DNA of 61,723 nt, taken from positions 1 to 61,723 of the forward strand of contig JAACFE010000004.1 of NCBI GenBank assembly GCA_009937525.1, written 5' to 3'. The translations under genes were made by a program, and so were the position numbers. This DNA comes from Gammaproteobacteria bacterium (GTDB lineage: Bacteria; Pseudomonadota; Gammaproteobacteria; Steroidobacterales; Woeseiaceae). Positions within the stretch are counted from its first letter, which is position 1. The number at the start of each line of letters is the position of its first letter. This document shows, piece by piece, positions 1 to 61,723 of the stretch. The notes below the pieces were generated by a model. The model was given only the letters and a program-made list of their open reading frames with translations. It ran no database searches and had not been told where the DNA came from.

Positions 1-188
1 ACCGTTTTTACGGGGAAAAGAGAGGCGTTCGGGTGGCTCGAAAGCACCTGACCTGGTACTGCGACAAGCTCGCGAATGCAGACGAGTTTCGTTACCAGGC
101 AGTGCGCGTCAACAGCGCTTCTGAACAATTGCGTTTAACCAAAGAGTACTTCGATCGCGACGACGGGGGGCTTTCTCTGGCAGCGTAG
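1..188 (+). CDS. dusB: tRNA-dihydrouridine synthase B, 3' end only
   Basis: The window opens inside this gene; the visible frame begins at base 3 and stops with TAG at 186-188, giving the last 61 residues. The tail carries RFYGEKRGVRVARKHLTWY and SASEQL, the signature C-terminal region of DusB, a flavoenzyme that reduces uridine to dihydrouridine in tRNA. The next gene is fis, reproducing the dusB-fis operon known from Enterobacteria. The catalytic part lies outside the window, so the call rests on the tail plus context. Confidence 0.85.
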   Translation, partial: RFYGEKRGVRVARKHLTWYCDKLANADEFRYQAVRVNSASEQLRLTKEYFDRDDGGLSLAA

Positions 189-244
189 TTGATCGGGGGT
201 TTTGGGGAGAATGGCTCGACGAGCGGCGAGCCGGCGTACCGGGA

Positions 245-538
245 TTGATCAACGTGGCCAGCAAAGCAAAGCCGAAAGAACACCAGGAACTCACATCGAA
301 GAAGAGCAAGAAACCACTTTGTAAGCACACTGAGGACGCACTCAAAAACTATTTCGCAACCCTGAACGGAGACCGCCCCGGCGATCTTTACGATCTCGTA
401 CTGGGCGAAGTCGAGCGTCCGTTATTCAAGGCCGTGATGGATTTTACGGACGGCAATCAAAGCCAGGCTGCAGGGATTCTCGGTATCAATCGGGGAACGC
501 TGCGAAAGAAACTCAGAACCTATTCGCTGATCCGATAG
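245..538 (+). CDS. fis: DNA-binding protein Fis
   Basis: 97 residues, the usual Fis length of about 98. The C-terminal helix-turn-helix is clear from about residue 71 (NQSQAAGILGINRGTLRKKL). Fis is a small nucleoid-associated dimer that bends DNA and activates rRNA and tRNA promoters. The start used here is TTG at 245, inside GATTGATC; a GTG at 254 is an alternative three codons in, and neither has a strong Shine-Dalgarno. The first 25 residues are rich in Lys and poorly conserved in type. The gene follows dusB and is immediately followed, with no spacer, by purH. Confidence 0.88.
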   Translation: MINVASKAKPKEHQELTSKKSKKPLCKHTEDALKNYFATLNGDRPGDLYDLVLGEVERPLFKAVMDFTDGNQSQAAGILGINRGTLRKKLRTYSLIR

Positions 539-2089
539 ATGTTCAATGTTCGACGTGCGCTCGTCAGCGTCTCTGACAAGAGCGAACTGATCCCCTTCGT
601 GAAGGGCCTCGCCGACCTCGGCGCGGAAATCCTGTCGACGGGCGGCACCGCGAGGCAGCTGCGGGACGCCGGTATCGAGGTCGTCGAAGTGTCGAGGAAG
701 ACCGGATTTCCCGAAATCATGGACGGGCGCGTCAAGACGCTCCATCCGACGATCCATGGCGGGCTTCTGGGCCGCCGCGGCACCGATGAGGGCGTGATGG
801 CAGAGCACGGCATCGAGCCCATCGACCTGCTGTGCGTCAATCTCTATCCCTTCGAGGCAACAATCGCGCGTGACGATGCGACGATCGACGACGCGATCGA
901 GAATATCGACATCGGCGGACCGGCGATGATTCGTGCCGCATCCAAGAACCACGATGGTGTCGCCGTGGTCGTGGACCCGTCTGACTATGATGGCGTTCTT
1001 GCGGCGCTGACGGGCGACGGACTGGGCCTCGAGGACCGCCGCCGCCTGGCGGCGAAGGCATACGCGCATACCGCGAGCTACGACGCCGCGATCACGAAGT
1101 ACCTGTCCAGGTCGCTGGGCGACGATCCGCTCGGTGCGCGAATGCTCTACTCGGGACGCCTCGTCGAACGCATGCGCTACGGCGAGAACCCGCACCAGGA
1201 TGCCGCGTTCTACATCGATCAGCAGGCGCCCCAAGGATCGCTCGCGACCGCGAAACAACTGCAGGGCAAAGCACTCTCCTACAACAATATCGCCGACAGC
1301 GACGCCGCGCTCGAATGCGTGAAGCAGTTCGGGGCGCCGGCCTGCGTAATCGTGAAACACGCGAATCCCTGCGGTGTGGCCGTGGCGGAAGACATCCTCA
1401 CCGCCTACGACAAGGCATTCAGTACCGATCCAACCTCGGCGTTCGGCGGGATCATCGCGTTCAATCGCCCGCTCGACGAGAAGACCGCTGCCGCGATCAT
1501 CGACCGGCAGTTTGTCGAGGTCATCGTCGCGCCTGGCATCGAACCCGCTGCGGCAGCGGCCTGCAGCGCAAAGAAGAACGTGCGAGTGCTCGAAACCGGC
1601 GACTGGCCGGCCGCGGCGGAGCCGGGATTCGACTTCAAGAAGGTATCGGGCGGCCTGCTCGTGCAGAACACTGACCTGGGAAGCGTTACAGCCGATGATC
1701 TCAAGGTCGTCACGAAGAAAGTACCGACGCCGAAGCAGATCGAGGACCTGCTGTTTGCCTGGACCGTGGTCAAGTATGTGAAATCGAATGCCATCATCTT
1801 CTGCAAGGACGGCATGACGATCGGCGTTGGCGCCGGCCAGATGAGCCGCGTCTACTCGACGAAGATCGCCGCGATCAAGGCTGCGGATGAAGGCCTCGAA
1901 GTGGAGGGCTCGGTCATGGCCTCGGACGCATTCTTCCCGTTCCGCGACGGCATCGATACGGCGGCCGAGACCGGCATTGCCGCGATCATCCAGCCCGGTG
2001 GCTCGATGCGCGACGAGGAGGTCATCGAAGCAGCGAATGAGCACGGGCTGGCGATGGTGTTCACCGGGATGCGGCACTTCCGGCATTGA
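539..2089 (+). CDS. purH: Bifunctional AICAR transformylase / IMP cyclohydrolase
   Basis: 516 residues, the normal PurH length. It catalyses the last two steps of IMP synthesis: formyl transfer to AICAR and ring closure. The N-terminal cyclohydrolase (MGS-like) domain is seen in [17 protein letters not shown] and [11 protein letters not shown]; the transformylase part in [28 protein letters not shown] and [10 protein letters not shown]. It ends with [14 protein letters not shown] and [10 protein letters not shown], as usual. The ATG at 539 directly abuts the fis TAG (536-538), so its translation is probably coupled to fis. purD follows after a 159-base gap filled by two repeat copies. Confidence 0.97.
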
Positions 2090-2120
2090 GTTATTGTCGA
2101 TTTCGGAGCTTATTGAATTA

Positions 2121-2237
2121 TAGGAGCGGTTCTCGAACCGCGAGCAATCGCGCGCCGAGGCGCGCTCCTACAAACATGCGATTGGCGTAGGAGCGGTTCT
2201 CGAACCGCGAGCAATCGCGCGCCGAGGCGCGCTCCTA
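2121..2237. repeat. Tandem pair of REP-like palindromic repeats
   Basis: Two identical 50-base copies (2121-2170 and 2188-2237) lie 67 bases apart in the purH-purD gap. Each begins TAGGAGCG and ends CGCTCCTA, which pair, and contains two inner hairpins, GCGGTTCTCGAACCGC and GCGCGCCGAGGCGCGC. Related copies lie at 9044, 12436, 14307 and 34125. The second copy ends 11 bases before the purD start, just next to its ribosome site. They could form strong RNA hairpins that dampen or protect the transcript; this role is inferred. Confidence 0.9.
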
Positions 2238-2248
2238 CAGGAAGGCGA

Positions 2249-3529
2249 ATGAAAATATTGATCATCGGTTCCGGCGGTCGCGAGCATGCGATTGCCTGGA
2301 AATGCGCACAGACGGCCGACGAAGTGCTGGTCGCGCCCGGCAATGCAGGCACGGCTCGCGAGGACAAGGTGCGCAACGTGCCTGTCTCGTCAGACGACCT
2401 GGACGGCCTGGTCGAGCTCGCGCAGGCGGAAAAGGTAAACCTCACGATCGTCGGCCCGGAGGCGCCGCTCGTAGCGGGCATCGTCGACCGTTTCATCGAA
2501 GCCGGCCTGCCCTGCTTCGGCCCGAGCGCGGCCGCGGCACAGCTCGAGGGTTCGAAAGCATTCACCAAGGATTTTCTCGCCCGCCACCACATCCCGACGG
2601 CTGCATACAGAAATTTCTCGGGACTCGATCCGGCGCTCGCCTACATCCGCGAGCAGGGTGCGCCCATCGTCATCAAGGCCGATGGCCTTGCGGCGGGCAA
2701 GGGCGTTATCGTGGCACACACGCTCGAAGAGGCGGAACAGGCCGCAACGGACATGCTGGCCGGCAACAAGTTCGGCGACGCCGGTACGCGCATCGTTGTC
2801 GAGGAGTTCCTCGACGGCGAAGAAGCGAGTTTTATCGTCATCACCGACGGCGAAACCATCCTGCCGCTCGCAACTTCCCAGGACCACAAGGCCCGCGACG
2901 AGGGCGATACGGGCCCGAACACGGGCGGCATGGGCGCCTACTCGCCCGCGCCCGTGGTCACGCCCGAGGTCGAGGCGCGCATCATGCACGAAGTGATCGA
3001 GCCGACGCTCAAGGGCATGTACATCGACGGTACGCCTTATCTCGGCTTCCTTTACGCGGGGCTGATGATCATGGCCGACGGCTCGCCCAGGGTCATCGAG
3101 TTCAACTGCCGCATGGGCGATCCGGAAACGCAACCGATACTGATGCGCCTGAAGTCGGACCTCGTCGCGATTTGCAAGGCAACGCTCGACGACACGCTGG
3201 ACAAGGTCACGGCGCAGTGGGACGAGCGCGCGGCGCTCGGCGTCGTCATGTCCGCCGGCGGCTATCCCGGCAGTTACGACAAGGGCAAGCGCATTGCTGG
3301 ACTGGATGAGGATTTCGGCGATGACCAGAAAGTCTTCCACGCGGGCACGGCCCTTGACGGCGACGACGTAGTCACCAGCGGCGGTCGTGTCCTGTGCGTG
3401 GTAGGCCTTGGCGACAGCGTCGCCGCAGCGGCGGAGCGCGCCTACGACGCCGTCGACAAGATCTGCTGGGAAGACGTCTACCTGCGCCGCGACATCGGCC
3501 ACCGCGCCATCGCCCGCGAACAGGGCTGA
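2249..3529 (+). CDS. purD: Phosphoribosylamine-glycine ligase
   Basis: 426 residues, the standard length. PurD joins glycine to phosphoribosylamine with ATP, the second step of purine synthesis. The N-terminal domain begins MKILIIGSGGREHAIAWK. ATP-grasp motifs follow: VIKADGLAAGKGV, EEFLDGEEASF, NTGGMGAYSPAPVVTPE and EFNCRMGDPETQP. The start is ATG 2249 with AGGAAG at 2239-2244. The REP-like hairpin ends just upstream of this site. moeA begins 7 bases after the stop. Confidence 0.97.
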   Translation: MKILIIGSGGREHAIAWKCAQTADEVLVAPGNAGTAREDKVRNVPVSSDDLDGLVELAQAEKVNLTIVGPEAPLVAGIVDRFIEAGLPCFGPSAAAAQLEGSKAFTKDFLARHHIPTAAYRNFSGLDPALAYIREQGAPIVIKADGLAAGKGVIVAHTLEEAEQAATDMLAGNKFGDAGTRIVVEEFLDGEEASFIVITDGETILPLATSQDHKARDEGDTGPNTGGMGAYSPAPVVTPEVEARIMHEVIEPTLKGMYIDGTPYLGFLYAGLMIMADGSPRVIEFNCRMGDPETQPILMRLKSDLVAICKATLDDTLDKVTAQWDERAALGVVMSAGGYPGSYDKGKRIAGLDEDFGDDQKVFHAGTALDGDDVVTSGGRVLCVVGLGDSVAAAAERAYDAVDKICWEDVYLRRDIGHRAIAREQG

Positions 3530-3536
3530 AACGGAC

Positions 3537-4733
3537 GTGCTGACGACCGTCGAAGCGACGCACGCCATCAAGCAGGCGATGGCGTCCTTCGACAGCGAAG
3601 TCGTGCCTCTGGACAGGGCCATCGGCCGCGTCCTGCGTCAGTCGGTGCACGCCGAACGCGACCAGCCCCCGTTCGATCGTGTCATGATGGACGGCATCGC
3701 GCTCCGTTTTTCGGACTTCGAAGAGGGGCAACGCAGGTTTCCGATCCAGTCGCGGCAGCATGCGGGTGACCTTGCACACACGCTCGAGGCCGGGAAATGC
3801 ATCGAGATCATGACCGGCGCTTGCCTGCCGGAAGGGGCAGACTGCATCGTGCCCGTGGAGCGGATTGCTGTCGGCGAGGGTGCCGCCGAGATCGAAACGG
3901 GCTATAGCGCAAAATTGCGGCAGCACGTGCACGGCCGGGGTTCCGATCATACTGAAGGCACGCAGCTGTTGCGGCCGGGCACTCGCATAGCTCCTGCCGA
4001 CGTCGCGATCATCGCCTCGGCGGGCAAGCCCGATGTCGAAGTCAGCCGCGTACCGGCGATACGTGTCGTTTCGACCGGCAACGAACTGATTGCGCCGGGG
4101 AAGCCGATTGAAGCGCACCAGATCCGCGAATCGAACGGACCGGCGGTCGTCGCGATGCTGAAGGAACACGGGTACACGGACTGCGAACGCGACCATCTCG
4201 TCGACGACCTGGAAATCCTCGAGGAAAGAATCGCCACGCACCTCGAGGAGGCCGACGTTCTCGTGCTCTCGGGCGGTGTATCGATGGGGAAAGCCGACTT
4301 CGTGCCGCAGGTGCTGCAGGAACTCGGCGTGGAAGTCGTGTTCCACAAGATCAGCCAGAGGCCTGGGCGGCCGATGTGGTTCGGGATCGGAGCGAAGCAG
4401 CAGGCCGTGTTCGCATTGCCCGGCAATCCCGTGTCTACGCTCGTCTGTTGCCGCCACTACGTTATCCCGGCTCTGGCGCACGCGTCCGGCGTCTCGCCCG
4501 GTAACCCCGAATTTGCAGCCCTGGCCCAGGATGTGGCATTCCGGCCGAAGCTGACCTGCTTCCTGCCGACGCGGCTGGTGTCAAACGCGGCGGGCACCCT
4601 GCTCGCCCTGCCCGTGCACACGAATACCTCGGGCGATTTCGCGTCGCTCACCGGAACCGACGGCTACGTGGAGCTCGCGCTCGAGGACACGTTCTTCGAG
4701 ACCGGCACGACCGTGCCGCTGCATCGCTGGTGA
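3537..4733 (+). CDS. moeA: Molybdopterin molybdenumtransferase MoeA
   Basis: 398 residues from a GTG at 3537, close to the MoeA norm of about 400. It inserts molybdate into adenylylated molybdopterin to make molybdenum cofactor. Visible are DRAIGRVLRQSV near the start, MMDGIA, MTGACLPEGADCIVPVE, the MoCF-domain glycine motif LSGGVSMGKADFVPQVL, QRPGRPMWFG and FALPGNPVSTLVC. The frame is open further upstream into purD, but homology begins at the GTG. The Shine-Dalgarno is weak. No other moa/moe genes are in the window. Confidence 0.95.
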   Translation: MLTTVEATHAIKQAMASFDSEVVPLDRAIGRVLRQSVHAERDQPPFDRVMMDGIALRFSDFEEGQRRFPIQSRQHAGDLAHTLEAGKCIEIMTGACLPEGADCIVPVERIAVGEGAAEIETGYSAKLRQHVHGRGSDHTEGTQLLRPGTRIAPADVAIIASAGKPDVEVSRVPAIRVVSTGNELIAPGKPIEAHQIRESNGPAVVAMLKEHGYTDCERDHLVDDLEILEERIATHLEEADVLVLSGGVSMGKADFVPQVLQELGVEVVFHKISQRPGRPMWFGIGAKQQAVFALPGNPVSTLVCCRHYVIPALAHASGVSPGNPEFAALAQDVAFRPKLTCFLPTRLVSNAAGTLLALPVHTNTSGDFASLTGTDGYVELALEDTFFETGTTVPLHRW

Positions 4734-4827
4734 CTCGCACCGAGCGATGCCCCTGCCTTGCGAGGTCGGCACGCGTGCCAGATACTAGAACGTATTTCGG
4801 ACGGGACATCAGCAGACGGGGCCGCTA

Positions 4828-5112
4828 ATGAAATCAGACCACGATAAAAAGTTTTTCGAACGCGCCGACGCGTACATCACGCTGGCCAACGAACAGGCAG
4901 CCGACGCCACCCGTGGCGAGGTTAGCGCCTCGATGATGTTTGCCACGGCCCGATTCAACGCCTGGGTGAGCGCGAGCGGCACGGAGTCGGGCGAGGAACT
5001 GGCGTCCGTGAAAGAAGAAGCACTCGAGTACTTCGCCACCGAGTACAGGAAGATGCTCGAGGAAAACCTCGACGAGTACATCGAGAATTTCGATAACTAT
5101 ATGAAAGCCTGA
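4828..5112 (+). CDS. DUF3144 family protein
   Basis: 94 residues, acidic, predicted mostly helical and soluble. FFERADAYITLANEQ at the start, SASMMFATARFNAWV in the middle and the ending LEENLDEYIENFDNYM match what I know of DUF3144, a family of small proteobacterial proteins without known function. It opens a run of ten plus-strand genes; its TGA (5110-5112) overlaps the next ATG by one base, which suggests coupled translation. The 94-base gap upstream holds the short palindrome GGCACGCGTGCC but no clear promoter. Confidence 0.8.
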   Translation: MKSDHDKKFFERADAYITLANEQAADATRGEVSASMMFATARFNAWVSASGTESGEELASVKEEALEYFATEYRKMLEENLDEYIENFDNYMKA

Positions 5113-5504
5113 TGAACTCCCTGCAACTCAGCCTCGTGTTGGTCGCGTCGATCTGGGCGGCGATGAATACGCTGATTGCCGGCTACAACGCGGTCAACGC
5201 GACGCGCGACCGGATTCTCACGGGCCGGACCGATGAGGGTATCCCCCTCACTTACGAACATCGCCGCATCATGTACCAGAATGACTGGCTTCCCCTGAAA
5301 GCAGGCCTCGCCTTCGTGTCACTCGCTTTTGGCGCCTTTCTCGTCTTCCTTCCGGAGCTTGCAACGGATTCAGGCATTCTCAGACCGCTGTGCTACGCGG
5401 CATCTCTGTTGCCATTTGGAAGCTTCTTCGGGTTCTTCTTTCTCGGATTGCGCGACAGGCGATTGATCACCGAAGTCCTGTACGCGGCGAGACAAGAGGG
5501 ATAG
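5112..5504 (+). CDS. Small integral membrane protein of unknown function
   Basis: 130 residues with an N-terminal hydrophobic helix (about residues 5-22), a soluble stretch containing EGIPLTYEHRRIMYQNDWL, then two further hydrophobic segments (about 57-77 and 89-112) and a basic tail. That gives three likely membrane helices. I do not recognise a family. It starts inside the stop codon of the DUF3144 gene (TGATG), so the two are probably co-translated. Confidence 0.7.
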   Translation: MNSLQLSLVLVASIWAAMNTLIAGYNAVNATRDRILTGRTDEGIPLTYEHRRIMYQNDWLPLKAGLAFVSLAFGAFLVFLPELATDSGILRPLCYAASLLPFGSFFGFFFLGLRDRRLITEVLYAARQEG

Positions 5505-5575
5505 CAACCTTGCATTCCCCCGGTGCCGGCAAGATACTGGATACTCGTCGAACGAAGATTACCGGCCGAATCACC

Positions 5576-6124
5576 GTGACCATTCCACGCAGCTGCGGAG
5601 TGATTCTCGTGGCCCTGTTGCTGGCAGCAACCACGAGCCACTCGCAGGCAACTGAAACTCTCGAGCGCGGCGCGGAGCTTCTCACTCCCTTCAAGAAAGA
5701 CCTCCAGCGGGCCCTGAAGTCCGGGCTGGCAGAGGGCCCTGCCGAGGCAATACAGGTTTGCCGGATCAGGGCGCCGGATATTGCAGATGCACTATCGGTC
5801 GACGGCGTCCGGATGGGTCGCAGCAGCCACAGGCTTCGCAACCCCGATAACGAAGCGCCGGAGTGGGTCAGGCCGATCATGCAGGCCTACCTCGACGACC
5901 CATCCAGCCGCACGCCGCGTGCCGTGGAACTGGAGGAGAACCGATGGGGCTACGTGGAACCAATCGTGGTGCAGCCGCTTTGCCTGACCTGCCACGGTTC
6001 GGAGCTTGCACCCGACATCAGCGCGCGGATTGCCGAACTCTACCCCGACGACCGTGCGACAGGTTTCGAAGCGGGTGATTTGCGTGGGGTATTCTGGCTC
6101 GAGTTCCCCGGAGAAGCACCATAA
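5576..6124 (+). CDS. Secreted single-haem protein, Tll0287-like/DUF3365 family
   Basis: 182 residues from GTG 5576, chosen because it gives a clean signal peptide (residues 1 to about 25, ending SHSQA). A TTG at 5510 is an alternative. The mature protein has PAEAIQVCRIRAPDIADAL, SHRLRNPDNEAPEWV and a CLTCH haem-attachment motif at about residues 136-140, followed by LYPDDRATGF and DLRGVFWLEF. This pattern fits DUF3365 (Tll0287-like) periplasmic sensor or haem proteins. Function is unknown, perhaps redox or gas sensing. No cytochrome maturation genes are nearby. Confidence 0.75.
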   Translation: MTIPRSCGVILVALLLAATTSHSQATETLERGAELLTPFKKDLQRALKSGLAEGPAEAIQVCRIRAPDIADALSVDGVRMGRSSHRLRNPDNEAPEWVRPIMQAYLDDPSSRTPRAVELEENRWGYVEPIVVQPLCLTCHGSELAPDISARIAELYPDDRATGFEAGDLRGVFWLEFPGEAP

Positions 6125-6138
6125 ACAGCGCTCGCTCC

Positions 6139-6525
6139 GTGAAGAGCATGTCTTTCTACCTGGGCCTCGCGCTCCTGTTCACTCATGAAATGGACTCGAT
6201 GCCGAATCATGAATGGCGAGTGCTGCCGTTATTGCGTTCGTTGTCGGAGTCGGCCGGGGAGACGGTTTTCATCATTGCCCACATTCCCTTATTCGCACTG
6301 TCGATTGCGTACCTGGCAAGCCTGAACACCCGGACGCGCAAGCTGGCTCGGGACATCGCGTGTGGATTCTTTATCGTGCACGCGATATTGCATGCTTTCT
6401 TCGCGGGGCATCCGGCCTACGAATTCTCGTCATTGCTGTCATCGCTCCTGATATACGGCGCCGCCGCCTGCAGCGTCGCTTATTTTGCCGCCAGCCTGCT
6501 TCTGGTGGATGGAGATCCGGCATGA
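6139..6525 (+). CDS. Small multi-pass membrane protein
   Basis: 128 residues starting at GTG 6139 (an ATG lies three codons further on). Four hydrophobic segments are visible, with LLFTHEMDSMPNHEWRVLPLL near the N terminus; this His/Glu/Asp/Trp motif recalls the DUF6713-type family, a tentative assignment. FVIIAH-like and FFIVHAILHAFFAGHP segments place several histidines in the membrane. The stop overlaps the start of the next gene (ATGA at 6522-6525). Confidence 0.65.
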   Translation: MKSMSFYLGLALLFTHEMDSMPNHEWRVLPLLRSLSESAGETVFIIAHIPLFALSIAYLASLNTRTRKLARDIACGFFIVHAILHAFFAGHPAYEFSSLLSSLLIYGAAACSVAYFAASLLLVDGDPA

Positions 6526-7052
6526 CGAGGAAGAAGCCGCTGATGGGCATCTACCAGATCACGACCTTTCTTGCGGTCGTTCTTCTGCTGCTGATCCTGT
6601 TTGTATCTGCCGCTTATTTCTTCGTTATCCCGTCACCGGACAAATCGTCCGGCCAGGGCACCATTCTCGCGGAACTCGAAGCAATGCGCGTCACCTGGAA
6701 TTCGGAGCGGCCGGCTTCCTACCGCTACGTCGTCGACCGTGACTGCTATTGCGATCCGGCCTACGTAGAGCCCTATGTTGCGACGGAAGAGGACGGCGGC
6801 AAGTCCGCAACATTTATCATCGAGATCGAATCGGCCACCGGCGAGTTCATATCGACGCCTCCCGGCCCCGTCTGGATAGACGATCTCTTCGACCTCGTCG
6901 AGCAGTCCGTTCGGGACGACAGGCAGGTCGACGTCAGGTATGACAAAGAACTCGGGTTCCCGGTGTCGATCGTCGTGCGCCCCGATCCGGCGCCGCCGGA
7001 TTCCGTGTACCGCGTCGAAGTCCGCGACTTCGAGACTCTCGAGTATCGTTAG
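6522..7052 (+). CDS. DUF6174-like protein with N-terminal membrane anchor
   Basis: 176 residues. One membrane helix at about residues 12-36 anchors a periplasmic domain. The domain shows PASYRYVVDRDCYCDP, VWIDDLFDLVEQ and VDVRYDKELGFPVSIVV, the layout of DUF6174 proteins (a Tyr-rich, Cys-containing start, a DLFD helix and a DPELGYP-like strand). The role of the family is not known. ATG 6522 overlaps the upstream stop as ATGA. Confidence 0.7.
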   Translation: MTRKKPLMGIYQITTFLAVVLLLLILFVSAAYFFVIPSPDKSSGQGTILAELEAMRVTWNSERPASYRYVVDRDCYCDPAYVEPYVATEEDGGKSATFIIEIESATGEFISTPPGPVWIDDLFDLVEQSVRDDRQVDVRYDKELGFPVSIVVRPDPAPPDSVYRVEVRDFETLEYR

Positions 7053-7123
7053 GTCGAGCAGGGTATGGTTGCTGTTTCTCGCATGGGTTACCGTTGTGCC
7101 ATACGTAATCTGGAGACTCGTTG

Positions 7124-7375
7124 ATGCGTAGAGGAATTCTCGTCCTGCTTGCACTATCGTTACATTCGCCATTGACCGCCGGCGAGGTGCTGGCTGCCCG
7201 CGAACTTGCGCATCCCCACGAGAACGAGCAGCCGTTTACACGATCACTGAGAGGCGCCCGCATTCCTGACGGCATGGATGAGGTCGTCATACGGGCGAAC
7301 GATTCCGTACACGGCGATGGCGGAAAGACAATGACCGTCATGCTGCGTCGGCACCAGGGAGGCTCTGCGAAGTGA
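7124..7375 (+). CDS. Small secreted protein, unknown
   Basis: 83 residues. The first 20 (MRRGILVLLALSLHSPLTAG) form a typical signal peptide, so it is probably periplasmic. The remainder is polar with no cysteine and no family I know. ATG 7124 has GGAG about nine bases upstream (7111-7114). The stop overlaps the next gene in GTGA. The signal peptide, the coupling and the shared strand argue that it is real. Confidence 0.55.
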   Translation: MRRGILVLLALSLHSPLTAGEVLAARELAHPHENEQPFTRSLRGARIPDGMDEVVIRANDSVHGDGGKTMTVMLRRHQGGSAK

Positions 7376-7650
7376 CTACCGCCGAACAGCGCCGCCAGTG
7401 GATCGAAGCCCTGCATGCCTACCGCGACGATTCGGACCGTATGTTTGCCCTGGTTGCGAGCCTCGCCAACCTGCTCGACAAGGAGCTCGTCATCGAGACC
7501 ATGGAATCCGTGCTCGGCGTTAGCGCGGTCCACGATGGCGACTGCATCATCTTCGATGATCTCGCGATCCAGTTCGGCAGGGACGATCGGGTGAAGAGCG
7601 TGTTCAGGACGATCGACGGCACGGCAGGCGACCTCGGGCAGTTGGATTGA
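7372..7650 (+). CDS. Small soluble protein, unknown
   Basis: 92 residues from GTG 7372, which overlaps the upstream stop (GTGA). It is predicted soluble and acidic, with a helical first half (EQRRQWIEALHAYRDDSDRMF) and a short beta-like second half (DDLAIQFGRDDRVKSVFRTI). I do not recognise a family. It ends 10 bases before the cytosine deaminase gene. Confidence 0.55.
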   Translation: MTTAEQRRQWIEALHAYRDDSDRMFALVASLANLLDKELVIETMESVLGVSAVHDGDCIIFDDLAIQFGRDDRVKSVFRTIDGTAGDLGQLD

Positions 7651-7660
7651 GCGTCGCGGA

Positions 7661-8098
7661 ATGGATACCTTTCTCCAGGCAGCCATCGATGAAGCACGCA
7701 AGAGTTTCGAATCCGGCGGCATACCCATCGGTTCTGTCCTCGTTCTGGACGGCGAGATTGTCGGACGCGGCCACAATCAGCGCGTCCAGAAGGGCAGCGC
7801 CGTGCTGCATGCCGAGATGGACTGCCTCGAAAATGCGGGCCGGCTGACATCGGAGGACTACGCTCATTCGGTGCTTTATTCGACGCTGTCACCCTGCGAC
7901 ATGTGCAGCGGCGCTATCCTGCTGTACAAGATCCCCAAGGTCGTGATCGGCGAGAACAGGACATTTCGCGGTCCCGAGGAGCACTTGCGGGCTCGCGGCG
8001 TAGAACTGGAGGTTGTCGACAATGACGAGTGCGTGCGCTTGATGAACGACTTCATTCGCGATAATCCGGCACTCTGGAATGAGGACATCGGGGAATGA
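7661..8098 (+). CDS. Cytosine deaminase, yeast Fcy1 type
   Basis: 145 residues. The zinc motifs of the cytidine/deoxycytidylate deaminase fold are present: His50 and catalytic Glu52 in LHAEMDCLEN, and Cys79 and Cys82 in LSPCDMC. Beyond the fold it resembles the yeast enzyme Fcy1 along its length: GGIPIGSVL, GRGHNQRVQKGSA, LENAGRL, IPKVVIGENRTF and the terminal LWNEDIGE. Fcy1 converts cytosine to uracil and is unrelated to bacterial CodA. Specificity is inferred from this resemblance; guanine or another base remains possible. The stop overlaps the next start (ATGA). Confidence 0.8.
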   Translation: MDTFLQAAIDEARKSFESGGIPIGSVLVLDGEIVGRGHNQRVQKGSAVLHAEMDCLENAGRLTSEDYAHSVLYSTLSPCDMCSGAILLYKIPKVVIGENRTFRGPEEHLRARGVELEVVDNDECVRLMNDFIRDNPALWNEDIGE

Positions 8099-8607
8099 AA
8101 GGCAGACGATCGAAAATGCTGTACGCCGCGTATGGCTCAAATCTGCATCCGGGCCGGCTGCGGGAACGGATCAGATCCGCGACGCTTCGCGGTACCGGTT
8201 TCCTGCATAAGTACACGCTGCAATTCCACAAGCGCGGCCAGGACCGTTCCGCGAAATGTGGATTTACCGAATGCGGCGAGGGGATGCACGTGGCCGTTTA
8301 CGAGGTCGACGACGCCGACAGGAAGATCCTCGACACCATCGAAGGCGTCGGCAAGGGCTATGACGTGGATGAGATCAGCGTCCCGCGTTTCGGCAAGTGC
8401 TTTACCTACGTCGCAGCTCACACCCACATCGACGAGTTCCTTCACCCGTTCGACTGGTACCGTGACATGGTGCTACTGGGCTGCCTCCGGCACGCTTTCC
8501 CTGCGCCCTACTGCGAGCGCATCGCGGCGCTCCCGGTGATCGCGGACCCGGACCCGGTCCGGCGCGAGAGAAACCGGCGCACCGTGGCACGGCTGAAACG
8601 GCGATGA
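8095..8607 (+). CDS. Gamma-glutamylcyclotransferase-like protein
   Basis: 170 residues. LYAAYGSNLHPGRL is the YGSN substrate-binding loop of the gamma-glutamylcyclotransferase/AIG2-like fold; ILDTIEGVGKGYDV supplies the conserved acidic and Tyr region. Such enzymes release 5-oxoproline from gamma-glutamyl compounds. The C terminus is strongly basic. The start is ATG 8095, overlapping the deaminase stop, but ATG 8116 (MLYAAYGSN) fits the family better by length. The exact substrate is not predictable. Confidence 0.75.
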   Translation: MKGRRSKMLYAAYGSNLHPGRLRERIRSATLRGTGFLHKYTLQFHKRGQDRSAKCGFTECGEGMHVAVYEVDDADRKILDTIEGVGKGYDVDEISVPRFGKCFTYVAAHTHIDEFLHPFDWYRDMVLLGCLRHAFPAPYCERIAALPVIADPDPVRRERNRRTVARLKRR

Positions 8608-9026
8608 GCGATTCGACCTTTTCCGGACGCTGTTTCTGCGGACAGGCCCGCTTCGAGCTAACTGGCGAACCGGCATTCGCCTGTCACTGCCACTGCGAGA
8701 GTTGCCGGCGCGCGGCGGGCGCGCCGTTCGTTACCTGGGTATCGTTTGACTACGCTAATCTGTCACTGACGTCGGGCACGATCACCGAGTATCGTTCCTC
8801 GCCAGGCGTCCGCCGCGGTCACTGTGCCATCTGCGGAACGACGATTACGTACTGGTCGGACAAGCGGCCGGGCGAGATCGATATCGCACTCGCGAGCCTG
8901 GACGAGGCCACAGGCATCGAACCTGCAGCACACATCTGGGTCGAGGACAAGGTGGCCTGGCTGGTCATCGACGACGGCCTGCCACGTTACAAGACGACGG
9001 TCACGGCCGGGGATGTGATCCGGTAG
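8604..9026 (+). CDS. GFA/CENP-V family zinc protein
   Basis: 140 residues. Zinc-binding cysteines appear as RCFCGQARFEL, CHCHCESCRRAAGAP and HCAICGTTITY, the pattern of the GFA (glutathione-dependent formaldehyde-activating/CENP-V) fold. Many members are not formaldehyde enzymes, so the reaction is unknown. ATG 8604 overlaps the upstream TGA, and this is the last gene of the plus-strand run. It converges on rho, with a REP-like repeat in the 114-base gap. Confidence 0.85.
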   Translation: MSDSTFSGRCFCGQARFELTGEPAFACHCHCESCRRAAGAPFVTWVSFDYANLSLTSGTITEYRSSPGVRRGHCAICGTTITYWSDKRPGEIDIALASLDEATGIEPAAHIWVEDKVAWLVIDDGLPRYKTTVTAGDVIR

Positions 9027-9043
9027 GCGTTCGCGATCACCCT

Positions 9044-9106
9044 GTAGTGGCGCGCCTCGGCGCACGATCAGCGTCGCTGGATTCCCGCTTCAGGAAGCGC
9101 TCCTAC
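9044..9106. repeat. Degenerate REP-like repeat
   Basis: This copy starts GTAGTGGCGCGCCTCGGCGC and ends CGCTTCAGGAAGCGCTCCTAC, with inner hairpins GGCGCGCCTCGGCGC and GCTTCAGGAAGC. It is a diverged member of the TAGGAGCG family, in the opposite orientation to the copies at 2121-2237. It sits between the convergent GFA and rho genes and may act as a shared transcription-ending hairpin. Confidence 0.75.
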
Positions 9107-9140
9107 GGCACGGATCTCAAGGTGCCAGCGGTCCTTGCTC

Positions 9141-10567
<1,427 letters not shown>

Positions 10568-10571
<4 letters not shown>

Positions 10572-10894
10572 AGATTGCTGTCCAGGAATTCCATCAATTG
10601 AGATTTCGACATTGCGCCGAGCTTTTGCGCAGCGACCGCACCATCCTTGAATAACATCAGCGTCGGGATGCTGCGGATGCCGAATTTCTGCGGCGTATTC
10701 GGATTCTCGTCGATATTGAGTTTGACGATCGCGAGTTTGTCCGCGTATTCGTTCGCCGCCTCGTCGAGCAGCGGCGCGATCATCTTGCAGGGACCGCACC
10801 ACTCGGCCCAGAAATCGAGCAGGACGGGCTTGTCGGACTGCAAGACGTCCGCGTCAAAATTACTGTCATTGGTGTGCACGATGTTGTCGCTCAC
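10568..10894 (-). CDS. trxA: Thioredoxin 1
   Basis: 108 residues from GTG 10894, exactly the usual thioredoxin length. The redox motif WCGPCK (Cys33, Cys36) is in [14 protein letters not shown], with the cis-proline loop RSIPTLMLF. It reduces protein disulfides in the cytoplasm. GGAGGA lies about 12 bases upstream of the GTG. The trxA-rho order and the divergent rhlB are the same as in E. coli. The frame is open beyond the GTG, but homology begins there. Confidence 0.96.
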
Positions 10895-11166
10895 CGGCCA
10901 CTTCCTCCACAATGAAGTTCGAATCAATTCGGTTTTGGCGGGCTCGTCATCAGCTCCCCCGATAAACGAACCCTGTAAAATGGATGACGCTGCCCTCAAC
11001 ATCAGGCAAACTATCGCGCTTTAACGCCGACTAATTCCGGCTTCTCTCTGGAATTGATGATTACGAATACGGCGGGTGCGACGATTGTCGCGTCGAATTA
11101 GGGCAATTTGAACGCTTCGCGAGCCATTTTGCAAGCTTTTCACGCACATTTTCCGACTAAATTCCT
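10895..11166. promoter_or_regulatory. Divergent promoter region between trxA-rho and rhlB
   Basis: These 272 bases separate the two start codons and are less GC-rich than their surroundings. They must hold promoters for both directions. I see TTGCAA about 35 bases before rhlB and a TAAATT just before its ATG, but spacing is not canonical, and I cannot place either promoter with confidence. No repeat or small gene is evident. Confidence 0.4.
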
Positions 11167-12438
11167 ATGAGCCAAGATCATCTGAGCGACCTCAGATTCG
11201 ACGAACTCGACATTCACGAACAGGTGCGGGTGGGTATCCGCGATTCCGGTTTCGAGTTCTGTACGCCCATCCAGGCCAGCACCCTTCCGATCGCGCTCAA
11301 GGGTCACGACGTGGCCGGCCAGGCGCAGACGGGAACGGGCAAGACCGCCGCGTTCCTGATATCGACCTATCAACGCCTGCTGGCCTCACCGCCCGCCGAC
11401 GATGAGAAGAAGCAGCCGCGCGCATTCATGCTGGCACCGACGCGCGAACTCGCCGTGCAGATCGCCAAAGACGCAGTATTGCTCGGCAGCCACACCGGGT
11501 TCAAGGTTGGACTGGCGTACGGCGGTACGGATTACGAAAAGCAGCGGCGCACGATCGAGGAAGGCATCGATATTCTCATCGGCACGCCCGGGCGCATCAT
11601 CGACTATTTCAAACAGGGCGTATTCAAGCTCGATCGTGTCGAGGTAGCGGTGCTCGACGAAGCCGACCGCATGTTCGACATGGGCTTTATCAAGGACATC
11701 CGCTACCTGCTCAGGCGGCTGCCGCCGCCCGACAAGCGCCTGAACATGCTCTTCTCCGCGACGCTTTCGCACAACGTGATGGAACTCGCCTACGAACACA
11801 TGAACGAGCCCGAGCTGATTCGCATCGAGCCGGACAAGGTCACTGCGGACAAGGTCCGGCAGGCGATCTTCTTCCCGTCGAACGAAGAGAAGATGCCGCT
11901 GCTGGTCGGCCTGATTCGCGAAATGGGCCAGGCCCGAATCATGGTGTTCGTCAACATGAAACGGGAAGCAGAACGCGTGCAGGCCTATTTACAGGCGAAC
12001 GGAATCGATGCCCGGGCGATCTCCGGCGATGTGCCGCAGAAAAAACGCCTGCGCATGCTGATGGACTTCCAGAGCGGCGACCTGCCGGTGCTGATCGGCA
12101 CCGACGTCGCATCCCGCGGCCTGCACATTCCCGACGTTCAATACGTCATCAACTACGACCTGCCGCAGGACTCGGAAGACTACGTGCATCGCATCGGCCG
12201 CACCGCACGCGCGGGAGCAAGTGGTGATGCAATCAGTTTCGGTTGCGAAACCTATGCCGTCTCCCTGCCCGATATCGAGGACTACATCGGCCACAAGATC
12301 CCGGTCGCAAACTACGATGTCGCCTTGCTGCCCGAACTGAAAAAGCCGAGGTCGCGGCCGAGAAATAAGACCGACCAGCATCGCGGACGAAGCAGCAAGC
12401 GCCCCAGCCGCCGCAAGCGACCGCCGAAGAAATCATAG
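11167..12438 (+). CDS. rhlB: ATP-dependent RNA helicase RhlB
   Basis: 423 residues, as in E. coli RhlB (421). DEAD-box motifs appear in order: FEFCTPIQAS (Q motif), AQTGTGKT, APTRELAVQ, GGTDYEKQ, GTPGRIIDY, DEADRMFDMGF, FSATL, RIMVFVNMKREAERV, DVASRGLHIPDV and HRIGRTARAG. RhlB unwinds RNA in the degradosome. The C-terminal tail is basic (RPRNKTDQHRGRSSKRPSRR), suited to RNA binding. No obvious Shine-Dalgarno precedes ATG 11167. The TAG stop is the first three bases of a REP-like repeat. Confidence 0.95.
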   Translation: MSQDHLSDLRFDELDIHEQVRVGIRDSGFEFCTPIQASTLPIALKGHDVAGQAQTGTGKTAAFLISTYQRLLASPPADDEKKQPRAFMLAPTRELAVQIAKDAVLLGSHTGFKVGLAYGGTDYEKQRRTIEEGIDILIGTPGRIIDYFKQGVFKLDRVEVAVLDEADRMFDMGFIKDIRYLLRRLPPPDKRLNMLFSATLSHNVMELAYEHMNEPELIRIEPDKVTADKVRQAIFFPSNEEKMPLLVGLIREMGQARIMVFVNMKREAERVQAYLQANGIDARAISGDVPQKKRLRMLMDFQSGDLPVLIGTDVASRGLHIPDVQYVINYDLPQDSEDYVHRIGRTARAGASGDAISFGCETYAVSLPDIEDYIGHKIPVANYDVALLPELKKPRSRPRNKTDQHRGRSSKRPSRRKRPPKKS

Positions 12439-12513
12439 GAGTGCACCTCGGCGCGCCATCGTGGCTGCAGGAGCGGTTCCTGAACCGCGATCGTGCGCCT
12501 CGGCGCGCTCCTA
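12436..12513. repeat. REP-like repeat spanning the rhlB/yrfG convergence
   Basis: It runs from TAGGAGTGCACCTCGGCGCG to CGCCTCGGCGCGCTCCTA: a half element followed by a full one (12469-12513) with hairpin GCGGTTCCTGAACCGC. The first three bases are the rhlB stop TAG, and the last three, read on the minus strand, are the yrfG stop TAG. The repeat therefore fills the gap completely. Confidence 0.85.
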
Positions 12514-13179
12514 CGTGTCCAACAGGTCGGCCACACCCATCACGCCCGTGTAGTCGGACGTCTCCCTCACGGGCTCCGATGTGTCGGGCTGACTGATCTC
12601 GACGAGCATCTCCAGGCCGTAGGCATCGGCGCTTTTCAGCACGGTCCGGTTGTCGTCCACGAACAGGGTCGACCCTTTCCCGAAGCCTTCTTCTTCCTGC
12701 AGTGCGTGCCAGAATTCCTGGCGTTCTTTCGCGTAACCGAACTGGTGCGAGGTGTAGATCGCATCGAAATAATCCGCGAGCCCGGTCACTTCGTCCTTGA
12801 GCGCCAGCGTATCCGGATGTGAGTTCGTTACAAGCAGCACGCGCACGTCGTGTTCGTGCAGCGCCTGCAGAAAGCGCTTGGCGCCAGGCAGGTAATCGAT
12901 CCGGTGATTGACCCCACGATGCAGCTCGAGCACATCCAGACCGAGGCGCTCGCTCCAGTGATCGAGGCAGTACCACTGGATATCGCCCTGTATTGCACGG
13001 TACTTCGCATACAGCCGGCTGCGGGCAAGGTCTACACTGATGCCCTTTGCTTCCGCGTAGTGCTCGGGCACCAGTTCCTTCCACACGTAATTGTCGTAGG
13101 CGAGATCGAGCACGGTACCGTCCATATCGAGCATGAGCGTCTCGCACTCGTTCAGCATGGTTTTAGCGTCGTTGTTCAC
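12511..13179 (-). CDS. yrfG: GMP/IMP nucleotidase, HAD family (YrfG)
   Basis: 222 residues, the same length as E. coli YrfG, which dephosphorylates GMP and IMP. HAD motifs: LMLDMDGTVLDLAYDNYVW (motif I, nucleophile Asp), LLVTNSHP (motif II), and TLFVDDN (motif IV). DIQWYCLDHWSERLGLD and HQFGYAKERQEFW match the family closely. ATG 13179 faces cysQ across a 39-base divergent gap. The stop lies inside a REP-like repeat. Confidence 0.9.
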   Translation of the reverse strand: MNNDAKTMLNECETLMLDMDGTVLDLAYDNYVWKELVPEHYAEAKGISVDLARSRLYAKYRAIQGDIQWYCLDHWSERLGLDVLELHRGVNHRIDYLPGAKRFLQALHEHDVRVLLVTNSHPDTLALKDEVTGLADYFDAIYTSHQFGYAKERQEFWHALQEEEGFGKGSTLFVDDNRTVLKSADAYGLEMLVEISQPDTSEPVRETSDYTGVMGVADLLDT

Positions 13180-13218
13180 CGTATACTGCGCGCCCCGTCA
13201 GCCAATAAGGATGCTGCA

Positions 13219-14022
13219 ATGAATTATGTCGAACTCATCGAACCGGCCGTCGCCCTGGCGAAGCAGGCCGGCGATGCGATTCTCGAAGTCTACGCGAGCG
13301 ACTTCGACGTTCAAAGCAAGGATGACGAGTCTCCATTGACGCAGGCGGATCTCGCCTCTCACCGCCGGATCGTTTCGGGATTGGCCGAGATCACGCCCGA
13401 ACTGCCCGTGATTTCGGAGGAATCCGGACTGCCACCCTTCGAAGAACGCAGCAGATGGCCGACGTACTGGCTCATCGACCCGCTCGACGGCACCAAGGAG
13501 TTCGTGAACCGGAACGGCGAGTTCACCGTAAACATTGCGCTCATCAACGACGGCCGGCCGGTGTTCGGCGTCGTGCACGTGCCCGTTCAGGGCAAGACCT
13601 ACGTGGGCTGCGAGGGCCACGGCGCCGAGCTGCGCGTCGGCGGGGAGCCACCGAGGCAAATCCATGTCGCGCACAGCAGTGCGCGACCGGTGCGCGTCGT
13701 CGGCAGCCGTTCCCACCGCGGCGCCAGCCTCGATGCCTTTATCGAGAATCTCGGCGACTGCGACCTCGTCCCCATGGGCAGCTCCCTCAAGTTCTGTGTC
13801 GTCGCGGAAGGCGGTGCCGACGTCTATCCGCGCCTCGGGCCGACCTCGGAATGGGACACTGCGGCCGCGCAGGCCGTCGTCGAACAGGCCGGCGGCTCGG
13901 TCGTGACGCTTGATGGTAAGCCTATGAAATATAACCAGAACGAGGACATACTGAACCCTCAGTTCATGGTGATCGGTGCAAGCGATCGTGACTGGCTGGC
14001 GCTGCTCCCCGACCGCGAGTAG
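13219..14022 (+). CDS. cysQ: 3'(2'),5'-bisphosphate nucleotidase CysQ
   Basis: 267 residues. It removes the 3' phosphate from PAP and PAPS, recycling by-products of sulfate assimilation. Metal and substrate motifs of the inositol-monophosphatase fold are present: VISEESGLPP, WLIDPLDGTKEFVNRNGEF and the C-terminal PTSEWDTAAAQAVVEQAGG. ATG 13219 is preceded by AAGGA with 8 bases spacing. It is divergent from yrfG, a neighbourhood seen in other Gammaproteobacteria. Confidence 0.95.
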   Translation: MNYVELIEPAVALAKQAGDAILEVYASDFDVQSKDDESPLTQADLASHRRIVSGLAEITPELPVISEESGLPPFEERSRWPTYWLIDPLDGTKEFVNRNGEFTVNIALINDGRPVFGVVHVPVQGKTYVGCEGHGAELRVGGEPPRQIHVAHSSARPVRVVGSRSHRGASLDAFIENLGDCDLVPMGSSLKFCVVAEGGADVYPRLGPTSEWDTAAAQAVVEQAGGSVVTLDGKPMKYNQNEDILNPQFMVIGASDRDWLALLPDRE

Positions 14023-14085
14023 CATGCGTGTAACGGTCTACTACTATACTAATAGCAACAACCGAATCAGCTACATACGGTCCGC

Positions 14086-14301
14086 ATGTCCGAAAAAGTC
14101 GATACCGAATCGTTCAAGCAACTCGAGCGCCTGCGCGAGTTGCGAGTGAGCCACAGGGACCTTGATTACCTGATCGACCGTCTGCAGCACGACCCGATGG
14201 TCGACCAGCTGCGCATTCGCCGCCTGAAGAAACGCAAGCTCCTGCTCAAGGACATGATCACGGCGCTGGAGAGCGAACTCATCCCCGACCTGGACGCCTG
14301 A
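14086..14301 (+). CDS. YdcH-like DUF465 protein
   Basis: 71 residues, charged and helical throughout, likely a short coiled coil. LRVSHRDLDYLIDRLQHDP and IRRLKKRKLLLKDMI are the hallmarks of the DUF465/YdcH family, small cytoplasmic proteins of unknown role. TATACT lies about 40 bases upstream and could be a -10 element; no good Shine-Dalgarno is seen. It converges on trhO with a REP-like repeat between them. Confidence 0.8.
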   Translation: MSEKVDTESFKQLERLRELRVSHRDLDYLIDRLQHDPMVDQLRIRRLKKRKLLLKDMITALESELIPDLDA

Positions 14302-14306
14302 TGCAA

Positions 14307-14370
14307 ATCGCGCGCCGAGGCGCGCTCCTACAGTCAGATCTTCCGCTGTAGGAGCGGTTCTCGAACCGCG
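14307..14370. repeat. REP-like repeat, halves in inverted order
   Basis: Here the GCGCGCCGAGGCGCGC hairpin comes first and GCGGTTCTCGAACCGC second. Between them GCTCCTACAG and CTGTAGGAGC form a 10-base inverted repeat. The same two half-sites as at 2121 are therefore joined tail to tail. The repeat fills the gap between the convergent YdcH-like and trhO genes. Confidence 0.8.
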
Positions 14371-14376
14371 ATCAGG

Positions 14377-15285
14377 TTAGAGTTTCTGGCCGATGTGCCT
14401 GTCGCCGCGCTGTTCGGCAAGGGCAACCTGCTTGCGGCGCTCCTCCAGCCGCGCCGCGCGTTCCTCGTCGATCTCTTTGACGCAGTGCGGGCAGGACACC
14501 CCTTCCCGGTAGTCGGGTGACTGCAGGTCCTCAGCGGACAGCGGCCGTCTGCAGGCATGGCACTGCACATAGCCGCCCTCCGCGAGATCCTTGTCGACCG
14601 CCACTCGGGTATCGAACACGAAGCACTCGCCCTGCCAGCGATTCTGATCTTCGGGCATCTCCTGGAGGTATTTCAGAATTCCTCCCTGAAGGTGATAGAC
14701 CTCTTCGAAACCCAATTCGAGCATCAGCGCCGTCGCTTTTTCGCAGCGGATGCCACCGGTGCAGAACATCGCAAGCGGCCGGTCTTTCGACGTCTCCGCG
14801 AGCTGCCTCGCAAACTCCGGAAACTGCCGGAAGCTGTCGGTGCCGGGGTCGATTGCGCGCGGGAACGTGCCCACCTCGACCTCGTAGTGGTTGCGCGTAT
14901 CGACAAGCAGTACGTCGGGATTCTCGATGAGCGCGTTCCACTCTTCCGGCGGTACGTACGTGCCGGTCTTCCGGTGCGGCAGGATATCGGGACGCCCGAG
15001 CGTAACGATCTCTTTCTTGACGCGCACACGCATGCGCCGAAACGGCGCCTCGCCGGCATCGGTCCAGCGCGCCTCGATTGGCGTATCCAGCCCGAGGCGC
15101 CGCCCCATCCAGCTGAACACGTCGCGGATCGACTCTTCAGGCCCGCATATCGTGCCGTTGAAACCCTCCGCCGCCACGAGAATGGTTCCCAGGACGTCGT
15201 GCGCGTCGCAAAACGCCTGGAGGTGATCGCGAAATGCATTCGGGTCGGCGAGATCGAGGAAACGATAGAACGATGCGACCATCAT
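14377..15285 (-). CDS. trhO: tRNA uridine(34) hydroxylase TrhO (YceA), rhodanese family
   Basis: 302 residues. TrhO hydroxylates U34 of some tRNAs on the way to 5-methoxy- or carboxymethoxyuridine. The N-terminal acylphosphatase-like part (FYRFLDLADPNAFRDHLQAF, GTILVAAEGFNGTICG) precedes a rhodanese domain with LLVDTRNHYEVEVGTFPRA and active Cys in FCTGGIRCEKATALM. The C terminus has CHACRRPLS and CPHC, a CxxC pair likely binding zinc. ATG 15285 overlaps the plsB TGA (ATGA). Confidence 0.92.
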   Translation of the reverse strand: MMVASFYRFLDLADPNAFRDHLQAFCDAHDVLGTILVAAEGFNGTICGPEESIRDVFSWMGRRLGLDTPIEARWTDAGEAPFRRMRVRVKKEIVTLGRPDILPHRKTGTYVPPEEWNALIENPDVLLVDTRNHYEVEVGTFPRAIDPGTDSFRQFPEFARQLAETSKDRPLAMFCTGGIRCEKATALMLELGFEEVYHLQGGILKYLQEMPEDQNRWQGECFVFDTRVAVDKDLAEGGYVQCHACRRPLSAEDLQSPDYREGVSCPHCVKEIDEERAARLEERRKQVALAEQRGDRHIGQKL

Positions 15286-17759
15286 ACGTCGGCCTCGGTG
15301 CTCTCGAATGTCAGTGACAGGATACTGTGGCGGATCTCCTCCCCCAGCACCAGCCGGGCATCCGCGCCGATGCTGGTGAGATTGTCGTCGAATTCGAGCT
15401 TGCCGTCGGCATTGCGGCGCAGGACGTCCAGGTTCTGCAATTTCCTGATGAAATCGTGAAACAGCGTTTTGTTGAAGAAGTCCGGCGAATGCAGCCCGTA
15501 GATCATCGATAGTCGCTCGGCACTCTGCTGGCACAGCGCCTCCAGGTCTGCCCTCGTGAGCTTGGCCGACCCATGGTGCACCAGGATTGCGATGACGAGG
15601 TAAAACCGTTGCAGCATCGGCACCATCGATTGCCCCAGCATGAGCAACTGGTAGGCCTTTGCCGACCCGGCGCGTGGACGTATCAGCATCTTCTTGTTGC
15701 GGCCCCGCGTCAGCAACTCGTGTTCCAGAAGCGCTTCGATCGCCTGCGTGGTCACGTCATCGATATCCGCGTAGTCCCACTTCAGGCAGAGTTCCTTGCG
15801 CATGAACGGATATATCAGGCGAATGAGCCGCTGCAACTCCGCATGCTCGAGTTCGCGGCCCTGGATAAAGCAGCAGGCAACCGCGGCGGGAACCGCGAGC
15901 AGGTGCAGTATGTTGTTGCGGAAATAGGTCATGAGCACCGCGGTATGCTCGGTCATGTGGATAACGTCGCCCATCGGGTGCGAGGTTCGGCTGATGACAT
16001 TCAGCTCTTCGCCATGGCGGATGATCTTCTCCGGCGACCAGTCCGGCAGCGTCACCGACGGGGAGTAGCTGAACATCTTCATCAGCGACAGATACAGCTC
16101 CAGCTGGCGCTTGAGTTCCTGCGCCCCTGTTTTCTGTTTGGGTGTCGCCAGCAGGACGCAGGCGAGCAGGCTGATCGGCGTTACAGCCGCGGCGGCGTTG
16201 ATACTGCTCATGATGTCGATGCCCAGCTCATCGACCACGCTGCCGAGCCATGCCGGTCGCTCGCCGTTTTCAGGCACCGCATCGCGCCAGTCCGCTTTGA
16301 GATTATCGAGTACGGCGTCGAGCTCGATCGGCTCGGCGATGTTGACGTAGACCTTGCCGAAATTCTCGCGCAGCGAATTGATGGAACGGATCAGGCCGAA
16401 AAGCGACTCCTTCTTTTTCTCGGAGCCGCTCAGCTCGCTGATGAACAAGTCGCCCTCGATCAATTTCTCGTATCCGAAGTAGACGGGCACGAACACGATC
16501 GGTCGCTTCGGGTTCTTGATGTACGAGTGCACGGTCATGACCAGCATGCCTCCCCTCGGCGCGAGCAGCCGCCCGGTGCGGCTGCGAGTGCCCTCGACGA
16601 AGTACTCGACCGAGTAGCCCCGCTGCAGGAGCTGGTCCAGGTAGGCGTCGAACACGGCCGCATACAGCCGGTTGCCCTTGAAGCTGCGCCGCAGGAAGAA
16701 CGCGCCGCCGCGCCGCAATATCGGGCCGACGACGGGCAGGTTCAGATTGATGCCGGCAGCAATGTGCGGCGTCTGCAGGCCCTCTTCGTAAAGGATGTAG
16801 CCGAGCAGCAGGTAATCGAAATGGCTGCGATGGCAGGGTACGTAGATGACCTCCTTTTCCCTGGCCACATCGTGCATACGCTCGGCATGGGCGATGTCGA
16901 TACCGTCATAGATGTTCGTCCACAGCCAGCGCAGCACGCGTTCCAGCACCCGGATCGTCGGGTAGGAGATGTCCGCCGCAATCTCGTACGCATAGCGGCG
17001 GGCCTCCTTACGTGCTTTTTCCTGCGCGGACGGGTCGTCGCCGGCGTCGCCCGCAATCGCCTTACGGACGCCCGGGGTTCGCAGCACCTGGTTGACGAGG
17101 GTGCGGCGGTTCGACAAGTCGGGTCCGACGGTGGCCGTGCGCCGCTGCCGGAAGTGCACGCGCAGGATTCGCGAGACCTTGCGGAATGCCACCTCGGAAT
17201 CGAGGTCCTCGGCAACGATGGAGCTCAGCGGCAGCGGCTCGCTGAATCGGAGCAGCGTGTTGCGGCCGAGAAGCAGGGTCGCAAAGAACTTTCGGCTTCT
17301 GCCCGCAACATCCCAGTTCTCCGCAAACAGGAGCTTGAACACCGACCGCTCCTTCTGCGGCGAACGCCCCCAGTAGATCGCAACAGGAATCAACAGCAGC
17401 TCTTGCTGCTTGGCGTCGGCTGCGGCGACGAGACGCCGCAGGCGGGGTGAGCCATTCGTGGTGCGGCGGCCAAAAACGAAGCCCTGCGTGCGCCGCATGA
17501 CAACGACACGACGCGACTCACGCTTGTCACAACACTTGAACGATTCGCTCGGCGACGGCATGCCGTGAAGTTTGCAGGCGCGTTCGAGGGCCAGCATGTC
17601 GGCAAGGCCGCCCGTTTCGAGCACGTAGCAGACGGCGTCATCCTCGTTACCCAGGAGCTCGGCCGGCACCTCCGGCTGGATCGCGGGCCGCGCCCAGATT
17701 GCGAAGATCTTGCCGGCCAGCCAGTACAGGGGCCGCAGCAGGAATCCGGCGATATTCAT
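15282..17759 (-). CDS. plsB: Glycerol-3-phosphate 1-O-acyltransferase PlsB
   Basis: 825 residues, close to E. coli PlsB (807). It performs the first acylation of glycerol-3-phosphate in phospholipid synthesis at the inner membrane. Acyltransferase motifs: VPCHRSHFDYLLLGYIL (HX4D), GGAFFLRRSFKGN, YFVEGTRSRTGRLL and VFVPVYFGYEKL. The long N-terminal part contains FVFGRRTTNGSPRLRRLV and RNTLLRFSEPLPL, also typical. Just upstream, TTTGCA and TAGACT with 16 bases between could be its promoter. It is translationally coupled to trhO. Confidence 0.96.
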   Translation of the reverse strand: MNIAGFLLRPLYWLAGKIFAIWARPAIQPEVPAELLGNEDDAVCYVLETGGLADMLALERACKLHGMPSPSESFKCCDKRESRRVVVMRRTQGFVFGRRTTNGSPRLRRLVAAADAKQQELLLIPVAIYWGRSPQKERSVFKLLFAENWDVAGRSRKFFATLLLGRNTLLRFSEPLPLSSIVAEDLDSEVAFRKVSRILRVHFRQRRTATVGPDLSNRRTLVNQVLRTPGVRKAIAGDAGDDPSAQEKARKEARRYAYEIAADISYPTIRVLERVLRWLWTNIYDGIDIAHAERMHDVAREKEVIYVPCHRSHFDYLLLGYILYEEGLQTPHIAAGINLNLPVVGPILRRGGAFFLRRSFKGNRLYAAVFDAYLDQLLQRGYSVEYFVEGTRSRTGRLLAPRGGMLVMTVHSYIKNPKRPIVFVPVYFGYEKLIEGDLFISELSGSEKKKESLFGLIRSINSLRENFGKVYVNIAEPIELDAVLDNLKADWRDAVPENGERPAWLGSVVDELGIDIMSSINAAAAVTPISLLACVLLATPKQKTGAQELKRQLELYLSLMKMFSYSPSVTLPDWSPEKIIRHGEELNVISRTSHPMGDVIHMTEHTAVLMTYFRNNILHLLAVPAAVACCFIQGRELEHAELQRLIRLIYPFMRKELCLKWDYADIDDVTTQAIEALLEHELLTRGRNKKMLIRPRAGSAKAYQLLMLGQSMVPMLQRFYLVIAILVHHGSAKLTRADLEALCQQSAERLSMIYGLHSPDFFNKTLFHDFIRKLQNLDVLRRNADGKLEFDDNLTSIGADARLVLGEEIRHSILSLTFESTEADV

Positions 17760-17819
17760 GGCGAGTCAGTCTACCGAAAAGACCGTGCCTGCAAACCCTT
17801 GTTTTTGGCCAAAAATGCG

Positions 17820-18008
17820 CTACTCGTCGGCGTCGTCGACCGCTTCGTCGATCCTGTCTTTGGACTCGAGAACGAGGCCCTCGACCGCCTCCGCTTTTTC
17901 GACGGGCGCTTTGGCAGCGTCGAGCAGAACGCCCTGGCCATCCTCCTCGTCGGGTTCGGCCGAGCAACCAAGGATTGCCATGCTCGCAACAAGCACGATG
18001 TATTTCAT
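17820..18008 (-). CDS. Small lipoprotein
   Basis: 62 residues. MKYIVLVASMAILGCSAEP is a lipoprotein signal with Cys15 after ILG. The mature 48 residues are strongly acidic and Ala-rich (VEKAEAVEGLVLE) with no recognised domain. ATG 18008 is preceded by GGAGGA and overlaps the stop of the hydrolase gene upstream as ATGA. The family is unknown, but signal, ribosome site and coupling make it a convincing gene. Confidence 0.7.
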   Translation of the reverse strand: MKYIVLVASMAILGCSAEPDEEDGQGVLLDAAKAPVEKAEAVEGLVLESKDRIDEAVDDADE

Positions 18009-18523
18009 TCGGAGTCCTCCTGGCCGCGTGTAACCGTTCGTATGAATCGTTTCAGATGGGCGCAGATCTCGACAATGTTGTCCGTCAGCCGATGATCGCC
18101 GTCGATGAGATGCAGCTCCGCATTGCACTGACGCGCAAACCGGATGCTGTTGTCAACGGGGACAACGTCATCGTTCCAACCGTGCACGATGCAGATCGGG
18201 ATGCCGGGAGCGGGCGGCGTGAGTTCTTCGTAGCCCTGCATGTAGTAGGCCGGCGCCAACACGAACAGGCCGGCTGCATTCACTTTCCCTGCTGCTGCCG
18301 TCGCAACATGTCCTCCCATGCTGGATCCGACGAGAATCAGCGTGTCGTCGATACTTTCGCATTCGGCAAGCAGTTTCCCGACGCGCTCCGTCGGGTCCGA
18401 TATGCCCTGGTAGTCAATGCTATCGGCGTGGCACCCGAGTTCCCTGGCCATCGCCGCCATGGCTTCGATCTTGGTGCCCCACGGCCCGCTCTCCTGGCCG
18501 TGCGAAAAGATCACCGTCGTCAT
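18005..18523 (-). CDS. Small alpha/beta hydrolase
   Basis: 172 residues from ATG 18523, which has GGGAGA about 9 bases upstream; a TTG at 18544 would add seven residues. Beginning VIFSHGQESGPWGTKI, nucleophile elbow VGSSMGGHVA, acid in HGWNDDVVPVDNSI and the His in LIDGDHRLTDN complete a Ser-Asp-His triad. It resembles YqiA/dienelactone-type esterases. The substrate is unknown. Confidence 0.75.
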   Translation of the reverse strand: MTTVIFSHGQESGPWGTKIEAMAAMARELGCHADSIDYQGISDPTERVGKLLAECESIDDTLILVGSSMGGHVATAAAGKVNAAGLFVLAPAYYMQGYEELTPPAPGIPICIVHGWNDDVVPVDNSIRFARQCNAELHLIDGDHRLTDNIVEICAHLKRFIRTVTRGQEDSE

Positions 18524-18540
18524 CTGCTTGTCTCCCGAGT

Positions 18541-18900
18541 TCAACGCTCATCCCAGGCCGAGGTCGGTTTCCACAGCAGTTCGTCGAGCTGCGGCCGCCA
18601 GCGATGTTTCTGCATATCGACACGACCGGCAATCACGGGGATATCCTCACCCTCGAGCAGCGTCTTTTGCTTCTCGAATCCCGCGCTGCCAGCCTCGAAG
18701 GCGATTCTACCCGAGGCCGTGATGACCCTGTGCCAGGGCACATCCTGCCCCCCGGGCAAGTGCTTCAGCGCCCAGCCGACCTGCCGGGCGCCGCGCGGGA
18801 TACCCGCGATCTCGGCAATCTGCCCGTAGCTGGCTACGCTGCCGCAGGGAATGTCGCGGATCGCTTCGTAAATGCGCGCCAGCCGTGCCTGCCTGTCCAC
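18541..18900 (-). CDS. Alkyltransferase-like (ATL) DNA repair protein
   Basis: 119 residues from GTG 18900. The fold of O6-alkylguanine-DNA alkyltransferase is seen in IYEAIRDIPCGSVASYGQIA and GARQVGWALKHLP. At the active site the usual PCHRV reads PWHRV, so the alkyl-accepting cysteine is replaced by Trp. This defines ATL proteins, which bind O6-alkylguanine, flip it and hand the lesion to nucleotide excision repair instead of removing the alkyl group. It begins 10 bases after the GTPase stop. Confidence 0.88.
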   Translation of the reverse strand: MDRQARLARIYEAIRDIPCGSVASYGQIAEIAGIPRGARQVGWALKHLPGGQDVPWHRVITASGRIAFEAGSAGFEKQKTLLEGEDIPVIAGRVDMQKHRWRPQLDELLWKPTSAWDER

Positions 18901-18910
18901 GTATACGCCC

Positions 18911-20266
18911 TCAGCCCAGCTTGAGCCGCGCGCGAATTTCTCGCCGGGCATCCCGCAGCACGGACTCGCGATCGAGATCGTCGAGTATCCGCTGCACCAC
19001 CTGCTTCGGTCCACCGTCCCCCCAGGACTTGCCCTTCGCAAGGTATTCCGCGGCGATCTGCCCTACCACGTAAGTGCTGTAATACGCGATCGCGCCCTGG
19101 GCGCCCGCCGTCAGGATGGTGGAGAGCCCGACTGTGCCTACCTTGAGTGCGCTGGACACGAAATGCAGCGCCCAGACCGTGCCCATGAGCGCAGCCGACT
19201 CGGCGACGATGACTCCGACGAGGGACCCGGCTTCCCGGTTGCTGAGCGGAAGATCGTAGACGCGCGACAGGTGCACGACCATGCCGACATCGATGAACGC
19301 CGCTGCGAACAGATCGGCGACCGGCACCGGGTTGAAGGCGACCGCGATACCCTTGCCGATGCAGTAGGTCCGCACGAGCTTGTCGCCAATCTCCCGTCGT
19401 GCGGCGAGGATTCGACGTCCGACCTGGTCGCTCAGGTCCGCGGCGAAGAGGCTCGCGTTCAGCGCCGCCAGCGTCTTACCCTCGGCATCGAGGATGTCCC
19501 ACAGTGCGACCCGCAGTTCCTCGACATCGGGCGGTCGTTCGCGCTGCGTCGTCACCTCTTTGCCGGCCGCATCGATCTCGACGACGACCTGCGGCCGTGG
19601 CTGCGCAGCCGCGGAAATGATGTGTGATGCGTCGATCAGCCCTTCGGCGCGCGAACGCAGCGACGCCAGCAGCTGCGCCTGCTCGTCCGCCGTGAACAGG
19701 TCGCGCTTGTTCAGCACCACGATGACCGGGCGCCCGCGGCTCAGGAGCGTGCGAAGCGAGTCGAGCTCGGTTTCCGTGATGTCTCCGTCGACGACGAACA
19801 ACACCAGGTCGCATCGGCCGGCCACTTCCTTCGCCAGCTTTTCGCGTTCCTCTCCCCCGGCCTCGTCAAGGCCGGGCGTGTCGATGAGAAACACACCGCC
19901 CGCCTCTACCTCCCGCCAAGCCTGCATGGAGGACAGCTTTGTCTCGCCATGCAGCGGGCTCACTGTAAAGCGGTCTTCTCCGATCAGCGCGTTGAGCAGC
20001 GACGATTTCCCCGTACTCACGCGGCCGAACGCGGCCAGGTGAATGTGGCCGTGCTCGAGCTTGTCCAGCATCGCTCGCACGGCGTCGTAGTCCTGGGACA
20101 GCGACTCGCGCACGCCCGCCGGAAGTCGCGTGTCGCCGATCAGCTCTCGCAGACTCTCGCGGGCGAGATTGAGGTGGTCTTCGCCACCCTCCTCGTCAGC
20201 CGGCGTCCGCTTTTTCTTCCAGGGCCAGCCTGGCAACGCGTCGAACGCCCGCTTCAATATGTTCAC
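18911..20266 (-). CDS. GTPase with C-terminal DUF697-type region (second of a pair)
   Basis: 451 residues from GTG 20266, preceded by GGAAGGA. P-loop GRVSTGKSS at residues 81-89, G3 DTPG at 129-132, G4 NKRD at 186-189. The C-terminal third has hydrophobic helices (AVAFNPVPVADLFAAAFI, VSSALKVGTVGLSTILTAG), typical of DUF697 regions of YcjF-like GTPases that associate with membranes. The start lies 71 bases inside the preceding gene, a longer overlap than elsewhere here. It is a paralogue of the upstream GTPase but lacks its N-terminal membrane helices. The cellular role is unknown. Confidence 0.8.
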   Translation of the reverse strand: MNILKRAFDALPGWPWKKKRTPADEEGGEDHLNLARESLRELIGDTRLPAGVRESLSQDYDAVRAMLDKLEHGHIHLAAFGRVSTGKSSLLNALIGEDRFTVSPLHGETKLSSMQAWREVEAGGVFLIDTPGLDEAGGEEREKLAKEVAGRCDLVLFVVDGDITETELDSLRTLLSRGRPVIVVLNKRDLFTADEQAQLLASLRSRAEGLIDASHIISAAAQPRPQVVVEIDAAGKEVTTQRERPPDVEELRVALWDILDAEGKTLAALNASLFAADLSDQVGRRILAARREIGDKLVRTYCIGKGIAVAFNPVPVADLFAAAFIDVGMVVHLSRVYDLPLSNREAGSLVGVIVAESAALMGTVWALHFVSSALKVGTVGLSTILTAGAQGAIAYYSTYVVGQIAAEYLAKGKSWGDGGPKQVVQRILDDLDRESVLRDARREIRARLKLG

Positions 20267-21695
20267 TGATTCCTTCCTCGAATTCTTTTGCTGCCTCCTC
20301 GGGCACCAGCTCGCCATTCCGCTTGAGCGTCAGCACCAGGCTGCGCCCCAGCGCATCGAATATCAGGCCGTAGGCAACCGCGTGAACGAGCCCGCCAGCC
20401 ACGGTGCCGATACCGGGAAATGCCTTCAAGCCGTTCCCGGCAACGGCCAGCGTCAGCGGCAAAGCTCTGCCGACCCGGCTCTGGCTCAGGTTGAGAAATT
20501 CCTCGATATCGAGATCCCTCGGCGCCGCACCGTATAACGTACAAAGCTCCTGCGTCATCGTGGTGCCGACGTAACCCTGGATAATGACGTCGGTGCCGGG
20601 ACTCACGGCCGCGAGGGAACCGATGACAGCCTTGCGCGTCGAGTTGCGGATGATCTGCTCGGATCGCTGCTCGCGGTACTGCGCTTCGGCTTCGACGAGT
20701 TTCTCTGCGGCGAGCCGGAACACGGCACGATCGCGGCGCACGTCGAGCGGCTGTGCTTCGTCTTGCAGCATTCGATTGATGGCCACGACGAGGACGCCTA
20801 TGTCGGCAGGCCGCTTGCGTCGCACGACGCTTTCCGAACCATCCTCGCTGCGCTGCACGACATCCATCTCTCCGCCCGCCGACACGGCTACGACCCTGTC
20901 GCGCTCGAGGGAGCCGCCCATATCGTCGACGCGCCGCAGGAGTTTCTGCATGATCGCCGCCTGCTCCCCGACGTCAAAACGGTCGGCCTTGTTCATTACG
21001 AGCACCAGCGGCTTATCGAGCGCAAGCAGGTGTCCCACAGCCTGGCTCTCGGCCCGTGTGAGATCACCGTCGCAAACGAACAGCACGACGTGGGCACGCT
21101 GTGCTTCTTCGAGCGCCACCTCGTCCAGGCTTTCTTCATGGCCCCCGGTACCGGGTACGTCGGTCAGGAGAATCTCGCTGCCTTCGTTATTGCGCCATCG
21201 GTAATGGCGCACTTCGCCGGTCGATCCGCCGACGACATCGATGGCGACGTCCGCTTCGGGCACCAGCGCCTTTATCAGGGAACTCTTGCCCGTGCTTATT
21301 TCACCAAAGAAGCACAGGTGAATGACACCCGCCTGCTGTCGGGAGGCCAGTTCCTGAAGTTCGCGCTGGGCTTCGCCGACGTCGACACCCGCCGCCTCGG
21401 CGTCGCGCAGCCGTGATTCGATTTCGTCGCGAGTCAGCGGCGGCGCCGCGGCCGCCTTCCTTGCGGGCGGCGCCTTGCGGCGAACAAGCAACAGCCAGAT
21501 CAGGTAAACGGCCAGGATCACCAGCCCGATCATGGCGCCCACGTAACCCCAACGAAGCACCCACGGACCTTCGAGAAGCCGGTCCCAGACATTCAGCGCA
21601 GTTTGTGTGAAAAGCAGTAGCGCCCCGATCGCGATAAAGAACACCACGACGATCAGCAGGCCGAGGACGATGCGTATGAACTTGTCCAGCTTCAT
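20196..21695 (-). CDS. Membrane-anchored GTPase with DUF697-type region (first of a pair)
   Basis: 499 residues. Two membrane helices (about 7-30 and 49-71) precede an Ala/Pro/Lys-rich linker and a G domain: P-loop GEISTGKSS at 131-139, G3 DVPG at 179-182, G4 NKAD at 235-238. The C-terminal part has SLAAVSPGTDVIIQGYVGT and GNGLKAFPGIGTVAGGLVHA, a hydrophobic Gly-rich stretch of DUF697 type. The protein probably sits at the inner membrane with the GTPase in the cytoplasm. It starts 59 bases after the sheath gene and overlaps the second GTPase. Confidence 0.8.
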   Translation of the reverse strand: MKLDKFIRIVLGLLIVVVFFIAIGALLLFTQTALNVWDRLLEGPWVLRWGYVGAMIGLVILAVYLIWLLLVRRKAPPARKAAAAPPLTRDEIESRLRDAEAAGVDVGEAQRELQELASRQQAGVIHLCFFGEISTGKSSLIKALVPEADVAIDVVGGSTGEVRHYRWRNNEGSEILLTDVPGTGGHEESLDEVALEEAQRAHVVLFVCDGDLTRAESQAVGHLLALDKPLVLVMNKADRFDVGEQAAIMQKLLRRVDDMGGSLERDRVVAVSAGGEMDVVQRSEDGSESVVRRKRPADIGVLVVAINRMLQDEAQPLDVRRDRAVFRLAAEKLVEAEAQYREQRSEQIIRNSTRKAVIGSLAAVSPGTDVIIQGYVGTTMTQELCTLYGAAPRDLDIEEFLNLSQSRVGRALPLTLAVAGNGLKAFPGIGTVAGGLVHAVAYGLIFDALGRSLVLTLKRNGELVPEEAAKEFEEGISEHIEAGVRRVARLALEEKADAG

Positions 21696-21754
21696 AAGGC
21701 GTCACACTGCCGGAAAAGACGGCCGATAGGAACCCTGGACAGGCGTGTCGGTGC

Positions 21755-23308
21755 TCAGGTGCAGTCGCCGTTCACGGGGGCAAATGCGGTGCTTGCAACC
21801 CGAAACCCTTCCACCGACTGGTGCAGGCTCAGCGAAATCGGTTTGTCACAGCCCTGCGGCCGGAACGAGATCAGTATTGAGATGCCGTGATTCCTGCCGT
21901 CGGGATTTCGACGCAGTCCGGCGTCACACTGCACGTCGATCATGTCGTCCGCAAACGCGCCCATGTCGGTGAGCGCGCTGAGAAATGCGAATACCTGGCT
22001 CTGAATACGATGTGTCAGGAACTCGTCGACGCGTTCGAACACCGTCCACCGTGTCGCCTGTTCGATCGAGTTGACGATATGCAGGCACAGGCGACGAACC
22101 GGGAGGCTTGTCAGGGGACGCTGCATCTCGCTGCCGCGCGCCATCGTTGCCGAACCCGTCACTCGCGCCCTGCCCGCGTCACCGGGCAAGATGACGTTGA
22201 TCCCTTCACGCGCGAGAGCCTGCGCTGCTTCATCGTCAACACTTACTGCCGGCACGAACCCCCGGCTCAGACCGAGCCCGTGTTGATCGAGATGCTGCCA
22301 GGGACCGTAGTTGCAGTCGAGTTTGCACAGCAGACCGGCGATCGCCCCGCCAACCGCTCGCGGCTGCACGTCGCTGTCCTTGCGGAACGCCATCCGGGGA
22401 AAATAACTCAACATATTCGGACTGGCGTAACCTTGCTTGCGTACTTCCCGCACTACGGCCTCGGGGTCATCGAGGCTGGTTCGCGGATCGACGATCAGCA
22501 TCGCACCACGGTTCCGGCAGTAGCGCTCCGCTGCAAGGATGGCCGCGGGCCCCAGGTCGATGCCTTTTCCCGGTGGTGGCAGATACAGGATGTCGAACTT
22601 GTCGACCGAGTCCAGTGCGAACATTCCGGTGTGGTCACGGCGCGAGCCCACCAGGTCGTAGTCGGACAACTCCTGGCCGTCGGTGCCGTCCTGAGTGTGA
22701 TCGACGTAGCTGGTACCGCGCCAGGCATCCTGCGGCGCTGTCCGCTCGGGCCTGTGCGAAGGATAGGGCTTTGCGACTCGAACCAGCGACGACGTCAGCA
22801 GTGCATCGGCAACGAACGAGTCCGCTTGCTCGCGGAAGCTGAGCTTGCGGTACATCTCCTGGTCGATAACGAAGCGCGAAGCCATATCGACGCGCTGCAG
22901 CGTCAGGTTGAACAGTTCATCGTTACCGGGATCGATGCCGTCATAGTCGACGGCCGCCCGGACGCATTCCGTCGAGCCCGGATCACGTGCACGCAGAACC
23001 AGTGCGGAACCGCTTGCCGGCAGGCAGATCATCGCACCGCGGGCATTGTTCGCAATTCGCACGACATAGAGGTTCCTGCCGCCGTGTTCGAAGAACTGCC
23101 TGACCGCCGGGCCGAGACTCGAACGCGACCAGACGTCGCCGAAACGGCGGCGGAACTCTCCGAGGTTGTGAAGGAGAACCGGCGTATTCAGAGGGCCGCG
23201 AAGTGCACGTCCGACAAAGGCCGCCGTGGTTTCGGGCGCTGCGTCGATAGGCTGGTCCATCGACGCAATCTCTGTGACCGTGATGCCACGATCGACCGCA
23301 TCTGGCAA
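21755..23308 (-). CDS. Contractile tail sheath protein, without other phage genes
   Basis: 517 residues from TTG 23308 (GGAG six bases upstream). ETTAAFVGRALRGPLNTPV, FRRRFGDVW and PAVRQFFEHGGRNLYVVRI (residues 26-84) are the N-terminal sheath region. FDILYLPPPG, CRNRGAMLIVDP and the following helix belong to the subtilisin-like core. AREGINVILPG and SIEQATRWTVFERVDEFL (about 412-431) are the C-terminal sheath domain. All parts of a phage, R-pyocin or extracellular-injection-type sheath are present. No tube, baseplate, spike or lysis gene is in the window. Two GTPases follow on the same strand. The role is unknown. Confidence 0.85.
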   Translation of the reverse strand: MPDAVDRGITVTEIASMDQPIDAAPETTAAFVGRALRGPLNTPVLLHNLGEFRRRFGDVWSRSSLGPAVRQFFEHGGRNLYVVRIANNARGAMICLPASGSALVLRARDPGSTECVRAAVDYDGIDPGNDELFNLTLQRVDMASRFVIDQEMYRKLSFREQADSFVADALLTSSLVRVAKPYPSHRPERTAPQDAWRGTSYVDHTQDGTDGQELSDYDLVGSRRDHTGMFALDSVDKFDILYLPPPGKGIDLGPAAILAAERYCRNRGAMLIVDPRTSLDDPEAVVREVRKQGYASPNMLSYFPRMAFRKDSDVQPRAVGGAIAGLLCKLDCNYGPWQHLDQHGLGLSRGFVPAVSVDDEAAQALAREGINVILPGDAGRARVTGSATMARGSEMQRPLTSLPVRRLCLHIVNSIEQATRWTVFERVDEFLTHRIQSQVFAFLSALTDMGAFADDMIDVQCDAGLRRNPDGRNHGISILISFRPQGCDKPISLSLHQSVEGFRVASTAFAPVNGDCT

Positions 23309-23399
23309 CTTGGTCTCCGTGAGTCAGATTACCGTGCCCGCATTCTAATCAGTGAAGTTTGCTTATGCCATCGCTCGTTGCCAATATGATTACGCCATC

Positions 23400-24458
23400 A
23401 TGACCGATTTCCTCGTCAACGCCTATCCGGCACTCGCGGGCAAGCTTCGCAAGGTAGCACTCGCGAACCTGCCAACACCGTTAGGCAGAGGCTCGATCCC
23501 GGGTCCGTCGGGCCTGCGTGATGTCGGCATCAAGTACGATAACCTGACGAGCTCGTACTATGGCGGCAACAAGCTCCGCAAGCTCGAGTATCTCTTGCAG
23601 CGCGCGATCGACAAATGTGCCAGGCGTGTCGCGACCTTCGGCTCCGTGGCGTCGAATCATGCACTTGCGACGGCGCTTTATGCCCAGCGCCTCGATCTCG
23701 GCTGCACCTGCCTCTTATCCCATCAGGTGAAATCGCCTGCCGTCGTCAAGGTCTTGAGATTGCTCATGCACTGCGGTGCCGAGATCGTCCCGTACGGCGG
23801 AGATAGTCATTCCCGCGTCCAGACGATGCGGCACCACGTCCAGGGGCGCCGCAGCTGGGTCATCCCGCTCGGCGGTTCGTCGTGGCTGGGCGCGGTCGGT
23901 TACGTCGGCGCCGGACTCGAACTCGCCGACCAGGTCAATGCCGGCGTGATCGAGGCGCCGGCGCGAATCTACATCGCGACCGGAACGATGGGGTCCGCCG
24001 GCGGCCTTGCGCTCGGACTCGCGCTCGCCGGACTACCAGGCGAGGTACACGCTGTACGGGTATCTCCGGAACAGATCATGAACCGCACGCGGCTGGACAG
24101 GCTGATGGCGAAGACGGCCCTCATGCTCAACCGGCTGGACCCCGGCATTCCAGCCGATCTCCACCGGCGCGCGCGCGTCCAGGTTCGGCATGAGTTTTAC
24201 GGCGACGGATATGCCAGGAGCAACCCGGCCACGGACGCTGCGATAGCCGTCGCTCGGGATTCGCTCGGACTCGAGCTCGAGTCGACCTACACGGGCAAGG
24301 CGATGGCAGCGCTGCTTCACGATGCCGGGCAATCACGATACCGCGATGCGTCCCTCATGTTCTGGAACACCTACAACTCGAATCCGCTGCCGGACGTGCG
24401 GGAATCCGATATCGATCTGGAACAGCTGCCCGCAGAGTTTCTGCGCTACTTCGACTGA
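23400..24458 (+). CDS. PLP-dependent deaminase of the ACC deaminase/D-cysteine desulfhydrase family
   Basis: 352 residues from ATG 23400; GTG 23352 would add 16. Fold type II (tryptophan synthase beta superfamily). YYGGNKLRKLEYLL holds the PLP lysine, FGSVASNHALATALYA binds the substrate carboxylate, and IATGTMGSAGGLALGL is the phosphate loop. Members deaminate 1-aminocyclopropane-1-carboxylate or desulfurate D-cysteine; the sequence alone does not decide. The gene is divergent from the sheath gene, and its 3' end overlaps the small gene on the other strand by 13 bases. Confidence 0.85.
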   Translation: MTDFLVNAYPALAGKLRKVALANLPTPLGRGSIPGPSGLRDVGIKYDNLTSSYYGGNKLRKLEYLLQRAIDKCARRVATFGSVASNHALATALYAQRLDLGCTCLLSHQVKSPAVVKVLRLLMHCGAEIVPYGGDSHSRVQTMRHHVQGRRSWVIPLGGSSWLGAVGYVGAGLELADQVNAGVIEAPARIYIATGTMGSAGGLALGLALAGLPGEVHAVRVSPEQIMNRTRLDRLMAKTALMLNRLDPGIPADLHRRARVQVRHEFYGDGYARSNPATDAAIAVARDSLGLELESTYTGKAMAALLHDAGQSRYRDASLMFWNTYNSNPLPDVRESDIDLEQLPAEFLRYFD

Positions 24459-24574
24459 TCGTCGTCCGATTCTTTCGCTTCCTGCTCGCGTCGCTTCTGC
24501 TCCTCTTCGGCTTCGCGTGCTTCGCGTTGTTTGCGGGCGATCTCCTCGAGCATAACGTCGAGCCAGTCGTTCAC
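24446..24574 (-). CDS. Small charged coiled-coil protein, 42 residues
   Basis: GTG 24574 overlaps the stop of the L,D-transpeptidase gene as GTGA, with AAGGA just upstream in the shared sequence. The product begins VNDWLDVMLEEIARKQREA and continues as a Glu/Lys/Arg-rich helix ending in DDDQSK, a likely single coiled coil. No known family. The coupled start and the ordered heptad-like composition make it more likely to be real than chance. The end overlaps the convergent PLP-enzyme gene. Confidence 0.5.
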   Translation of the reverse strand: MNDWLDVMLEEIARKQREAREAEEEQKRREQEAKESDDDQSK

Positions 24575-25725
24575 AAATCCTTTTCCTCTTGCTCCGGTTC
24601 CTCGGCCATCACCTCATCCATGATTTCGCGTACTTCGGTAAGCGTCGGAGCATTCGGGTCGGGCTCGACCGTATTTCGAACGAGGCTTGCGCGCGCGAAT
24701 ACCTCGTGCGCATCGTGATAGCTGACCAGGGACGGCACGCCGTTTGCGGTACTCGCGAGAGAGCGGATGTGATCTGCGTCGCGCTCGCCGAGCCCCGCCT
24801 CGGCCTTGGCGCTCTCCAACAGCAATTGGAGCCGTTCTTCGGCGGGGTTCGCATCGTCCTCGAGTGGCGCATGCGCCTCGAAATACAGTTCGCCGTTTCG
24901 CCAGCCGAGGAGATAGGGCTCGTTGACGATGCGGACGGTTTCTCCGACGCCGACCAGCGAATAAAGTAGCTCGATGTTCTCCGGGTACAGCCGCACGCAT
25001 CCGTGGCTGACGCGCATGCCCACGCCATAGGGCTGGTTGGTGCCGTGAATCAGGTAGCCCGGCATCGCGAGCTTGAGCACATGCGACCCGAGCGGATTGT
25101 CCGGTCCGGGCGGAACCACGGATGGCAGCGGGTTGCCCGTCTCCGCGTGTTCCTGGCGCACCGACGCCGGCGGGAACCAGTGCGGATCAGCTGCTTTCGA
25201 CACGACCTCCGTCGCGCCGACAGGGGTCTCCCAGCCGACCCGCCCGATCCCGATCGGATAGGTGAGTACGGTCTGCGGCTGGCCCTCGGGGACCTCCGGG
25301 AAATAGAACAGCCGCTTCGAGGCAATATTGAGCACGATGCCTTCGCGAGGGACATCGGGGACAACGTACTGCGTGGGCAGCAGAACCGGTGTCCGATCCC
25401 CCGGCAGCCAGGGGTCGACGTCCGGATTGGCGGCAATGATCTCGTCGTAACCGAGCCCGTATTCCCGCGCCAGATCGGAGAGGGTGTTCTCGGCGTCGGT
25501 GTAGACGATCTGCGGCGCGCCGATAACGGACTGCGTCTCTGTCTCGAGCACGAAATAGTTGCGGGAGATCGGCTCCTCCAACGGGCGAGCCTCCAGCGGA
25601 ACGGGCTCGGGGCGCGGCTCGCCGGACTGGCTGGAGTACAAATCCTCCAGGAAAGCGCAGCCGGCCAGCACGACAGGTGCCAGCAGTACCGTACAGCGAA
25701 GAGCGGCTGGAAAATGCGTGTTCAA
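24571..25725 (-). CDS. L,D-transpeptidase lipoprotein
   Basis: 384 residues from TTG 25725. A lipobox (VVLAGC, Cys23) directs it to the outer membrane or periplasm. A LysM-like peptidoglycan-binding segment follows (YTDAENTLSDLAREYGLGY, IIAANPDVDPWLPG). The YkuD catalytic domain shows FPIGIG-type strands, LIHGTNQPYGVG and SHGCVRLYPENI, with the catalytic Cys in SHGCVR. Such enzymes link Braun-type lipoproteins or 3-3 crosslinks to meso-diaminopimelate. The tail is Glu-rich. A 42-residue gene is coupled downstream. Confidence 0.92.
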   Translation of the reverse strand: MNTHFPAALRCTVLLAPVVLAGCAFLEDLYSSQSGEPRPEPVPLEARPLEEPISRNYFVLETETQSVIGAPQIVYTDAENTLSDLAREYGLGYDEIIAANPDVDPWLPGDRTPVLLPTQYVVPDVPREGIVLNIASKRLFYFPEVPEGQPQTVLTYPIGIGRVGWETPVGATEVVSKAADPHWFPPASVRQEHAETGNPLPSVVPPGPDNPLGSHVLKLAMPGYLIHGTNQPYGVGMRVSHGCVRLYPENIELLYSLVGVGETVRIVNEPYLLGWRNGELYFEAHAPLEDDANPAEERLQLLLESAKAEAGLGERDADHIRSLASTANGVPSLVSYHDAHEVFARASLVRNTVEPDPNAPTLTEVREIMDEVMAEEPEQEEKDL

Positions 25726-25783
25726 GGCCCTGACCCCGGTTCCGAAGGCGCTATCTTCGCAAAAATCGGCGGGCGAGACTAAC

Positions 25784-26530
25784 TCAGAGCTTCGTGAGCC
25801 TCAAGGTCAGGGGCCAGCTCACCGTTTGCGGCGCCGCGCCCCACGCGTCTCGCAGATCGTCTTCGATCGATCCGACCGGGTCATCGCCGCGTTCGCGCCG
25901 GTAGCGCTGGCATGCCGACCAGGTGCGCAGATAGCCGAGCATGTCATCGACAGTCCAGCGCGCCGTCATCTCGAACGGGGGCGGCGTCAATTCCGTGCCG
26001 GGGAAGACAATGCCTGCGTAGCGTTTTTCGATCAGGCGCCGCTCCGGCGGCCAGAACGGGCCGACGATATCACTGTAGAGCCGTCCGACGACGGCATCGC
26101 AATCCGGGGAGACATTGCACAATTCGTAGCACCACGCCGCAACGGCGCCGCCCGCCACGAGCACGCGGGATGCCTCCCCGAAGAAACGCTCCGTGTCGAA
26201 CCAGTGCAGCGCCTGGCCGACGGTGATCAGATCCGCGGAGTCAGCGGGAAGCCCGGACTCCTCTGCGGTGGCGACCCGGTAACTCACGGCTGGGTGAGCG
26301 AGGGCCGCATCGATCTGTGCGCGGCTGGCATCCGTCGCGATGACCCGGTCGAAATGTTCGGCGAGAGCCAGCGCCGCCTGTCCGTTGCCGGTCGCACAGT
26401 CCCACGCGAGCCGACGGTCCGAGAGACCCGCGAGATACGCGAACAGTCCGCGAGGATACAGCGGCCGGTAGCGCGCGTAGCCTGCGGACCGGGCGGAGAA
26501 ATGGTCTTTGAAGTCCGGCCGTGCCGGCAC
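25784..26530 (-). CDS. Class I SAM-dependent methyltransferase
   Basis: 248 residues from GTG 26530, which shares one base with the protease stop (TAGTG). DFKDHFSARSAGYARYRPLYP opens the protein; WDCATGNGQAALALAEHF is the SAM-binding motif I, VIATDASRAQID motif II, and LITVGQALHWFD motif IV. This Methyltransf_11 pattern is like that of trans-aconitate methyltransferase-type proteins, and small carboxylic acids are plausible substrates. The substrate is not determined. Confidence 0.85.
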   Translation of the reverse strand: MPARPDFKDHFSARSAGYARYRPLYPRGLFAYLAGLSDRRLAWDCATGNGQAALALAEHFDRVIATDASRAQIDAALAHPAVSYRVATAEESGLPADSADLITVGQALHWFDTERFFGEASRVLVAGGAVAAWCYELCNVSPDCDAVVGRLYSDIVGPFWPPERRLIEKRYAGIVFPGTELTPPPFEMTARWTVDDMLGYLRTWSACQRYRRERGDDPVGSIEDDLRDAWGAAPQTVSWPLTLRLTKL

Positions 26531-27348
26531 TACATACTGCAGGACGGCGACTTTCCGGACAGCTTCGCCTCGTTGTAGAGCTTTAGCGTCGTTCCGAACT
26601 GGCCGACGAGCTGGTCGATGCGTTTCTCGCTGGAGGGGTGCGTCGACAGGAACTCGGCGGGAGCTTGCCCGGCTTCGTCGTTCATGTTCTGCCACAGCGG
26701 CACGCTCTCACGCGGGTCGAAGCCCGCCTTCGCCATGTACTCCAGTCCGATAACGTCCGCCTCGCTCTCCTGTGAGCGCGAAAACGGCAACATGATGCCG
26801 AGCGCCGCACCCGCCTGCAGCGCTTCGTACGCCGTGTAGGTCGCGCCCTGGTGGCCGCCCCCCAGCAGTACCGCGGCAACCTGCACGCCGACGTTGGAGA
26901 ACGAGCCGCGGGACGCACGCTCGTTCGCATGGCGCGCGGTCACATGGGCGATTTCATGGCCGATAACGGCGGCCAGCTGATCCTGGTTCTGCGCCGCCTT
27001 GAGGATGCCTGTCATGACACCGATCTTGCCTCCCGGCATGGCGAACGCATTGACGGAGTCGGACTGGAAAATTGCCATCTCCCATTCGAGGTCGCGGTAT
27101 TCCGGCGGCAACTCCATGACCACGGCCTGCGCTACGCAGTGAATGTAATCGATCTTGGCACGGTCTGTTTCGAGCGGCATGTTCGCCTTCATTTCCGCGA
27201 ACTGGCGGGCGGCCTCGACCGCCAGCTCCTGGTCGTTCTTGAGTACCACCTGTGAGCGCCCGGTCGGCGAGGTCGAGCACGCTGCACCGGCAACGGCGAC
27301 CAGGACCAGGACCAGTGAAATCAGTGACTTGAAGTGAAGCTGGGGCAT
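26530..27348 (-). CDS. M48-family metalloprotease lipoprotein
   Basis: 272 residues. Lipobox AGAAC with Cys24. The zinc motif HEIAH at residues 131-135 in VIGHEIAHVTARHANE and the third ligand in SQESEADVIGLEYM define M48. FLSTHPSSEKRI near the end is usual in the LoiP/YcaL/YfgC type of periplasmic or outer-membrane quality-control proteases. It lies between sohB and a methyltransferase, overlapping the latter by one base. Confidence 0.92.
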   Translation of the reverse strand: MPQLHFKSLISLVLVLVAVAGAACSTSPTGRSQVVLKNDQELAVEAARQFAEMKANMPLETDRAKIDYIHCVAQAVVMELPPEYRDLEWEMAIFQSDSVNAFAMPGGKIGVMTGILKAAQNQDQLAAVIGHEIAHVTARHANERASRGSFSNVGVQVAAVLLGGGHQGATYTAYEALQAGAALGIMLPFSRSQESEADVIGLEYMAKAGFDPRESVPLWQNMNDEAGQAPAEFLSTHPSSEKRIDQLVGQFGTTLKLYNEAKLSGKSPSCSM

Positions 27349-27388
27349 GGTTACTCCTTGCTAACGAGTTGGACAGCCCGGCGTTGAC

Positions 27389-28414
27389 TCAGTTCCAGGG
27401 GCTTCGCGGAAGCCGTGACTCGAAACGGCGCCGCCAGCTCGCGGCGTCGACCTTCTCGAGCGCACTATCGATGTTATGCATGATGCGTTTCTGCAGCGGC
27501 TGCTTGATCTTGTAGCTGACGTGATAAAGGTCGCGCTCGGCGGCACGCTGCAGTAACAGTTCGTCGCTGGTCAGAATTTCGTCGGCCAGGCCGAGTTCGA
27601 GCGCGCGCATGCCGTACCAGTGCTCACCCGTGGCGACGGTCTCGAGGTCCAGGTCTGCCCGGTAACGGCTGACGGCCGCCTTGAACAGCGTGTGGACATC
27701 TTCGAGTTCCTCCCGAAGCTTGGCGCGGTCCTCGTCGGTGTTCTTGCCGAACATCGTCACGGTGCGCTTGTACTTGCCGGCCGAGATCTGCTCGAAATCG
27801 ACGCCGTGACTGTCGAGCAGGCGATTGAAATTGGGGATCTGTGCCAGGACGCCGATGGAACCCAGGATCGCAAACGGGGCCGCGTAGATCTTCGAGGCGA
27901 CGCAGGCCATCAGGTAACCACCACTCGCAGCGACCTTGTCGACGCAGACCACTAGCGGAATGTCCCGGTCCCGGATACGCGCGAGCTGCGAAGCGGCCAG
28001 TCCGTGCTCATGCACGATACCGCCGTGGTTTTCGAGTCGCACGATGACCTCGTCCTCGGGCGTCGCAGTGTCGAGCACGGCACTGACTTCCTCGCGCAGC
28101 GAGGACACCTCGCTGGCCTTGAGGTCGCCCTTGAAATCGATGACGAAGCTGCGCGGCCGGCTCGGCGCCTTGCCCTCGGCCTTCTGCTGCTTTTTATCCT
28201 GCTTCGCCTGTTTCTTCCGCTCGCCTTTCTTCATGACCGCGGAACGCAGCGCGGCGGCCGTCTCGCGGTACTTCTTGTTGAGGTTTTCGACCTCGAGGCC
28301 GTCCTGGCCCGCTTTGCGACCCGCAGCAGCACCCGCAGCGATTACGATCACGATCGCGACGACGATCGTCGCGACCTTCAGCAGGAACATTCCGTACTCG
28401 GCAAGAAACTCCAT
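27389..28414 (-). CDS. sohB: Signal peptide peptidase-like protease SohB
   Basis: 341 residues from ATG 28414 (E. coli SohB has 349). One N-terminal membrane helix (EYGMFLLKVATIVVAIVIVI), a charged linker (KKGERKKQAKQDKKQ), then the S49 protease domain: FVIDFKGDLKASEV, LENHGGIVHEHGLAA, catalytic Ser in VDKVAASGGYLMACVA, ILGSIGV and catalytic Lys in SAGKYKRTVTMFG. It acts in the periplasm from the inner membrane. Confidence 0.93.
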   Translation of the reverse strand: MEFLAEYGMFLLKVATIVVAIVIVIAAGAAAGRKAGQDGLEVENLNKKYRETAAALRSAVMKKGERKKQAKQDKKQQKAEGKAPSRPRSFVIDFKGDLKASEVSSLREEVSAVLDTATPEDEVIVRLENHGGIVHEHGLAASQLARIRDRDIPLVVCVDKVAASGGYLMACVASKIYAAPFAILGSIGVLAQIPNFNRLLDSHGVDFEQISAGKYKRTVTMFGKNTDEDRAKLREELEDVHTLFKAAVSRYRADLDLETVATGEHWYGMRALELGLADEILTSDELLLQRAAERDLYHVSYKIKQPLQKRIMHNIDSALEKVDAASWRRRFESRLPRSPWN

Positions 28415-28447
28415 GTTCGTGATATCCGTACCAGTACGCCGTCGCAA

Positions 28448-29455
28448 TCAGCCGGCGGCCAGGCCGACGTTGTTCTTCTGCAAGACCTGCTCGGCGCGGT
28501 AGCTCGAACGCACCATCGGACCCGCCACGACTTCGACGAAGCCGCGTTCGAGACCCTCCGCGCGGTAAGCCGCGAACTCGTCCGGAGTCACGTAGCGTTC
28601 GACCGCAAGGTGATAGGGCGTAGGCCGGAGGTATTGTCCGAGCGTCAGTATGTCGACCCCGGCTTCGCGCAGGTCGTCCATGGTTTTCATGATCTCGCTG
28701 TCGCGCTCGCCGAGGCCCAGCATGAGGCTGGTCTTCGTCAGGACCTCGGGGCGGTGCCGCCTGGCATGCCGGAGCACGTCGAGCGTCTGTTCGTAGCCGG
28801 CACGGGGATCACGGACAGGGTGCGTGAGGCGTTTCACCGTCTCGACGTTTTGCGCGAAGACATCCAGGCCCGACTCGACGACGACCTCGACGTGCCCGTG
28901 AACGCCGTTGAAATCGGGTGTCAGGGCTTCCACGGCCGTATTCGGGTTGCGCTTCTTGATCTCGCGAACGCAAGCGGCATAGTGTGCGGCGCCGCCGTCC
29001 GGCAGGTCATCGCGATCTACCGAAGTAATGACGACGTACTCGAGCCCCATGAGCTGCACCGCCCGACCCGTATTTGCAGGCTCCTCGGCATCGAGCCATC
29101 CTTTCGGGTTGCCCGTGTCGACCGCGCAGAAACGGCACGCCCGCGTGCAGACCGAGCCCAGCACCATGATCGTCGCCGTACCGGCATTCCAGCATTCGCC
29201 GATGTTGGGGCACATCGACTCTTCACAGACCGTGCTCAGCCGGTGCTCGTGGACGATGGCCCGCGTATTCGAATAACCCTTTCCCGACGGCATCTTCGCC
29301 CGCAGCCACTTCGGCTTCTGGCCATGCACAACGGGCTCGGCGTCGCGGCGCTGCTTCACGCCGTTCTTGATCGCCGAAAAACCCTCGTCCGTCTGGTACT
29401 TGCGGCCACTCTCAATGATGGGAATGCCGCGGAATTTTGTGTCGGTATTGCTCAT
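28448..29455 (-). CDS. lipA: Lipoyl synthase LipA
   Basis: 335 residues from ATG 29455, the usual length. A radical-SAM enzyme that adds two sulfurs to octanoyl groups of 2-oxoacid dehydrogenases and GcvH. Auxiliary cluster cysteines appear in [13 protein letters not shown], the radical-SAM CxxxCxxC in [15 protein letters not shown], and the C-terminal SSYRAEQ motif that binds the auxiliary cluster. [17 protein letters not shown] and TFNHN-like ETV regions are typical. lipB is not in the window. Confidence 0.96.
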
Positions 29456-29556
29456 AAGTTCGCTTGCCGGCCAGAAACCGGACGCGCATTTTCTCACAAA
29501 TCGAGACGCGCGCCACTCCAATCACCTGCGGTTCGCGCGAATTCGGGCTTGTTCGG

Positions 29557-29633
29557 CCGGGCCGTGGGCGTTCCTCTCAGTCATGGCTCCCTTCGGTCCG
29601 CTTTACTTCCTTCGAAGAACGCCCACGGCCCGG
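29557..29633. repeat. Stem-capped conserved repeat, copy A
   Basis: CCGGGCCGTGGGCGTTC (29557-29573) pairs perfectly over 17 bases with 29617-29633. The 43-base loop carries the core that, on the minus strand, reads GGAAGTAAAGCG and ends in GAGCCATGA. Three further copies (29680, 34039, 34188) share the core, while their stems differ in sequence. This copy is on the minus strand and forms a head-to-head pair with copy B. Confidence 0.8.
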
Positions 29634-29679
29634 CCTCAAATGCTGCCAAAGATGCGCCGCAATGTCGGACAACCGGATT

Positions 29680-29762
29680 GCGGGCTGTCGGCGATGTTTT
29701 TTCGAGGAAGTAAAGCGCAGCGGAGCGAGCCATGACGAGAAAAAAGCATCGCCGCAGCCCGC
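29680..29762. repeat. Stem-capped conserved repeat, copy B
   Basis: Arms 29680-29704 (GCGGGCTGTCGGCGATG then T6CG) and 29736-29762 (CGAG, A6, GCATCGCCGCAGCCCGC) pair almost completely. The loop is the conserved core GAGGAAGTAAAGCGCAGCGG followed by AGCGAGCCATGA, on the plus strand. The 46 bases between copies A and B are not repeated elsewhere in the window. Nothing else is seen between lipA and the terminator at 29813. Confidence 0.8.
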
Positions 29763-29812
29763 CGGACGCCGAATGACAGGCTGCGAAATCAAATTTCGCT
29801 TGAAGGTCGGGC

Positions 29813-29837
29813 AAAAAAATCCCGGCCGAAGCCGGGA
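29813..29837 (-). terminator. Rho-independent terminator
   Basis: Read on the minus strand, TCCCGGC-TTCG-GCCGGGA is followed by seven T (29819-29813). A 7-base GC stem with a TTCG tetraloop and U-run is textbook. It lies 45 bases beyond the end of the 65-residue gene, the only upstream minus-strand gene before it. Confidence 0.9.
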
Positions 29838-29881
29838 GAGTCAGGGGGAATCCGTAGATTCTGAGAGCACGCCAGAAGTAA

Positions 29882-30079
29882 CTAGTGCAGTCTTGACCAG
29901 CTCAGCAGCTTCACCGAGCTCCTGTGCAGGTCGAAATTCCGGGCCAGTGCGGCCTCTATGTCGCGCGTATCCGTGTTGTGATCCATCGGCTGGCTCAGTT
30001 CCACCACGCCGCTGAATTCATTACCGTCACGGTACTGCGTGTCGGTCAGGATGAACTGTGTGTAGTACTTTGCGGACAT
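29882..30079 (-). CDS. Small hypothetical protein, 65 residues
   Basis: Begins MSAKYYTQFILTDTQYRDG and continues with a helical part (NTDTRDIEAALARNFDLH). It is soluble with no cysteine. I do not recognise a family. A strong terminator follows on the same strand, which supports a real single-gene transcript. Some small gammaproteobacterial proteins of this size have a similar beta-then-helix look, but I cannot name one. Confidence 0.6.
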   Translation of the reverse strand: MSAKYYTQFILTDTQYRDGNEFSGVVELSQPMDHNTDTRDIEAALARNFDLHRSSVKLLSWSRLH

Positions 30080-30396
30080 GGTTTCAGACTACGCCCGTCG
30101 TCCCCGATCGACTGTGAGCTACAGCACAAATTTCCTATCAGCAGAATTCCTCTGCGCAAATGGTGACGCCTATCACAGCCGAAAGTGGGCATCGATTCGC
30201 GGTGTTGCTTTGCAGCACGACAACGGATAGCCCTGCAATGACGATAAATCGAGCGTAAAATTCTGGAATTCTAGGAAAAATCAGCGAAAATCGGCGACGC
30301 GGTGCACAGTTTTGGGCCCGCGGCATATGTAATATCGAGCTGAAACTGCCATTCGCTTGGGCAGTTCTCCTCACGAACAAACCGGGGAACGACTCA
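30080..30396. other. 317-base divergent gap without a gene
   Basis: It separates the 65-residue gene (minus) from the OmpA-like gene (plus), so promoters for both must lie here. It is less GC-rich in its middle (around 30225-30285). I see an ATTCTGGAATTCTAGG stretch with partial symmetry and TAATAT at about 30330, but no promoter with acceptable spacing, no repeat of either family and no coding frame that looks real. Confidence 0.5.
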
Positions 30397-31863
30397 ATGA
30401 TCGCAATACCTTTGTTGCCACGGGCCCTGATTCTGGGCGTACTCGCGCTCGGAGCCGCATCGGCACTGGCACAGAACGAGCTGAGAAGCACTTTTTTCAG
30501 GGACGCGGATGCGGCCAAGGCCGCCGCCGACGCCGTCGACGCCGAATGGCTGGCACCGCGTACTTATGAGCGCGGAATGCGCGAGTACCGGGATGCCGAG
30601 CTGGCGCTGGAGCGTGGCCGCAACATCGAATACGTGCGTTCCAATGCCGCAGAAGCAGCAAATTATTTCACGGACGCCGCGAAGGCGGCCCAGCTTGCCA
30701 GGACCGCGCTGGCGCAGGCGCTGAAGAGCCGGCAGGATGCGGCGAACGCGCAGGCGCCGACACTGTCGCCGGACCTATGGGAAGATGCGCAGGACAAGTT
30801 CGGCGATGCGATTCGTTACCTCGAGGGTGGCAATCTGAAGAGCGCAAAGCGCCGCGAGGTCGAAGCGACCACGATTTACCGTGACGCGGAGCTCGTCGCG
30901 ATCAAGGCGCAGTACCTCGGTGAAACGCGCAAGCTGCTGACCGAAGCCGACCGGCGCCGTGTCGGCCGTTATGCTCCGATAACGCTGGGCAAGGCCAAGC
31001 AATTGCTTGCAGACGCCGAGCGCGAGCTCAACGAGAACCGTTACGACACCGACCTGCCGCGGAGTCTCGCCAAACAGGCGAACTACGAGGCGAAACACGC
31101 GATCTATCTGTCGGAAGTCGTTCTGAAGGTGCGCGACAAGGACCTGTCACCGGAGCAGCTGGTCCTGCTCTGGGAAGAGCAGTTCCGTGCCGTTGCCGGT
31201 GCCGCGGACGTGTTCCCCGACATGCAGGACGGACCGGAGCGCCTGACCGCGGAACTGGTCACCTACATCGAGAATCTGCGTAACGACAAGCAGGCACTCG
31301 AACAGGAAAACGCGGACAACCAGCTACGCCTCAACGACATGGAGGAGGAGCTGCGCGTCCTCGATGAGCGCCTCGGCGGCGCGACGGCGGAGCGGACCGC
31401 ACTCATCCAGCGCATCGAGGCCCAGGAGCGCATCAAGGAGCAGTTCGAACAGGTCGAGCGCATGTTCAGCAACGACGAGGCGCGAGTCTTCCGCCAGGGA
31501 AATACGATCATCATGCGTCTCGTCGGCCTGACGTTCGACAGCGGCTCCGCCCAATTGAAGCCCTCGAATTTCGATTTGCTGGCCAAGGTGGAGAAGGCCA
31601 TCGACGTGTTCCCCCGCAGCGAGCTGATAATCGAAGGGCACACCGACTCGCACGGTGGCGACGACTTCAATCAGAAGCTGTCGCAGGACCGCGCGGAATC
31701 GGTGCAGCAGTACATGATCAATGCGATGCGCATTCCGAGCTATCGTCTGATCGCAACCGGTTACGGCGAAACGCGCCCCGTCGCGAGCAACGAGACGGCG
31801 TCGGGCCGTGAGAAGAACCGCCGCATCGACATCGTCATCAAACCAAATCTCGACGCAAGCTGA
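30397..31863 (+). CDS. OmpA-family protein with DUF4398-like N-terminal region
   Basis: 488 residues with a signal peptide (LILGVLALGAASALA, cut about residue 25). A long helical region follows with repeats such as YRDAELALERGRNIEYVRSN and LTEADRRRVGRYAPITLGKA, then a coiled coil (LRNDKQALEQENADNQLRL). The C-terminal OmpA domain binds peptidoglycan: LTFDSGSAQLKPSNFDLL, IIEGHTDSHG, LSQDRAESVQQYM, GYGETRPVASNET and KNRRIDI. GGGGAA precedes ATG 30397 by 8 bases. Likely periplasmic or outer-membrane linked, tethering the envelope. Confidence 0.88.
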   Translation: MIAIPLLPRALILGVLALGAASALAQNELRSTFFRDADAAKAAADAVDAEWLAPRTYERGMREYRDAELALERGRNIEYVRSNAAEAANYFTDAAKAAQLARTALAQALKSRQDAANAQAPTLSPDLWEDAQDKFGDAIRYLEGGNLKSAKRREVEATTIYRDAELVAIKAQYLGETRKLLTEADRRRVGRYAPITLGKAKQLLADAERELNENRYDTDLPRSLAKQANYEAKHAIYLSEVVLKVRDKDLSPEQLVLLWEEQFRAVAGAADVFPDMQDGPERLTAELVTYIENLRNDKQALEQENADNQLRLNDMEEELRVLDERLGGATAERTALIQRIEAQERIKEQFEQVERMFSNDEARVFRQGNTIIMRLVGLTFDSGSAQLKPSNFDLLAKVEKAIDVFPRSELIIEGHTDSHGGDDFNQKLSQDRAESVQQYMINAMRIPSYRLIATGYGETRPVASNETASGREKNRRIDIVIKPNLDAS

Positions 31864-31866
31864 GGC

Positions 31867-32775
31867 CTAGGCAGTCGGTCGCTGTCGCCGCCACCAGTCG
31901 GCGACGACAGCCGCCGTCACCTTGTTGACCAGGTAGCCGTACTCCGCATGCACGTTTAGTTCGCCGTCGAGGCGGAAGAAATTGAATATTTCGATATCGT
32001 CGATATGCTCGATGAGCCCGAGCCTGACCATCTCGCCGAAGTCGTTTTTCAGATACGGGTTGACGGCCGTCATATCGCCCACGGCGGACAGGTTGACCCA
32101 GCGCCGGATGTTGTCCGGATAGCGTTCCGCTCCCGGCTTGTCGTGTCCGAGGATTCGCCGCTGCAGGTAGCCCTGGCCGAGCGGTGATCCCATGGTCAGG
32201 AGCAGATCGATGCGCAGCTTATCCCGAACGTCGCGACTCATCTCCCAGAGCGCGTCGTAGGCGATCACCGAGCCCATGCTGTGTGCTGCGAGAAGCACCG
32301 GCCTGCCCGCCTCCCACGCCGCACGCAGCGGCATCTTGAGCATCTCCCGCGTATGCATGGCGATGTCGTTCCTGTTGTGCACGTAGCGCATCAGGTCGCG
32401 GACGTGCAGCTCGACGCGCTCGTCGGCGAGATGCGGGATAAGGAACGGAAACAGGTTCCCGACGCGATAGAGCCAGCGCAGCAGGCGCTTGCCCGGGGAT
32501 GACGCCTCGACGATGTCCTGCTCGCTCGCATCCGGCCGGCCGAGCATTTCATCGATCGATTCCGCATCGAGCGCAAAATCGCGATACTCCCGATAGAAAT
32601 CGTAGGTCCAGGCGACCAGGTCGAAACTCCGATTGGCCTCGGAGAATTCCCTGGCAACCTCGGCATCATGACGCCTCAAGCCCTCCAGGAGGCAGCGCCG
32701 CAGCGCCTGCCGGTGTATTCCGGCCTCGGGCTTCGGCAGCAGACCCGGTACATACAGGATCAGCGGCCGGGTCAT
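31867..32775 (-). CDS. Alpha/beta hydrolase, lipase-like
   Basis: 302 residues from ATG 32775, which overlaps the upstream TGA as ATGA. LILYVPGLLPKPEAGI is the oxyanion strand, LLAAHSMGSVIAYDALWEM holds the nucleophile Ser, and LLTMGSPLGQGYLQRRIL follows as in DUF900- or lipase-like proteins that test for protein or lipid esters. A late His (VHAEYGYL) may complete the triad. The substrate is unknown. It ends 3 bases from the convergent OmpA-like gene. Confidence 0.75.
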   Translation of the reverse strand: MTRPLILYVPGLLPKPEAGIHRQALRRCLLEGLRRHDAEVAREFSEANRSFDLVAWTYDFYREYRDFALDAESIDEMLGRPDASEQDIVEASSPGKRLLRWLYRVGNLFPFLIPHLADERVELHVRDLMRYVHNRNDIAMHTREMLKMPLRAAWEAGRPVLLAAHSMGSVIAYDALWEMSRDVRDKLRIDLLLTMGSPLGQGYLQRRILGHDKPGAERYPDNIRRWVNLSAVGDMTAVNPYLKNDFGEMVRLGLIEHIDDIEIFNFFRLDGELNVHAEYGYLVNKVTAAVVADWWRRQRPTA

Positions 32776-33473
32776 GCGGGCCGTTCGGGCCCGGCCAGCA
32801 GCTCGTCGAGCTCCTGGAGATCGGCAACCGTCCGCTCCGGCGGCTCGAGGCTGCCCGGCCAATCGTGACCATTGCGGTTCAGCCAGACCGTCCGCAGGCC
32901 CGCCGAGCGCGCCCCGTCCACGTCGAACTCCGGATGGTCCCCGACATGCAGTGTCTCGTGAGCTGCTGCACCGCCGACACTGACTGCCGCATCGAAAATA
33001 GGCCTTGCCGGTTTGGCGGCGCCGGCAGAATGCGCGGACACGACGGCCTGGAAGAAGTGGTCGATGCCGATTCGCTCGAGTCTCGCGTTGCCGTTCGTCA
33101 CGGCGACGAGCGTATATCGGCTCGCAAGAGACTCGAGCGCCGGCCGCACCTCCGGGAATAACTCTAGCGTGTTGCGCTCCCGGTCAAAGACGTCGAATGC
33201 CTCGTCGACGAAATCGTCGCCGTAACCGGCGGCGACGCCCATGCGCGCGAGCACCCTGCAGCGAATGAACGTCAGGTCGTGCGACCGATCCGGGAACTCT
33301 GCAATGACCCGGGCTCGCAACTCGACGATGTCCTCGGGCTGGTGCATGTCGACAATCCGCGGGTATCGTTCCGCGAGCCAGTCGTGCAATCGCTTCTCCG
33401 CGCGCCGGATAACGGGCGTGATATCCCACAGTGTGTCATCGAGATCGAGAGTAATCGTGCGAATGCCGTTCAC
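32772..33473 (-). CDS. HAD phosphatase, YigB-like
   Basis: 233 residues from GTG 33473. ITLDLDDTLWDITPVIRRAE is HAD motif I, LVAVTNGNARLERIG motif II, and LHVGDHPEFDVDGARSAGL motif IV. The layout follows E. coli YigB, one of the phosphatases that act on the riboflavin intermediate 5-amino-6-(5-phosphoribitylamino)uracil. The enzyme family is promiscuous, so that role is inferred. Longer upstream starts exist but would run into the divergent gloA leader. Confidence 0.8.
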   Translation of the reverse strand: MNGIRTITLDLDDTLWDITPVIRRAEKRLHDWLAERYPRIVDMHQPEDIVELRARVIAEFPDRSHDLTFIRCRVLARMGVAAGYGDDFVDEAFDVFDRERNTLELFPEVRPALESLASRYTLVAVTNGNARLERIGIDHFFQAVVSAHSAGAAKPARPIFDAAVSVGGAAAHETLHVGDHPEFDVDGARSAGLRTVWLNRNGHDWPGSLEPPERTVADLQELDELLAGPERPA

Positions 33474-33546
33474 GTATTGCTCGAAACGCCGCAATGGACG
33501 ACCATTGTGATCTGTTTCAACAAAGCTCTGCAACCGGGACAAATCC

Positions 33547-33966
33547 ATGAAATACCTGCACACGATGGTGCGCGTCAGCGACGTGGACGAGTCGCTGGAT
33601 TTCTACTGTAACAAGCTAGGACTCGTCGAACTGAAGCGTTACGACAACGAGAAGGGCCGCTTCACGCTGATCTTCCTCGCCGCGCCCGGCGATGAAGACG
33701 CCCAGGTCGAGCTCACGCATAACTGGGATCCGGAAGATTATGGTGAAGGACGGAACTTCGGCCACCTTGCCTACCGTGTCGATGACATCTACGCGCTTTG
33801 CCGGAAGCTCATGGACGCCGGCGTGACCATCAGCCGACCGCCGCGCGATGGCCACATGGCGTTCGTGCGTTCCCCCGACAACATCTCGATCGAACTCCTG
33901 CAGAAAGGCGACGCGCTGCCGCCGCAGGAACCCTGGGCGTCGATGCCAAACTCCGGCCACTGGTAA
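33547..33966 (+). CDS. gloA: Lactoylglutathione lyase (glyoxalase I)
   Basis: 139 residues. It isomerises the hemithioacetal of methylglyoxal and glutathione to lactoylglutathione. MKYLHTMVRVSDVDESLDFY carries metal ligand His5; QVELTHNWDPEDYGEGRNFGH-like central part and SIELLQKGDALPP supply the others. The length and motifs match proteobacterial GloA. It is divergent from the YigB-like gene and converges on batD across the composite repeat region. Confidence 0.95.
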   Translation: MKYLHTMVRVSDVDESLDFYCNKLGLVELKRYDNEKGRFTLIFLAAPGDEDAQVELTHNWDPEDYGEGRNFGHLAYRVDDIYALCRKLMDAGVTISRPPRDGHMAFVRSPDNISIELLQKGDALPPQEPWASMPNSGHW

Positions 33967-34038
33967 CCGAACGACTCCGCTGGGACGGCGGGCGCGAAAC
34001 GCTTCCCGCCGCTTGATCCCGGCCGAGTTTTGGCACAG

Positions 34039-34120
34039 GCGGGCTACGGCGACGATTTTTCTCGTCATGGCTCGCTGCGCTGCGCTTTACTTCCTCGAAA
34101 AACGTCGCCGGCAGCCCGCC
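34039..34120. repeat. Stem-capped conserved repeat, copy C
   Basis: Arms 34039-34064 (GCGGGCTACGGCGACG then T5CTCG) and 34095-34120 (CGAAAAACGTCGCCGGCAGC then CCGCC) pair along nearly their whole length. The loop holds the core on the minus strand (GAGGAAGTAAAGCGCAGCGC then AGCGAGCCATGA), almost identical to copy B. It forms a head-to-head pair with copy D, matching the A/B pair. Confidence 0.8.
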
Positions 34121-34124
34121 CTGC

Positions 34125-34172
34125 GTAGGAGCGCGCCTCGGCGCGCGATCGCGCTTCAAGAAGCGCTCCTAC
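34125..34172. repeat. REP-like repeat nested between copies C and D
   Basis: It runs from GTAGGAGCGCGCCTCGGCGC to CGCTTCAAGAAGCGCTCCTAC. It has the family ends and two hairpins (GCGCGCCTCGGCGCGC and GCGCTTCAAGAAGCGC). The second hairpin differs from the one at 2121 on both sides of its stem, so pairing is kept. Confidence 0.85.
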
Positions 34173-34187
34173 GGCAGTCCTGAGCGC

Positions 34188-34279
34188 GCAGGCCGGCCGG
34201 GGTGTTCCTCGACGGAAGTAAAGCGCAGGCGAGCGCAGCGAGCCAAGCCATGAGGGAGAGGAATCCCCCGGCGGCCTGC
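34188..34279. repeat. Stem-capped conserved repeat, copy D
   Basis: Arms 34188-34210 (GCAGGCCGGCCGGGGTGTTC then CTC) and 34257-34279 (GAGGAATCCCCCGGCGGCCT then GCC) pair with a few mismatches. The loop holds GGAAGTAAAGCGCAG on the plus strand and AGCGAGCC...GCCATGA, with about nine extra bases compared with copies B and C. Nothing coding is seen in the remaining gap between gloA and batD (33967-34327). Confidence 0.75.
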
Positions 34280-34327
34280 CGACTCCTCCGCCGGCATCAG
34301 GCGATGTTGTCGGGGGCCCGTGTTTGT

Positions 34328-36004
34328 TCAGGTCTGGGGCATCAGTGGCGGCAGCGGATCGCGGTCGGCGTCCTCATCGCTGTCGTCGAGCACGGCGAAG
34401 GAACGCAGCGACTTGGCGAGCGCCGGGCCGTCCCAGCTCTCCGTATTGCGCCCGTAGGCGGCGCGCGAGAGCCGGCTCAGTTCATCCGATAGCGGTGCCG
34501 ACACGCGCTGTGCAAGTGCACCGATACTGCGGGGCGCATCCGCCGGCCACTGCAGGCGTCCCCACTCCAGGAGCGCCTGTCGCACGGCGGCATCGTCTCC
34601 GTCGAGCGCCGCCCTGCGCGCGGCTTTCAGGTGCCGCGCCTGCTGTTTGTGCAGCGGTGGCGGCGCCGGCTCCCGCGGCGCTCGCTTCGGACGGGATGAC
34701 AGCCACCAGGCGCCGAGCGTCAGCAGCCACCCGGCACTGACCACCTGCGCAACGAGCCGCCACACATCGGAGCCCGTGGACACAAGGGCTGATGATTCCG
34801 GTTCTTCGACGGGCGTTGTCACCGCCGGCGCGGGATCGATCACGGGCGCCTCGTCGGACGACAATATGCCGACGCTGCGTTCAGGCAACTCGGCGACCTG
34901 CCACTCGGCCGCGTCGACGTCCCACCACGGCAGGCGCAGGGGCGGCAGCGTCACGATGCCGGTATCGACGCCGATGATCGCGTACTGGTCCTTGCGAATC
35001 CCGCGAATGCCGCCTGGCTCTATCTGCCGGCTGAGTTCCGGACGGTCCGGGTAAACGTTGACGCCCGTGACGTTCGGCGGCTCGATGGCCGGAATCTGCG
35101 TTTCCATCTGACCCAGCGCGCTGATCGTGATGACGCGCGTAATGGGCTCGCCCGCCTTGAGATCGTCGGGCTGCCGCGACCAGTTGTCCTCCAGCCGAAG
35201 GTCCCTGGCCGGCAACCACACGGCATCCGGAAAATCGGCCGGCGGCGCCGGTATCGGCAGGACCCGGATCGTCTGCGATTCCGATTCGAACACCTTGCGG
35301 CCGGTAATTCGGCCGTCGCGCAACACCCGCGCTTCGAAGCGTGCGGGCGATATCGTGACCTCGCCGCTCTCCTGGGGAAACACGGCGTAAACGCGCTCCA
35401 CGACGTTGTACGTTCGGCCGTTGAGGAGTGCATCGTAACTCCGTTCCTCGCCGGCCACTTCGATCAGCACCTCGGCGCCGCCGAACTCGGGATCGCGCAG
35501 AGCCGGCTGCCGCGTCGGCACGGCCCGATAGACCTTGATGCGATACAGCACCTGCGCCTGCACGTAAGACTCCGTGTAGTCGATCTCGCTGGTGATGAAC
35601 ACGTCGGCTTCGCCGGGCGGCGCATTGGTCGGCTGACGCACGTTGATGCGCAGCGGCTCGCTGCGCTCGGAGCCGACGATAACCGCCGGTATCACCAGCT
35701 CCCCGGTCCGCTTCGCCATGAGCTGGTAGGACCACGTGCGGCTGCGCGAGATCTCGCCGTTGATGATCATCGTATTGCTGAGCTGACTGCTCTGGCCGAC
35801 GTAGAAATCCTCGTGCAGTGCCGAGATGTCGGGTTGCAGGTCGATCTCGGTATCGACCACGACCTCGAGCATGAACGATTCGTTGAGGTCGATGGCATTA
35901 CGATCCACGCGGGCTTTTACGGCGGCCTGCGCCGTGCCGAAGGACACCAGCGCAGCAATGAGCACCAGCCACGCCGGACGCGTACCGGGCCTGCGCGACG
36001 TCAC
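34328..36004 (-). CDS. batD: BatD-like membrane protein of the Bat cluster
   Basis: 558 residues from GTG 36004, overlapping the preceding TGA as GTGA. Signal peptide (AWLVLIAALVSFGTAQA), then beta-sandwich repeats of BatD type (AVKARVDRNAIDLNESFML, LSNTMIINGEISRSRTWSY, VEVAGEE-like strands), one late membrane helix (LVAQVVSAGWLLTLGAWWL) and a cytoplasmic helical tail (RAALDGDDAAVRQALLEWG). Bat proteins are linked to stress or oxygen tolerance in Bacteroides, with unsettled mechanism. It is the last gene of the cluster. Confidence 0.85.
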   Translation of the reverse strand: MTSRRPGTRPAWLVLIAALVSFGTAQAAVKARVDRNAIDLNESFMLEVVVDTEIDLQPDISALHEDFYVGQSSQLSNTMIINGEISRSRTWSYQLMAKRTGELVIPAVIVGSERSEPLRINVRQPTNAPPGEADVFITSEIDYTESYVQAQVLYRIKVYRAVPTRQPALRDPEFGGAEVLIEVAGEERSYDALLNGRTYNVVERVYAVFPQESGEVTISPARFEARVLRDGRITGRKVFESESQTIRVLPIPAPPADFPDAVWLPARDLRLEDNWSRQPDDLKAGEPITRVITISALGQMETQIPAIEPPNVTGVNVYPDRPELSRQIEPGGIRGIRKDQYAIIGVDTGIVTLPPLRLPWWDVDAAEWQVAELPERSVGILSSDEAPVIDPAPAVTTPVEEPESSALVSTGSDVWRLVAQVVSAGWLLTLGAWWLSSRPKRAPREPAPPPLHKQQARHLKAARRAALDGDDAAVRQALLEWGRLQWPADAPRSIGALAQRVSAPLSDELSRLSRAAYGRNTESWDGPALAKSLRSFAVLDDSDEDADRDPLPPLMPQT

Positions 36005-37806
36005 CACGGCTGCACCTCGTCGTCCGGCCAGAGGTTGTTGCCGTCCTGGTCGCGTCCCATCCTCTGGTACTGGTAGCGGAACTTGCGGCGCAGGAGCCCG
36101 CCCGGATCGTTCGGTATTCGTCGTAACCACTGTTCCATCGCCTGCTGTTGTTCCTGCTGCCGGCGCAGTTCTTCGAGTTGTTCCTCGCTGAGCTGGGGCG
36201 ACTGTTGCCTGGCTTCCTTCTCGGCCTCCTCGGCCGCTCGCTGCAGTTCTTCCTGCAGGGCCTGCATGTCTTCCTCGCTCATCTCATCGTCACGTTGCGA
36301 CGCATCCTGGTCGCCGGACTGGCTCTGCGAGTCGGAGCTGCCCTCCGAACTCTCGTTCTGTGACGAAGCATCACTCTCGGACTCCTGGCTGTCGCCACCC
36401 GACTCGTCCGACGACTGTTGATCATCGCCCTGGTTCTGCTGCTGCGATTCCTGGTTCTGCATCATCTGTTCGAGCAGGTCCCGGTTGTATGCCGCGTCCT
36501 CGTGGTTGGGATCCGCCTCGAGCACCTGTGCGTAGGCGTCGATCGCGGACTCGAACTCGCCCTGCCGCGCCAGCGCGTTGCCCAGGTTGTAGAGGTTGCG
36601 CAGATCGTCCTGTTCCGCGAATCGCGCCGCACTCTGCGCGTAGGCACCGGACTCGTATTCAGCCACTGCCCGCCACTCCGGGTGCTTGAACAGGTCCGCT
36701 GCGTCGGCGGCGTTACCCGCCTCGAGTTGGCGCTGGGCCTGCTGGTCCTTGTTGAGCCACAGGTCGTCCCAGAACGACGCCTCGGCGGGCTGGCTGAACG
36801 GCAGTACCGCGAACGCGAGCACGACGACCCAGCCGCGCCGGAACGCCAGTGCGCCGAGCGGCAGCAGCAGCAATGCCAGCCACGGACCCTCCTCGCGCCA
36901 CCGATCCGTTGCGAGCGATTCGTCGCTGGCTTTGCGCGCACCGACCTCGCCCGCCATCAGGTAGTCGAGATCGCTGCCGTCCGAGGACAGCGTCGCGTAG
37001 CGGCCACCGCCGCTCGTTGCGAGTTCGCGCAGCCCACGCTCCTCGAGACGCGCGACCGCGATGCGGCCCGCCTGGTCCGTAACGAACCCACCCGAGAGCT
37101 TCGGTATCGGTGCGCCCTCCTTCGTGCCGACACCGAGTACCGACAGCGTGTAACCGGCTTCGAGAAGGTCGCGCGCGGCACGCTCGGTCGCGGGCGACGA
37201 ACCGCCGTCCGTGATGAGCAGCACCTCGCCGAAAGCCGCCCCGGTCTGCTTCAGGAGCTGCCGTCCCTTGTAGATGGCAGCCGCCGGGTAGCTGCCGCGG
37301 CTCGGCATTATGTCGGTGCTCAGGCTGTTGACCAGCGCCGCGATCGTGTCGGTATCGCTCGTCAGCGGCGTAACGGTGAAGGCATTGGACGAGTAGACGA
37401 CGAGTGCCGTCTGCCCGCTCGCGCGCCGTTCGAGGATGTCGAGGATCTTGAGACGCGCGCGCAGCATGCGGCTCGGCCCAACGTCCTGCGCGTCCATGGA
37501 TCGGGACAGGTCGAGCGCGACGACCAGCGCCTGGTCGGAGCGGAATACCGGCTGCTCGATCCGCTGCCAGGCGGGTCCCGCGAGCGACAGCACGCCGATG
37601 ACCCCTGTGAGTCCGAGCAGCCACCACCGCAGGTCCGACTTGCGGCGCGGCGAGCCCGACAACACGTGCGGCGCCAGCGCAGGGTCGACGACCCGCTGCC
37701 AGTTGCCCGGCCCGAGTTGACGACGGGCCAGCAGAATCGCGGTCGCGATCACGGCTGGGATGGCCCACAGCCATTCGGGGCGCAGAAAATGAAACTCAGC
37801 CGGCAT
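36001..37806 (-). CDS. batB: BatB/BatC fusion: VWA plus TPR protein
   Basis: 601 residues from ATG 37806, overlapping batA by 11 bases. Two N-terminal membrane segments, then a VWA domain with the metal site DLSRSMDAQD and LLITDGGSS, a further membrane segment (WLALLLLPLGALAFRRGWVV), and a TPR region (NLGNALARQGEFESAIDAYA, VLEADPNHEDAAYNRDLLE) as in BatC. A low-complexity Gln/Ser/Glu/Asp tract of about 80 residues and a Gln/Glu helix follow. The fusion of BatB and BatC is common in Proteobacteria. The VWA faces the periplasm or cytoplasm depending on the anchor. Confidence 0.9.
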   Translation of the reverse strand: MPAEFHFLRPEWLWAIPAVIATAILLARRQLGPGNWQRVVDPALAPHVLSGSPRRKSDLRWWLLGLTGVIGVLSLAGPAWQRIEQPVFRSDQALVVALDLSRSMDAQDVGPSRMLRARLKILDILERRASGQTALVVYSSNAFTVTPLTSDTDTIAALVNSLSTDIMPSRGSYPAAAIYKGRQLLKQTGAAFGEVLLITDGGSSPATERAARDLLEAGYTLSVLGVGTKEGAPIPKLSGGFVTDQAGRIAVARLEERGLRELATSGGGRYATLSSDGSDLDYLMAGEVGARKASDESLATDRWREEGPWLALLLLPLGALAFRRGWVVVLAFAVLPFSQPAEASFWDDLWLNKDQQAQRQLEAGNAADAADLFKHPEWRAVAEYESGAYAQSAARFAEQDDLRNLYNLGNALARQGEFESAIDAYAQVLEADPNHEDAAYNRDLLEQMMQNQESQQQNQGDDQQSSDESGGDSQESESDASSQNESSEGSSDSQSQSGDQDASQRDDEMSEEDMQALQEELQRAAEEAEKEARQQSPQLSEEQLEELRRQQEQQQAMEQWLRRIPNDPGGLLRRKFRYQYQRMGRDQDGNNLWPDDEVQPW

Positions 37807-38830
37807 GTGTCTGTACTCCACGGATGCGGCGCAGACGCAGCGCCTGCAGCAAGCTGACCATGCAGAGGAATGCGGTCAGTGCGAACGCGCCGGACAGGGG
37901 CCAGAAGTACAGCGACTGGACGGGCCGAAAGCCCGCCTCCGGCTCCTCGACCGGTTCGAGTTCGTCAACCAGCCGGTAAATTTCCTGGAGGGTCGCGGTG
38001 TCGGTCGCGCGGAAGTAACGCCCGCCCGTCAGGTCCGCGATGCCGGTCAGCGTCTCCTCGTCGAGATCGGCGGACGGATTGACGCGGCGGCGGCCGCCGA
38101 TGATCGAAGCCACCTCGAGTTGCTCCGCGCCGATACCGATCGTGTAGATACGCAATCCGACCTGGGCGGCGAGTTCGGCGGCCTTCATCGGGTCGATCTC
38201 GCCGGCCGTGTTGGCGCCGTCCGTCAGCAACACCAGCACCTGCTCGCCCGCATCCGCTTCCTGGTCATGGATGCGCTTGACCGCAAGCGTGATCGCATCG
38301 CCGATCGCGGTCTTTTCACCCGCGAGGCCGATGAACGCCTCCATGAGAAGTATCTTCACCGTTTCGCGATCGAGCGTCAGCGGCACCTGCAGGTAGGCTC
38401 GCTCGCCGAACAGGATCAGGCCGATGCGGTCGCCTTCCCGGCGGCTGATGAAGTCGCTCGCCACGGCCTTGGTTGCCGTGAGGCGGTCGACCCGGCGACT
38501 GCCGAGCTCGAAGTCCTTCTGGTCCATGCTCCCCGAGAGATCCACGGCAAGCATGAGGTTGCGCCCGGAGACCGGCACCTCGAGTTCTTCGCCGATGCGT
38601 TCGGGGCGCGCCGCGGCAATAACCAGCAGCACCCAGGCGATCATGGCAACCCAGATGCGCCAGTTGAGCAGTTGCTCCGACCGTGAGCGGTCGGCGAGCA
38701 CGTCGAAACCGGCGAAGCTCGGTACGCGGAGCCCCGCTTCCTGCAGCTGGTTCGCCTCGGGCAGCAGCGCGCGGACGATGAACGGCAGCGGCAGCGCGAG
38801 CAGCATCCACGGCCAGGCCAGCGACAACAT
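37796..38830 (-). CDS. batA: BatA-like VWA membrane protein
   Basis: 344 residues from ATG 38830. Membrane segments at both ends (WPWMLLALPLPFIVRALL, WVAMIAWVLLVIAAARP and LYFWPLSGAFALTAFLCMVS) hold a VWA domain with an intact MIDAS: AVDLSGSMDQKDF, Thr in GEKTAIGDAI and VLLTDGANTAGEI. VWA proteins of this type probably bind partners through the metal. The start overlaps the DUF4381 stop (ATGA). Confidence 0.92.
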   Translation of the reverse strand: MLSLAWPWMLLALPLPFIVRALLPEANQLQEAGLRVPSFAGFDVLADRSRSEQLLNWRIWVAMIAWVLLVIAAARPERIGEELEVPVSGRNLMLAVDLSGSMDQKDFELGSRRVDRLTATKAVASDFISRREGDRIGLILFGERAYLQVPLTLDRETVKILLMEAFIGLAGEKTAIGDAITLAVKRIHDQEADAGEQVLVLLTDGANTAGEIDPMKAAELAAQVGLRIYTIGIGAEQLEVASIIGGRRRVNPSADLDEETLTGIADLTGGRYFRATDTATLQEIYRLVDELEPVEEPEAGFRPVQSLYFWPLSGAFALTAFLCMVSLLQALRLRRIRGVQTHAG

Positions 38831-39321
38831 CAGGCACTCCTCCCGACCGGCGTCCGCAGCCGTTCCCGGACCGCGGCAAGCATGCCATCCACGTCGACGT
38901 CCTCGCCAACCGTCTCGGCATTGCGATACGGCAGTTCGAGCAGCGTGCGGCCCGGACCTTCGCGGAACCGGGGTTCGTCGAGGTCGCGGTCCAGCCATGC
39001 GAGCCAGGCGTCCCCGGTGAGCCCGGCGACCTCTGCGCGTGGCGCATAGGCCAGCATCGTGCGCCGCAGCAACTCGGACACTTCGGCGCCCAGCGTGACC
39101 GGATTGCCGTGGTAGGCGTATGCCGAACGGCTCTCCTCGAGCTGCTTCAGCGCCTTGCGCCTCGCCGCCGCACGCGCACTCCAGCGCAGCCACGCCCGCA
39201 ACAGGAGCCCGGCTGCGGCGACAAGCAGCACGATCAGTAACCACCAGCCAGGCGCGAGCGGCCACCAGCCCACCGCCTCCGGCAGATGCAGGCCGCGCAG
39301 CGGAATCTGCTGCGGATCCAC
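38830..39321 (-). CDS. DUF4381 protein of the Bat cluster
   Basis: 163 residues from GTG 39321, which shares one base with the DUF58 stop (TAGTG). QQIPLRGLHLPEAVGWWPLA leads into a membrane helix (GWWLLIVLLVAAAGLLLRAW), then a basic helical cytoplasmic part (ARRKALKQLEESRSAY) ending with LLRRTMLAYAPRAEVAGLTG. This is the DUF4381 pattern, found almost only between DUF58 and VWA genes. Function is unknown. Confidence 0.88.
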   Translation of the reverse strand: MDPQQIPLRGLHLPEAVGWWPLAPGWWLLIVLLVAAAGLLLRAWLRWSARAAARRKALKQLEESRSAYAYHGNPVTLGAEVSELLRRTMLAYAPRAEVAGLTGDAWLAWLDRDLDEPRFREGPGRTLLELPYRNAETVGEDVDVDGMLAAVRERLRTPVGRSA

Positions 39322-40268
39322 TAGTGAGTCCTCCGTCCGAGTGCCGTCTGCAGCGCGTTGACGGGGTCGTCATCCGTGGACAGCGGCATCAGATGGATGC
39401 CGTAACGCTGGCAGAATTGCTCGAGGTCGTGGGTACGCGACTCGAACGCGTCGCGATAATCGCGCCGCGCTGCCTGCGCATGCGTGTCGATCGCGAGTTC
39501 TTCCTCGTCCATCACGAGCCGGTATCGCCCGGGTGGCGGCAGCTCTCGCTCGAGCGGGTCGCTCAGGACGACGGCGAGGACCTCGTTGTGGCGCGCGACG
39601 CTCGACAGATACGACTGTGCGGTGCGGTTGATGCCGAGGAAATCGCTGAGGATGACGACGAGGCTGCCGGGCCTCGCGACACGCCTGAGCGACGCCATCG
39701 CCAGGGCGAACGGTGCCTCGCGGTCTATCGGGTGTTCGTGCTCGCGCGGCGCCCAATCGGGATGCTCGGCGAGTTCGTGGAGATACCGGAGGGCCGCCTG
39801 CCTGCCGAGCCGGGGTTTCAGTTCCCGGTGCACCGTGTCGCCGAAGATGAGCCCGCCGAGACGATCGCCGCGGTGATGCGCCGCCCATGACAGCAGTGCG
39901 GCTGCGCGGCTCGCATTGACCGATTTGAAGCACCCGCGGGTTGCGAAGTGCATGTTGGATCGCAGGTCGACCATGACCAGCACGGGGCGCTCGCGCTCTT
40001 CCCGAAAAAGCTTGGTGTACGCGGTCGTGCTGCGCGCGGTCACCCGCCAGTCGATGGAACGCGGGTCGTCACCGGGTTGATAAGGCCGCGATTCATCGAA
40101 CTCCATGCCGCGGCCACGAAAGTGAGAAACATACGCGCCGGTCTGCAGGGAGCGGACCCTGAGCACGTCGAGCGCTATTGCGCGCGCGGGACCGCTCAGG
40201 CGAATGAGGCCGGACTGCGACACACTGACAGGTGATGTGTTCTCCGAAATGTGATCGAGCTGCCGCAT
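39321..40268 (-). CDS. DUF58 protein of the MoxR/Bat cluster
   Basis: 315 residues. GAYVSHFRGRGMEFDESRPY and YQPGDDPRSIDWRVTARST are the DUF58 signature; a degenerate VWA-like fold follows (VLVMVDLRSNMHFA, LVVILSDFLGINR). It is a cytoplasmic partner of MoxR ATPases. The ATG at 40268 overlaps the moxR TAA by one base (TAATG). Confidence 0.92.
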   Translation of the reverse strand: MRQLDHISENTSPVSVSQSGLIRLSGPARAIALDVLRVRSLQTGAYVSHFRGRGMEFDESRPYQPGDDPRSIDWRVTARSTTAYTKLFREERERPVLVMVDLRSNMHFATRGCFKSVNASRAAALLSWAAHHRGDRLGGLIFGDTVHRELKPRLGRQAALRYLHELAEHPDWAPREHEHPIDREAPFALAMASLRRVARPGSLVVILSDFLGINRTAQSYLSSVARHNEVLAVVLSDPLERELPPPGRYRLVMDEEELAIDTHAQAARRDYRDAFESRTHDLEQFCQRYGIHLMPLSTDDDPVNALQTALGRRTH

Positions 40269-41236
40269 TACGGCACACCGACACCATCCAGTATCCGCTC
40301 GATGACAGAATTCGCATCGACGCCATCAGCCTCGGCCTCGAAGCTCAGTACCAGGCGATGACGCAGGACGTCGGCGGTAACGTCCTGGATATCCTCCGGA
40401 CCCACGTAATCCCTGCCGGAGAGCCAGGCCCGCGCCCTGGAGGCACGATCAATACCGATGCTGGCCCGGGGGCTCGCGCCATAGAGAATCTGGCCCTCCA
40501 GGGAATCGTCGACAGCACCGGCGTTGCGCGTCGCAAGCACGATGTTGACGATGTATTCCTCGAGTTCGTCCGCGAGGTGCAGGCGCAGGATCTCCTGGCG
40601 CGCCTGCATCACGGCAGCCACGGACAGCAGCTCCGGCGGCTGAAACGCGTCGCGCTTGTTCGCCTTGGCTTCGTCGCGATTCAGCACGAGGATGCTGCGT
40701 TCCTGTTCCGCGTTCGGATAGCCGACCTGCACGTGCAAGAGGAAGCGGTCGAGCTGGGCTTCGGGCAACGGATAGGTGCCTTCCTGCTCGATCGGGTTCT
40801 GCGTGGCCATGACCAGGAACAGGTCATCGAGCGGATAGCTCTTGTCGCCAACCGAGATCTGCCGTTCTTCCATCGCCTCGAGCAGCGCCGACTGCACCTT
40901 GGCCGGAGCGCGGTTGATCTCGTCCGCGAGAATCAGGTTGTGGAACAGCGGCCCCTTGCGAAACTCGAATGTCCCCTGCTGCGGGCGGTAGATATCGGTG
41001 CCCGTCAGATCCGCAGGCAGGAGATCGGGTGTGAACTGCAGGCGGTGGAAATCGCCTTCGATGCTCTCCGCGAGCACCTTGATGGCGCGCGTCTTGGCGA
41101 GACCGGGAGCGCCCTCGACCAGCAGGTGCCCGTCGCACAGAAGCGCGATCAGCATGCGGTTGATCAGGTGCGACTGCCCTATGATCAAGCGGCTGGCATG
41201 CGCCTCGAGGTGCTGGAATTGTTCTGCGACGCTCAT
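40268..41236 (-). CDS. moxR: MoxR-family AAA+ ATPase
   Basis: 322 residues from ATG 41236, chosen for GGGAG eight bases upstream and because family members begin MSVAEQF-like; an ATG at 41269 lacks a ribosome site. Walker A is LLVEGAPGLAKTRAIK, Walker B region LILADEINRAPAKVQSALLE, sensor LVMATQNPIEQEGTYPLPEA and arginine finger region LDRFLLHVQVGYP. MoxR ATPases act as chaperones for VWA partners. It is the first gene of a six-gene coupled cluster reaching batD. Confidence 0.94.
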   Translation of the reverse strand: MSVAEQFQHLEAHASRLIIGQSHLINRMLIALLCDGHLLVEGAPGLAKTRAIKVLAESIEGDFHRLQFTPDLLPADLTGTDIYRPQQGTFEFRKGPLFHNLILADEINRAPAKVQSALLEAMEERQISVGDKSYPLDDLFLVMATQNPIEQEGTYPLPEAQLDRFLLHVQVGYPNAEQERSILVLNRDEAKANKRDAFQPPELLSVAAVMQARQEILRLHLADELEEYIVNIVLATRNAGAVDDSLEGQILYGASPRASIGIDRASRARAWLSGRDYVGPEDIQDVTADVLRHRLVLSFEAEADGVDANSVIERILDGVGVP

Positions 41237-41403
41237 CAATGGCTCCCGGGCCGGATTGGGGCGTGACATTGTAGAGAGGATGCCTGTTGACGCCAACTCG
41301 TCGCCGCGAATTTTGTTCATCTGTGGATCACTTAAGTAATAATGCTCCGTTCTCAGACAGCAGCGGGCGACAAACATTGCAGGGAATTCGCGGAAATGTA
41401 CCT

Positions 41404-41958
41404 TTGCCGACACTGACCGCAGCCACAGCCTTCGCATGGCTTGCCGCTTGTGGCGATACGCCGGAGCCGGCGGCGCTTCCTGCATTATTGCCACCACCAC
41501 CCGAAGCCAGCGGCTGTGGCGAGCAGGGCTACCTTCGCACGACCTTCTACGGCGAGATTTCCGGCCCGATCGACTGGTCGGCGGACGATGTCGACTGTGA
41601 AGGCATGCCGCGTCCGGAAGGCAAGGGGGGCCGCCTGAGGTTCGCAGGAGAAGCGGGCGATCTCGCAATCGCGATCATCGTCGCGATGCCTGGCCTGGAG
41701 CGCGGCAACACCGCGCGGGAACTCGGCAGCAACGTCACGATAATCGAGGAAGGCAGCGGGCGCTTCTTCAGCACGTCGGGGCTCGGCAGCTGCTGGACCG
41801 ATATCGTCGAGCAGCAGAGCATCGAGGACAGCACGGACGTCTATTTCGTCGAGGGGACGCTGTATTGCATAGCGCCGCTGGCGGAGGTCAACGGCGACTC
41901 GAGCGTGACCGTGCGCGAGCTGCAATTCGGCGGCGTTCTGGACTGGGGCACAAGGTGA
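41404..41958 (+). CDS. Lipoprotein of unknown function
   Basis: 184 residues from TTG 41404. TAATAFAWLAACGDTPEP is a lipobox with Cys16. The mature part has four more Cys (GCGEQG, DVDCEG, GSCWTD, LYCIAP), probably two disulfides, and beta-rich strands (YLRTTFYGEISGPIDW, VTVRELQFGGVLDW). No family recognised. Its stop overlaps the DUF192 start (GTGA). The upstream start is uncertain; no ATG fits the frame near the signal. Confidence 0.65.
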   Translation: MPTLTAATAFAWLAACGDTPEPAALPALLPPPPEASGCGEQGYLRTTFYGEISGPIDWSADDVDCEGMPRPEGKGGRLRFAGEAGDLAIAIIVAMPGLERGNTARELGSNVTIIEEGSGRFFSTSGLGSCWTDIVEQQSIEDSTDVYFVEGTLYCIAPLAEVNGDSSVTVRELQFGGVLDWGTR

Positions 41959-42416
41959 CGCTGCTGCGCTTACTCCTGCCGGCGCTGTGCCTCGCGACGC
42001 TGTCCGCGAATGCCCAGGAACCCCTGGCCCGGTCTTTCGAATCGGATGTCCTGGTTATCGTCGCACGGCATGCCTGTTACCGCTTCGACATCTATCTTGC
42101 CGTCGATGCGCAACAACAGCGCCGCGGACTCATGTTCGTCCGCGAGATGCCGGAACGGACCGGAATGCTGTTCGTTTACCGGGACGAGAATTACCGCTCG
42201 ATGTGGATGAAGAATACCTACATATCGCTGGACATGGTTTTCGCCCATCGCGACGGCAGTATCGCGAACATAGCGACCGACACCGTGCCGCTCTCCGAGA
42301 AGTCCATCACTTCGAGCGAACCCGCGACCTTCGTGCTGGAACTCAATGCGGGCACTGCCCGGCGGCTGTCGATCGACGAAGACAGCCGCCTGATCTGGGA
42401 ACCCGCGATACAGTAG
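41955..42416 (+). CDS. DUF192 family periplasmic protein
   Basis: 153 residues from GTG 41955. Signal peptide (LLRLLLPALCLATLSANAQ). The DUF192 core is seen in AVDAQQQRRGLMFVREMPER, GMLFVYRDENYRSMWMKNTY, ISLDMVFAHRDGSIANI and FVLELNAGTA. The family is small and secreted with unknown role. It ends 3 bases from the convergent aminotransferase gene. Confidence 0.9.
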   Translation: MTLLRLLLPALCLATLSANAQEPLARSFESDVLVIVARHACYRFDIYLAVDAQQQRRGLMFVREMPERTGMLFVYRDENYRSMWMKNTYISLDMVFAHRDGSIANIATDTVPLSEKSITSSEPATFVLELNAGTARRLSIDEDSRLIWEPAIQ

Positions 42417-42419
42417 CAG

Positions 42420-43601
42420 TCAGAGGACGGTAGCGACGGATCGTGCGATATGCCCGACATTGTCGGGCGATATACCGGCGATATTGATGCGACTCGAGTC
42501 GACCATGTACACCGCGTGGTCTTTCTTCAGACGGCTGACCTGCTCGGGTGACAGGCCGAGAAAACAGAACATGCCTTTCGCTCGCACGAGATGCGAGAAA
42601 TCGTGTCCGGGCGCTTCCTCGAGCAGGGCGTCGTGCAGCAATTGCCTCATCTCGCGCAGGCGCTCCCTCATCCCGGTAAGTTCCTCGATCCAGTCGGCAC
42701 GCAGCGTGTCGTCATTCAGGATCATCGCAACCACGGCCGCACCGTGGTCCGGCGGCATGGAATATATCGTGCGCACGACGTTGTTGGCCTGCGATTGCAC
42801 GGCGTCACGCGCCGAACTGTCACCCGTGACTACGAACAAGGCGCCGACGCGATCGCGGTAGAGCCCGAAGTTCTTGGAGCAGGAGTTGGCGACGATCATC
42901 TCGGGCACACGCCCGGCAAGCTCGCGAATGACAAACGCATCGGCGTCCAGGTCGGCCGCGAAACCCTGGTAGGCGACATCGACGAACGGTATCAGCCCCC
43001 GCTCGACCAGAACGTCGGCGATGGCTCGCCATTGCGCCTCGTCCGGATCGATCCCGGTCGGGTTGTGACAGCAGGTATGGAGCAGCACGATGTCACCCTT
43101 GGGAATCTCACGCAACGATTCCAGCATCCCGTCGAAGTTCAATGCTTTCTTTTCTGCGTCATAGTACGTGTACGGCTGCAGGTCGAGGCCGGCGCCGCCA
43201 AGCAGGGGGACGTGATTCGCCCACGTCGGATCGCTGGCCCAGATCGTCGCGTCGGGCCTGGCTCTCAGGATGACGCCTGCGGCCACCCGCAGCGAACCCG
43301 AACCTCCCGGCGTCTGCAGCATCGCAACACGATCGTTCGCGACGGTGCCCGCGAAAGTCAGGTCACGCATGGCCTCGTTGAAGTCCGCCGGCCCTGCCGA
43401 ACCGATGTACGACTTCGTCAGCTGCGTATCAACGAGGCGTCGTTCGGCCCGCTTGACGACGTCCAGCACAGGTGTCTCTCCCGCCGCGTTCCGGTAGACG
43501 CCGATCCCGAGATCCACCTTGGGTTCTCGCGGATCGTTCCGGTACTCGGCGATCAGGCCGATGATGGCATCGGGGGGCAGGAGATTTAGGGAGTCAAACA
43601 A
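42420..43601 (-). CDS. Class I aspartate/aromatic aminotransferase
   Basis: 393 residues from TTG 43601, with GGAGA eight bases upstream. The N terminus LFDSLNLLPPDAIIGLIAEY and DLGIGVYRN match the AspC/TyrB family, which moves amino groups between aspartate or aromatic amino acids and 2-oxoglutarate. PLP Lys is in ANSCSKNFGLYRDRVG; LLHTCCHNPTGIDP and FVDVAYQGFA supply other cofactor contacts; SRINIAGIS binds the substrate. AspC and TyrB cannot be told apart here. Confidence 0.92.
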   Translation of the reverse strand: MFDSLNLLPPDAIIGLIAEYRNDPREPKVDLGIGVYRNAAGETPVLDVVKRAERRLVDTQLTKSYIGSAGPADFNEAMRDLTFAGTVANDRVAMLQTPGGSGSLRVAAGVILRARPDATIWASDPTWANHVPLLGGAGLDLQPYTYYDAEKKALNFDGMLESLREIPKGDIVLLHTCCHNPTGIDPDEAQWRAIADVLVERGLIPFVDVAYQGFAADLDADAFVIRELAGRVPEMIVANSCSKNFGLYRDRVGALFVVTGDSSARDAVQSQANNVVRTIYSMPPDHGAAVVAMILNDDTLRADWIEELTGMRERLREMRQLLHDALLEEAPGHDFSHLVRAKGMFCFLGLSPEQVSRLKKDHAVYMVDSSRINIAGISPDNVGHIARSVATVL

Positions 43602-43680
43602 GGGACATCTCCGGTGTACGGGCAAGCCATGCAAATTCTATACGCGCAGAGCCTAATCGCGTCGCATCCGAAACTGCAAC

Positions 43681-43705
43681 AAAAAACGCCGGCTGAGAGC
43701 CGGCG
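43681..43705 (-). terminator. Rho-independent terminator after the HiPIP gene
   Basis: On the minus strand CGCCGGCT-CTC-AGCCGGCG forms an 8-base stem and is followed by six T (43686-43681). It lies 24 bases beyond the HiPIP stop. Confidence 0.93.
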
Positions 43706-43729
43706 TCTCGATACTAAGGCAGTTTGTCG

Positions 43730-44053
43730 TCAGGCTTTGGGCGCCCAGACGCTGCACCATCCTTTCGCGTTGACGAGCTTGCCCGGGAAGATCTGGCACC
43801 CCAGCCATCCACCCTGGTCTTCGCCCTGCGCGAGTGCGCAGTTGGCACAATTCTGAACTTCTGCGCTGTTCGCACGGCTCGCCGGATCGACGGTGCTCGC
43901 ATCGTGCGTGTACTTCATGCCCTGCGCCATCGGATCATCTTCCGATAGCTTCGGCATGTCCTCTGCTTTCGCTGATCGGCCCGGCTGTGCGAGTACGCCG
44001 GCAGCAGCGACGGCAGACAATTGGATAAACTTACGGCGTGCAATTTTACTCAA
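43730..44053 (-). CDS. High-potential iron-sulfur protein (HiPIP)
   Basis: 107 residues. A twin-arginine signal (ARRKFIQLSAVAAAGVLA) exports the folded protein. The mature part of about 75 residues carries the four cluster cysteines in CANCALAQ, GCQIFPG and GWCSVW. HiPIP is a periplasmic 4Fe-4S electron carrier, found in phototrophs and in aerobes where it can feed terminal oxidases or other partners. It has its own terminator, so it is probably a single-gene transcript. A weak Fur-like sequence lies about 160 bases upstream. Confidence 0.95.
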   Translation of the reverse strand: MSKIARRKFIQLSAVAAAGVLAQPGRSAKAEDMPKLSEDDPMAQGMKYTHDASTVDPASRANSAEVQNCANCALAQGEDQGGWLGCQIFPGKLVNAKGWCSVWAPKA

Positions 44054-44212
44054 CGGAGTCTCCTCGATACTTTTTCTGATTGTGCGCCGGAACGAGACCA
44101 GCGCGGGTCATTCTAAACCAGTTACATCTCCGGCGTCGCATTCTACGCAGCGAACCTGAACGGCAGCATAACGACATATACCTAACTGGACGGTATTCGA
44201 CAATAGTCAATC

Positions 44213-44231
44213 GCGAACGATTATCATTTAC
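44213..44231. promoter_or_regulatory. Possible Fur-box-like sequence
   Basis: GCGAACGATTATCATTTAC matches the 19-base Fur consensus at 13 positions by my count. It lies in the AT-richer 282-base gap upstream of the HiPIP gene (44054-44335), where I see no gene. The match could be chance, and no iron-uptake gene is adjacent. Confidence 0.25.
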
Positions 44232-44335
44232 ATTGTTACGTTTTGCTTTTGTGTGCCCGCGGCGCCGGCCCATCGGTGCATGGTGGATCTGCGCGGCGCC
44301 GCGGACGACGCGCACTGCCAGGGCGCCCGCCCTGA

Positions 44336-44824
44336 TTAGGAACCCGGGTCGCCGTCCTGAAACAGCCAGCGTTCGATGGGCTTCTTCAGGTAGCGGGGAA
44401 AGAGGACGAAAGCGACTCCGAGCGCGATGGCGCCTGCCGGTGGCCACAGCGTGACGACATACATCGGCCACAGCAATGCCCGGACGAAGTTCAGCAGAGT
44501 GTCGATGAGGAACTGGATGCCGAATCCGATGAGTTCCGAACTCAGGACGTTGTTCATCGCGACGAACTGGGGGATGTCTTCGACGACGGCTTCACGAATC
44601 TCGAAGAACAGGAAAGACGCAGCAAAGCCGACGGCGTAGAGACCACCCCCGCGGACCTCCCATACCTTACGAAACCAGGAACGAAACCAGCCGTGCGCCT
44701 TGTCCGGCACACCACCCGGCCTTACAACTGTCTCGCGGCCGAATTCGCCGGCGGCCCGGAGATTCTCTCCGACGCGCCGCCCGATCGACTTGCGCGGCGG
44801 CTTCTTCCGATCAGCTCTTGTCAA
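44336..44824 (-). CDS. Membrane protein of unknown function
   Basis: 162 residues from TTG 44824, 14 bases inside the SYLF gene. A basic N-terminal part (RADRKKPPRKSIGRRVGENL) precedes hydrophobic segments at about 61-76, 96-120 and 122-142. Aromatic motifs include GWFRSWFRKVWEVRGGGLY. I recognise no family. The start is uncertain. It follows the SYLF gene on the same strand. Confidence 0.55.
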   Translation of the reverse strand: MTRADRKKPPRKSIGRRVGENLRAAGEFGRETVVRPGGVPDKAHGWFRSWFRKVWEVRGGGLYAVGFAASFLFFEIREAVVEDIPQFVAMNNVLSSELIGFGIQFLIDTLLNFVRALLWPMYVVTLWPPAGAIALGVAFVLFPRYLKKPIERWLFQDGDPGS

Positions 44825-45362
44825 GCTTGTGGATCTTCGTGCCTTCGAGCGTGAGGTTGTACATCAGGCCCTTGGAACCGAAGATGAAACCGACGACCGG
44901 ATCCTTGATGTTCTTCGAGTCGATGGTCTTGCCGGCGCCGAGATCGATCAGCGCGACCGATCCATCGATGCCAACCTTCCAGCCTTCGCTGTTGCGGAAC
45001 TTGTTCAGCGACTCTTCGGTCATGAAGACGATGACGATCGACCGTGCCTGAGCGCCGAGCTGAAAACCGATCGAACCACTCGAGGTCCGATAGTAGTCGA
45101 CGACCTCCTTGCCGATGAGCAGCGCGCCTTCTCCGGTCTCGCCCCCGATGCCGACACCGACCTTGTACACTTTCGGAAACACGAGATAGCCGGACGCCTG
45201 CTGCAGGAACACCTCGGCGCCGTTGACGTTCTTTTTGAACTCCTCGATGGATTCCTTTACGCGGACGTCGATTTCCGCGGCCGACGCGGCCATCGCCGCC
45301 GGTGCTGCGCTCATCATGCCGATAAGGCCGAACGCAATAACGAACTTGATGAGTCTGGTCAT
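44811..45362 (-). CDS. Lipid-binding SYLF-domain protein
   Basis: 183 residues from ATG 45362. Signal peptide (IKFVIAFGLIGMMSAAPAAM), so probably periplasmic. The SYLF domain shows VFLQQASGYLVFPKVYKVGV, IGGETGEGALLIG, SSGSIGFQLGAQARSIVIVF and GFIFGSKGLMYNLTLEGTKI. SYLF (Ysc84-like) domains bind phosphoinositides in eukaryotes; the bacterial role is unknown. AGGAC repeats just upstream may serve as ribosome site. Confidence 0.88.
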   Translation of the reverse strand: MTRLIKFVIAFGLIGMMSAAPAAMAASAAEIDVRVKESIEEFKKNVNGAEVFLQQASGYLVFPKVYKVGVGIGGETGEGALLIGKEVVDYYRTSSGSIGFQLGAQARSIVIVFMTEESLNKFRNSEGWKVGIDGSVALIDLGAGKTIDSKNIKDPVVGFIFGSKGLMYNLTLEGTKIHKLDKS

Positions 45363-45387
45363 AGTCCTGTCCTGTCCTTGAATTGAC

Positions 45388-45409
45388 CCGCCGGCAGGCC
45401 TGCCGGCGG
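45388..45409. other. Perfect 22-base palindrome
   Basis: CCGCCGGCAGG-CCTGCCGGCGG is its own reverse complement. It lies between the end of hutG and the start of the SYLF gene. No T-run follows on either strand, so it is not a classic terminator. It could stop or protect the hut transcript or bind a dimeric protein. Confidence 0.6.
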
Positions 45410-45460
45410 CGTATTTCTGTCTTCGTGAGCTGCGCATTCTACCCGCTTCGAGATGAATTC

Positions 45461-46252
45461 TCACTGAACGGCGGCGGCACGGGTATAGGCACCCAGCAGC
45501 GCCCGCAGCGTATCGCGCAAGCGGTTTGCGAGACCAGCGTCGAAGTCCAGCGTTGCCTCGTCCATGTAGGCACGCTGCGCGAGTTCGAGCTGCACCGCCT
45601 GTATGCCCTTCGCCGGATCGCCGTAGTGACGCGTAATGTAGCCACCTTTGAAGCGGCCGTTCAATACGGCACTGTACGGACTTGCCGCAGCGATATCCCG
45701 AAGCTCGCGAGCATACTCCGGGTCGCAGCTGCGGCCGTCGAAATTGCCGAGATTGAGCACCGGCAGCTCACCATCGAACAGCCGCGGTACGCGGCTGGGA
45801 ATCGAATGGGCGTCCCAAAGCAGCGCACAGCCGTGACGCGCCCGAAGCTCCTCGAGCTCGAGCGCCAGTCGTTCGTGGTAGGGGCGCCAGTAGCGCTTCA
45901 CGCGATCGGCGGTCTCCGCCGCCGCGACGGGCGCGTCGTCAAGATACAGGGGGTCGCCGCTAAATGCGTACTGCGGGCAAAGCCCCGTCGCGACCTGGCC
46001 TTCGTACAGGGAGCCGTCGTCCGGCGGCCGATTGAGGTCCACGACATAGCGCGAATACTGCGCCACGAGCAGCGATGCGCCGAGCTCCCGCGCGAAATCA
46101 TAGAGTTCGGCGACGTGCCAGTCGGTATCGGGGATCGCAAGTCCGGCTGGCGTCATTCTGGCGCGCTGTTCCTCCGGGATCAGCCGGCCATCGTGCGGCA
46201 CGCTGATGAGTAACGGCGAATCACCTTTTGAGAATGCGTATACGTCGCTCAT
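45461..46252 (-). CDS. hutG: N-formylglutamate deformylase
   Basis: 263 residues. It hydrolyses N-formylglutamate to glutamate and formate, the last step of the five-step histidine pathway. LLISVPHDGRLIPEEQ, IPDTDWHVAELYDFA, VVDLNRPPDDGSLYEG, CALLWDAHSIPSRVPRLF and NLGNFDGRSCDPEY mark the family. ATG 46252 overlaps the hutH stop (ATGA). It is the last gene of hutFCUHG. Confidence 0.94.
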   Translation of the reverse strand: MSDVYAFSKGDSPLLISVPHDGRLIPEEQRARMTPAGLAIPDTDWHVAELYDFARELGASLLVAQYSRYVVDLNRPPDDGSLYEGQVATGLCPQYAFSGDPLYLDDAPVAAAETADRVKRYWRPYHERLALELEELRARHGCALLWDAHSIPSRVPRLFDGELPVLNLGNFDGRSCDPEYARELRDIAAASPYSAVLNGRFKGGYITRHYGDPAKGIQAVQLELAQRAYMDEATLDFDAGLANRLRDTLRALLGAYTRAAAVQ

Positions 46253-47778
46253 GCTCCCAGGCTCGGCAACACCGAGGCGGCATGCTCGCAGAATTCGCCG
46301 GAATCGATCATCGCCGCGAGCCGCGCGATGTCGCGCGACAACGACCTGTCTTCATCGTAACGGGGCGAAACGCTGCGTACGGCCGCGAGCGTCTTTTCGA
46401 TCGCTGGAGAACTCTTCTTCGGCCTGTGGAATTCGATACCCTGCGCCGCGGCCAGCAGTTCGATTGCGACGATGTTGGCGCTGTTCGCGAGCATCTCGTG
46501 CAGGCGATGGGCCGCGAAGGTGGCCATGCTGACGTGGTCCTCCTGGTTCGCCGATGTCGGAATACTGTCGACGCTGGCGGGATGCGCGAGCGCCTTGTTT
46601 TCCGATGCGAGCGCGGCCGCGGTGACCTGCACCATCATGAAGCCGCTGTTAAGTCCGCCCTCTTCCACGAGAAATGCGGGCAGGCCACTCATATGTTCGT
46701 CCACGAGCAGGGCGATACGGCGTTCCGAAAGCGCACCGATTTCCGCGATCGCGAGGGCCAGGTAGTCGGCGGCGAACGCGACCGGTTCGGCATGAAAGTT
46801 CCCACCAGACAGTACCGTGTGCGATTCGGCAAAGACCAGCGGGTTGTCCGTCACCGCGTTTGCCTCGGTCTCCAGAACCGCGCAGACGTGACGCACTACG
46901 TCAAGGCACGCGCCGATCACCTGCGGCTGGCAGCGTATCGAGTAGGGATCCTGGATGTGATCGCATCCCAGATGCGACGCCCGGATTTCGCTGTCCCGCA
47001 TCAGCTGCCGCAGTACCCCGGCGACAGCCGTCTGCCCGCCGTGCCCCCGTACGCTGTGTATGCGGCGGTCGAACGGCGTATCGCTGCCCTTTACCGCGTC
47101 GGCGGACATCGCGCCGGCAGCGAGCGCCGCCGCGAGCAGGTTTTCGCAGCGAAATACTGCAGCCAGCGCGAGCGCCGTGGACACCTGGGTACCGTTGAGG
47201 AGCGCAAGCCCTTCCTTCGGCGCCAGCCGAATCGGCTCGATCCCCGCGTGTGCGAGCGCCTCTTCGGCGGTCACCAGCTGGCCGTTCACCTTTGCCTCGC
47301 CGGCACCGATGAGCACGCTCGCCATGTGCGCAAGTGGCGCAAGGTCACCGGAAGCGCCCACCGAGCCTTTGGCCGGAATTCGCGGATACACGTCGTGGTT
47401 GATCAACGCGCACAGTGCGTCCACGAGCTCGAGCCGCACGCCCGAGAATCCTTCGGCCAGCGCTATCACCTTCATGAGTATGATCAGGCGCACGATGTCG
47501 TCATCGAGGTCCGCGCCAACGCCGACTGCGTGGGAGCGCACGAGATTCTCCTGCAATTTCACGAGTTCCTCGTCGCCGATATGCACGCGGGCGAGCTGCC
47601 CGAAACCGGTGTTGACGCCGTAGATTTCGGCACCGCTGTCGACGACTTCGCCGATATACTCGCTCGACTCCGCGATGGCGCGCCGCGCTTCGATACCGAG
47701 CGATACTTCGACGGGACCGCGCCAGGCCTCGCGAAGTTCTGCCAGTGTGATGAGCTGCTTGTCGACGATGAGCTTCAT
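46249..47778 (-). CDS. hutH: Histidine ammonia-lyase
   Basis: 509 residues, the standard length. It converts histidine to urocanate and ammonia. The self-made MIO cofactor comes from Ala-Ser-Gly in [15 protein letters not shown] (around residue 142); [12 protein letters not shown] holds the catalytic Tyr, and [18 protein letters not shown] and [12 protein letters not shown] are also in place. ATG 47778 has GGAGG seven bases upstream and overlaps the hutU stop (ATGA). Confidence 0.97.
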
Positions 47779-49445
47779 TGCAAGTCCTCCCGGCCCACCA
47801 TGGGCAGATTCAGGCCGTGCTCCTTCGCACACTCGATGGCCTCCGGGTAACCTGCGTCGGCATGGCGCATCACGCCGCTGCCCGGATCGTTCCACAGGAC
47901 ACGCGCAATGCGGCGGTCTGCCGCTTCGCTACCGTCGCAGACGATCACGAGGCCCGCGTGCTGGGCGTAGCCCATGCCCACGCCGCCGCCGTGGTGAATG
48001 GATACCCAGGTCGCGCCGCTCGCCGTATTCAGCAGCGCGTTCAGCAGGGGCCAGTCGGAGACCGCGTCGGAGCCGTCGCGCATCGCCTCGGTTTCACGAT
48101 TCGGGCTTGCGACGGAGCCACTGTCGAGATGGTCGCGGCCGATGACCACCGGCGCCTTGAGTTCGCCGTTGCGCACCATTTCGTTGAACGCGAGACCGAG
48201 TCGGTCACGCTCGCCGAGACCCACCCAGCAGATGCGCGCCGGCAGGCCCTGGAAGTGAATCCGCTCGCCGGCAGCGTCCAGCCACTGGTGGAGATGCTCG
48301 TCGTCCGGAATCAGTTCCTTCACCTTCGCATCGGTGCGGTAAATGTCCTCGGGGTCACCCGACAGCGCCGCCCAGCGGAACGGGCCGACGCCGCGGCAAA
48401 ACAGCGGCCGCACGTACGCGGGGACAAATCCCGGGAAGTCGAAGGCATGCTCGACGCCCTGGTCCAGCGCAACCTGGCGGATGTTGTTGCCGTAATCGAA
48501 GGTGGGTACGCCGGCGTCGTGAAATGCGAGCATGGCGCGCACGTGCACGGCCATCGATTTGACGGCCGCAGCGACCACGGCGTCGGGATCCGACTCGCGC
48601 CGCTCGAACCATTCCTCGACCGTCCAGCCGATCGGCAGGTAGCCGTTCGCGGGGTCGTGCGCCGAGGTCTGGTCGGTGACGGCGTCGGGCCGTATGTCGC
48701 GCTTCACGAGTTCGGGCAGGATCTCCGCCGCGTTGCCCAGCAGGCCGACGGACAAGGGTTGCTTCTCGGCTACGGCCTTTTCGATCATCGCCAGCGCATC
48801 GTCGAGCGTCTCGGCGCGCGTATCGAGATACCCGGTCTTCAGGCGCTTGTCGATCCGGTCGCTCTGACATTCGATCGCGAGCATCGACGCCCCGGCCATC
48901 GTTGCCGCGAGCGGTTGCGCACCACCCATGCCGCCGAGTCCCGCGGTCAGTATCCAGCGCCCGGACAGGTCGCCGCCGTAATGCTGACGCCCCATTTCGA
49001 CGAAGGTCTCGTAGGTCCCCTGCACGATGCCCTGGCTGCCGATATAGATCCAGGATCCGGCCGTCATCTGGCCGAACATCATCAGCCCTTTCCGGTCGAG
49101 CTCGCGGAAGTGCTTCCAGTTGGCCCAGGCCGGAACGAGGTTCGAATTGGCAATCAGTACGCGCGGCGCGTCCGTGTGGGTACGGAATACCCCGACCGGT
49201 TTGCCGGACTGCACGAGCAGGGTCTCGTCGTCACCGAGTTCCCTGAGGCATTCGACGATTGCGTCGAAGCATTCCCAGTTCCTGGCTGCCTTACCTATGC
49301 CGCCGTATACCACCAGGTCCTGGGGCCGCTCGGCGACGTCGGGATCGAGATTGTTCATGATCATTCGCAGCGGCGCTTCGGTGAGCCAGCTTTTCGCGGA
49401 AAGCTTCGTGCCGACCGGCGCCCTGATGATGCGGGGTTTGTTCAT
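47775..49445 (-). CDS. hutU: Urocanate hydratase (urocanase)
   Basis: 556 residues from ATG 49445. It adds water to urocanate to give imidazolonepropionate, using NAD as an electrophile. [73 protein letters not shown] and [18 protein letters not shown] are characteristic. The start overlaps the hutC stop. Confidence 0.97.
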
Positions 49446-50209
49446 CGCTGTAGATTCTCCAGTTGCACGACGTTGTCGGACGCCGATTTCGATGTCCCGG
49501 GAGGTGTGTAGTGCCCGGTCAGCTCGTAGCGGCTGCCCGGGTGATGCAATCTTGCGAAAGTGACGGGGCGCCCGTGCGCCCAGGTCCGGCGCATGACGAC
49601 GAGGCAGGGCTCGCCTTCCGGCATCTGCAGGTGCCGGCGGACGGCCGCATTCGGCAGCTGTGCGCGCACGATCTGCTCGGCCTCCTGCAGCGGAGCGATC
49701 GACGTCAGGTAGGCGCTGGGCGTGACGGAACCGAAGTCCTGCCCCGCGCATTCGGGCGCGAATTCCGCCAGGACGTGGCGGTCTTCCACCTGTATCGGTG
49801 CGCCGTTCTCGAAATGCACCAGCAGCAGGTGAAAGATGTCGGTGCCCTGTTCGACGTCCAGCGCCCGGGCGATCTCACCGCGCGCATGCTGCCGCGAATT
49901 GCGCAGCACGTCGCAACCGTGTTGATGGCCCCGCTGCGCGATCTCGTCGGCAATGTTGTGCACTTCGAGCATGTGCGATCGCGAGCGAAAATCGGATACG
50001 AAGGTGCCGCGGCCGGCGATGCGCTCGACGTAACCCTCATCGGTGAGTTCGCGCAGCGCCCGATTCGCCGTCATGCGCGATACGCTCATGCGCTCGACGA
50101 GTTCATTCTCCGACGGCACCCGATCGTGCGGGCCCAGTGCCCCTGACGAAATCTGCCTGATGATCAGGTCCTTGAGCTGCTGGTAACGCGGTTTGCTGCT
50201 GTTGCTCAT
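49442..50209 (-). CDS. hutC: Histidine-utilisation repressor HutC, GntR family
   Basis: 255 residues from ATG 50209. The N-terminal winged helix ([40 protein letters not shown]) binds DNA; the C-terminal UTRA domain ([46 protein letters not shown]) senses urocanate. It lies inside the operon it presumably represses, between hutF and hutU, overlapping both by ATGA. Its likely operator is at 51581. Confidence 0.95.
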
Positions 50210-51564
50210 CGCATCGTCCCGACGTCCGCCACGGCAGCGCGAAACGCGTCGCACGCCGCTGCCCCGGACCTGTGCTCACCATCCTCGACCAGCCACTCGC
50301 CGTGCACCATTACGCCCTCGATCGGCAGGCGGTAACCGGAGAACACCAGTGCATCGAGGCGCGATTCGTCGCCATGACCCGTCAACATCGGGTCGTCGTC
50401 GTAGAGCGCAACGAGATCGGCCGGGGCACCGCGGCACAGTCCGGCGATTCGCTGGCCGCTCGCCTGGGCTCCTCCTTCGACGGCACGTTCAAACAGTTCT
50501 CGGCCGACGTGGGCGGTTCGAAACGACGTGACGTTGCGCGTCCGCGTCGCGAGCCGCTGTCCGTATTCGAGCCAGCGCAGTTCCTCGAAGGGGTTGATCG
50601 AGACATGGCTGTCCGAGCCAATGGCGAGCCTGCCTCCGGCCGCCAGGTAGTCCGCCAGCGGGAACAGGCCGTCACCGAGGTTCGCCTCCGTGCTCGGGCA
50701 TACGCAGACAACGGCGCCGGAAGCGGCGAGGTCTTTCGTTTCGTCGGCGTCCATGTGCGTCGCATGCACCAGGCACCACTCGCTGTCGACGCTCGCGTTC
50801 TCCAGCAGCCAGCGCACCGGGCGCCGTTCGTAGGCCGCGAGGCACTGGTCGACTTCGCGTTGCTGTTCTGCGATGTGCAGGTGCACGGGTGCGCCGGTTT
50901 CCCGGCCGGCCTCGGCAATCGCCAGCAGCGAAGGCGCACTGACCGCGCGCAGGCTGTGCGCACCGATTCCGACGCTGAGCCTTGCAGACCGTCGCGTCGC
51001 GGCCTCGGCGTGATGCTCGAGGAATTCCTCCAGCGACAACGCGAACAGCGCCTGCGGTCCTTCAGGTTTCGAGGTGTGAAAGCCGGCTCGCTCGTACAGC
51101 ACGGGAACGTAGGTGAGGCGGATGCCGGTCTCCGACGCGGCATCCGCCAGCGCTTCGAACATGTGCATCCCCGAAAGGTTCGTGGCCGGGTTGCGGTGCA
51201 GGTAGTGAAACTCCGCGACGGTCGTGTAGCCGCTCAGCAGCATTTCCGTGTAGGCCTGGCGGGCGATGGCGCGCAAGCGGTCAGGATCGACCATCGCCGC
51301 AAGCTCGTACATGCGCTCGCGCCAGGTCCAGAAGCTGTCTCGACCCGCCGGCGAACGCTCCTCGGTACGGCCGGCCAGCGCACGCTGGAATGCATGACTG
51401 TGGGCGTTGCACAGACCGGGGATGATGCAGCCCGTCGCGACCGCCGCGTCGCCGGGCGTCGCGCCTGCCGCGATGTCGTCGATCAGGCCATCCGTTATCC
51501 GCAGCAGGACGTCATCCGCCCAGCCGTTCGGCAGCAGCGCTTTTCTGGCAAAAAGTGAGGTCAT
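50206..51564 (-). CDS. hutF: Formimidoylglutamate deiminase
   Basis: 452 residues from ATG 51564. It hydrolyses N-formimidoylglutamate to N-formylglutamate and ammonia, which with HutG makes the five-step pathway. An amidohydrolase: GLCNAHSHAFQRAL (metal His pair), GYTTVAEFHYLH, GIGAHSLRAVS, VHLHIAEQQREVDQCL, CLVHATHMDADET and IGSDSHVSINPFEELRWLE. It is the first gene of hutFCUHG and divergent from hutI. Confidence 0.95.
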   Translation of the reverse strand: MTSLFARKALLPNGWADDVLLRITDGLIDDIAAGATPGDAAVATGCIIPGLCNAHSHAFQRALAGRTEERSPAGRDSFWTWRERMYELAAMVDPDRLRAIARQAYTEMLLSGYTTVAEFHYLHRNPATNLSGMHMFEALADAASETGIRLTYVPVLYERAGFHTSKPEGPQALFALSLEEFLEHHAEAATRRSARLSVGIGAHSLRAVSAPSLLAIAEAGRETGAPVHLHIAEQQREVDQCLAAYERRPVRWLLENASVDSEWCLVHATHMDADETKDLAASGAVVCVCPSTEANLGDGLFPLADYLAAGGRLAIGSDSHVSINPFEELRWLEYGQRLATRTRNVTSFRTAHVGRELFERAVEGGAQASGQRIAGLCRGAPADLVALYDDDPMLTGHGDESRLDALVFSGYRLPIEGVMVHGEWLVEDGEHRSGAAACDAFRAAVADVGTMR

Positions 51565-51580
51565 CGGTTGTCCGCCAAGT

Positions 51581-51590
51581 TGTATATACA
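51581..51590. promoter_or_regulatory. Probable HutC operator
   Basis: TGTATATACA is a perfect 10-base palindrome and the known core of Pseudomonas HutC sites. It lies 17 bases before the hutF start and 43 before the hutI start, so it can control both directions. On the minus strand TATACA within it could also be the -10 of hutF. Confidence 0.8.
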
Positions 51591-51632
51591 GGCTAGTCCA
51601 TGCTAGGTTGCTTTGCAATTGCGGAGAGAGTG

Positions 51633-52859
51633 ATGGCCGACTGGGATTTGCTGCTGACGGACGCGCGCATTGCCACGATGCGGCAGGGCGAGCCGGACTA
51701 CGGCGTGATCGAAAGCGGCGCGATTGCGATTGCCGGCGGGGTGATCGACTGGATCGGCGCGGCTGCCGAAGTCCCCGGGCGAGAAGCTGGGGAGACCCGC
51801 TCGCTGGAAGGCCGCTGGGTGACGCCCGCGCTGGTCGATTGCCATACGCACCTGGTGTTTGGCGGCCAGCGGGCCGAGGAGTACGAGCGCCGGCTGCGCG
51901 GCGCCAGCTATGAAGACATCGCGGCGGAGGGTGGCGGCATCCTGTCGACCGTCAAGGCGACCCGCGAAGCGAGCGACGAGCAGCTGTACGCCGATGCACT
52001 CCCGAGATTGCATGCACTCGCCCGCGAAGGCGTGGCGACGGTGGAGATCAAGTCCGGCTACGGCCTGGACCTCGACAACGAACTCAAGATGCTGCGCGTC
52101 GCCCGCCGCCTGGGCGAACACTCCGGGCTGACCGTTCGCACATCCCTGCTCGCAGCCCATACCGTGGCGCCCGAGTTCGCTGGCGACGCGGATGCCTACA
52201 TGGACCGTATCGTCGATGAAATACTGCCGGCCGCTGCCCGCGAAGATCTCGCCGATGCGGTCGACGCCTACTGTGAGTCCATCGCATTCGATGCCCGGCA
52301 GGTCGAGAGACTCTTTTCGCGCGCGCAGAAATTCGGCCTCAGGGTCAAACTGCATGCCGACCAGCTGAGCGACGGTGGCGGAGCGGAGCTCGCAGCGCGC
52401 TTTGGTGCACTGTCCGCCGATCACCTCGAATATACGTCGCCCGAAGGCGTTCGCGCCCTGGCCGAGGCGGGCACGGCTGCGGTGTTGCTGCCCGGTGCAT
52501 ACCTGACCCTCAACGAGACGCAGCAACCACCGATGGGGGAGCTGCGCGAGAGCGGCGTTCCCCTTGCGATAGCAACTGACTGCAACCCGGGGACGTCGCC
52601 GCTGTGTTCCATCCATTTTGCGATGGGACTGGGCTCGCGCCTGTTCGGCATGACGCCGGAGGAGTGCCTGGCGGGCGTTACACGAGAAGCGGCACGTGCG
52701 CTGGGTCTCGGGCACGATCGCGGCACGCTTGAGACCGGCAAGCGCGCGGACATCGCGATCTGGGATTTCGACCATCCGAGGGAGCTTGCGTATTGGCTTG
52801 GCACACATCCCCTGTCAGACTTGCTGATCGCCGGGCAGTCTCCACGCCCGATCCCGTAA
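51633..52859 (+). CDS. hutI: Imidazolonepropionase
   Basis: 408 residues from ATG 51633, preceded by GGAGAG. It opens the imidazolone ring to formimidoylglutamate, the third pathway step. TPALVDCHTHLVFGGQRAEE holds the metal histidines; GGGILSTVKATREAS, VEIKSGYGLDLDNELKML, AAHTVAPEF, VKLHADQLSDGGGAELA, ADHLEYTSPEGV and ATDCNPGTSP complete the amidohydrolase motifs. It is the only hut enzyme on the plus strand. The transporter gene starts 19 bases later. Confidence 0.96.
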   Translation: MADWDLLLTDARIATMRQGEPDYGVIESGAIAIAGGVIDWIGAAAEVPGREAGETRSLEGRWVTPALVDCHTHLVFGGQRAEEYERRLRGASYEDIAAEGGGILSTVKATREASDEQLYADALPRLHALAREGVATVEIKSGYGLDLDNELKMLRVARRLGEHSGLTVRTSLLAAHTVAPEFAGDADAYMDRIVDEILPAAAREDLADAVDAYCESIAFDARQVERLFSRAQKFGLRVKLHADQLSDGGGAELAARFGALSADHLEYTSPEGVRALAEAGTAAVLLPGAYLTLNETQQPPMGELRESGVPLAIATDCNPGTSPLCSIHFAMGLGSRLFGMTPEECLAGVTREAARALGLGHDRGTLETGKRADIAIWDFDHPRELAYWLGTHPLSDLLIAGQSPRPIP

Positions 52860-52878
52860 CCATCACCGCACCCGCATC

Positions 52879-54105
52879 ATGAACCGGACTCTTGTTGCAC
52901 GACGGAGTTTCGTACTTACGCTCGGCCTGCTCACGGCCGTGGCGGCGCTGACGATCGACATGAGCCTGCCCGCCATCCCGGACATGGTGCGGGCGCTCGC
53001 CACGGACCTGCCGAAAGGCCAGCTGATCGTTGGGGCCTTCATGCTGGGCATGGCCTGCGGGCAGATTCCCGCGGGGCTGTTCTCCGACCGGCTCGGCAGG
53101 TTGCCGGTGCTCTATGCCGGCATGAGTCTGTTTGCGCTGGCCGCGACGATGGCTGCGATCGCGCAGAGCATCGACGTGATGCTGGCCGCGCGTTTCGTCC
53201 AGGGTTTCGGCGGCGCGTCGGCCGTCGTCCTGTCCCGCGCTATCGTCCGCGATATCTCGAGCGGCAAGGAGGCCGCGAAACTGATGTCCCTGATGACGAT
53301 GATCTTTACCGTTGCGCCGGTCGTCGCACCGACGATCGGCGCGCTGATGGTCGCGCAATGGGGCTGGCAGGCACCGTTTGCCGCCATAGCGGTCGGCGGC
53401 GTGCTCATGCTCATCGGTATTCGCAGCAATCTTCTCGAAACCCATACGCCGAACGCGCACGGTCATCCGCTCAGGCAGCTGCAACGCAGCTTTGCCGAAT
53501 TCTTCAGCCACCGGCAGAGCATCTTCGGTCTGCTGCTGATTGTCGTGCCGCCGGCGGGGTTCATGTCGGTCATCGCCACTTCCGCCGCACTGGTCGTCGA
53601 GATCTACGGATTCTCGGTACAGGCCTACGGCCTAATATTCGCCTGCGCGGGACTGTGCATTCTTGCGGGCTCGATCGTCAATCGCTTGCTCGTGCCCCGT
53701 GTCGAGATCATACCGCTCATCGGTATCGGCATCGCGATGATGAGCATCGCCTCGCTGCAGCTCCTTCTGGCGGCCTGGATCAATATTGCGCCATTCGCCT
53801 GGGTGTGGGCGTGCGTGTGCCTGTTCTTCTTCTCGGTCCCGATCGTGCTTTCGAACGCCATGGTCCTGGCACTCGATCCGCTGCCGCGAATCGCCGGCGT
53901 CGCATCGTCGATCATCGGCACGATCCAGAACGTCATCGGCGCTTCGGGCGCGATACTGGGCGCATCGATCTACAACGGCACGCTGCGCAATGCCGTCGCC
54001 ATCATCGGCGTCGCGGGGCTCGTTATGCTGCTGATCTACCTGCTACGGCCGCTGATCTGCGGCGGCCCGATCGTGCATCACCCGGAGGAACTGGCACGCG
54101 ACTAG
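52879..54105 (+). CDS. MFS transporter, Bcr/CflA family
   Basis: 408 residues with about 12 membrane helices. LTIDMSLPAIPDMVRAL at helix 1, GMACGQIPAGLFSDRLGRLP (the loop 2-3 signature), RFVQGFGGASAVVLSRAIVR and RDISSG fit the Bcr/CflA drug-efflux group. Because it follows hutI closely and shares its strand, it may be transcribed with it and could instead carry a hut substrate or by-product; that is inference. Known histidine importers belong to other families. Confidence 0.88.
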   Translation: MNRTLVARRSFVLTLGLLTAVAALTIDMSLPAIPDMVRALATDLPKGQLIVGAFMLGMACGQIPAGLFSDRLGRLPVLYAGMSLFALAATMAAIAQSIDVMLAARFVQGFGGASAVVLSRAIVRDISSGKEAAKLMSLMTMIFTVAPVVAPTIGALMVAQWGWQAPFAAIAVGGVLMLIGIRSNLLETHTPNAHGHPLRQLQRSFAEFFSHRQSIFGLLLIVVPPAGFMSVIATSAALVVEIYGFSVQAYGLIFACAGLCILAGSIVNRLLVPRVEIIPLIGIGIAMMSIASLQLLLAAWINIAPFAWVWACVCLFFFSVPIVLSNAMVLALDPLPRIAGVASSIIGTIQNVIGASGAILGASIYNGTLRNAVAIIGVAGLVMLLIYLLRPLICGGPIVHHPEELARD

Positions 54106-54111
54106 TTTGCG

Positions 54112-56346
54112 TCAGATGATTTCTTCCCTGGCGCGCAGGCTGTCCCAGTCGCCGGTATTCTCCGCCTCGAGTACCCGCTCGTACATCGCGCCGAGCGCGT
54201 TCGTCATGTCGTCGCGTATCCTGGCGAACCGCGGGTCGTCTCGTAGTACCGCAAGATACGGATCCTCACTGAGCGTCCAGAAATTGGCCAGTGCGCTGCT
54301 CTTGAATCCGTCATCGACCAGTTCCCGGAGCGCGCTCAGGGAATCGTCCTTGCGCCCCAGCAGGGCGAGGATCTGCACTTCCCGAATCCCCTGCCCGAAC
54401 CAGCCGAGTCGCGGCAAGTTCTGAACGACCGGGAGAGCAGCATGCAACAACTCCTGCGCGCGCAACGCGTCGCCCTGCCGCTGACTGATATAGGCAAGAC
54501 TGATGATCTCCGGGATAGTGAACCTGTCGACCTGCAGCTCCGCATCTTCCTTGAGTATCGGCTGGCTCATGAAAACGAATTCTCGCGCTTTGTCGAGATC
54601 ATTCACGAGCAATGCAGCCTCCGCTGCGACCTGTGCCGGGAACTCTTCTTTAGATTCCGGCCCTCCACTGGCGGCTTTGTCGGAGAAATACTCGAGCGAC
54701 CCCTGGTAATCGGATTCAATCAACAGCAAGAAACCTTCCAGAAATGACGAAACCGGATGATCCCGCGGAAGCGACTCGAGCACCGAAACTGCCCTGTCCG
54801 TATCACCGAACGCGAGGTACAGGCGCGCATTCAACAGGCCCACTGTCGGGTCCTCGCTCAATCCCTTCGCCTTTTCGATCCACGCCACGGCCTCGTCCAG
54901 GCGGCCGAGGCCTGCCATCTGCTGGGCAAAGTACTGCAAGGGTATCGGCCATTCGGGGTGAATCTCCATCGCTTTGAGCCACAGCCGGTTCGCCTGGTCA
55001 TTCTGGCCGCGCTGTGCATACAGCGACGGGAGGTTCGTGTACGGTATCCGGCCCAGCGGGTCCAGTTCCATGGATCGCTGCAGGAGCTCTATGGCCTCCT
55101 CGTCACGCTCTTCGGCATCACGCAACATTCCGAACCACATGTAAGCACTGGCGTGATTCGGATTCAGTTCGATAGCACGGCGAAAATCCGCTTCGGCTAC
55201 TATGTTGCCCTGCCCCACTCGAGTCTGCTGCCAGATCTTGCTCTCGAGCACGCCCTTGACGGCGTAGGCGTCAGCGAGACCCGGATCCAGCTCCAGTGCC
55301 TTTTCCAGGTTTGCCCGTACGATTTCGAACGCTTCTGACTGCGACAGCGCCTGGTGATTGTTCTCCAGCAAGAATACGCTTTCGGCAAGTCCTGCGTAGG
55401 CGGCCGCGTAGTTCGGATCATACTCGATAGCCTGCTCGAAACTGTCCCGCGCGCTCAGCAGCGTCTCCAGTCGCCGCAGGGAAAGGTTGTCGCGGCCGGA
55501 AACATAGGCGCTGTAAGCTCGCAGGTCCTCGGTCGGCTTCGCCGCGATCCTTACCTGCTCCGCCGGAGTCAGCGTAGTCTCGAGCGCGACTGCGATCGCT
55601 TCCGATATTTCGCTCTGTATATCGAAGATGTTCTGTGCCGTCAGCCGGCGATCGTAGGTCTCAGCCCAGATGTTGACGTCATTTTCCGCGTCGACCAGCT
55701 GCACGTTGATTCGCACGTTGTCGCCGACGCGCTGAACCGAACCCTGCAGCACCGTACCGACATCGAGTTCCTCGCCGATTTCGCGTACGTTCTTCGTGGT
55801 GTTCCGGTACTCCATTACGGATGTACGCGAGATGACCCTGCAGGATGCGATATTCGCGAGCTGCGTCAGTATGTCGCCATGTATGCCATCGGCGAAAACT
55901 GCATTGTCCGGCTCGCTGCTGAGGCTCGCGAACGGCAGAACGGCGATTGCAGGCTTCTCCCTGACGGACAATTCAAGCGGCACGTCCCCGTTGCGAATGC
56001 CGGTGACGTTGAACGTGATGGATACGCCAAGGGCAACCACGAGCAACCCGATGATCAGGTAGTTCATCGCCGCTTTCTGCTTGTTCGTGCCGCTGTGTTC
56101 TGACCGATCCACTTCCTTGTCGCGCTTCACCCCCTCGGGCGTGATCTCGAATATCCACGCAAGAATGACGGCCACGAAGAAGCCGGTCAGGACGATGATC
56201 ACATAGACCTGAAATACTCCCTCTGTCGCGCCAAAGGTGGGCAGCAACACCGAACCGGCCTCGATGATGATCCAGGCAACCAGCGCGTAGGCTGCTGCGA
56301 CACGCAAGACATTGCGTCGACGTAGTTCTGACAGGAAAGACGGCAT
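54112..56346 (-). CDS. Membrane TolB-like/TPR protein
   Basis: 744 residues. FLSELRRRNVLRVAAAYALVAWIIIE opens with a membrane helix; a second (VYVIIVLTGFFVAVILAWIF) and third (MNYLIIGLLVVALGVSITF) follow. Then a FlgO/TolB-like domain (AIAVLPFASLSSEPDNAVFA, DGIHGDILTQLANI, VGTVLQGSVQRVGDNVRINV, IWAETYDRRL) and about ten TPR-like helices (AAAYAGLAESVFLLENNHQA, HASAYMWFGMLRDAEERD). Such proteins are abundant in some marine Gammaproteobacteria, often with a cyclase or kinase in front; here none is attached. Role unknown, probably sensing or scaffolding. Confidence 0.8.
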   Translation of the reverse strand: MPSFLSELRRRNVLRVAAAYALVAWIIIEAGSVLLPTFGATEGVFQVYVIIVLTGFFVAVILAWIFEITPEGVKRDKEVDRSEHSGTNKQKAAMNYLIIGLLVVALGVSITFNVTGIRNGDVPLELSVREKPAIAVLPFASLSSEPDNAVFADGIHGDILTQLANIASCRVISRTSVMEYRNTTKNVREIGEELDVGTVLQGSVQRVGDNVRINVQLVDAENDVNIWAETYDRRLTAQNIFDIQSEISEAIAVALETTLTPAEQVRIAAKPTEDLRAYSAYVSGRDNLSLRRLETLLSARDSFEQAIEYDPNYAAAYAGLAESVFLLENNHQALSQSEAFEIVRANLEKALELDPGLADAYAVKGVLESKIWQQTRVGQGNIVAEADFRRAIELNPNHASAYMWFGMLRDAEERDEEAIELLQRSMELDPLGRIPYTNLPSLYAQRGQNDQANRLWLKAMEIHPEWPIPLQYFAQQMAGLGRLDEAVAWIEKAKGLSEDPTVGLLNARLYLAFGDTDRAVSVLESLPRDHPVSSFLEGFLLLIESDYQGSLEYFSDKAASGGPESKEEFPAQVAAEAALLVNDLDKAREFVFMSQPILKEDAELQVDRFTIPEIISLAYISQRQGDALRAQELLHAALPVVQNLPRLGWFGQGIREVQILALLGRKDDSLSALRELVDDGFKSSALANFWTLSEDPYLAVLRDDPRFARIRDDMTNALGAMYERVLEAENTGDWDSLRAREEII

Positions 56347-56354
56347 TGGGGGAG

Positions 56355-56360
56355 ATTATA
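56355..56360 (-). promoter_or_regulatory. Possible -10 element for the TPR gene
   Basis: TATAAT on the minus strand ends eight bases before the ATG at 56346. No -35 of quality lies 17 bases further upstream and no Shine-Dalgarno separates it from the start. If used, the transcript would be nearly leaderless. Confidence 0.35.
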
Positions 56361-56409
56361 AGCGAAATCGCAGGGGACTATTCCGGTTCGTCGCGGCGCT
56401 GCAGGACGA

Positions 56410-56997
56410 CTATGGCAATTCGGACAGAACGTCGCCGAGACCCTTGCGTTTTTGCTCCGGCGTAACCTTCGGATAGCCGTACCAAAGCAGGCCGACGACG
56501 AACTCCGCGCTCGCGTCGATACCGATGATGTCGAAGAAGCGTTCGTCCCGTGTGATGTCGCCCGTCGTCCATTTGCTGCCGACGCCTGCCTTCCAGAGAT
56601 ACAGCATGAGGTTCTGGATGGCAGCGGCACAGGCGGCGTAATCTTCACGCTGCAACAATTCGTCCTCCGAGCGCCTGCAGGTCACTACGACCCAGCCGGG
56701 CTTCTCGGACCACTTCCCGCGTTTGAACTTGCCGGCGTCCTGGCCCTTTTTCGCTGCGACGATGTCGAAACACAGGTCGAGGCACCGCTCGATACTCTCG
56801 CGCCCCAACAGGTAGAAATGCCAGGGTTCCGTGACGTGGTGATTGGGCGCCCATGTTGCGGCTTCGATCGCTTCGCGAACGAGTTCGCCCGGCACCGGTG
56901 TCTGTAGAAACAGGTTGATCGTACGCCGGCCTCGGACGACCTCTGCGAAGTCCCGCAGCGATTGCGTCTCGTAACTGGGCGGCGCTTTCTTGCTCAT
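56410..56997 (-). CDS. Nitroreductase-family flavoprotein
   Basis: 195 residues from ATG 56997, overlapping the thiolase stop (ATGA). VVRGRRTINLFLQTPVPGEL is the FMN-binding start, AIEAATWAPNHHVTEPWHFY the conserved active region, and YAACAAAIQNLMLYLWKAGV and GLLWYGYPK the dimer part. It resembles YdjA-type short nitroreductases that reduce nitro or quinone compounds with NAD(P)H. The substrate is unknown. Confidence 0.88.
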   Translation of the reverse strand: MSKKAPPSYETQSLRDFAEVVRGRRTINLFLQTPVPGELVREAIEAATWAPNHHVTEPWHFYLLGRESIERCLDLCFDIVAAKKGQDAGKFKRGKWSEKPGWVVVTCRRSEDELLQREDYAACAAAIQNLMLYLWKAGVGSKWTTGDITRDERFFDIIGIDASAEFVVGLLWYGYPKVTPEQKRKGLGDVLSELP

Positions 56998-58199
56998 GTC
57001 CTTTCGATGACCATCGCAATGCCCTGGCCCACGCCTATGCACATCGTGCAAAGCGCATAGCGCCCGTTCCTGCGGCGCAATTCATAGGCCGCAGTCGTAA
57101 CGAGGCGGGCGCCCGACATCCCCAGTGGATGACCCAGCGCAATCGCGCCGCCATTTGGATTTACGTGTTCCGCGTCGTCATCGACGCCGAGCTTGCGCAA
57201 CGTTGCAAGCCCCTGTGCCGCAAAGGCCTCATTGAGTTCGATGACGTCCATGCGGGAAATGTCGAGCCCGGCGAGCGCCAGGGCTTTCTCCGACGCCGGC
57301 GCCGGCCCGATGCCCATGATGCGGGGTTCGACACCCACTGCCGCCCAGGCAACCACCCTCGCAATCGGCTCCAGCCCGAGGCGACCGGCAGCATCCCCGG
57401 AAGCCACCAGCAACGCACAGGCGCCATCGTTGATGCCGGACGCGTTGCCCGCGGTGATAGTGCCGCCACTGCGCACAATAGGCTTCAATTTGGCCAGCGC
57501 CTCGATCGTCGAGCCCGGTCGCGGATGCTCGTCGGTGTCCACGACGACCGGGTCGCCGCGACGCTGCGGCACGATGACGGGCACTATTTCCTCGGCGAGC
57601 ACGCCCGACTCGATGGCGGCCTCCGCACGCTGCTGGCTACGCAACGCGAAGGCATCCTGGTCCTCGCGGGAAATGCCGAAATCATCGGCCACGTTTTCTG
57701 CGGTCTCCGCCATCGAATCGATACCGTACTGCTCCTCCAGCTTGCGGTTCACGAAACGCCAGCCGAGCGTCGTGTCATGGATTTCCGCGTTGCGCCCGAA
57801 CGCGGAAGTCTGTTTCGCCATGACGAAGGGCGCTCGTGACATCGACTCCACGCCGCCGGCGATCGCGAGTTCGACACCGCCCGCGCGGATCGAGTCTGCG
57901 ACGTTGCCGATCGCGTTCATGCCGGAGCCGCAAAGGCGGTTGACGGTCGCTGCCGGTACCTTGACCGGCAGGCCCGCCAGCAATGACGACATGCGTGCGA
58001 CATTGCGATTGTCTTCTCCCGCCTGGTTGGCGCAGCCGTAGACGACGTCCTCGACCAGGGCAGGATCGAGGCCTGCCTGCCGTTCCAGCAATGCCGCGAT
58101 CGGCACCGCGCCGAGATCGTCGGCGCGTGCCGATGCAAGCGCGCCGCCATACCGGCCTATCGGCGTTCGTACGGCATCGCAGACGAATGCGTCAGCCAT
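56994..58199 (-). CDS. pcaF: Thiolase, probably 3-oxoadipyl-CoA thiolase
   Basis: 401 residues from ATG 58199. FVCDAVRTPIGRYGGALASA, YGCANQAGEDNRNVARMS, NRLCGSGMNAIGNVADS (acyl Cys), GGVESMSRAPFVM, GNASGINDGACAL, RIMGIGPAPAS, NPNGGAIALGHPLGMSGARL and TMCIGVGQG make a complete degradative thiolase. The ADDLGAVP and ANQAGEDNRNVA stretches are typical of PcaF/PaaJ, the last step of the beta-ketoadipate or phenylacetate pathways. No other pca or paa gene is in the window, so the substrate is tentative. Confidence 0.85.
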   Translation of the reverse strand: MADAFVCDAVRTPIGRYGGALASARADDLGAVPIAALLERQAGLDPALVEDVVYGCANQAGEDNRNVARMSSLLAGLPVKVPAATVNRLCGSGMNAIGNVADSIRAGGVELAIAGGVESMSRAPFVMAKQTSAFGRNAEIHDTTLGWRFVNRKLEEQYGIDSMAETAENVADDFGISREDQDAFALRSQQRAEAAIESGVLAEEIVPVIVPQRRGDPVVVDTDEHPRPGSTIEALAKLKPIVRSGGTITAGNASGINDGACALLVASGDAAGRLGLEPIARVVAWAAVGVEPRIMGIGPAPASEKALALAGLDISRMDVIELNEAFAAQGLATLRKLGVDDDAEHVNPNGGAIALGHPLGMSGARLVTTAAYELRRRNGRYALCTMCIGVGQGIAMVIERT

Positions 58200-58761
58200 C
58201 GAAATGCCCCTCTGTCTCCACACCAACGGTCATTCGTTTTAATACATCGTTCCCGAGCAAGAAATGATGATAAAGGGCCGCGAGTACGTGCACTGCCACC
58301 AAAGCGGCGATCGCGATCCAGCCGGCCTCGTGCACCTCCTCCCAGAACTCATGGATGTCGTGATTCTTCGCCACCGGCAGCGCAATCGAGAACAGACCGA
58401 AGAACGTAATCGCTTTGCCTCCTGTTGCGACGGCAAGTGCGCCCGACACCAGCTGCACGAACACGGCAACATAAATGGCCGCGTGCACGAATGCCGCGCT
58501 GGCGCGCTGCCACGCCGGAATGCCCGCCGGATGCGCGGGCGCCTCATTCATCCAGCGCCAGATGAGTCGCAGGACCGTCAATGCGAACACCAGCAACGCG
58601 ATGGAGCCGTGCAGTTCGCGGATGGCTGTTCTTTGCGGCCCACTGTCCATATCGGATTGCAGCAGCCCCAGGAATACAAGAGCAAGAATCCCCAGCGCGA
58701 CTATCCAGTGCAGCCACTTTGCCACCAGGCCGTATTCCAGGCGTGTATTTCTCAGAGCCAT
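58192..58761 (-). CDS. Cytochrome b561
   Basis: 189 residues, four membrane helices. LEYGLVAKWLHWIVALGILA and RELHGSIALLVFALTVLRL provide the first haem histidines, FVHAAIYVAVFVQLVSGALA and VHEAGWIAIAALVAVHVLAA the others. It is an inner-membrane b-type cytochrome, with YodB/YceJ-like members acting as quinol or superoxide electron carriers. It overlaps the thiolase start by 8 bases. Confidence 0.92.
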   Translation of the reverse strand: MALRNTRLEYGLVAKWLHWIVALGILALVFLGLLQSDMDSGPQRTAIRELHGSIALLVFALTVLRLIWRWMNEAPAHPAGIPAWQRASAAFVHAAIYVAVFVQLVSGALAVATGGKAITFFGLFSIALPVAKNHDIHEFWEEVHEAGWIAIAALVAVHVLAALYHHFLLGNDVLKRMTVGVETEGHFDG

Positions 58762-58785
58762 CCCATTACCCTGTCATCTCTCACG

Positions 58786-60093
58786 TCAGTTCAATTTCAC
58801 ATCGCGCGCAATCGACTGATAGGAACGCCCGAGCCAGGCGCCGATCATTGCCCATCCCGCCGCAATCAGCGCTGCAAACAGCGCCACGCCGGTCAGCCCG
58901 AGGCCGAGGGTCGCCGTAAGGGCCGTGTAGGTCCAGGCCGTGAGCATGTCGCCACCTCGGTAAACGACGATGTCGATGACAGGCTTCGCCTTGAACCGGG
59001 TTTCCGCATCGACGACTGTAAACAACATCTCCCGCCCCGGCCGCGTGATCGCGTAATTGCCCGCGCGGCGGGCCACCTGCAGCCCGATCAGAACCGCCAG
59101 CAACGGCGTCGCGGCAACGATCAGCCACCCGCCGACCATGAGTACGGGGATCAGCGCGAGGGTCGTCGCCATGCCGAAACGGGTCGAGATCCGGCCGGTG
59201 GCGAACACGGCCGTCACGATCGCCAGCGAGTTCACGGCAAGGTCGATGCCGGCCCAGATCTGCGTGCGCACATCGCGGTCGAATGCCGCCAGGAGCTTCC
59301 GTAGTTCGAAATACACGAACGTATTCATGATGACGTAGAAGAGAATGAACGCCCCGATCGCCAGGAGGTAGGGATTGGTCAGGAACAGCCAGAACCCCGA
59401 GAAGGGATTTCGCCCGAGCGTCTGCTCGCGCGTAAGGTCGGGCTGCACGTCTTCGGTGCCGAGTTCGCTGACGCGCAGCTTCTCCAGCATCCCGATAATC
59501 GCGATCGGAATGAGCAACATGGCGGCGGAAATCAGAAGCAGGTTCATCGTGCCGATGTTGTCTGCGAAGAACGCCGGTATCGACGGCCCGACGATGGCCC
59601 CGGTGCTGGCGCCCGTCGCAATGACCCCGAACAGTCGCGGCGCCTGCTCCCGGCTGAACAATCCCGACATGTAGCTCCAGAACACGGAGACGTGAAACAG
59701 GCTGAACACGCTGAGCCAGACGTAGAACGCCTTGTTGATGGAATCGGCTTCGCCGACGGATGTACTCACGAACCAGAAGCCGGCAAAACTTGCCGCGAAA
59801 GCGATGTAGACGCCGGGTACCAGGCGCTTGAATCGCACTCTCGAGATGATGGCTCCGTAAAGGAAGACTGCGACGACGCTGAAGAAGAATGTCGAAGTCC
59901 ACAGCCAGCTGAGTTCCTCGTCTGACCAGTCTGATGACATGGCGTCGCGGACAGGACGCAGGATGAAGTAAGCCGCCATGAGCGTGAAGACGAACGCAAA
60001 CGACAGGAGCGTCGCCTTGAGTTCGCTCGGCTCCACTTTTGCCGCAACCTTCAGGAATCGGCTAACGGGGTTGACGCGCCCTTCGCTGCTCAT
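58786..60093 (-). CDS. MFS/NTT-like transporter
   Basis: 435 residues, about 12 membrane helices. FTLMAAYFILRPVRDAMSSD in helix 1 is the motif of NTP/NDP-exchange-transporter-like MFS proteins; FHVSVFWSYMSGLFSREQA, GASTGAIVGPSIPAFFA and GREMLFTVVDAETRFKAKPV follow. In free-living bacteria these are not ATP/ADP exchangers as in Chlamydia; their substrate is unknown. The gene lies 24 bases upstream of the b561 gene on the same strand. Confidence 0.82.
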   Translation of the reverse strand: MSSEGRVNPVSRFLKVAAKVEPSELKATLLSFAFVFTLMAAYFILRPVRDAMSSDWSDEELSWLWTSTFFFSVVAVFLYGAIISRVRFKRLVPGVYIAFAASFAGFWFVSTSVGEADSINKAFYVWLSVFSLFHVSVFWSYMSGLFSREQAPRLFGVIATGASTGAIVGPSIPAFFADNIGTMNLLLISAAMLLIPIAIIGMLEKLRVSELGTEDVQPDLTREQTLGRNPFSGFWLFLTNPYLLAIGAFILFYVIMNTFVYFELRKLLAAFDRDVRTQIWAGIDLAVNSLAIVTAVFATGRISTRFGMATTLALIPVLMVGGWLIVAATPLLAVLIGLQVARRAGNYAITRPGREMLFTVVDAETRFKAKPVIDIVVYRGGDMLTAWTYTALTATLGLGLTGVALFAALIAAGWAMIGAWLGRSYQSIARDVKLN

Positions 60094-60149
60094 CTTGCTG
60101 TTCCGACCTGCTGGCGATGTTGGAGCGTATCATCGCGGGCAAGACCGGA

Positions 60150-60848
60150 CTAGCGTGGGGAGATACGCGCGGCGACGTCAAGCAATTCGTCGGCTGGAAA
60201 CCGTACCTTGTAGTCTACGTTGGAGTACGCCAAACGAATAATGCCGTCGGTGTCGACAGCGAATACGGACGGTACGGGCAGCACGCCCTGCAGCGCCATC
60301 GCGGATCCATCAATATCCTGGCCCTTGTCACGGCGCCGCTGGATGGTTTCGTCGGCCGCCCGGAACGCGATACCGAGCGCGATCGCGGCACCCGCCTTTG
60401 CGTCCGAGAGAATCGCATAGTCCAGGTCGCCGATGTCGGTCTGCGTTTCCACGTTGAGACTGCTGTACAGTAGATCTGGCCGATCCCCGCTGAGAAACAG
60501 CACGTCGACATCCATTTGGCGAATATCCGGCAGGACGTGCCTGAGTTCGGACAGGTGCATATTACAGTAGGGACACCAGCCACCGCGGAATGTGATCAGG
60601 ATTGCGGGTCTCTCCAGGTCTCGTGGCTCGAAATGGAACGGGTCGCCGTGCACGGTTTCGACGGTAAAGCGGGGCGCGTCCTGCCCGGCCCGTAATGGCC
60701 GGATTTCAACCGCGCTGGCGGCCACCGGAACATCGGCATGACCGTGTTGAATGGAAAGGCTGCAGGCAAGACTCATTGCCATCGTGACCGCAAACAAGCC
60801 AAGCAGCATCTTTTTTATCGTTCCGTATCTCGCGACAGAGGATCCCAT
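60150..60848 (-). CDS. Peroxiredoxin/thioredoxin-fold lipoprotein
   Basis: 232 residues. The N terminus (MLLGLFAVTMAMSLACSLS) looks like a lipoprotein signal with Cys29; an ATG at MLLGL, 13 codons in, is an alternative start. The AhpC/TSA fold is shown by AGQDAPRFTVETVHGDPF, ILITFRGGWCPYCNMHLSEL (CxxC), VDVLFLSGDRP, ALGIAF and GVLPVPSVFAVDTDGIIR. Probably a periplasmic thiol peroxidase or reductase; the partner is unknown. Confidence 0.82.
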   Translation of the reverse strand: MGSSVARYGTIKKMLLGLFAVTMAMSLACSLSIQHGHADVPVAASAVEIRPLRAGQDAPRFTVETVHGDPFHFEPRDLERPAILITFRGGWCPYCNMHLSELRHVLPDIRQMDVDVLFLSGDRPDLLYSSLNVETQTDIGDLDYAILSDAKAGAAIALGIAFRAADETIQRRRDKGQDIDGSAMALQGVLPVPSVFAVDTDGIIRLAYSNVDYKVRFPADELLDVAARISPR

Positions 60849-60909
60849 GGCAGCACATCTCTTTTTGACCGTATGTAACCGGACCGTGGCTGCGCCGGAT
60901 TTATTACGG

Positions 60910-61723
60910 CTACTCGTGCCGCAGCGCGTCGATCGGATCGAGCTGCGATGCCCGCCGCGCCGGCCAGATACCGAAAACGATCCCGACCGTAGCGCTGAAG
61001 CCGAAGGCCATGACGGCCGAATCGATGGTCACGACCGTCTGCCATCCGGCAAACCGGTTCAGCAACGTCGCCGCCGTCGCGCCAACCAGCAGTCCCAGTC
61101 CGCCGCCCAACAGGCACAGGGTCGTGGACTCGACGAGGAATTGCAGCAGGATATTGCCACGCGTTGCGCCGAGCGCCTTGCGGATGCCTATTTCCCGGGT
61201 CCGCTCAGTCACTGTGACCAGCATGATGTTCATTATTCCGATGCCGCCGACGACGAGACTGACGCCGGCGATGCCCGCGAGCAGGAACGTAAAAATCTGT
61301 GTCGCTTCCTGACGGGATTCGGCGAATTGCTTGCGATTGACCATCGCAAAGTCATTGTCCTTACCCGGCAGAATGCCGTGCTCCCGGCGCAATACGCGCT
61401 CGATCTCGAGCATCGCCATTTCGATCGTCGACGACTCGCCGACGAGCACGCTGATACGCTCGACGAAATCGTTGCCCGTTACCCTGAACTGCGCCGTGCT
61501 CAGCGGTATCCAGACGTCGTCGTCAGGACTATGCCTGCCGCTCGAACCTCTCGCCTCCAGTACACCGATCACCTCGAACGAAATGGACCGGATCGAGATA
61601 CTGCGGCCGATGATCCCTGCGGCATCGGTACCGAGCATGCCCGGCACTGCGGCGGCAACTACCGCGACGCGCTTGCGGGTAGAATCGTCAGCGAGCGTGA
61701 ACATGCGGCCAGCAGCCAATTCG
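60910..61723 (-). CDS. MacB-type ABC transporter permease, 5' end cut off by the window
   Basis: The C-terminal 270 residues are visible and the gene runs off the right edge. A periplasmic MacB-like core (ELAAGRMFTLADDSTRKRV, FEVIGVLEARGSSGRHSPDD, VWIPLSTAQFRVTGND) leads to membrane helices (LLAGIAGVSLVVGGIGIMNI, MLVTVTERTREIGIRKALGA, GILFGIWPAR-type end) and the closing FGIWPARRASQLDPIDAL. MacB permeases export macrolides, siderophores or toxins, or act as mechanotransmission pumps. The ATPase and adaptor genes would lie outside. Confidence 0.9.
   Translation of the reverse strand, partial: ELAAGRMFTLADDSTRKRVAVVAAAVPGMLGTDAAGIIGRSISIRSISFEVIGVLEARGSSGRHSPDDDVWIPLSTAQFRVTGNDFVERISVLVGESSTIEMAMLEIERVLRREHGILPGKDNDFAMVNRKQFAESRQEATQIFTFLLAGIAGVSLVVGGIGIMNIMLVTVTERTREIGIRKALGATRGNILLQFLVESTTLCLLGGGLGLLVGATAATLLNRFAGWQTVVTIDSAVMAFGFSATVGIVFGIWPARRASQLDPIDALRHE

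Follow-up and report, generated by a model that had tools for sequence, protein, structure and literature searches.

We describe a full-length contractile tail sheath gene that stands without tail genes among ordinary chromosomal genes, and we put at about 85% the probability that it is an exapted sheath with a new, tail-independent role. The window, meaning the whole stretch of DNA that was analysed, is one entire contig (C128) of 61,723 bases from an assembly of 3,008,482 bases in 167 contigs that is 95.55% complete, and NCBI taxonomy places its family, the Woeseiaceae, within the Woeseiales, Gammaproteobacteria. A reading made from the sequence alone had proposed reuse of the sheath, and this is now strongly supported by the presence of the gene across the order without tail genes, its position on one side of a branch in the sheath tree, purifying selection, and an apparent inversion of constraint within the protein.

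Sheath identity of the gene

The gene, its probable ribosome-binding site and the parts of its protein are as follows.

21755-23308, minus strand: lone sheath gene, 517 amino acids, TTG start (open reading frame, PHROG 23, PDB sequences, predicted model and Foldseek)
23315-23318, minus strand: GGAG, probable ribosome-binding site of the TTG start (sequence and same-genus loci)
23234-23308, minus strand: N-terminal arm, residues 1-25, part of the inner core (pLDDT 31 and 58 over residues 1-20)
22412-23038, minus strand: outer part, residues 91-299, apparently newly constrained in the lone clade (lone-specific sites and pair comparison)
21758-22126, minus strand: C-terminal inner core, residues 395-517, apparently relaxed in lone sheaths (conservation tables)

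Judged by its sequence and predicted fold, 21755-23308 is a real gene and its product a sheath, and the description of it as full-length was borne out. The PHROG 23 "tail sheath" profile matched residues 8-454 of the 517-residue protein (E 6.5e-30), and a search of PDB sequences returned 8bky (1.8e-20), 8bl4 (4.8e-18) and 9ezm (1.8e-16). Structure prediction, which had been proposed as a check, gave a monomer model with a sheath fold (AlphaFold, alignment of 33 relatives, mean pLDDT 85.6, pTM 0.85). In Foldseek its top match was 9ezm (E 3.3e-26), and the best 50 of 101 matches at E <= 0.001 were all drawn from contractile tails or injection systems, or were sheath proteins in isolation. The C-terminal tail extends past the end of tube-paired sheaths. 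Of 19 same-genus loci, 18 carry GGAG, GAGG or AGGA at the position of the ribosome-binding site.

Membership in the sheath family is thus supported by both fold and sequence profile, though PF04984 is silent. Usual annotation models miss the gene, since Pfam and NCBIfam at E 0.001 assigned no family to the protein and a PF04984 profile search of the window's whole genome had no match. When the Pfam threshold was relaxed to E 10, the sole match was Gp18_domIII_N at a sub-threshold E of 0.01.

Absence of tail partners in the genome and across the order

The window's genome contained no match to the tube (PF06841), gp25 (PF04965, which also covers the gp25-like type VI marker TssE), the Pvc16 cap (PF14065) or Baseplate_J (PF04865), nor to a home-made tube profile built from 20 tubes. 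The solitude of the gene, first noticed within 61 kb, therefore extends through the assembly for tube, gp25, cap and Baseplate_J, these being its scope. Some 4% of the genome may lie outside the assembly, a gap that is covered by six genomes each listed as one contig (G073, G083, G085, G157, G203 and G264), in which the sheath was present and none of the same four partners was matched. The suggestion that the protein might be cargo for a particle encoded elsewhere found no support in any of these seven genomes.

Across the order we sampled 247 genomes, each at least 90% complete. Matches to the sheath alignment were found in 209, with a best E <= 1e-90 in 203; the weaker six were G041, G043, G051, G148, G161 and G180, and the matches in G043 were ordinary CIS sheaths. 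Of the 247 genomes, 11 had the PF06841 tube, 21 gp25 and eight the Pvc16 cap, and the home-made tube profile matched in 10. Ten of the 11 PF06841-positive genomes were among those with a sheath, so that 199 of 209 sheath genomes lacked a PF06841 tube, a count to be read with the control, in which PF06841 matched 0 of 14 known genomes, its sensitivity being judged from the 11 genomes with a match. In G010, G255, G262, G197 and G210 the lone gene coexists with a separate CIS sheath that has its own tube. Among 60 relatives, 49 had orthologues, with full-length open frames in nearly all listed. The gene is not essential everywhere, because it is missing in 38 of the 247 genomes and truncated in G001.

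At the level of loci, the tube profile had no match in 53 lone loci (981 kb) or in a second set of 80 loci, the two sets overlapping in part. It matched every one of the 14 sheath loci compared from outside the order, and it matched 22 of 25 short sheath loci outside the order (L173-L197), the exceptions being the distant L195, L196 and L197; the profile had been refined partly on class loci that it later matches.

The tube-paired loci have the appearance of full CIS. L199, for example, encodes a gp19 tube, a T4-baseplate-like protein, Pvc16 and an AAA protein. The CIS sheaths of Streptomyces coelicolor (8bky/8bl4), of the Gammaproteobacteria loci L198-L211 and of the Streptomyces europaeiscabiei plasmid NZ_CP109155 share the fold of the lone sheath, align over its full length and are nearest to it in the tree, but they adjoin tube, DUF4255 and AAA genes, whereas the lone sheath is without these and its constraint appears inverted. 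Genomes of tube-paired loci outside the order contained gp25 in 12 of 13 cases, and in eight measured loci it lay 8.7-15.2 kb from the sheath on the same contig; a baseplate-less ancestral cassette was dropped as a candidate on these grounds. Plasmid relatives of the lone sheath reach at most about 32% identity, and the Streptomyces europaeiscabiei plasmid sheath adjoins a tail protein, DUF4255 and an ATP-binding protein. The best Foldseek match, 9ezm, is the sheath of Halogeometricum borinquense (PMC11566945), which is described there as part of a contractile injection system whose activity is contact-dependent and is not a lone gene. Two apparent CIS loci within the order, L046:2758-9284 (G043) and L215:6904-11311 (G197), each hold two sheath and two tube genes, and the sheaths are unusually long.

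Descent of lone sheaths

A quick tree with 81 rows put every one of the 52 lone sheaths on one side of a branch with an SH-aLRT of 99, and in a careful tree of 79 rows the lone-sheath branch had support of 100/100, with 100% of 200 bootstrap trees in agreement. The truncated L052 was left out of the trees, as were the second sheaths of L046, L213 and L215; L212 and L064 were omitted from the careful tree and the pairwise comparison and included in the quick tree, where the lone rows still grouped on one side (99). Supported sets in the quick tree included f1 (22 rows), f10 (17) and f11 (3), and on these sequences such family sets fit vertical descent, as would be expected of it. The best 80 related loci belong to Woeseiaceae, Woeseia, Chromatiales and other proteobacteria.

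A phage origin of the present gene was rejected, as a tblastn search of 50,697 phage records at 1e-5 had no match to the sheath. Relatives in IMG/VR were confined to 10 contigs at identities of at most 31-38%, and all 10 carried a tube match; neither collection contained a close phage homologue of the kind that a prophage or its remnant would have. On two of these contigs (L218:7403-9519 and L219:7977-10094) the sheath-tube pair adjoins further genes, which we take to resemble those of filamentous phage, and the two contigs are probably chromosome flanking a prophage.

Purifying selection and inverted constraint

We compared dN/dS among the 40 closest pairs of sheaths. The 39 lone pairs ranged from 0.043 to 0.192, several of them being one genome entered twice, and the window's sheath compared with L068 gave 0.153; this check, which had been proposed from the start, points to purifying selection across lone pairs (0.04-0.19). 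The remaining pair, L044/L045, gave 0.210. These are second copies in G012 and G030, respectively, of the same genus as the lone gene and, like it, sheaths outside a full system. They differ from the lone clade in that they group with tube-paired sheaths and have kept the core of paired sheaths, to which their inner parts are 0.70-0.72 identical. The CIS-type second sheath at L045:8688-10208 stands alone, and that at L044:8998-10860 adjoins a 106-residue tube-like fragment; unlike the lone clade, both look like recent leftovers.

Remnants in decay, whether of a prophage or of an injection system, would look like these two different genes, near-normal CIS sheaths of which one lies beside a tube fragment. 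For the window's lone gene, a reading as such a remnant is highly improbable. It would account for a single gene and for the truncated copy in G001, but it is at odds with the low dN/dS, with full-length frames in nearly all listed relatives, with a distribution over 209 of 247 genomes, and with the absence of a tube from the 53 lone loci; it was rejected for these reasons.

As described in PMC9230969, known sheaths share a core made of the N- and C-terminal regions, which lies nearest the tube and assembles the tail, with the remaining domains farther out, and PMC6088184 describes, in R-type particles, an attachment helix of the sheath inner domain that touches the tube. We split the window's protein at borders of our own choosing into an inner part (residues 1-25 and 395-517), a mid part (26-90 and 300-394) and an outer part (91-299). 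Mean site conservation in the inner and outer parts was 0.884 and 0.544 in 19 tube-paired sheaths, 0.658 and 0.696 in 22 lone sheaths of the window's family, and 0.480 and 0.602 in 30 other lone sheaths. Inner identity exceeded outer identity in 299 of 300 tube-paired pairs versus 34 of 1326 lone pairs, the pairs not being independent, and at an outer identity of 0.30-0.45 the mean inner identity was 0.83 in paired sheaths versus 0.27 in lone ones.

Individual sites gave a similar picture. Of the sites conserved in paired sheaths (at least 90%), the inner part kept 18 of its 86 in both lone sets, the mid part 22 of 58 and the outer part 20 of 28 (Fisher test of kept inner versus outer sites, p 3.5e-6), and 21 of 28 lone-specific conserved sites lay in the outer part. 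In a circular-shift test, an inner/outer contrast as large arose in 62 of 496 shifts for the window's family, which is weak, and in seven of 496 for the other families. With 18 of 86 sites kept, and the inner part ahead in so few lone pairs, the conserved inner core that would serve tube contact and assembly is not retained. Judged from these alignments, constraint has been inverted in lone sheaths, the inner core being relaxed and the outer part newly constrained. The sequence-only reading had also considered that the reused protein might remain contractile, which is disfavoured by the relaxed tube-contacting core and by the 199 sheath genomes without a PF06841 tube.

The AlphaFold models differ in the same region. 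The C-terminal core of the lone model had a pLDDT of about 62-94 (block means, residues 401-500) versus below 50 (residues 411-527) in a tube-paired control built from 21 rows. This contrast may be an alignment artefact and is confounded, because a paired core that varies little gives the alignment little signal.

The relaxed core also bears on whether the sheath still self-assembles without a tube, forming polysheath-like rings or tubules that would act as a cytoplasmic filament or scaffold, a reading that we hold to be unlikely while ranking it ahead of the other alternatives discussed here. The precedent is gp053 of phage FV3, a sheath that, according to PMC6357053, can act in vitro without other viral proteins and form tubules; that polysheath is an overexpressed phage protein, whereas the lone sheath is a conserved chromosomal gene. 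The sheath fold is kept, as are the N-terminal arm residues G8 and E13, and the arm has a conservation of 0.82 within the window's family. Most other paired-motif residues are lost, however, the paired C-terminal motif AP.KPAEFV has disappeared from the window's family and is kept in part elsewhere, and conservation in lone sheaths is lowest in the core, which carries the contacts for assembly. The relaxed N- and C-terminal parts make canonical sheath assembly less likely. A TTG start codon suggests modest expression, which also weighs against this reading; the start codon in the 19 same-genus loci was TTG in 16 and GTG in three.

Gene neighbourhoods of the lone sheath

The genes around the sheath in the window are listed here as context, with no link to the sheath implied.

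23309-23399, no strand: divergent intergenic stretch of 91 bp between sheath and PALP, the PALP ATG being at 23400
23400-24458, plus strand: PLP-dependent enzyme (PALP), divergent neighbour (PF00291, E 1.2e-28)
24571-25725, minus strand: L,D-transpeptidase (YkuD; PF03734, E 4e-19)
20196-21695, minus strand: GTPase, next gene downstream of the sheath after a 59 bp gap (PF01926, E 6.2e-13)
18911-20317, minus strand: second GTPase with DUF697 (PF05128, E 2.9e-31)

The PALP ATG at 23400 reads MTDFLV..., which agrees with the start of a relative's gene. Directly upstream of the sheath ribosome-binding site (23309-23340), TCTGAC was present in 18 of 19 same-genus loci, and this element is perhaps part of a promoter or operator.

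The ordinary chromosomal neighbourhood noted in the window recurs at the lone loci of relatives, as the proposed comparison of neighbourhoods showed. A PF03734 L,D-transpeptidase lay within 6 kb on the same strand as the sheath in 36 of 51 loci, no sheath ORF having been chosen in L031 and L160. With five families (f1, f2, f3, f10 and f15), it is the most widely shared co-oriented neighbour of the lone sheath; none was seen within 6 kb in families f4, f5, f7, f9 and f11. In 29 of 51 loci, PALP was encoded within 6 kb on the strand opposite the sheath (families f1, f4, f9 and f11). These neighbours may be tied to the sheath by shared descent alone.

At L029:10765-16953, as in many relatives within the window's family, the sheath is followed by genes for an ECF-type sigma factor, a small protein, DUF1800, DUF1501 and DUF885. 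Of 23 loci of the window's family, 16 have at least one gene of the ECF sigma/DUF1800/DUF1501/DUF885 cassette near the sheath; the window is without it, so the cassette was set aside as an obligatory partner. The two adjacent GTPases at 18911-21695 match the PADLOC LeoA/LeoBC models (2.7e-20 to 2.4e-15).

The sheath itself had no PADLOC match, and it was rejected as a defence system on that account. This result weighs on the reading in which the protein acts on foreign tails, either as a decoy or dominant-negative sheath against phage or CIS assembly or as an accessory sheath for a particle elsewhere, which we judge to be very unlikely. The sheath fold would suit such a role, and in five genomes the lone gene coexists with a separate, tube-bearing CIS sheath. 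The window's genome, however, has no tube, gp25, cap or Baseplate_J, the phage records offered no close target, co-assembly would require the very core that is relaxed, and the gene sits at a syntenic chromosomal place and in no variable island.

We also considered a role for the outer domain in small-ligand binding or catalysis, with the sheath ancestry incidental. The clustering of lone-specific conserved polar residues in the outer part would be in keeping with a binding or active site, as would the PLP enzyme that is so often the divergent neighbour. No known catalytic signature was recognised in the protein, and its profile and fold searches matched sheaths alone; we therefore give this reading little credence, if somewhat more than action on foreign tails.

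A probable tail-independent role for an exapted sheath

Under exaptation, the separation of a CIS sheath from its tube would have happened a single time, either before this order of Gammaproteobacteria diversified or early in that radiation, and the sheath would have been inherited since as a stand-alone chromosomal gene. The protein would be soluble and cytoplasmic, and would no longer grip a tube or contract. It may work by binding a partner through a conserved face of the outer beta-rich domain (residues about 91-222), whose lone-specific residues include D123, Q138, R139, Q150, T190, Y217, D218 and S222, and it would do so as a monomer or small oligomer, not as a helical sleeve. We lean slightly towards a non-helical, tube-independent scaffold or adaptor as the form that the exapted sheath takes. 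Because the L,D-transpeptidase is the shared neighbour, an envelope-linked protein would be the first candidate to look for as the partner.

More tentatively, and with appreciable doubt, the order-wide sheath-fold family could be a housekeeping-type cytoplasmic scaffold or receptor that has given up tube and sleeve and acts through the surface which once faced outward from the sleeve, possibly helping to maintain the envelope beside an L,D-transpeptidase; this would be the first tail-free job of a sheath.

Implications for contractile tail proteins

In the open literature we found no account of lone, orphan or domesticated sheaths, nor of tail sheaths in Woeseia or Steroidobacter, subscription papers being mostly outside the scope of the search. 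A lone sheath would be easily overlooked, because Pfam and NCBIfam miss the protein and an eCIS survey demanded ten core genes (PMC8213781). The comparison of lone with tube-paired sheaths is a clean natural one for mapping the residues that bind the tube or direct assembly. Sheaths are commonly viewed as one gear of a machine, and the lone family has outlived its machine. The apparent move of constraint from the inner to the outer part suggests that a component of a contractile tail can gain another use.
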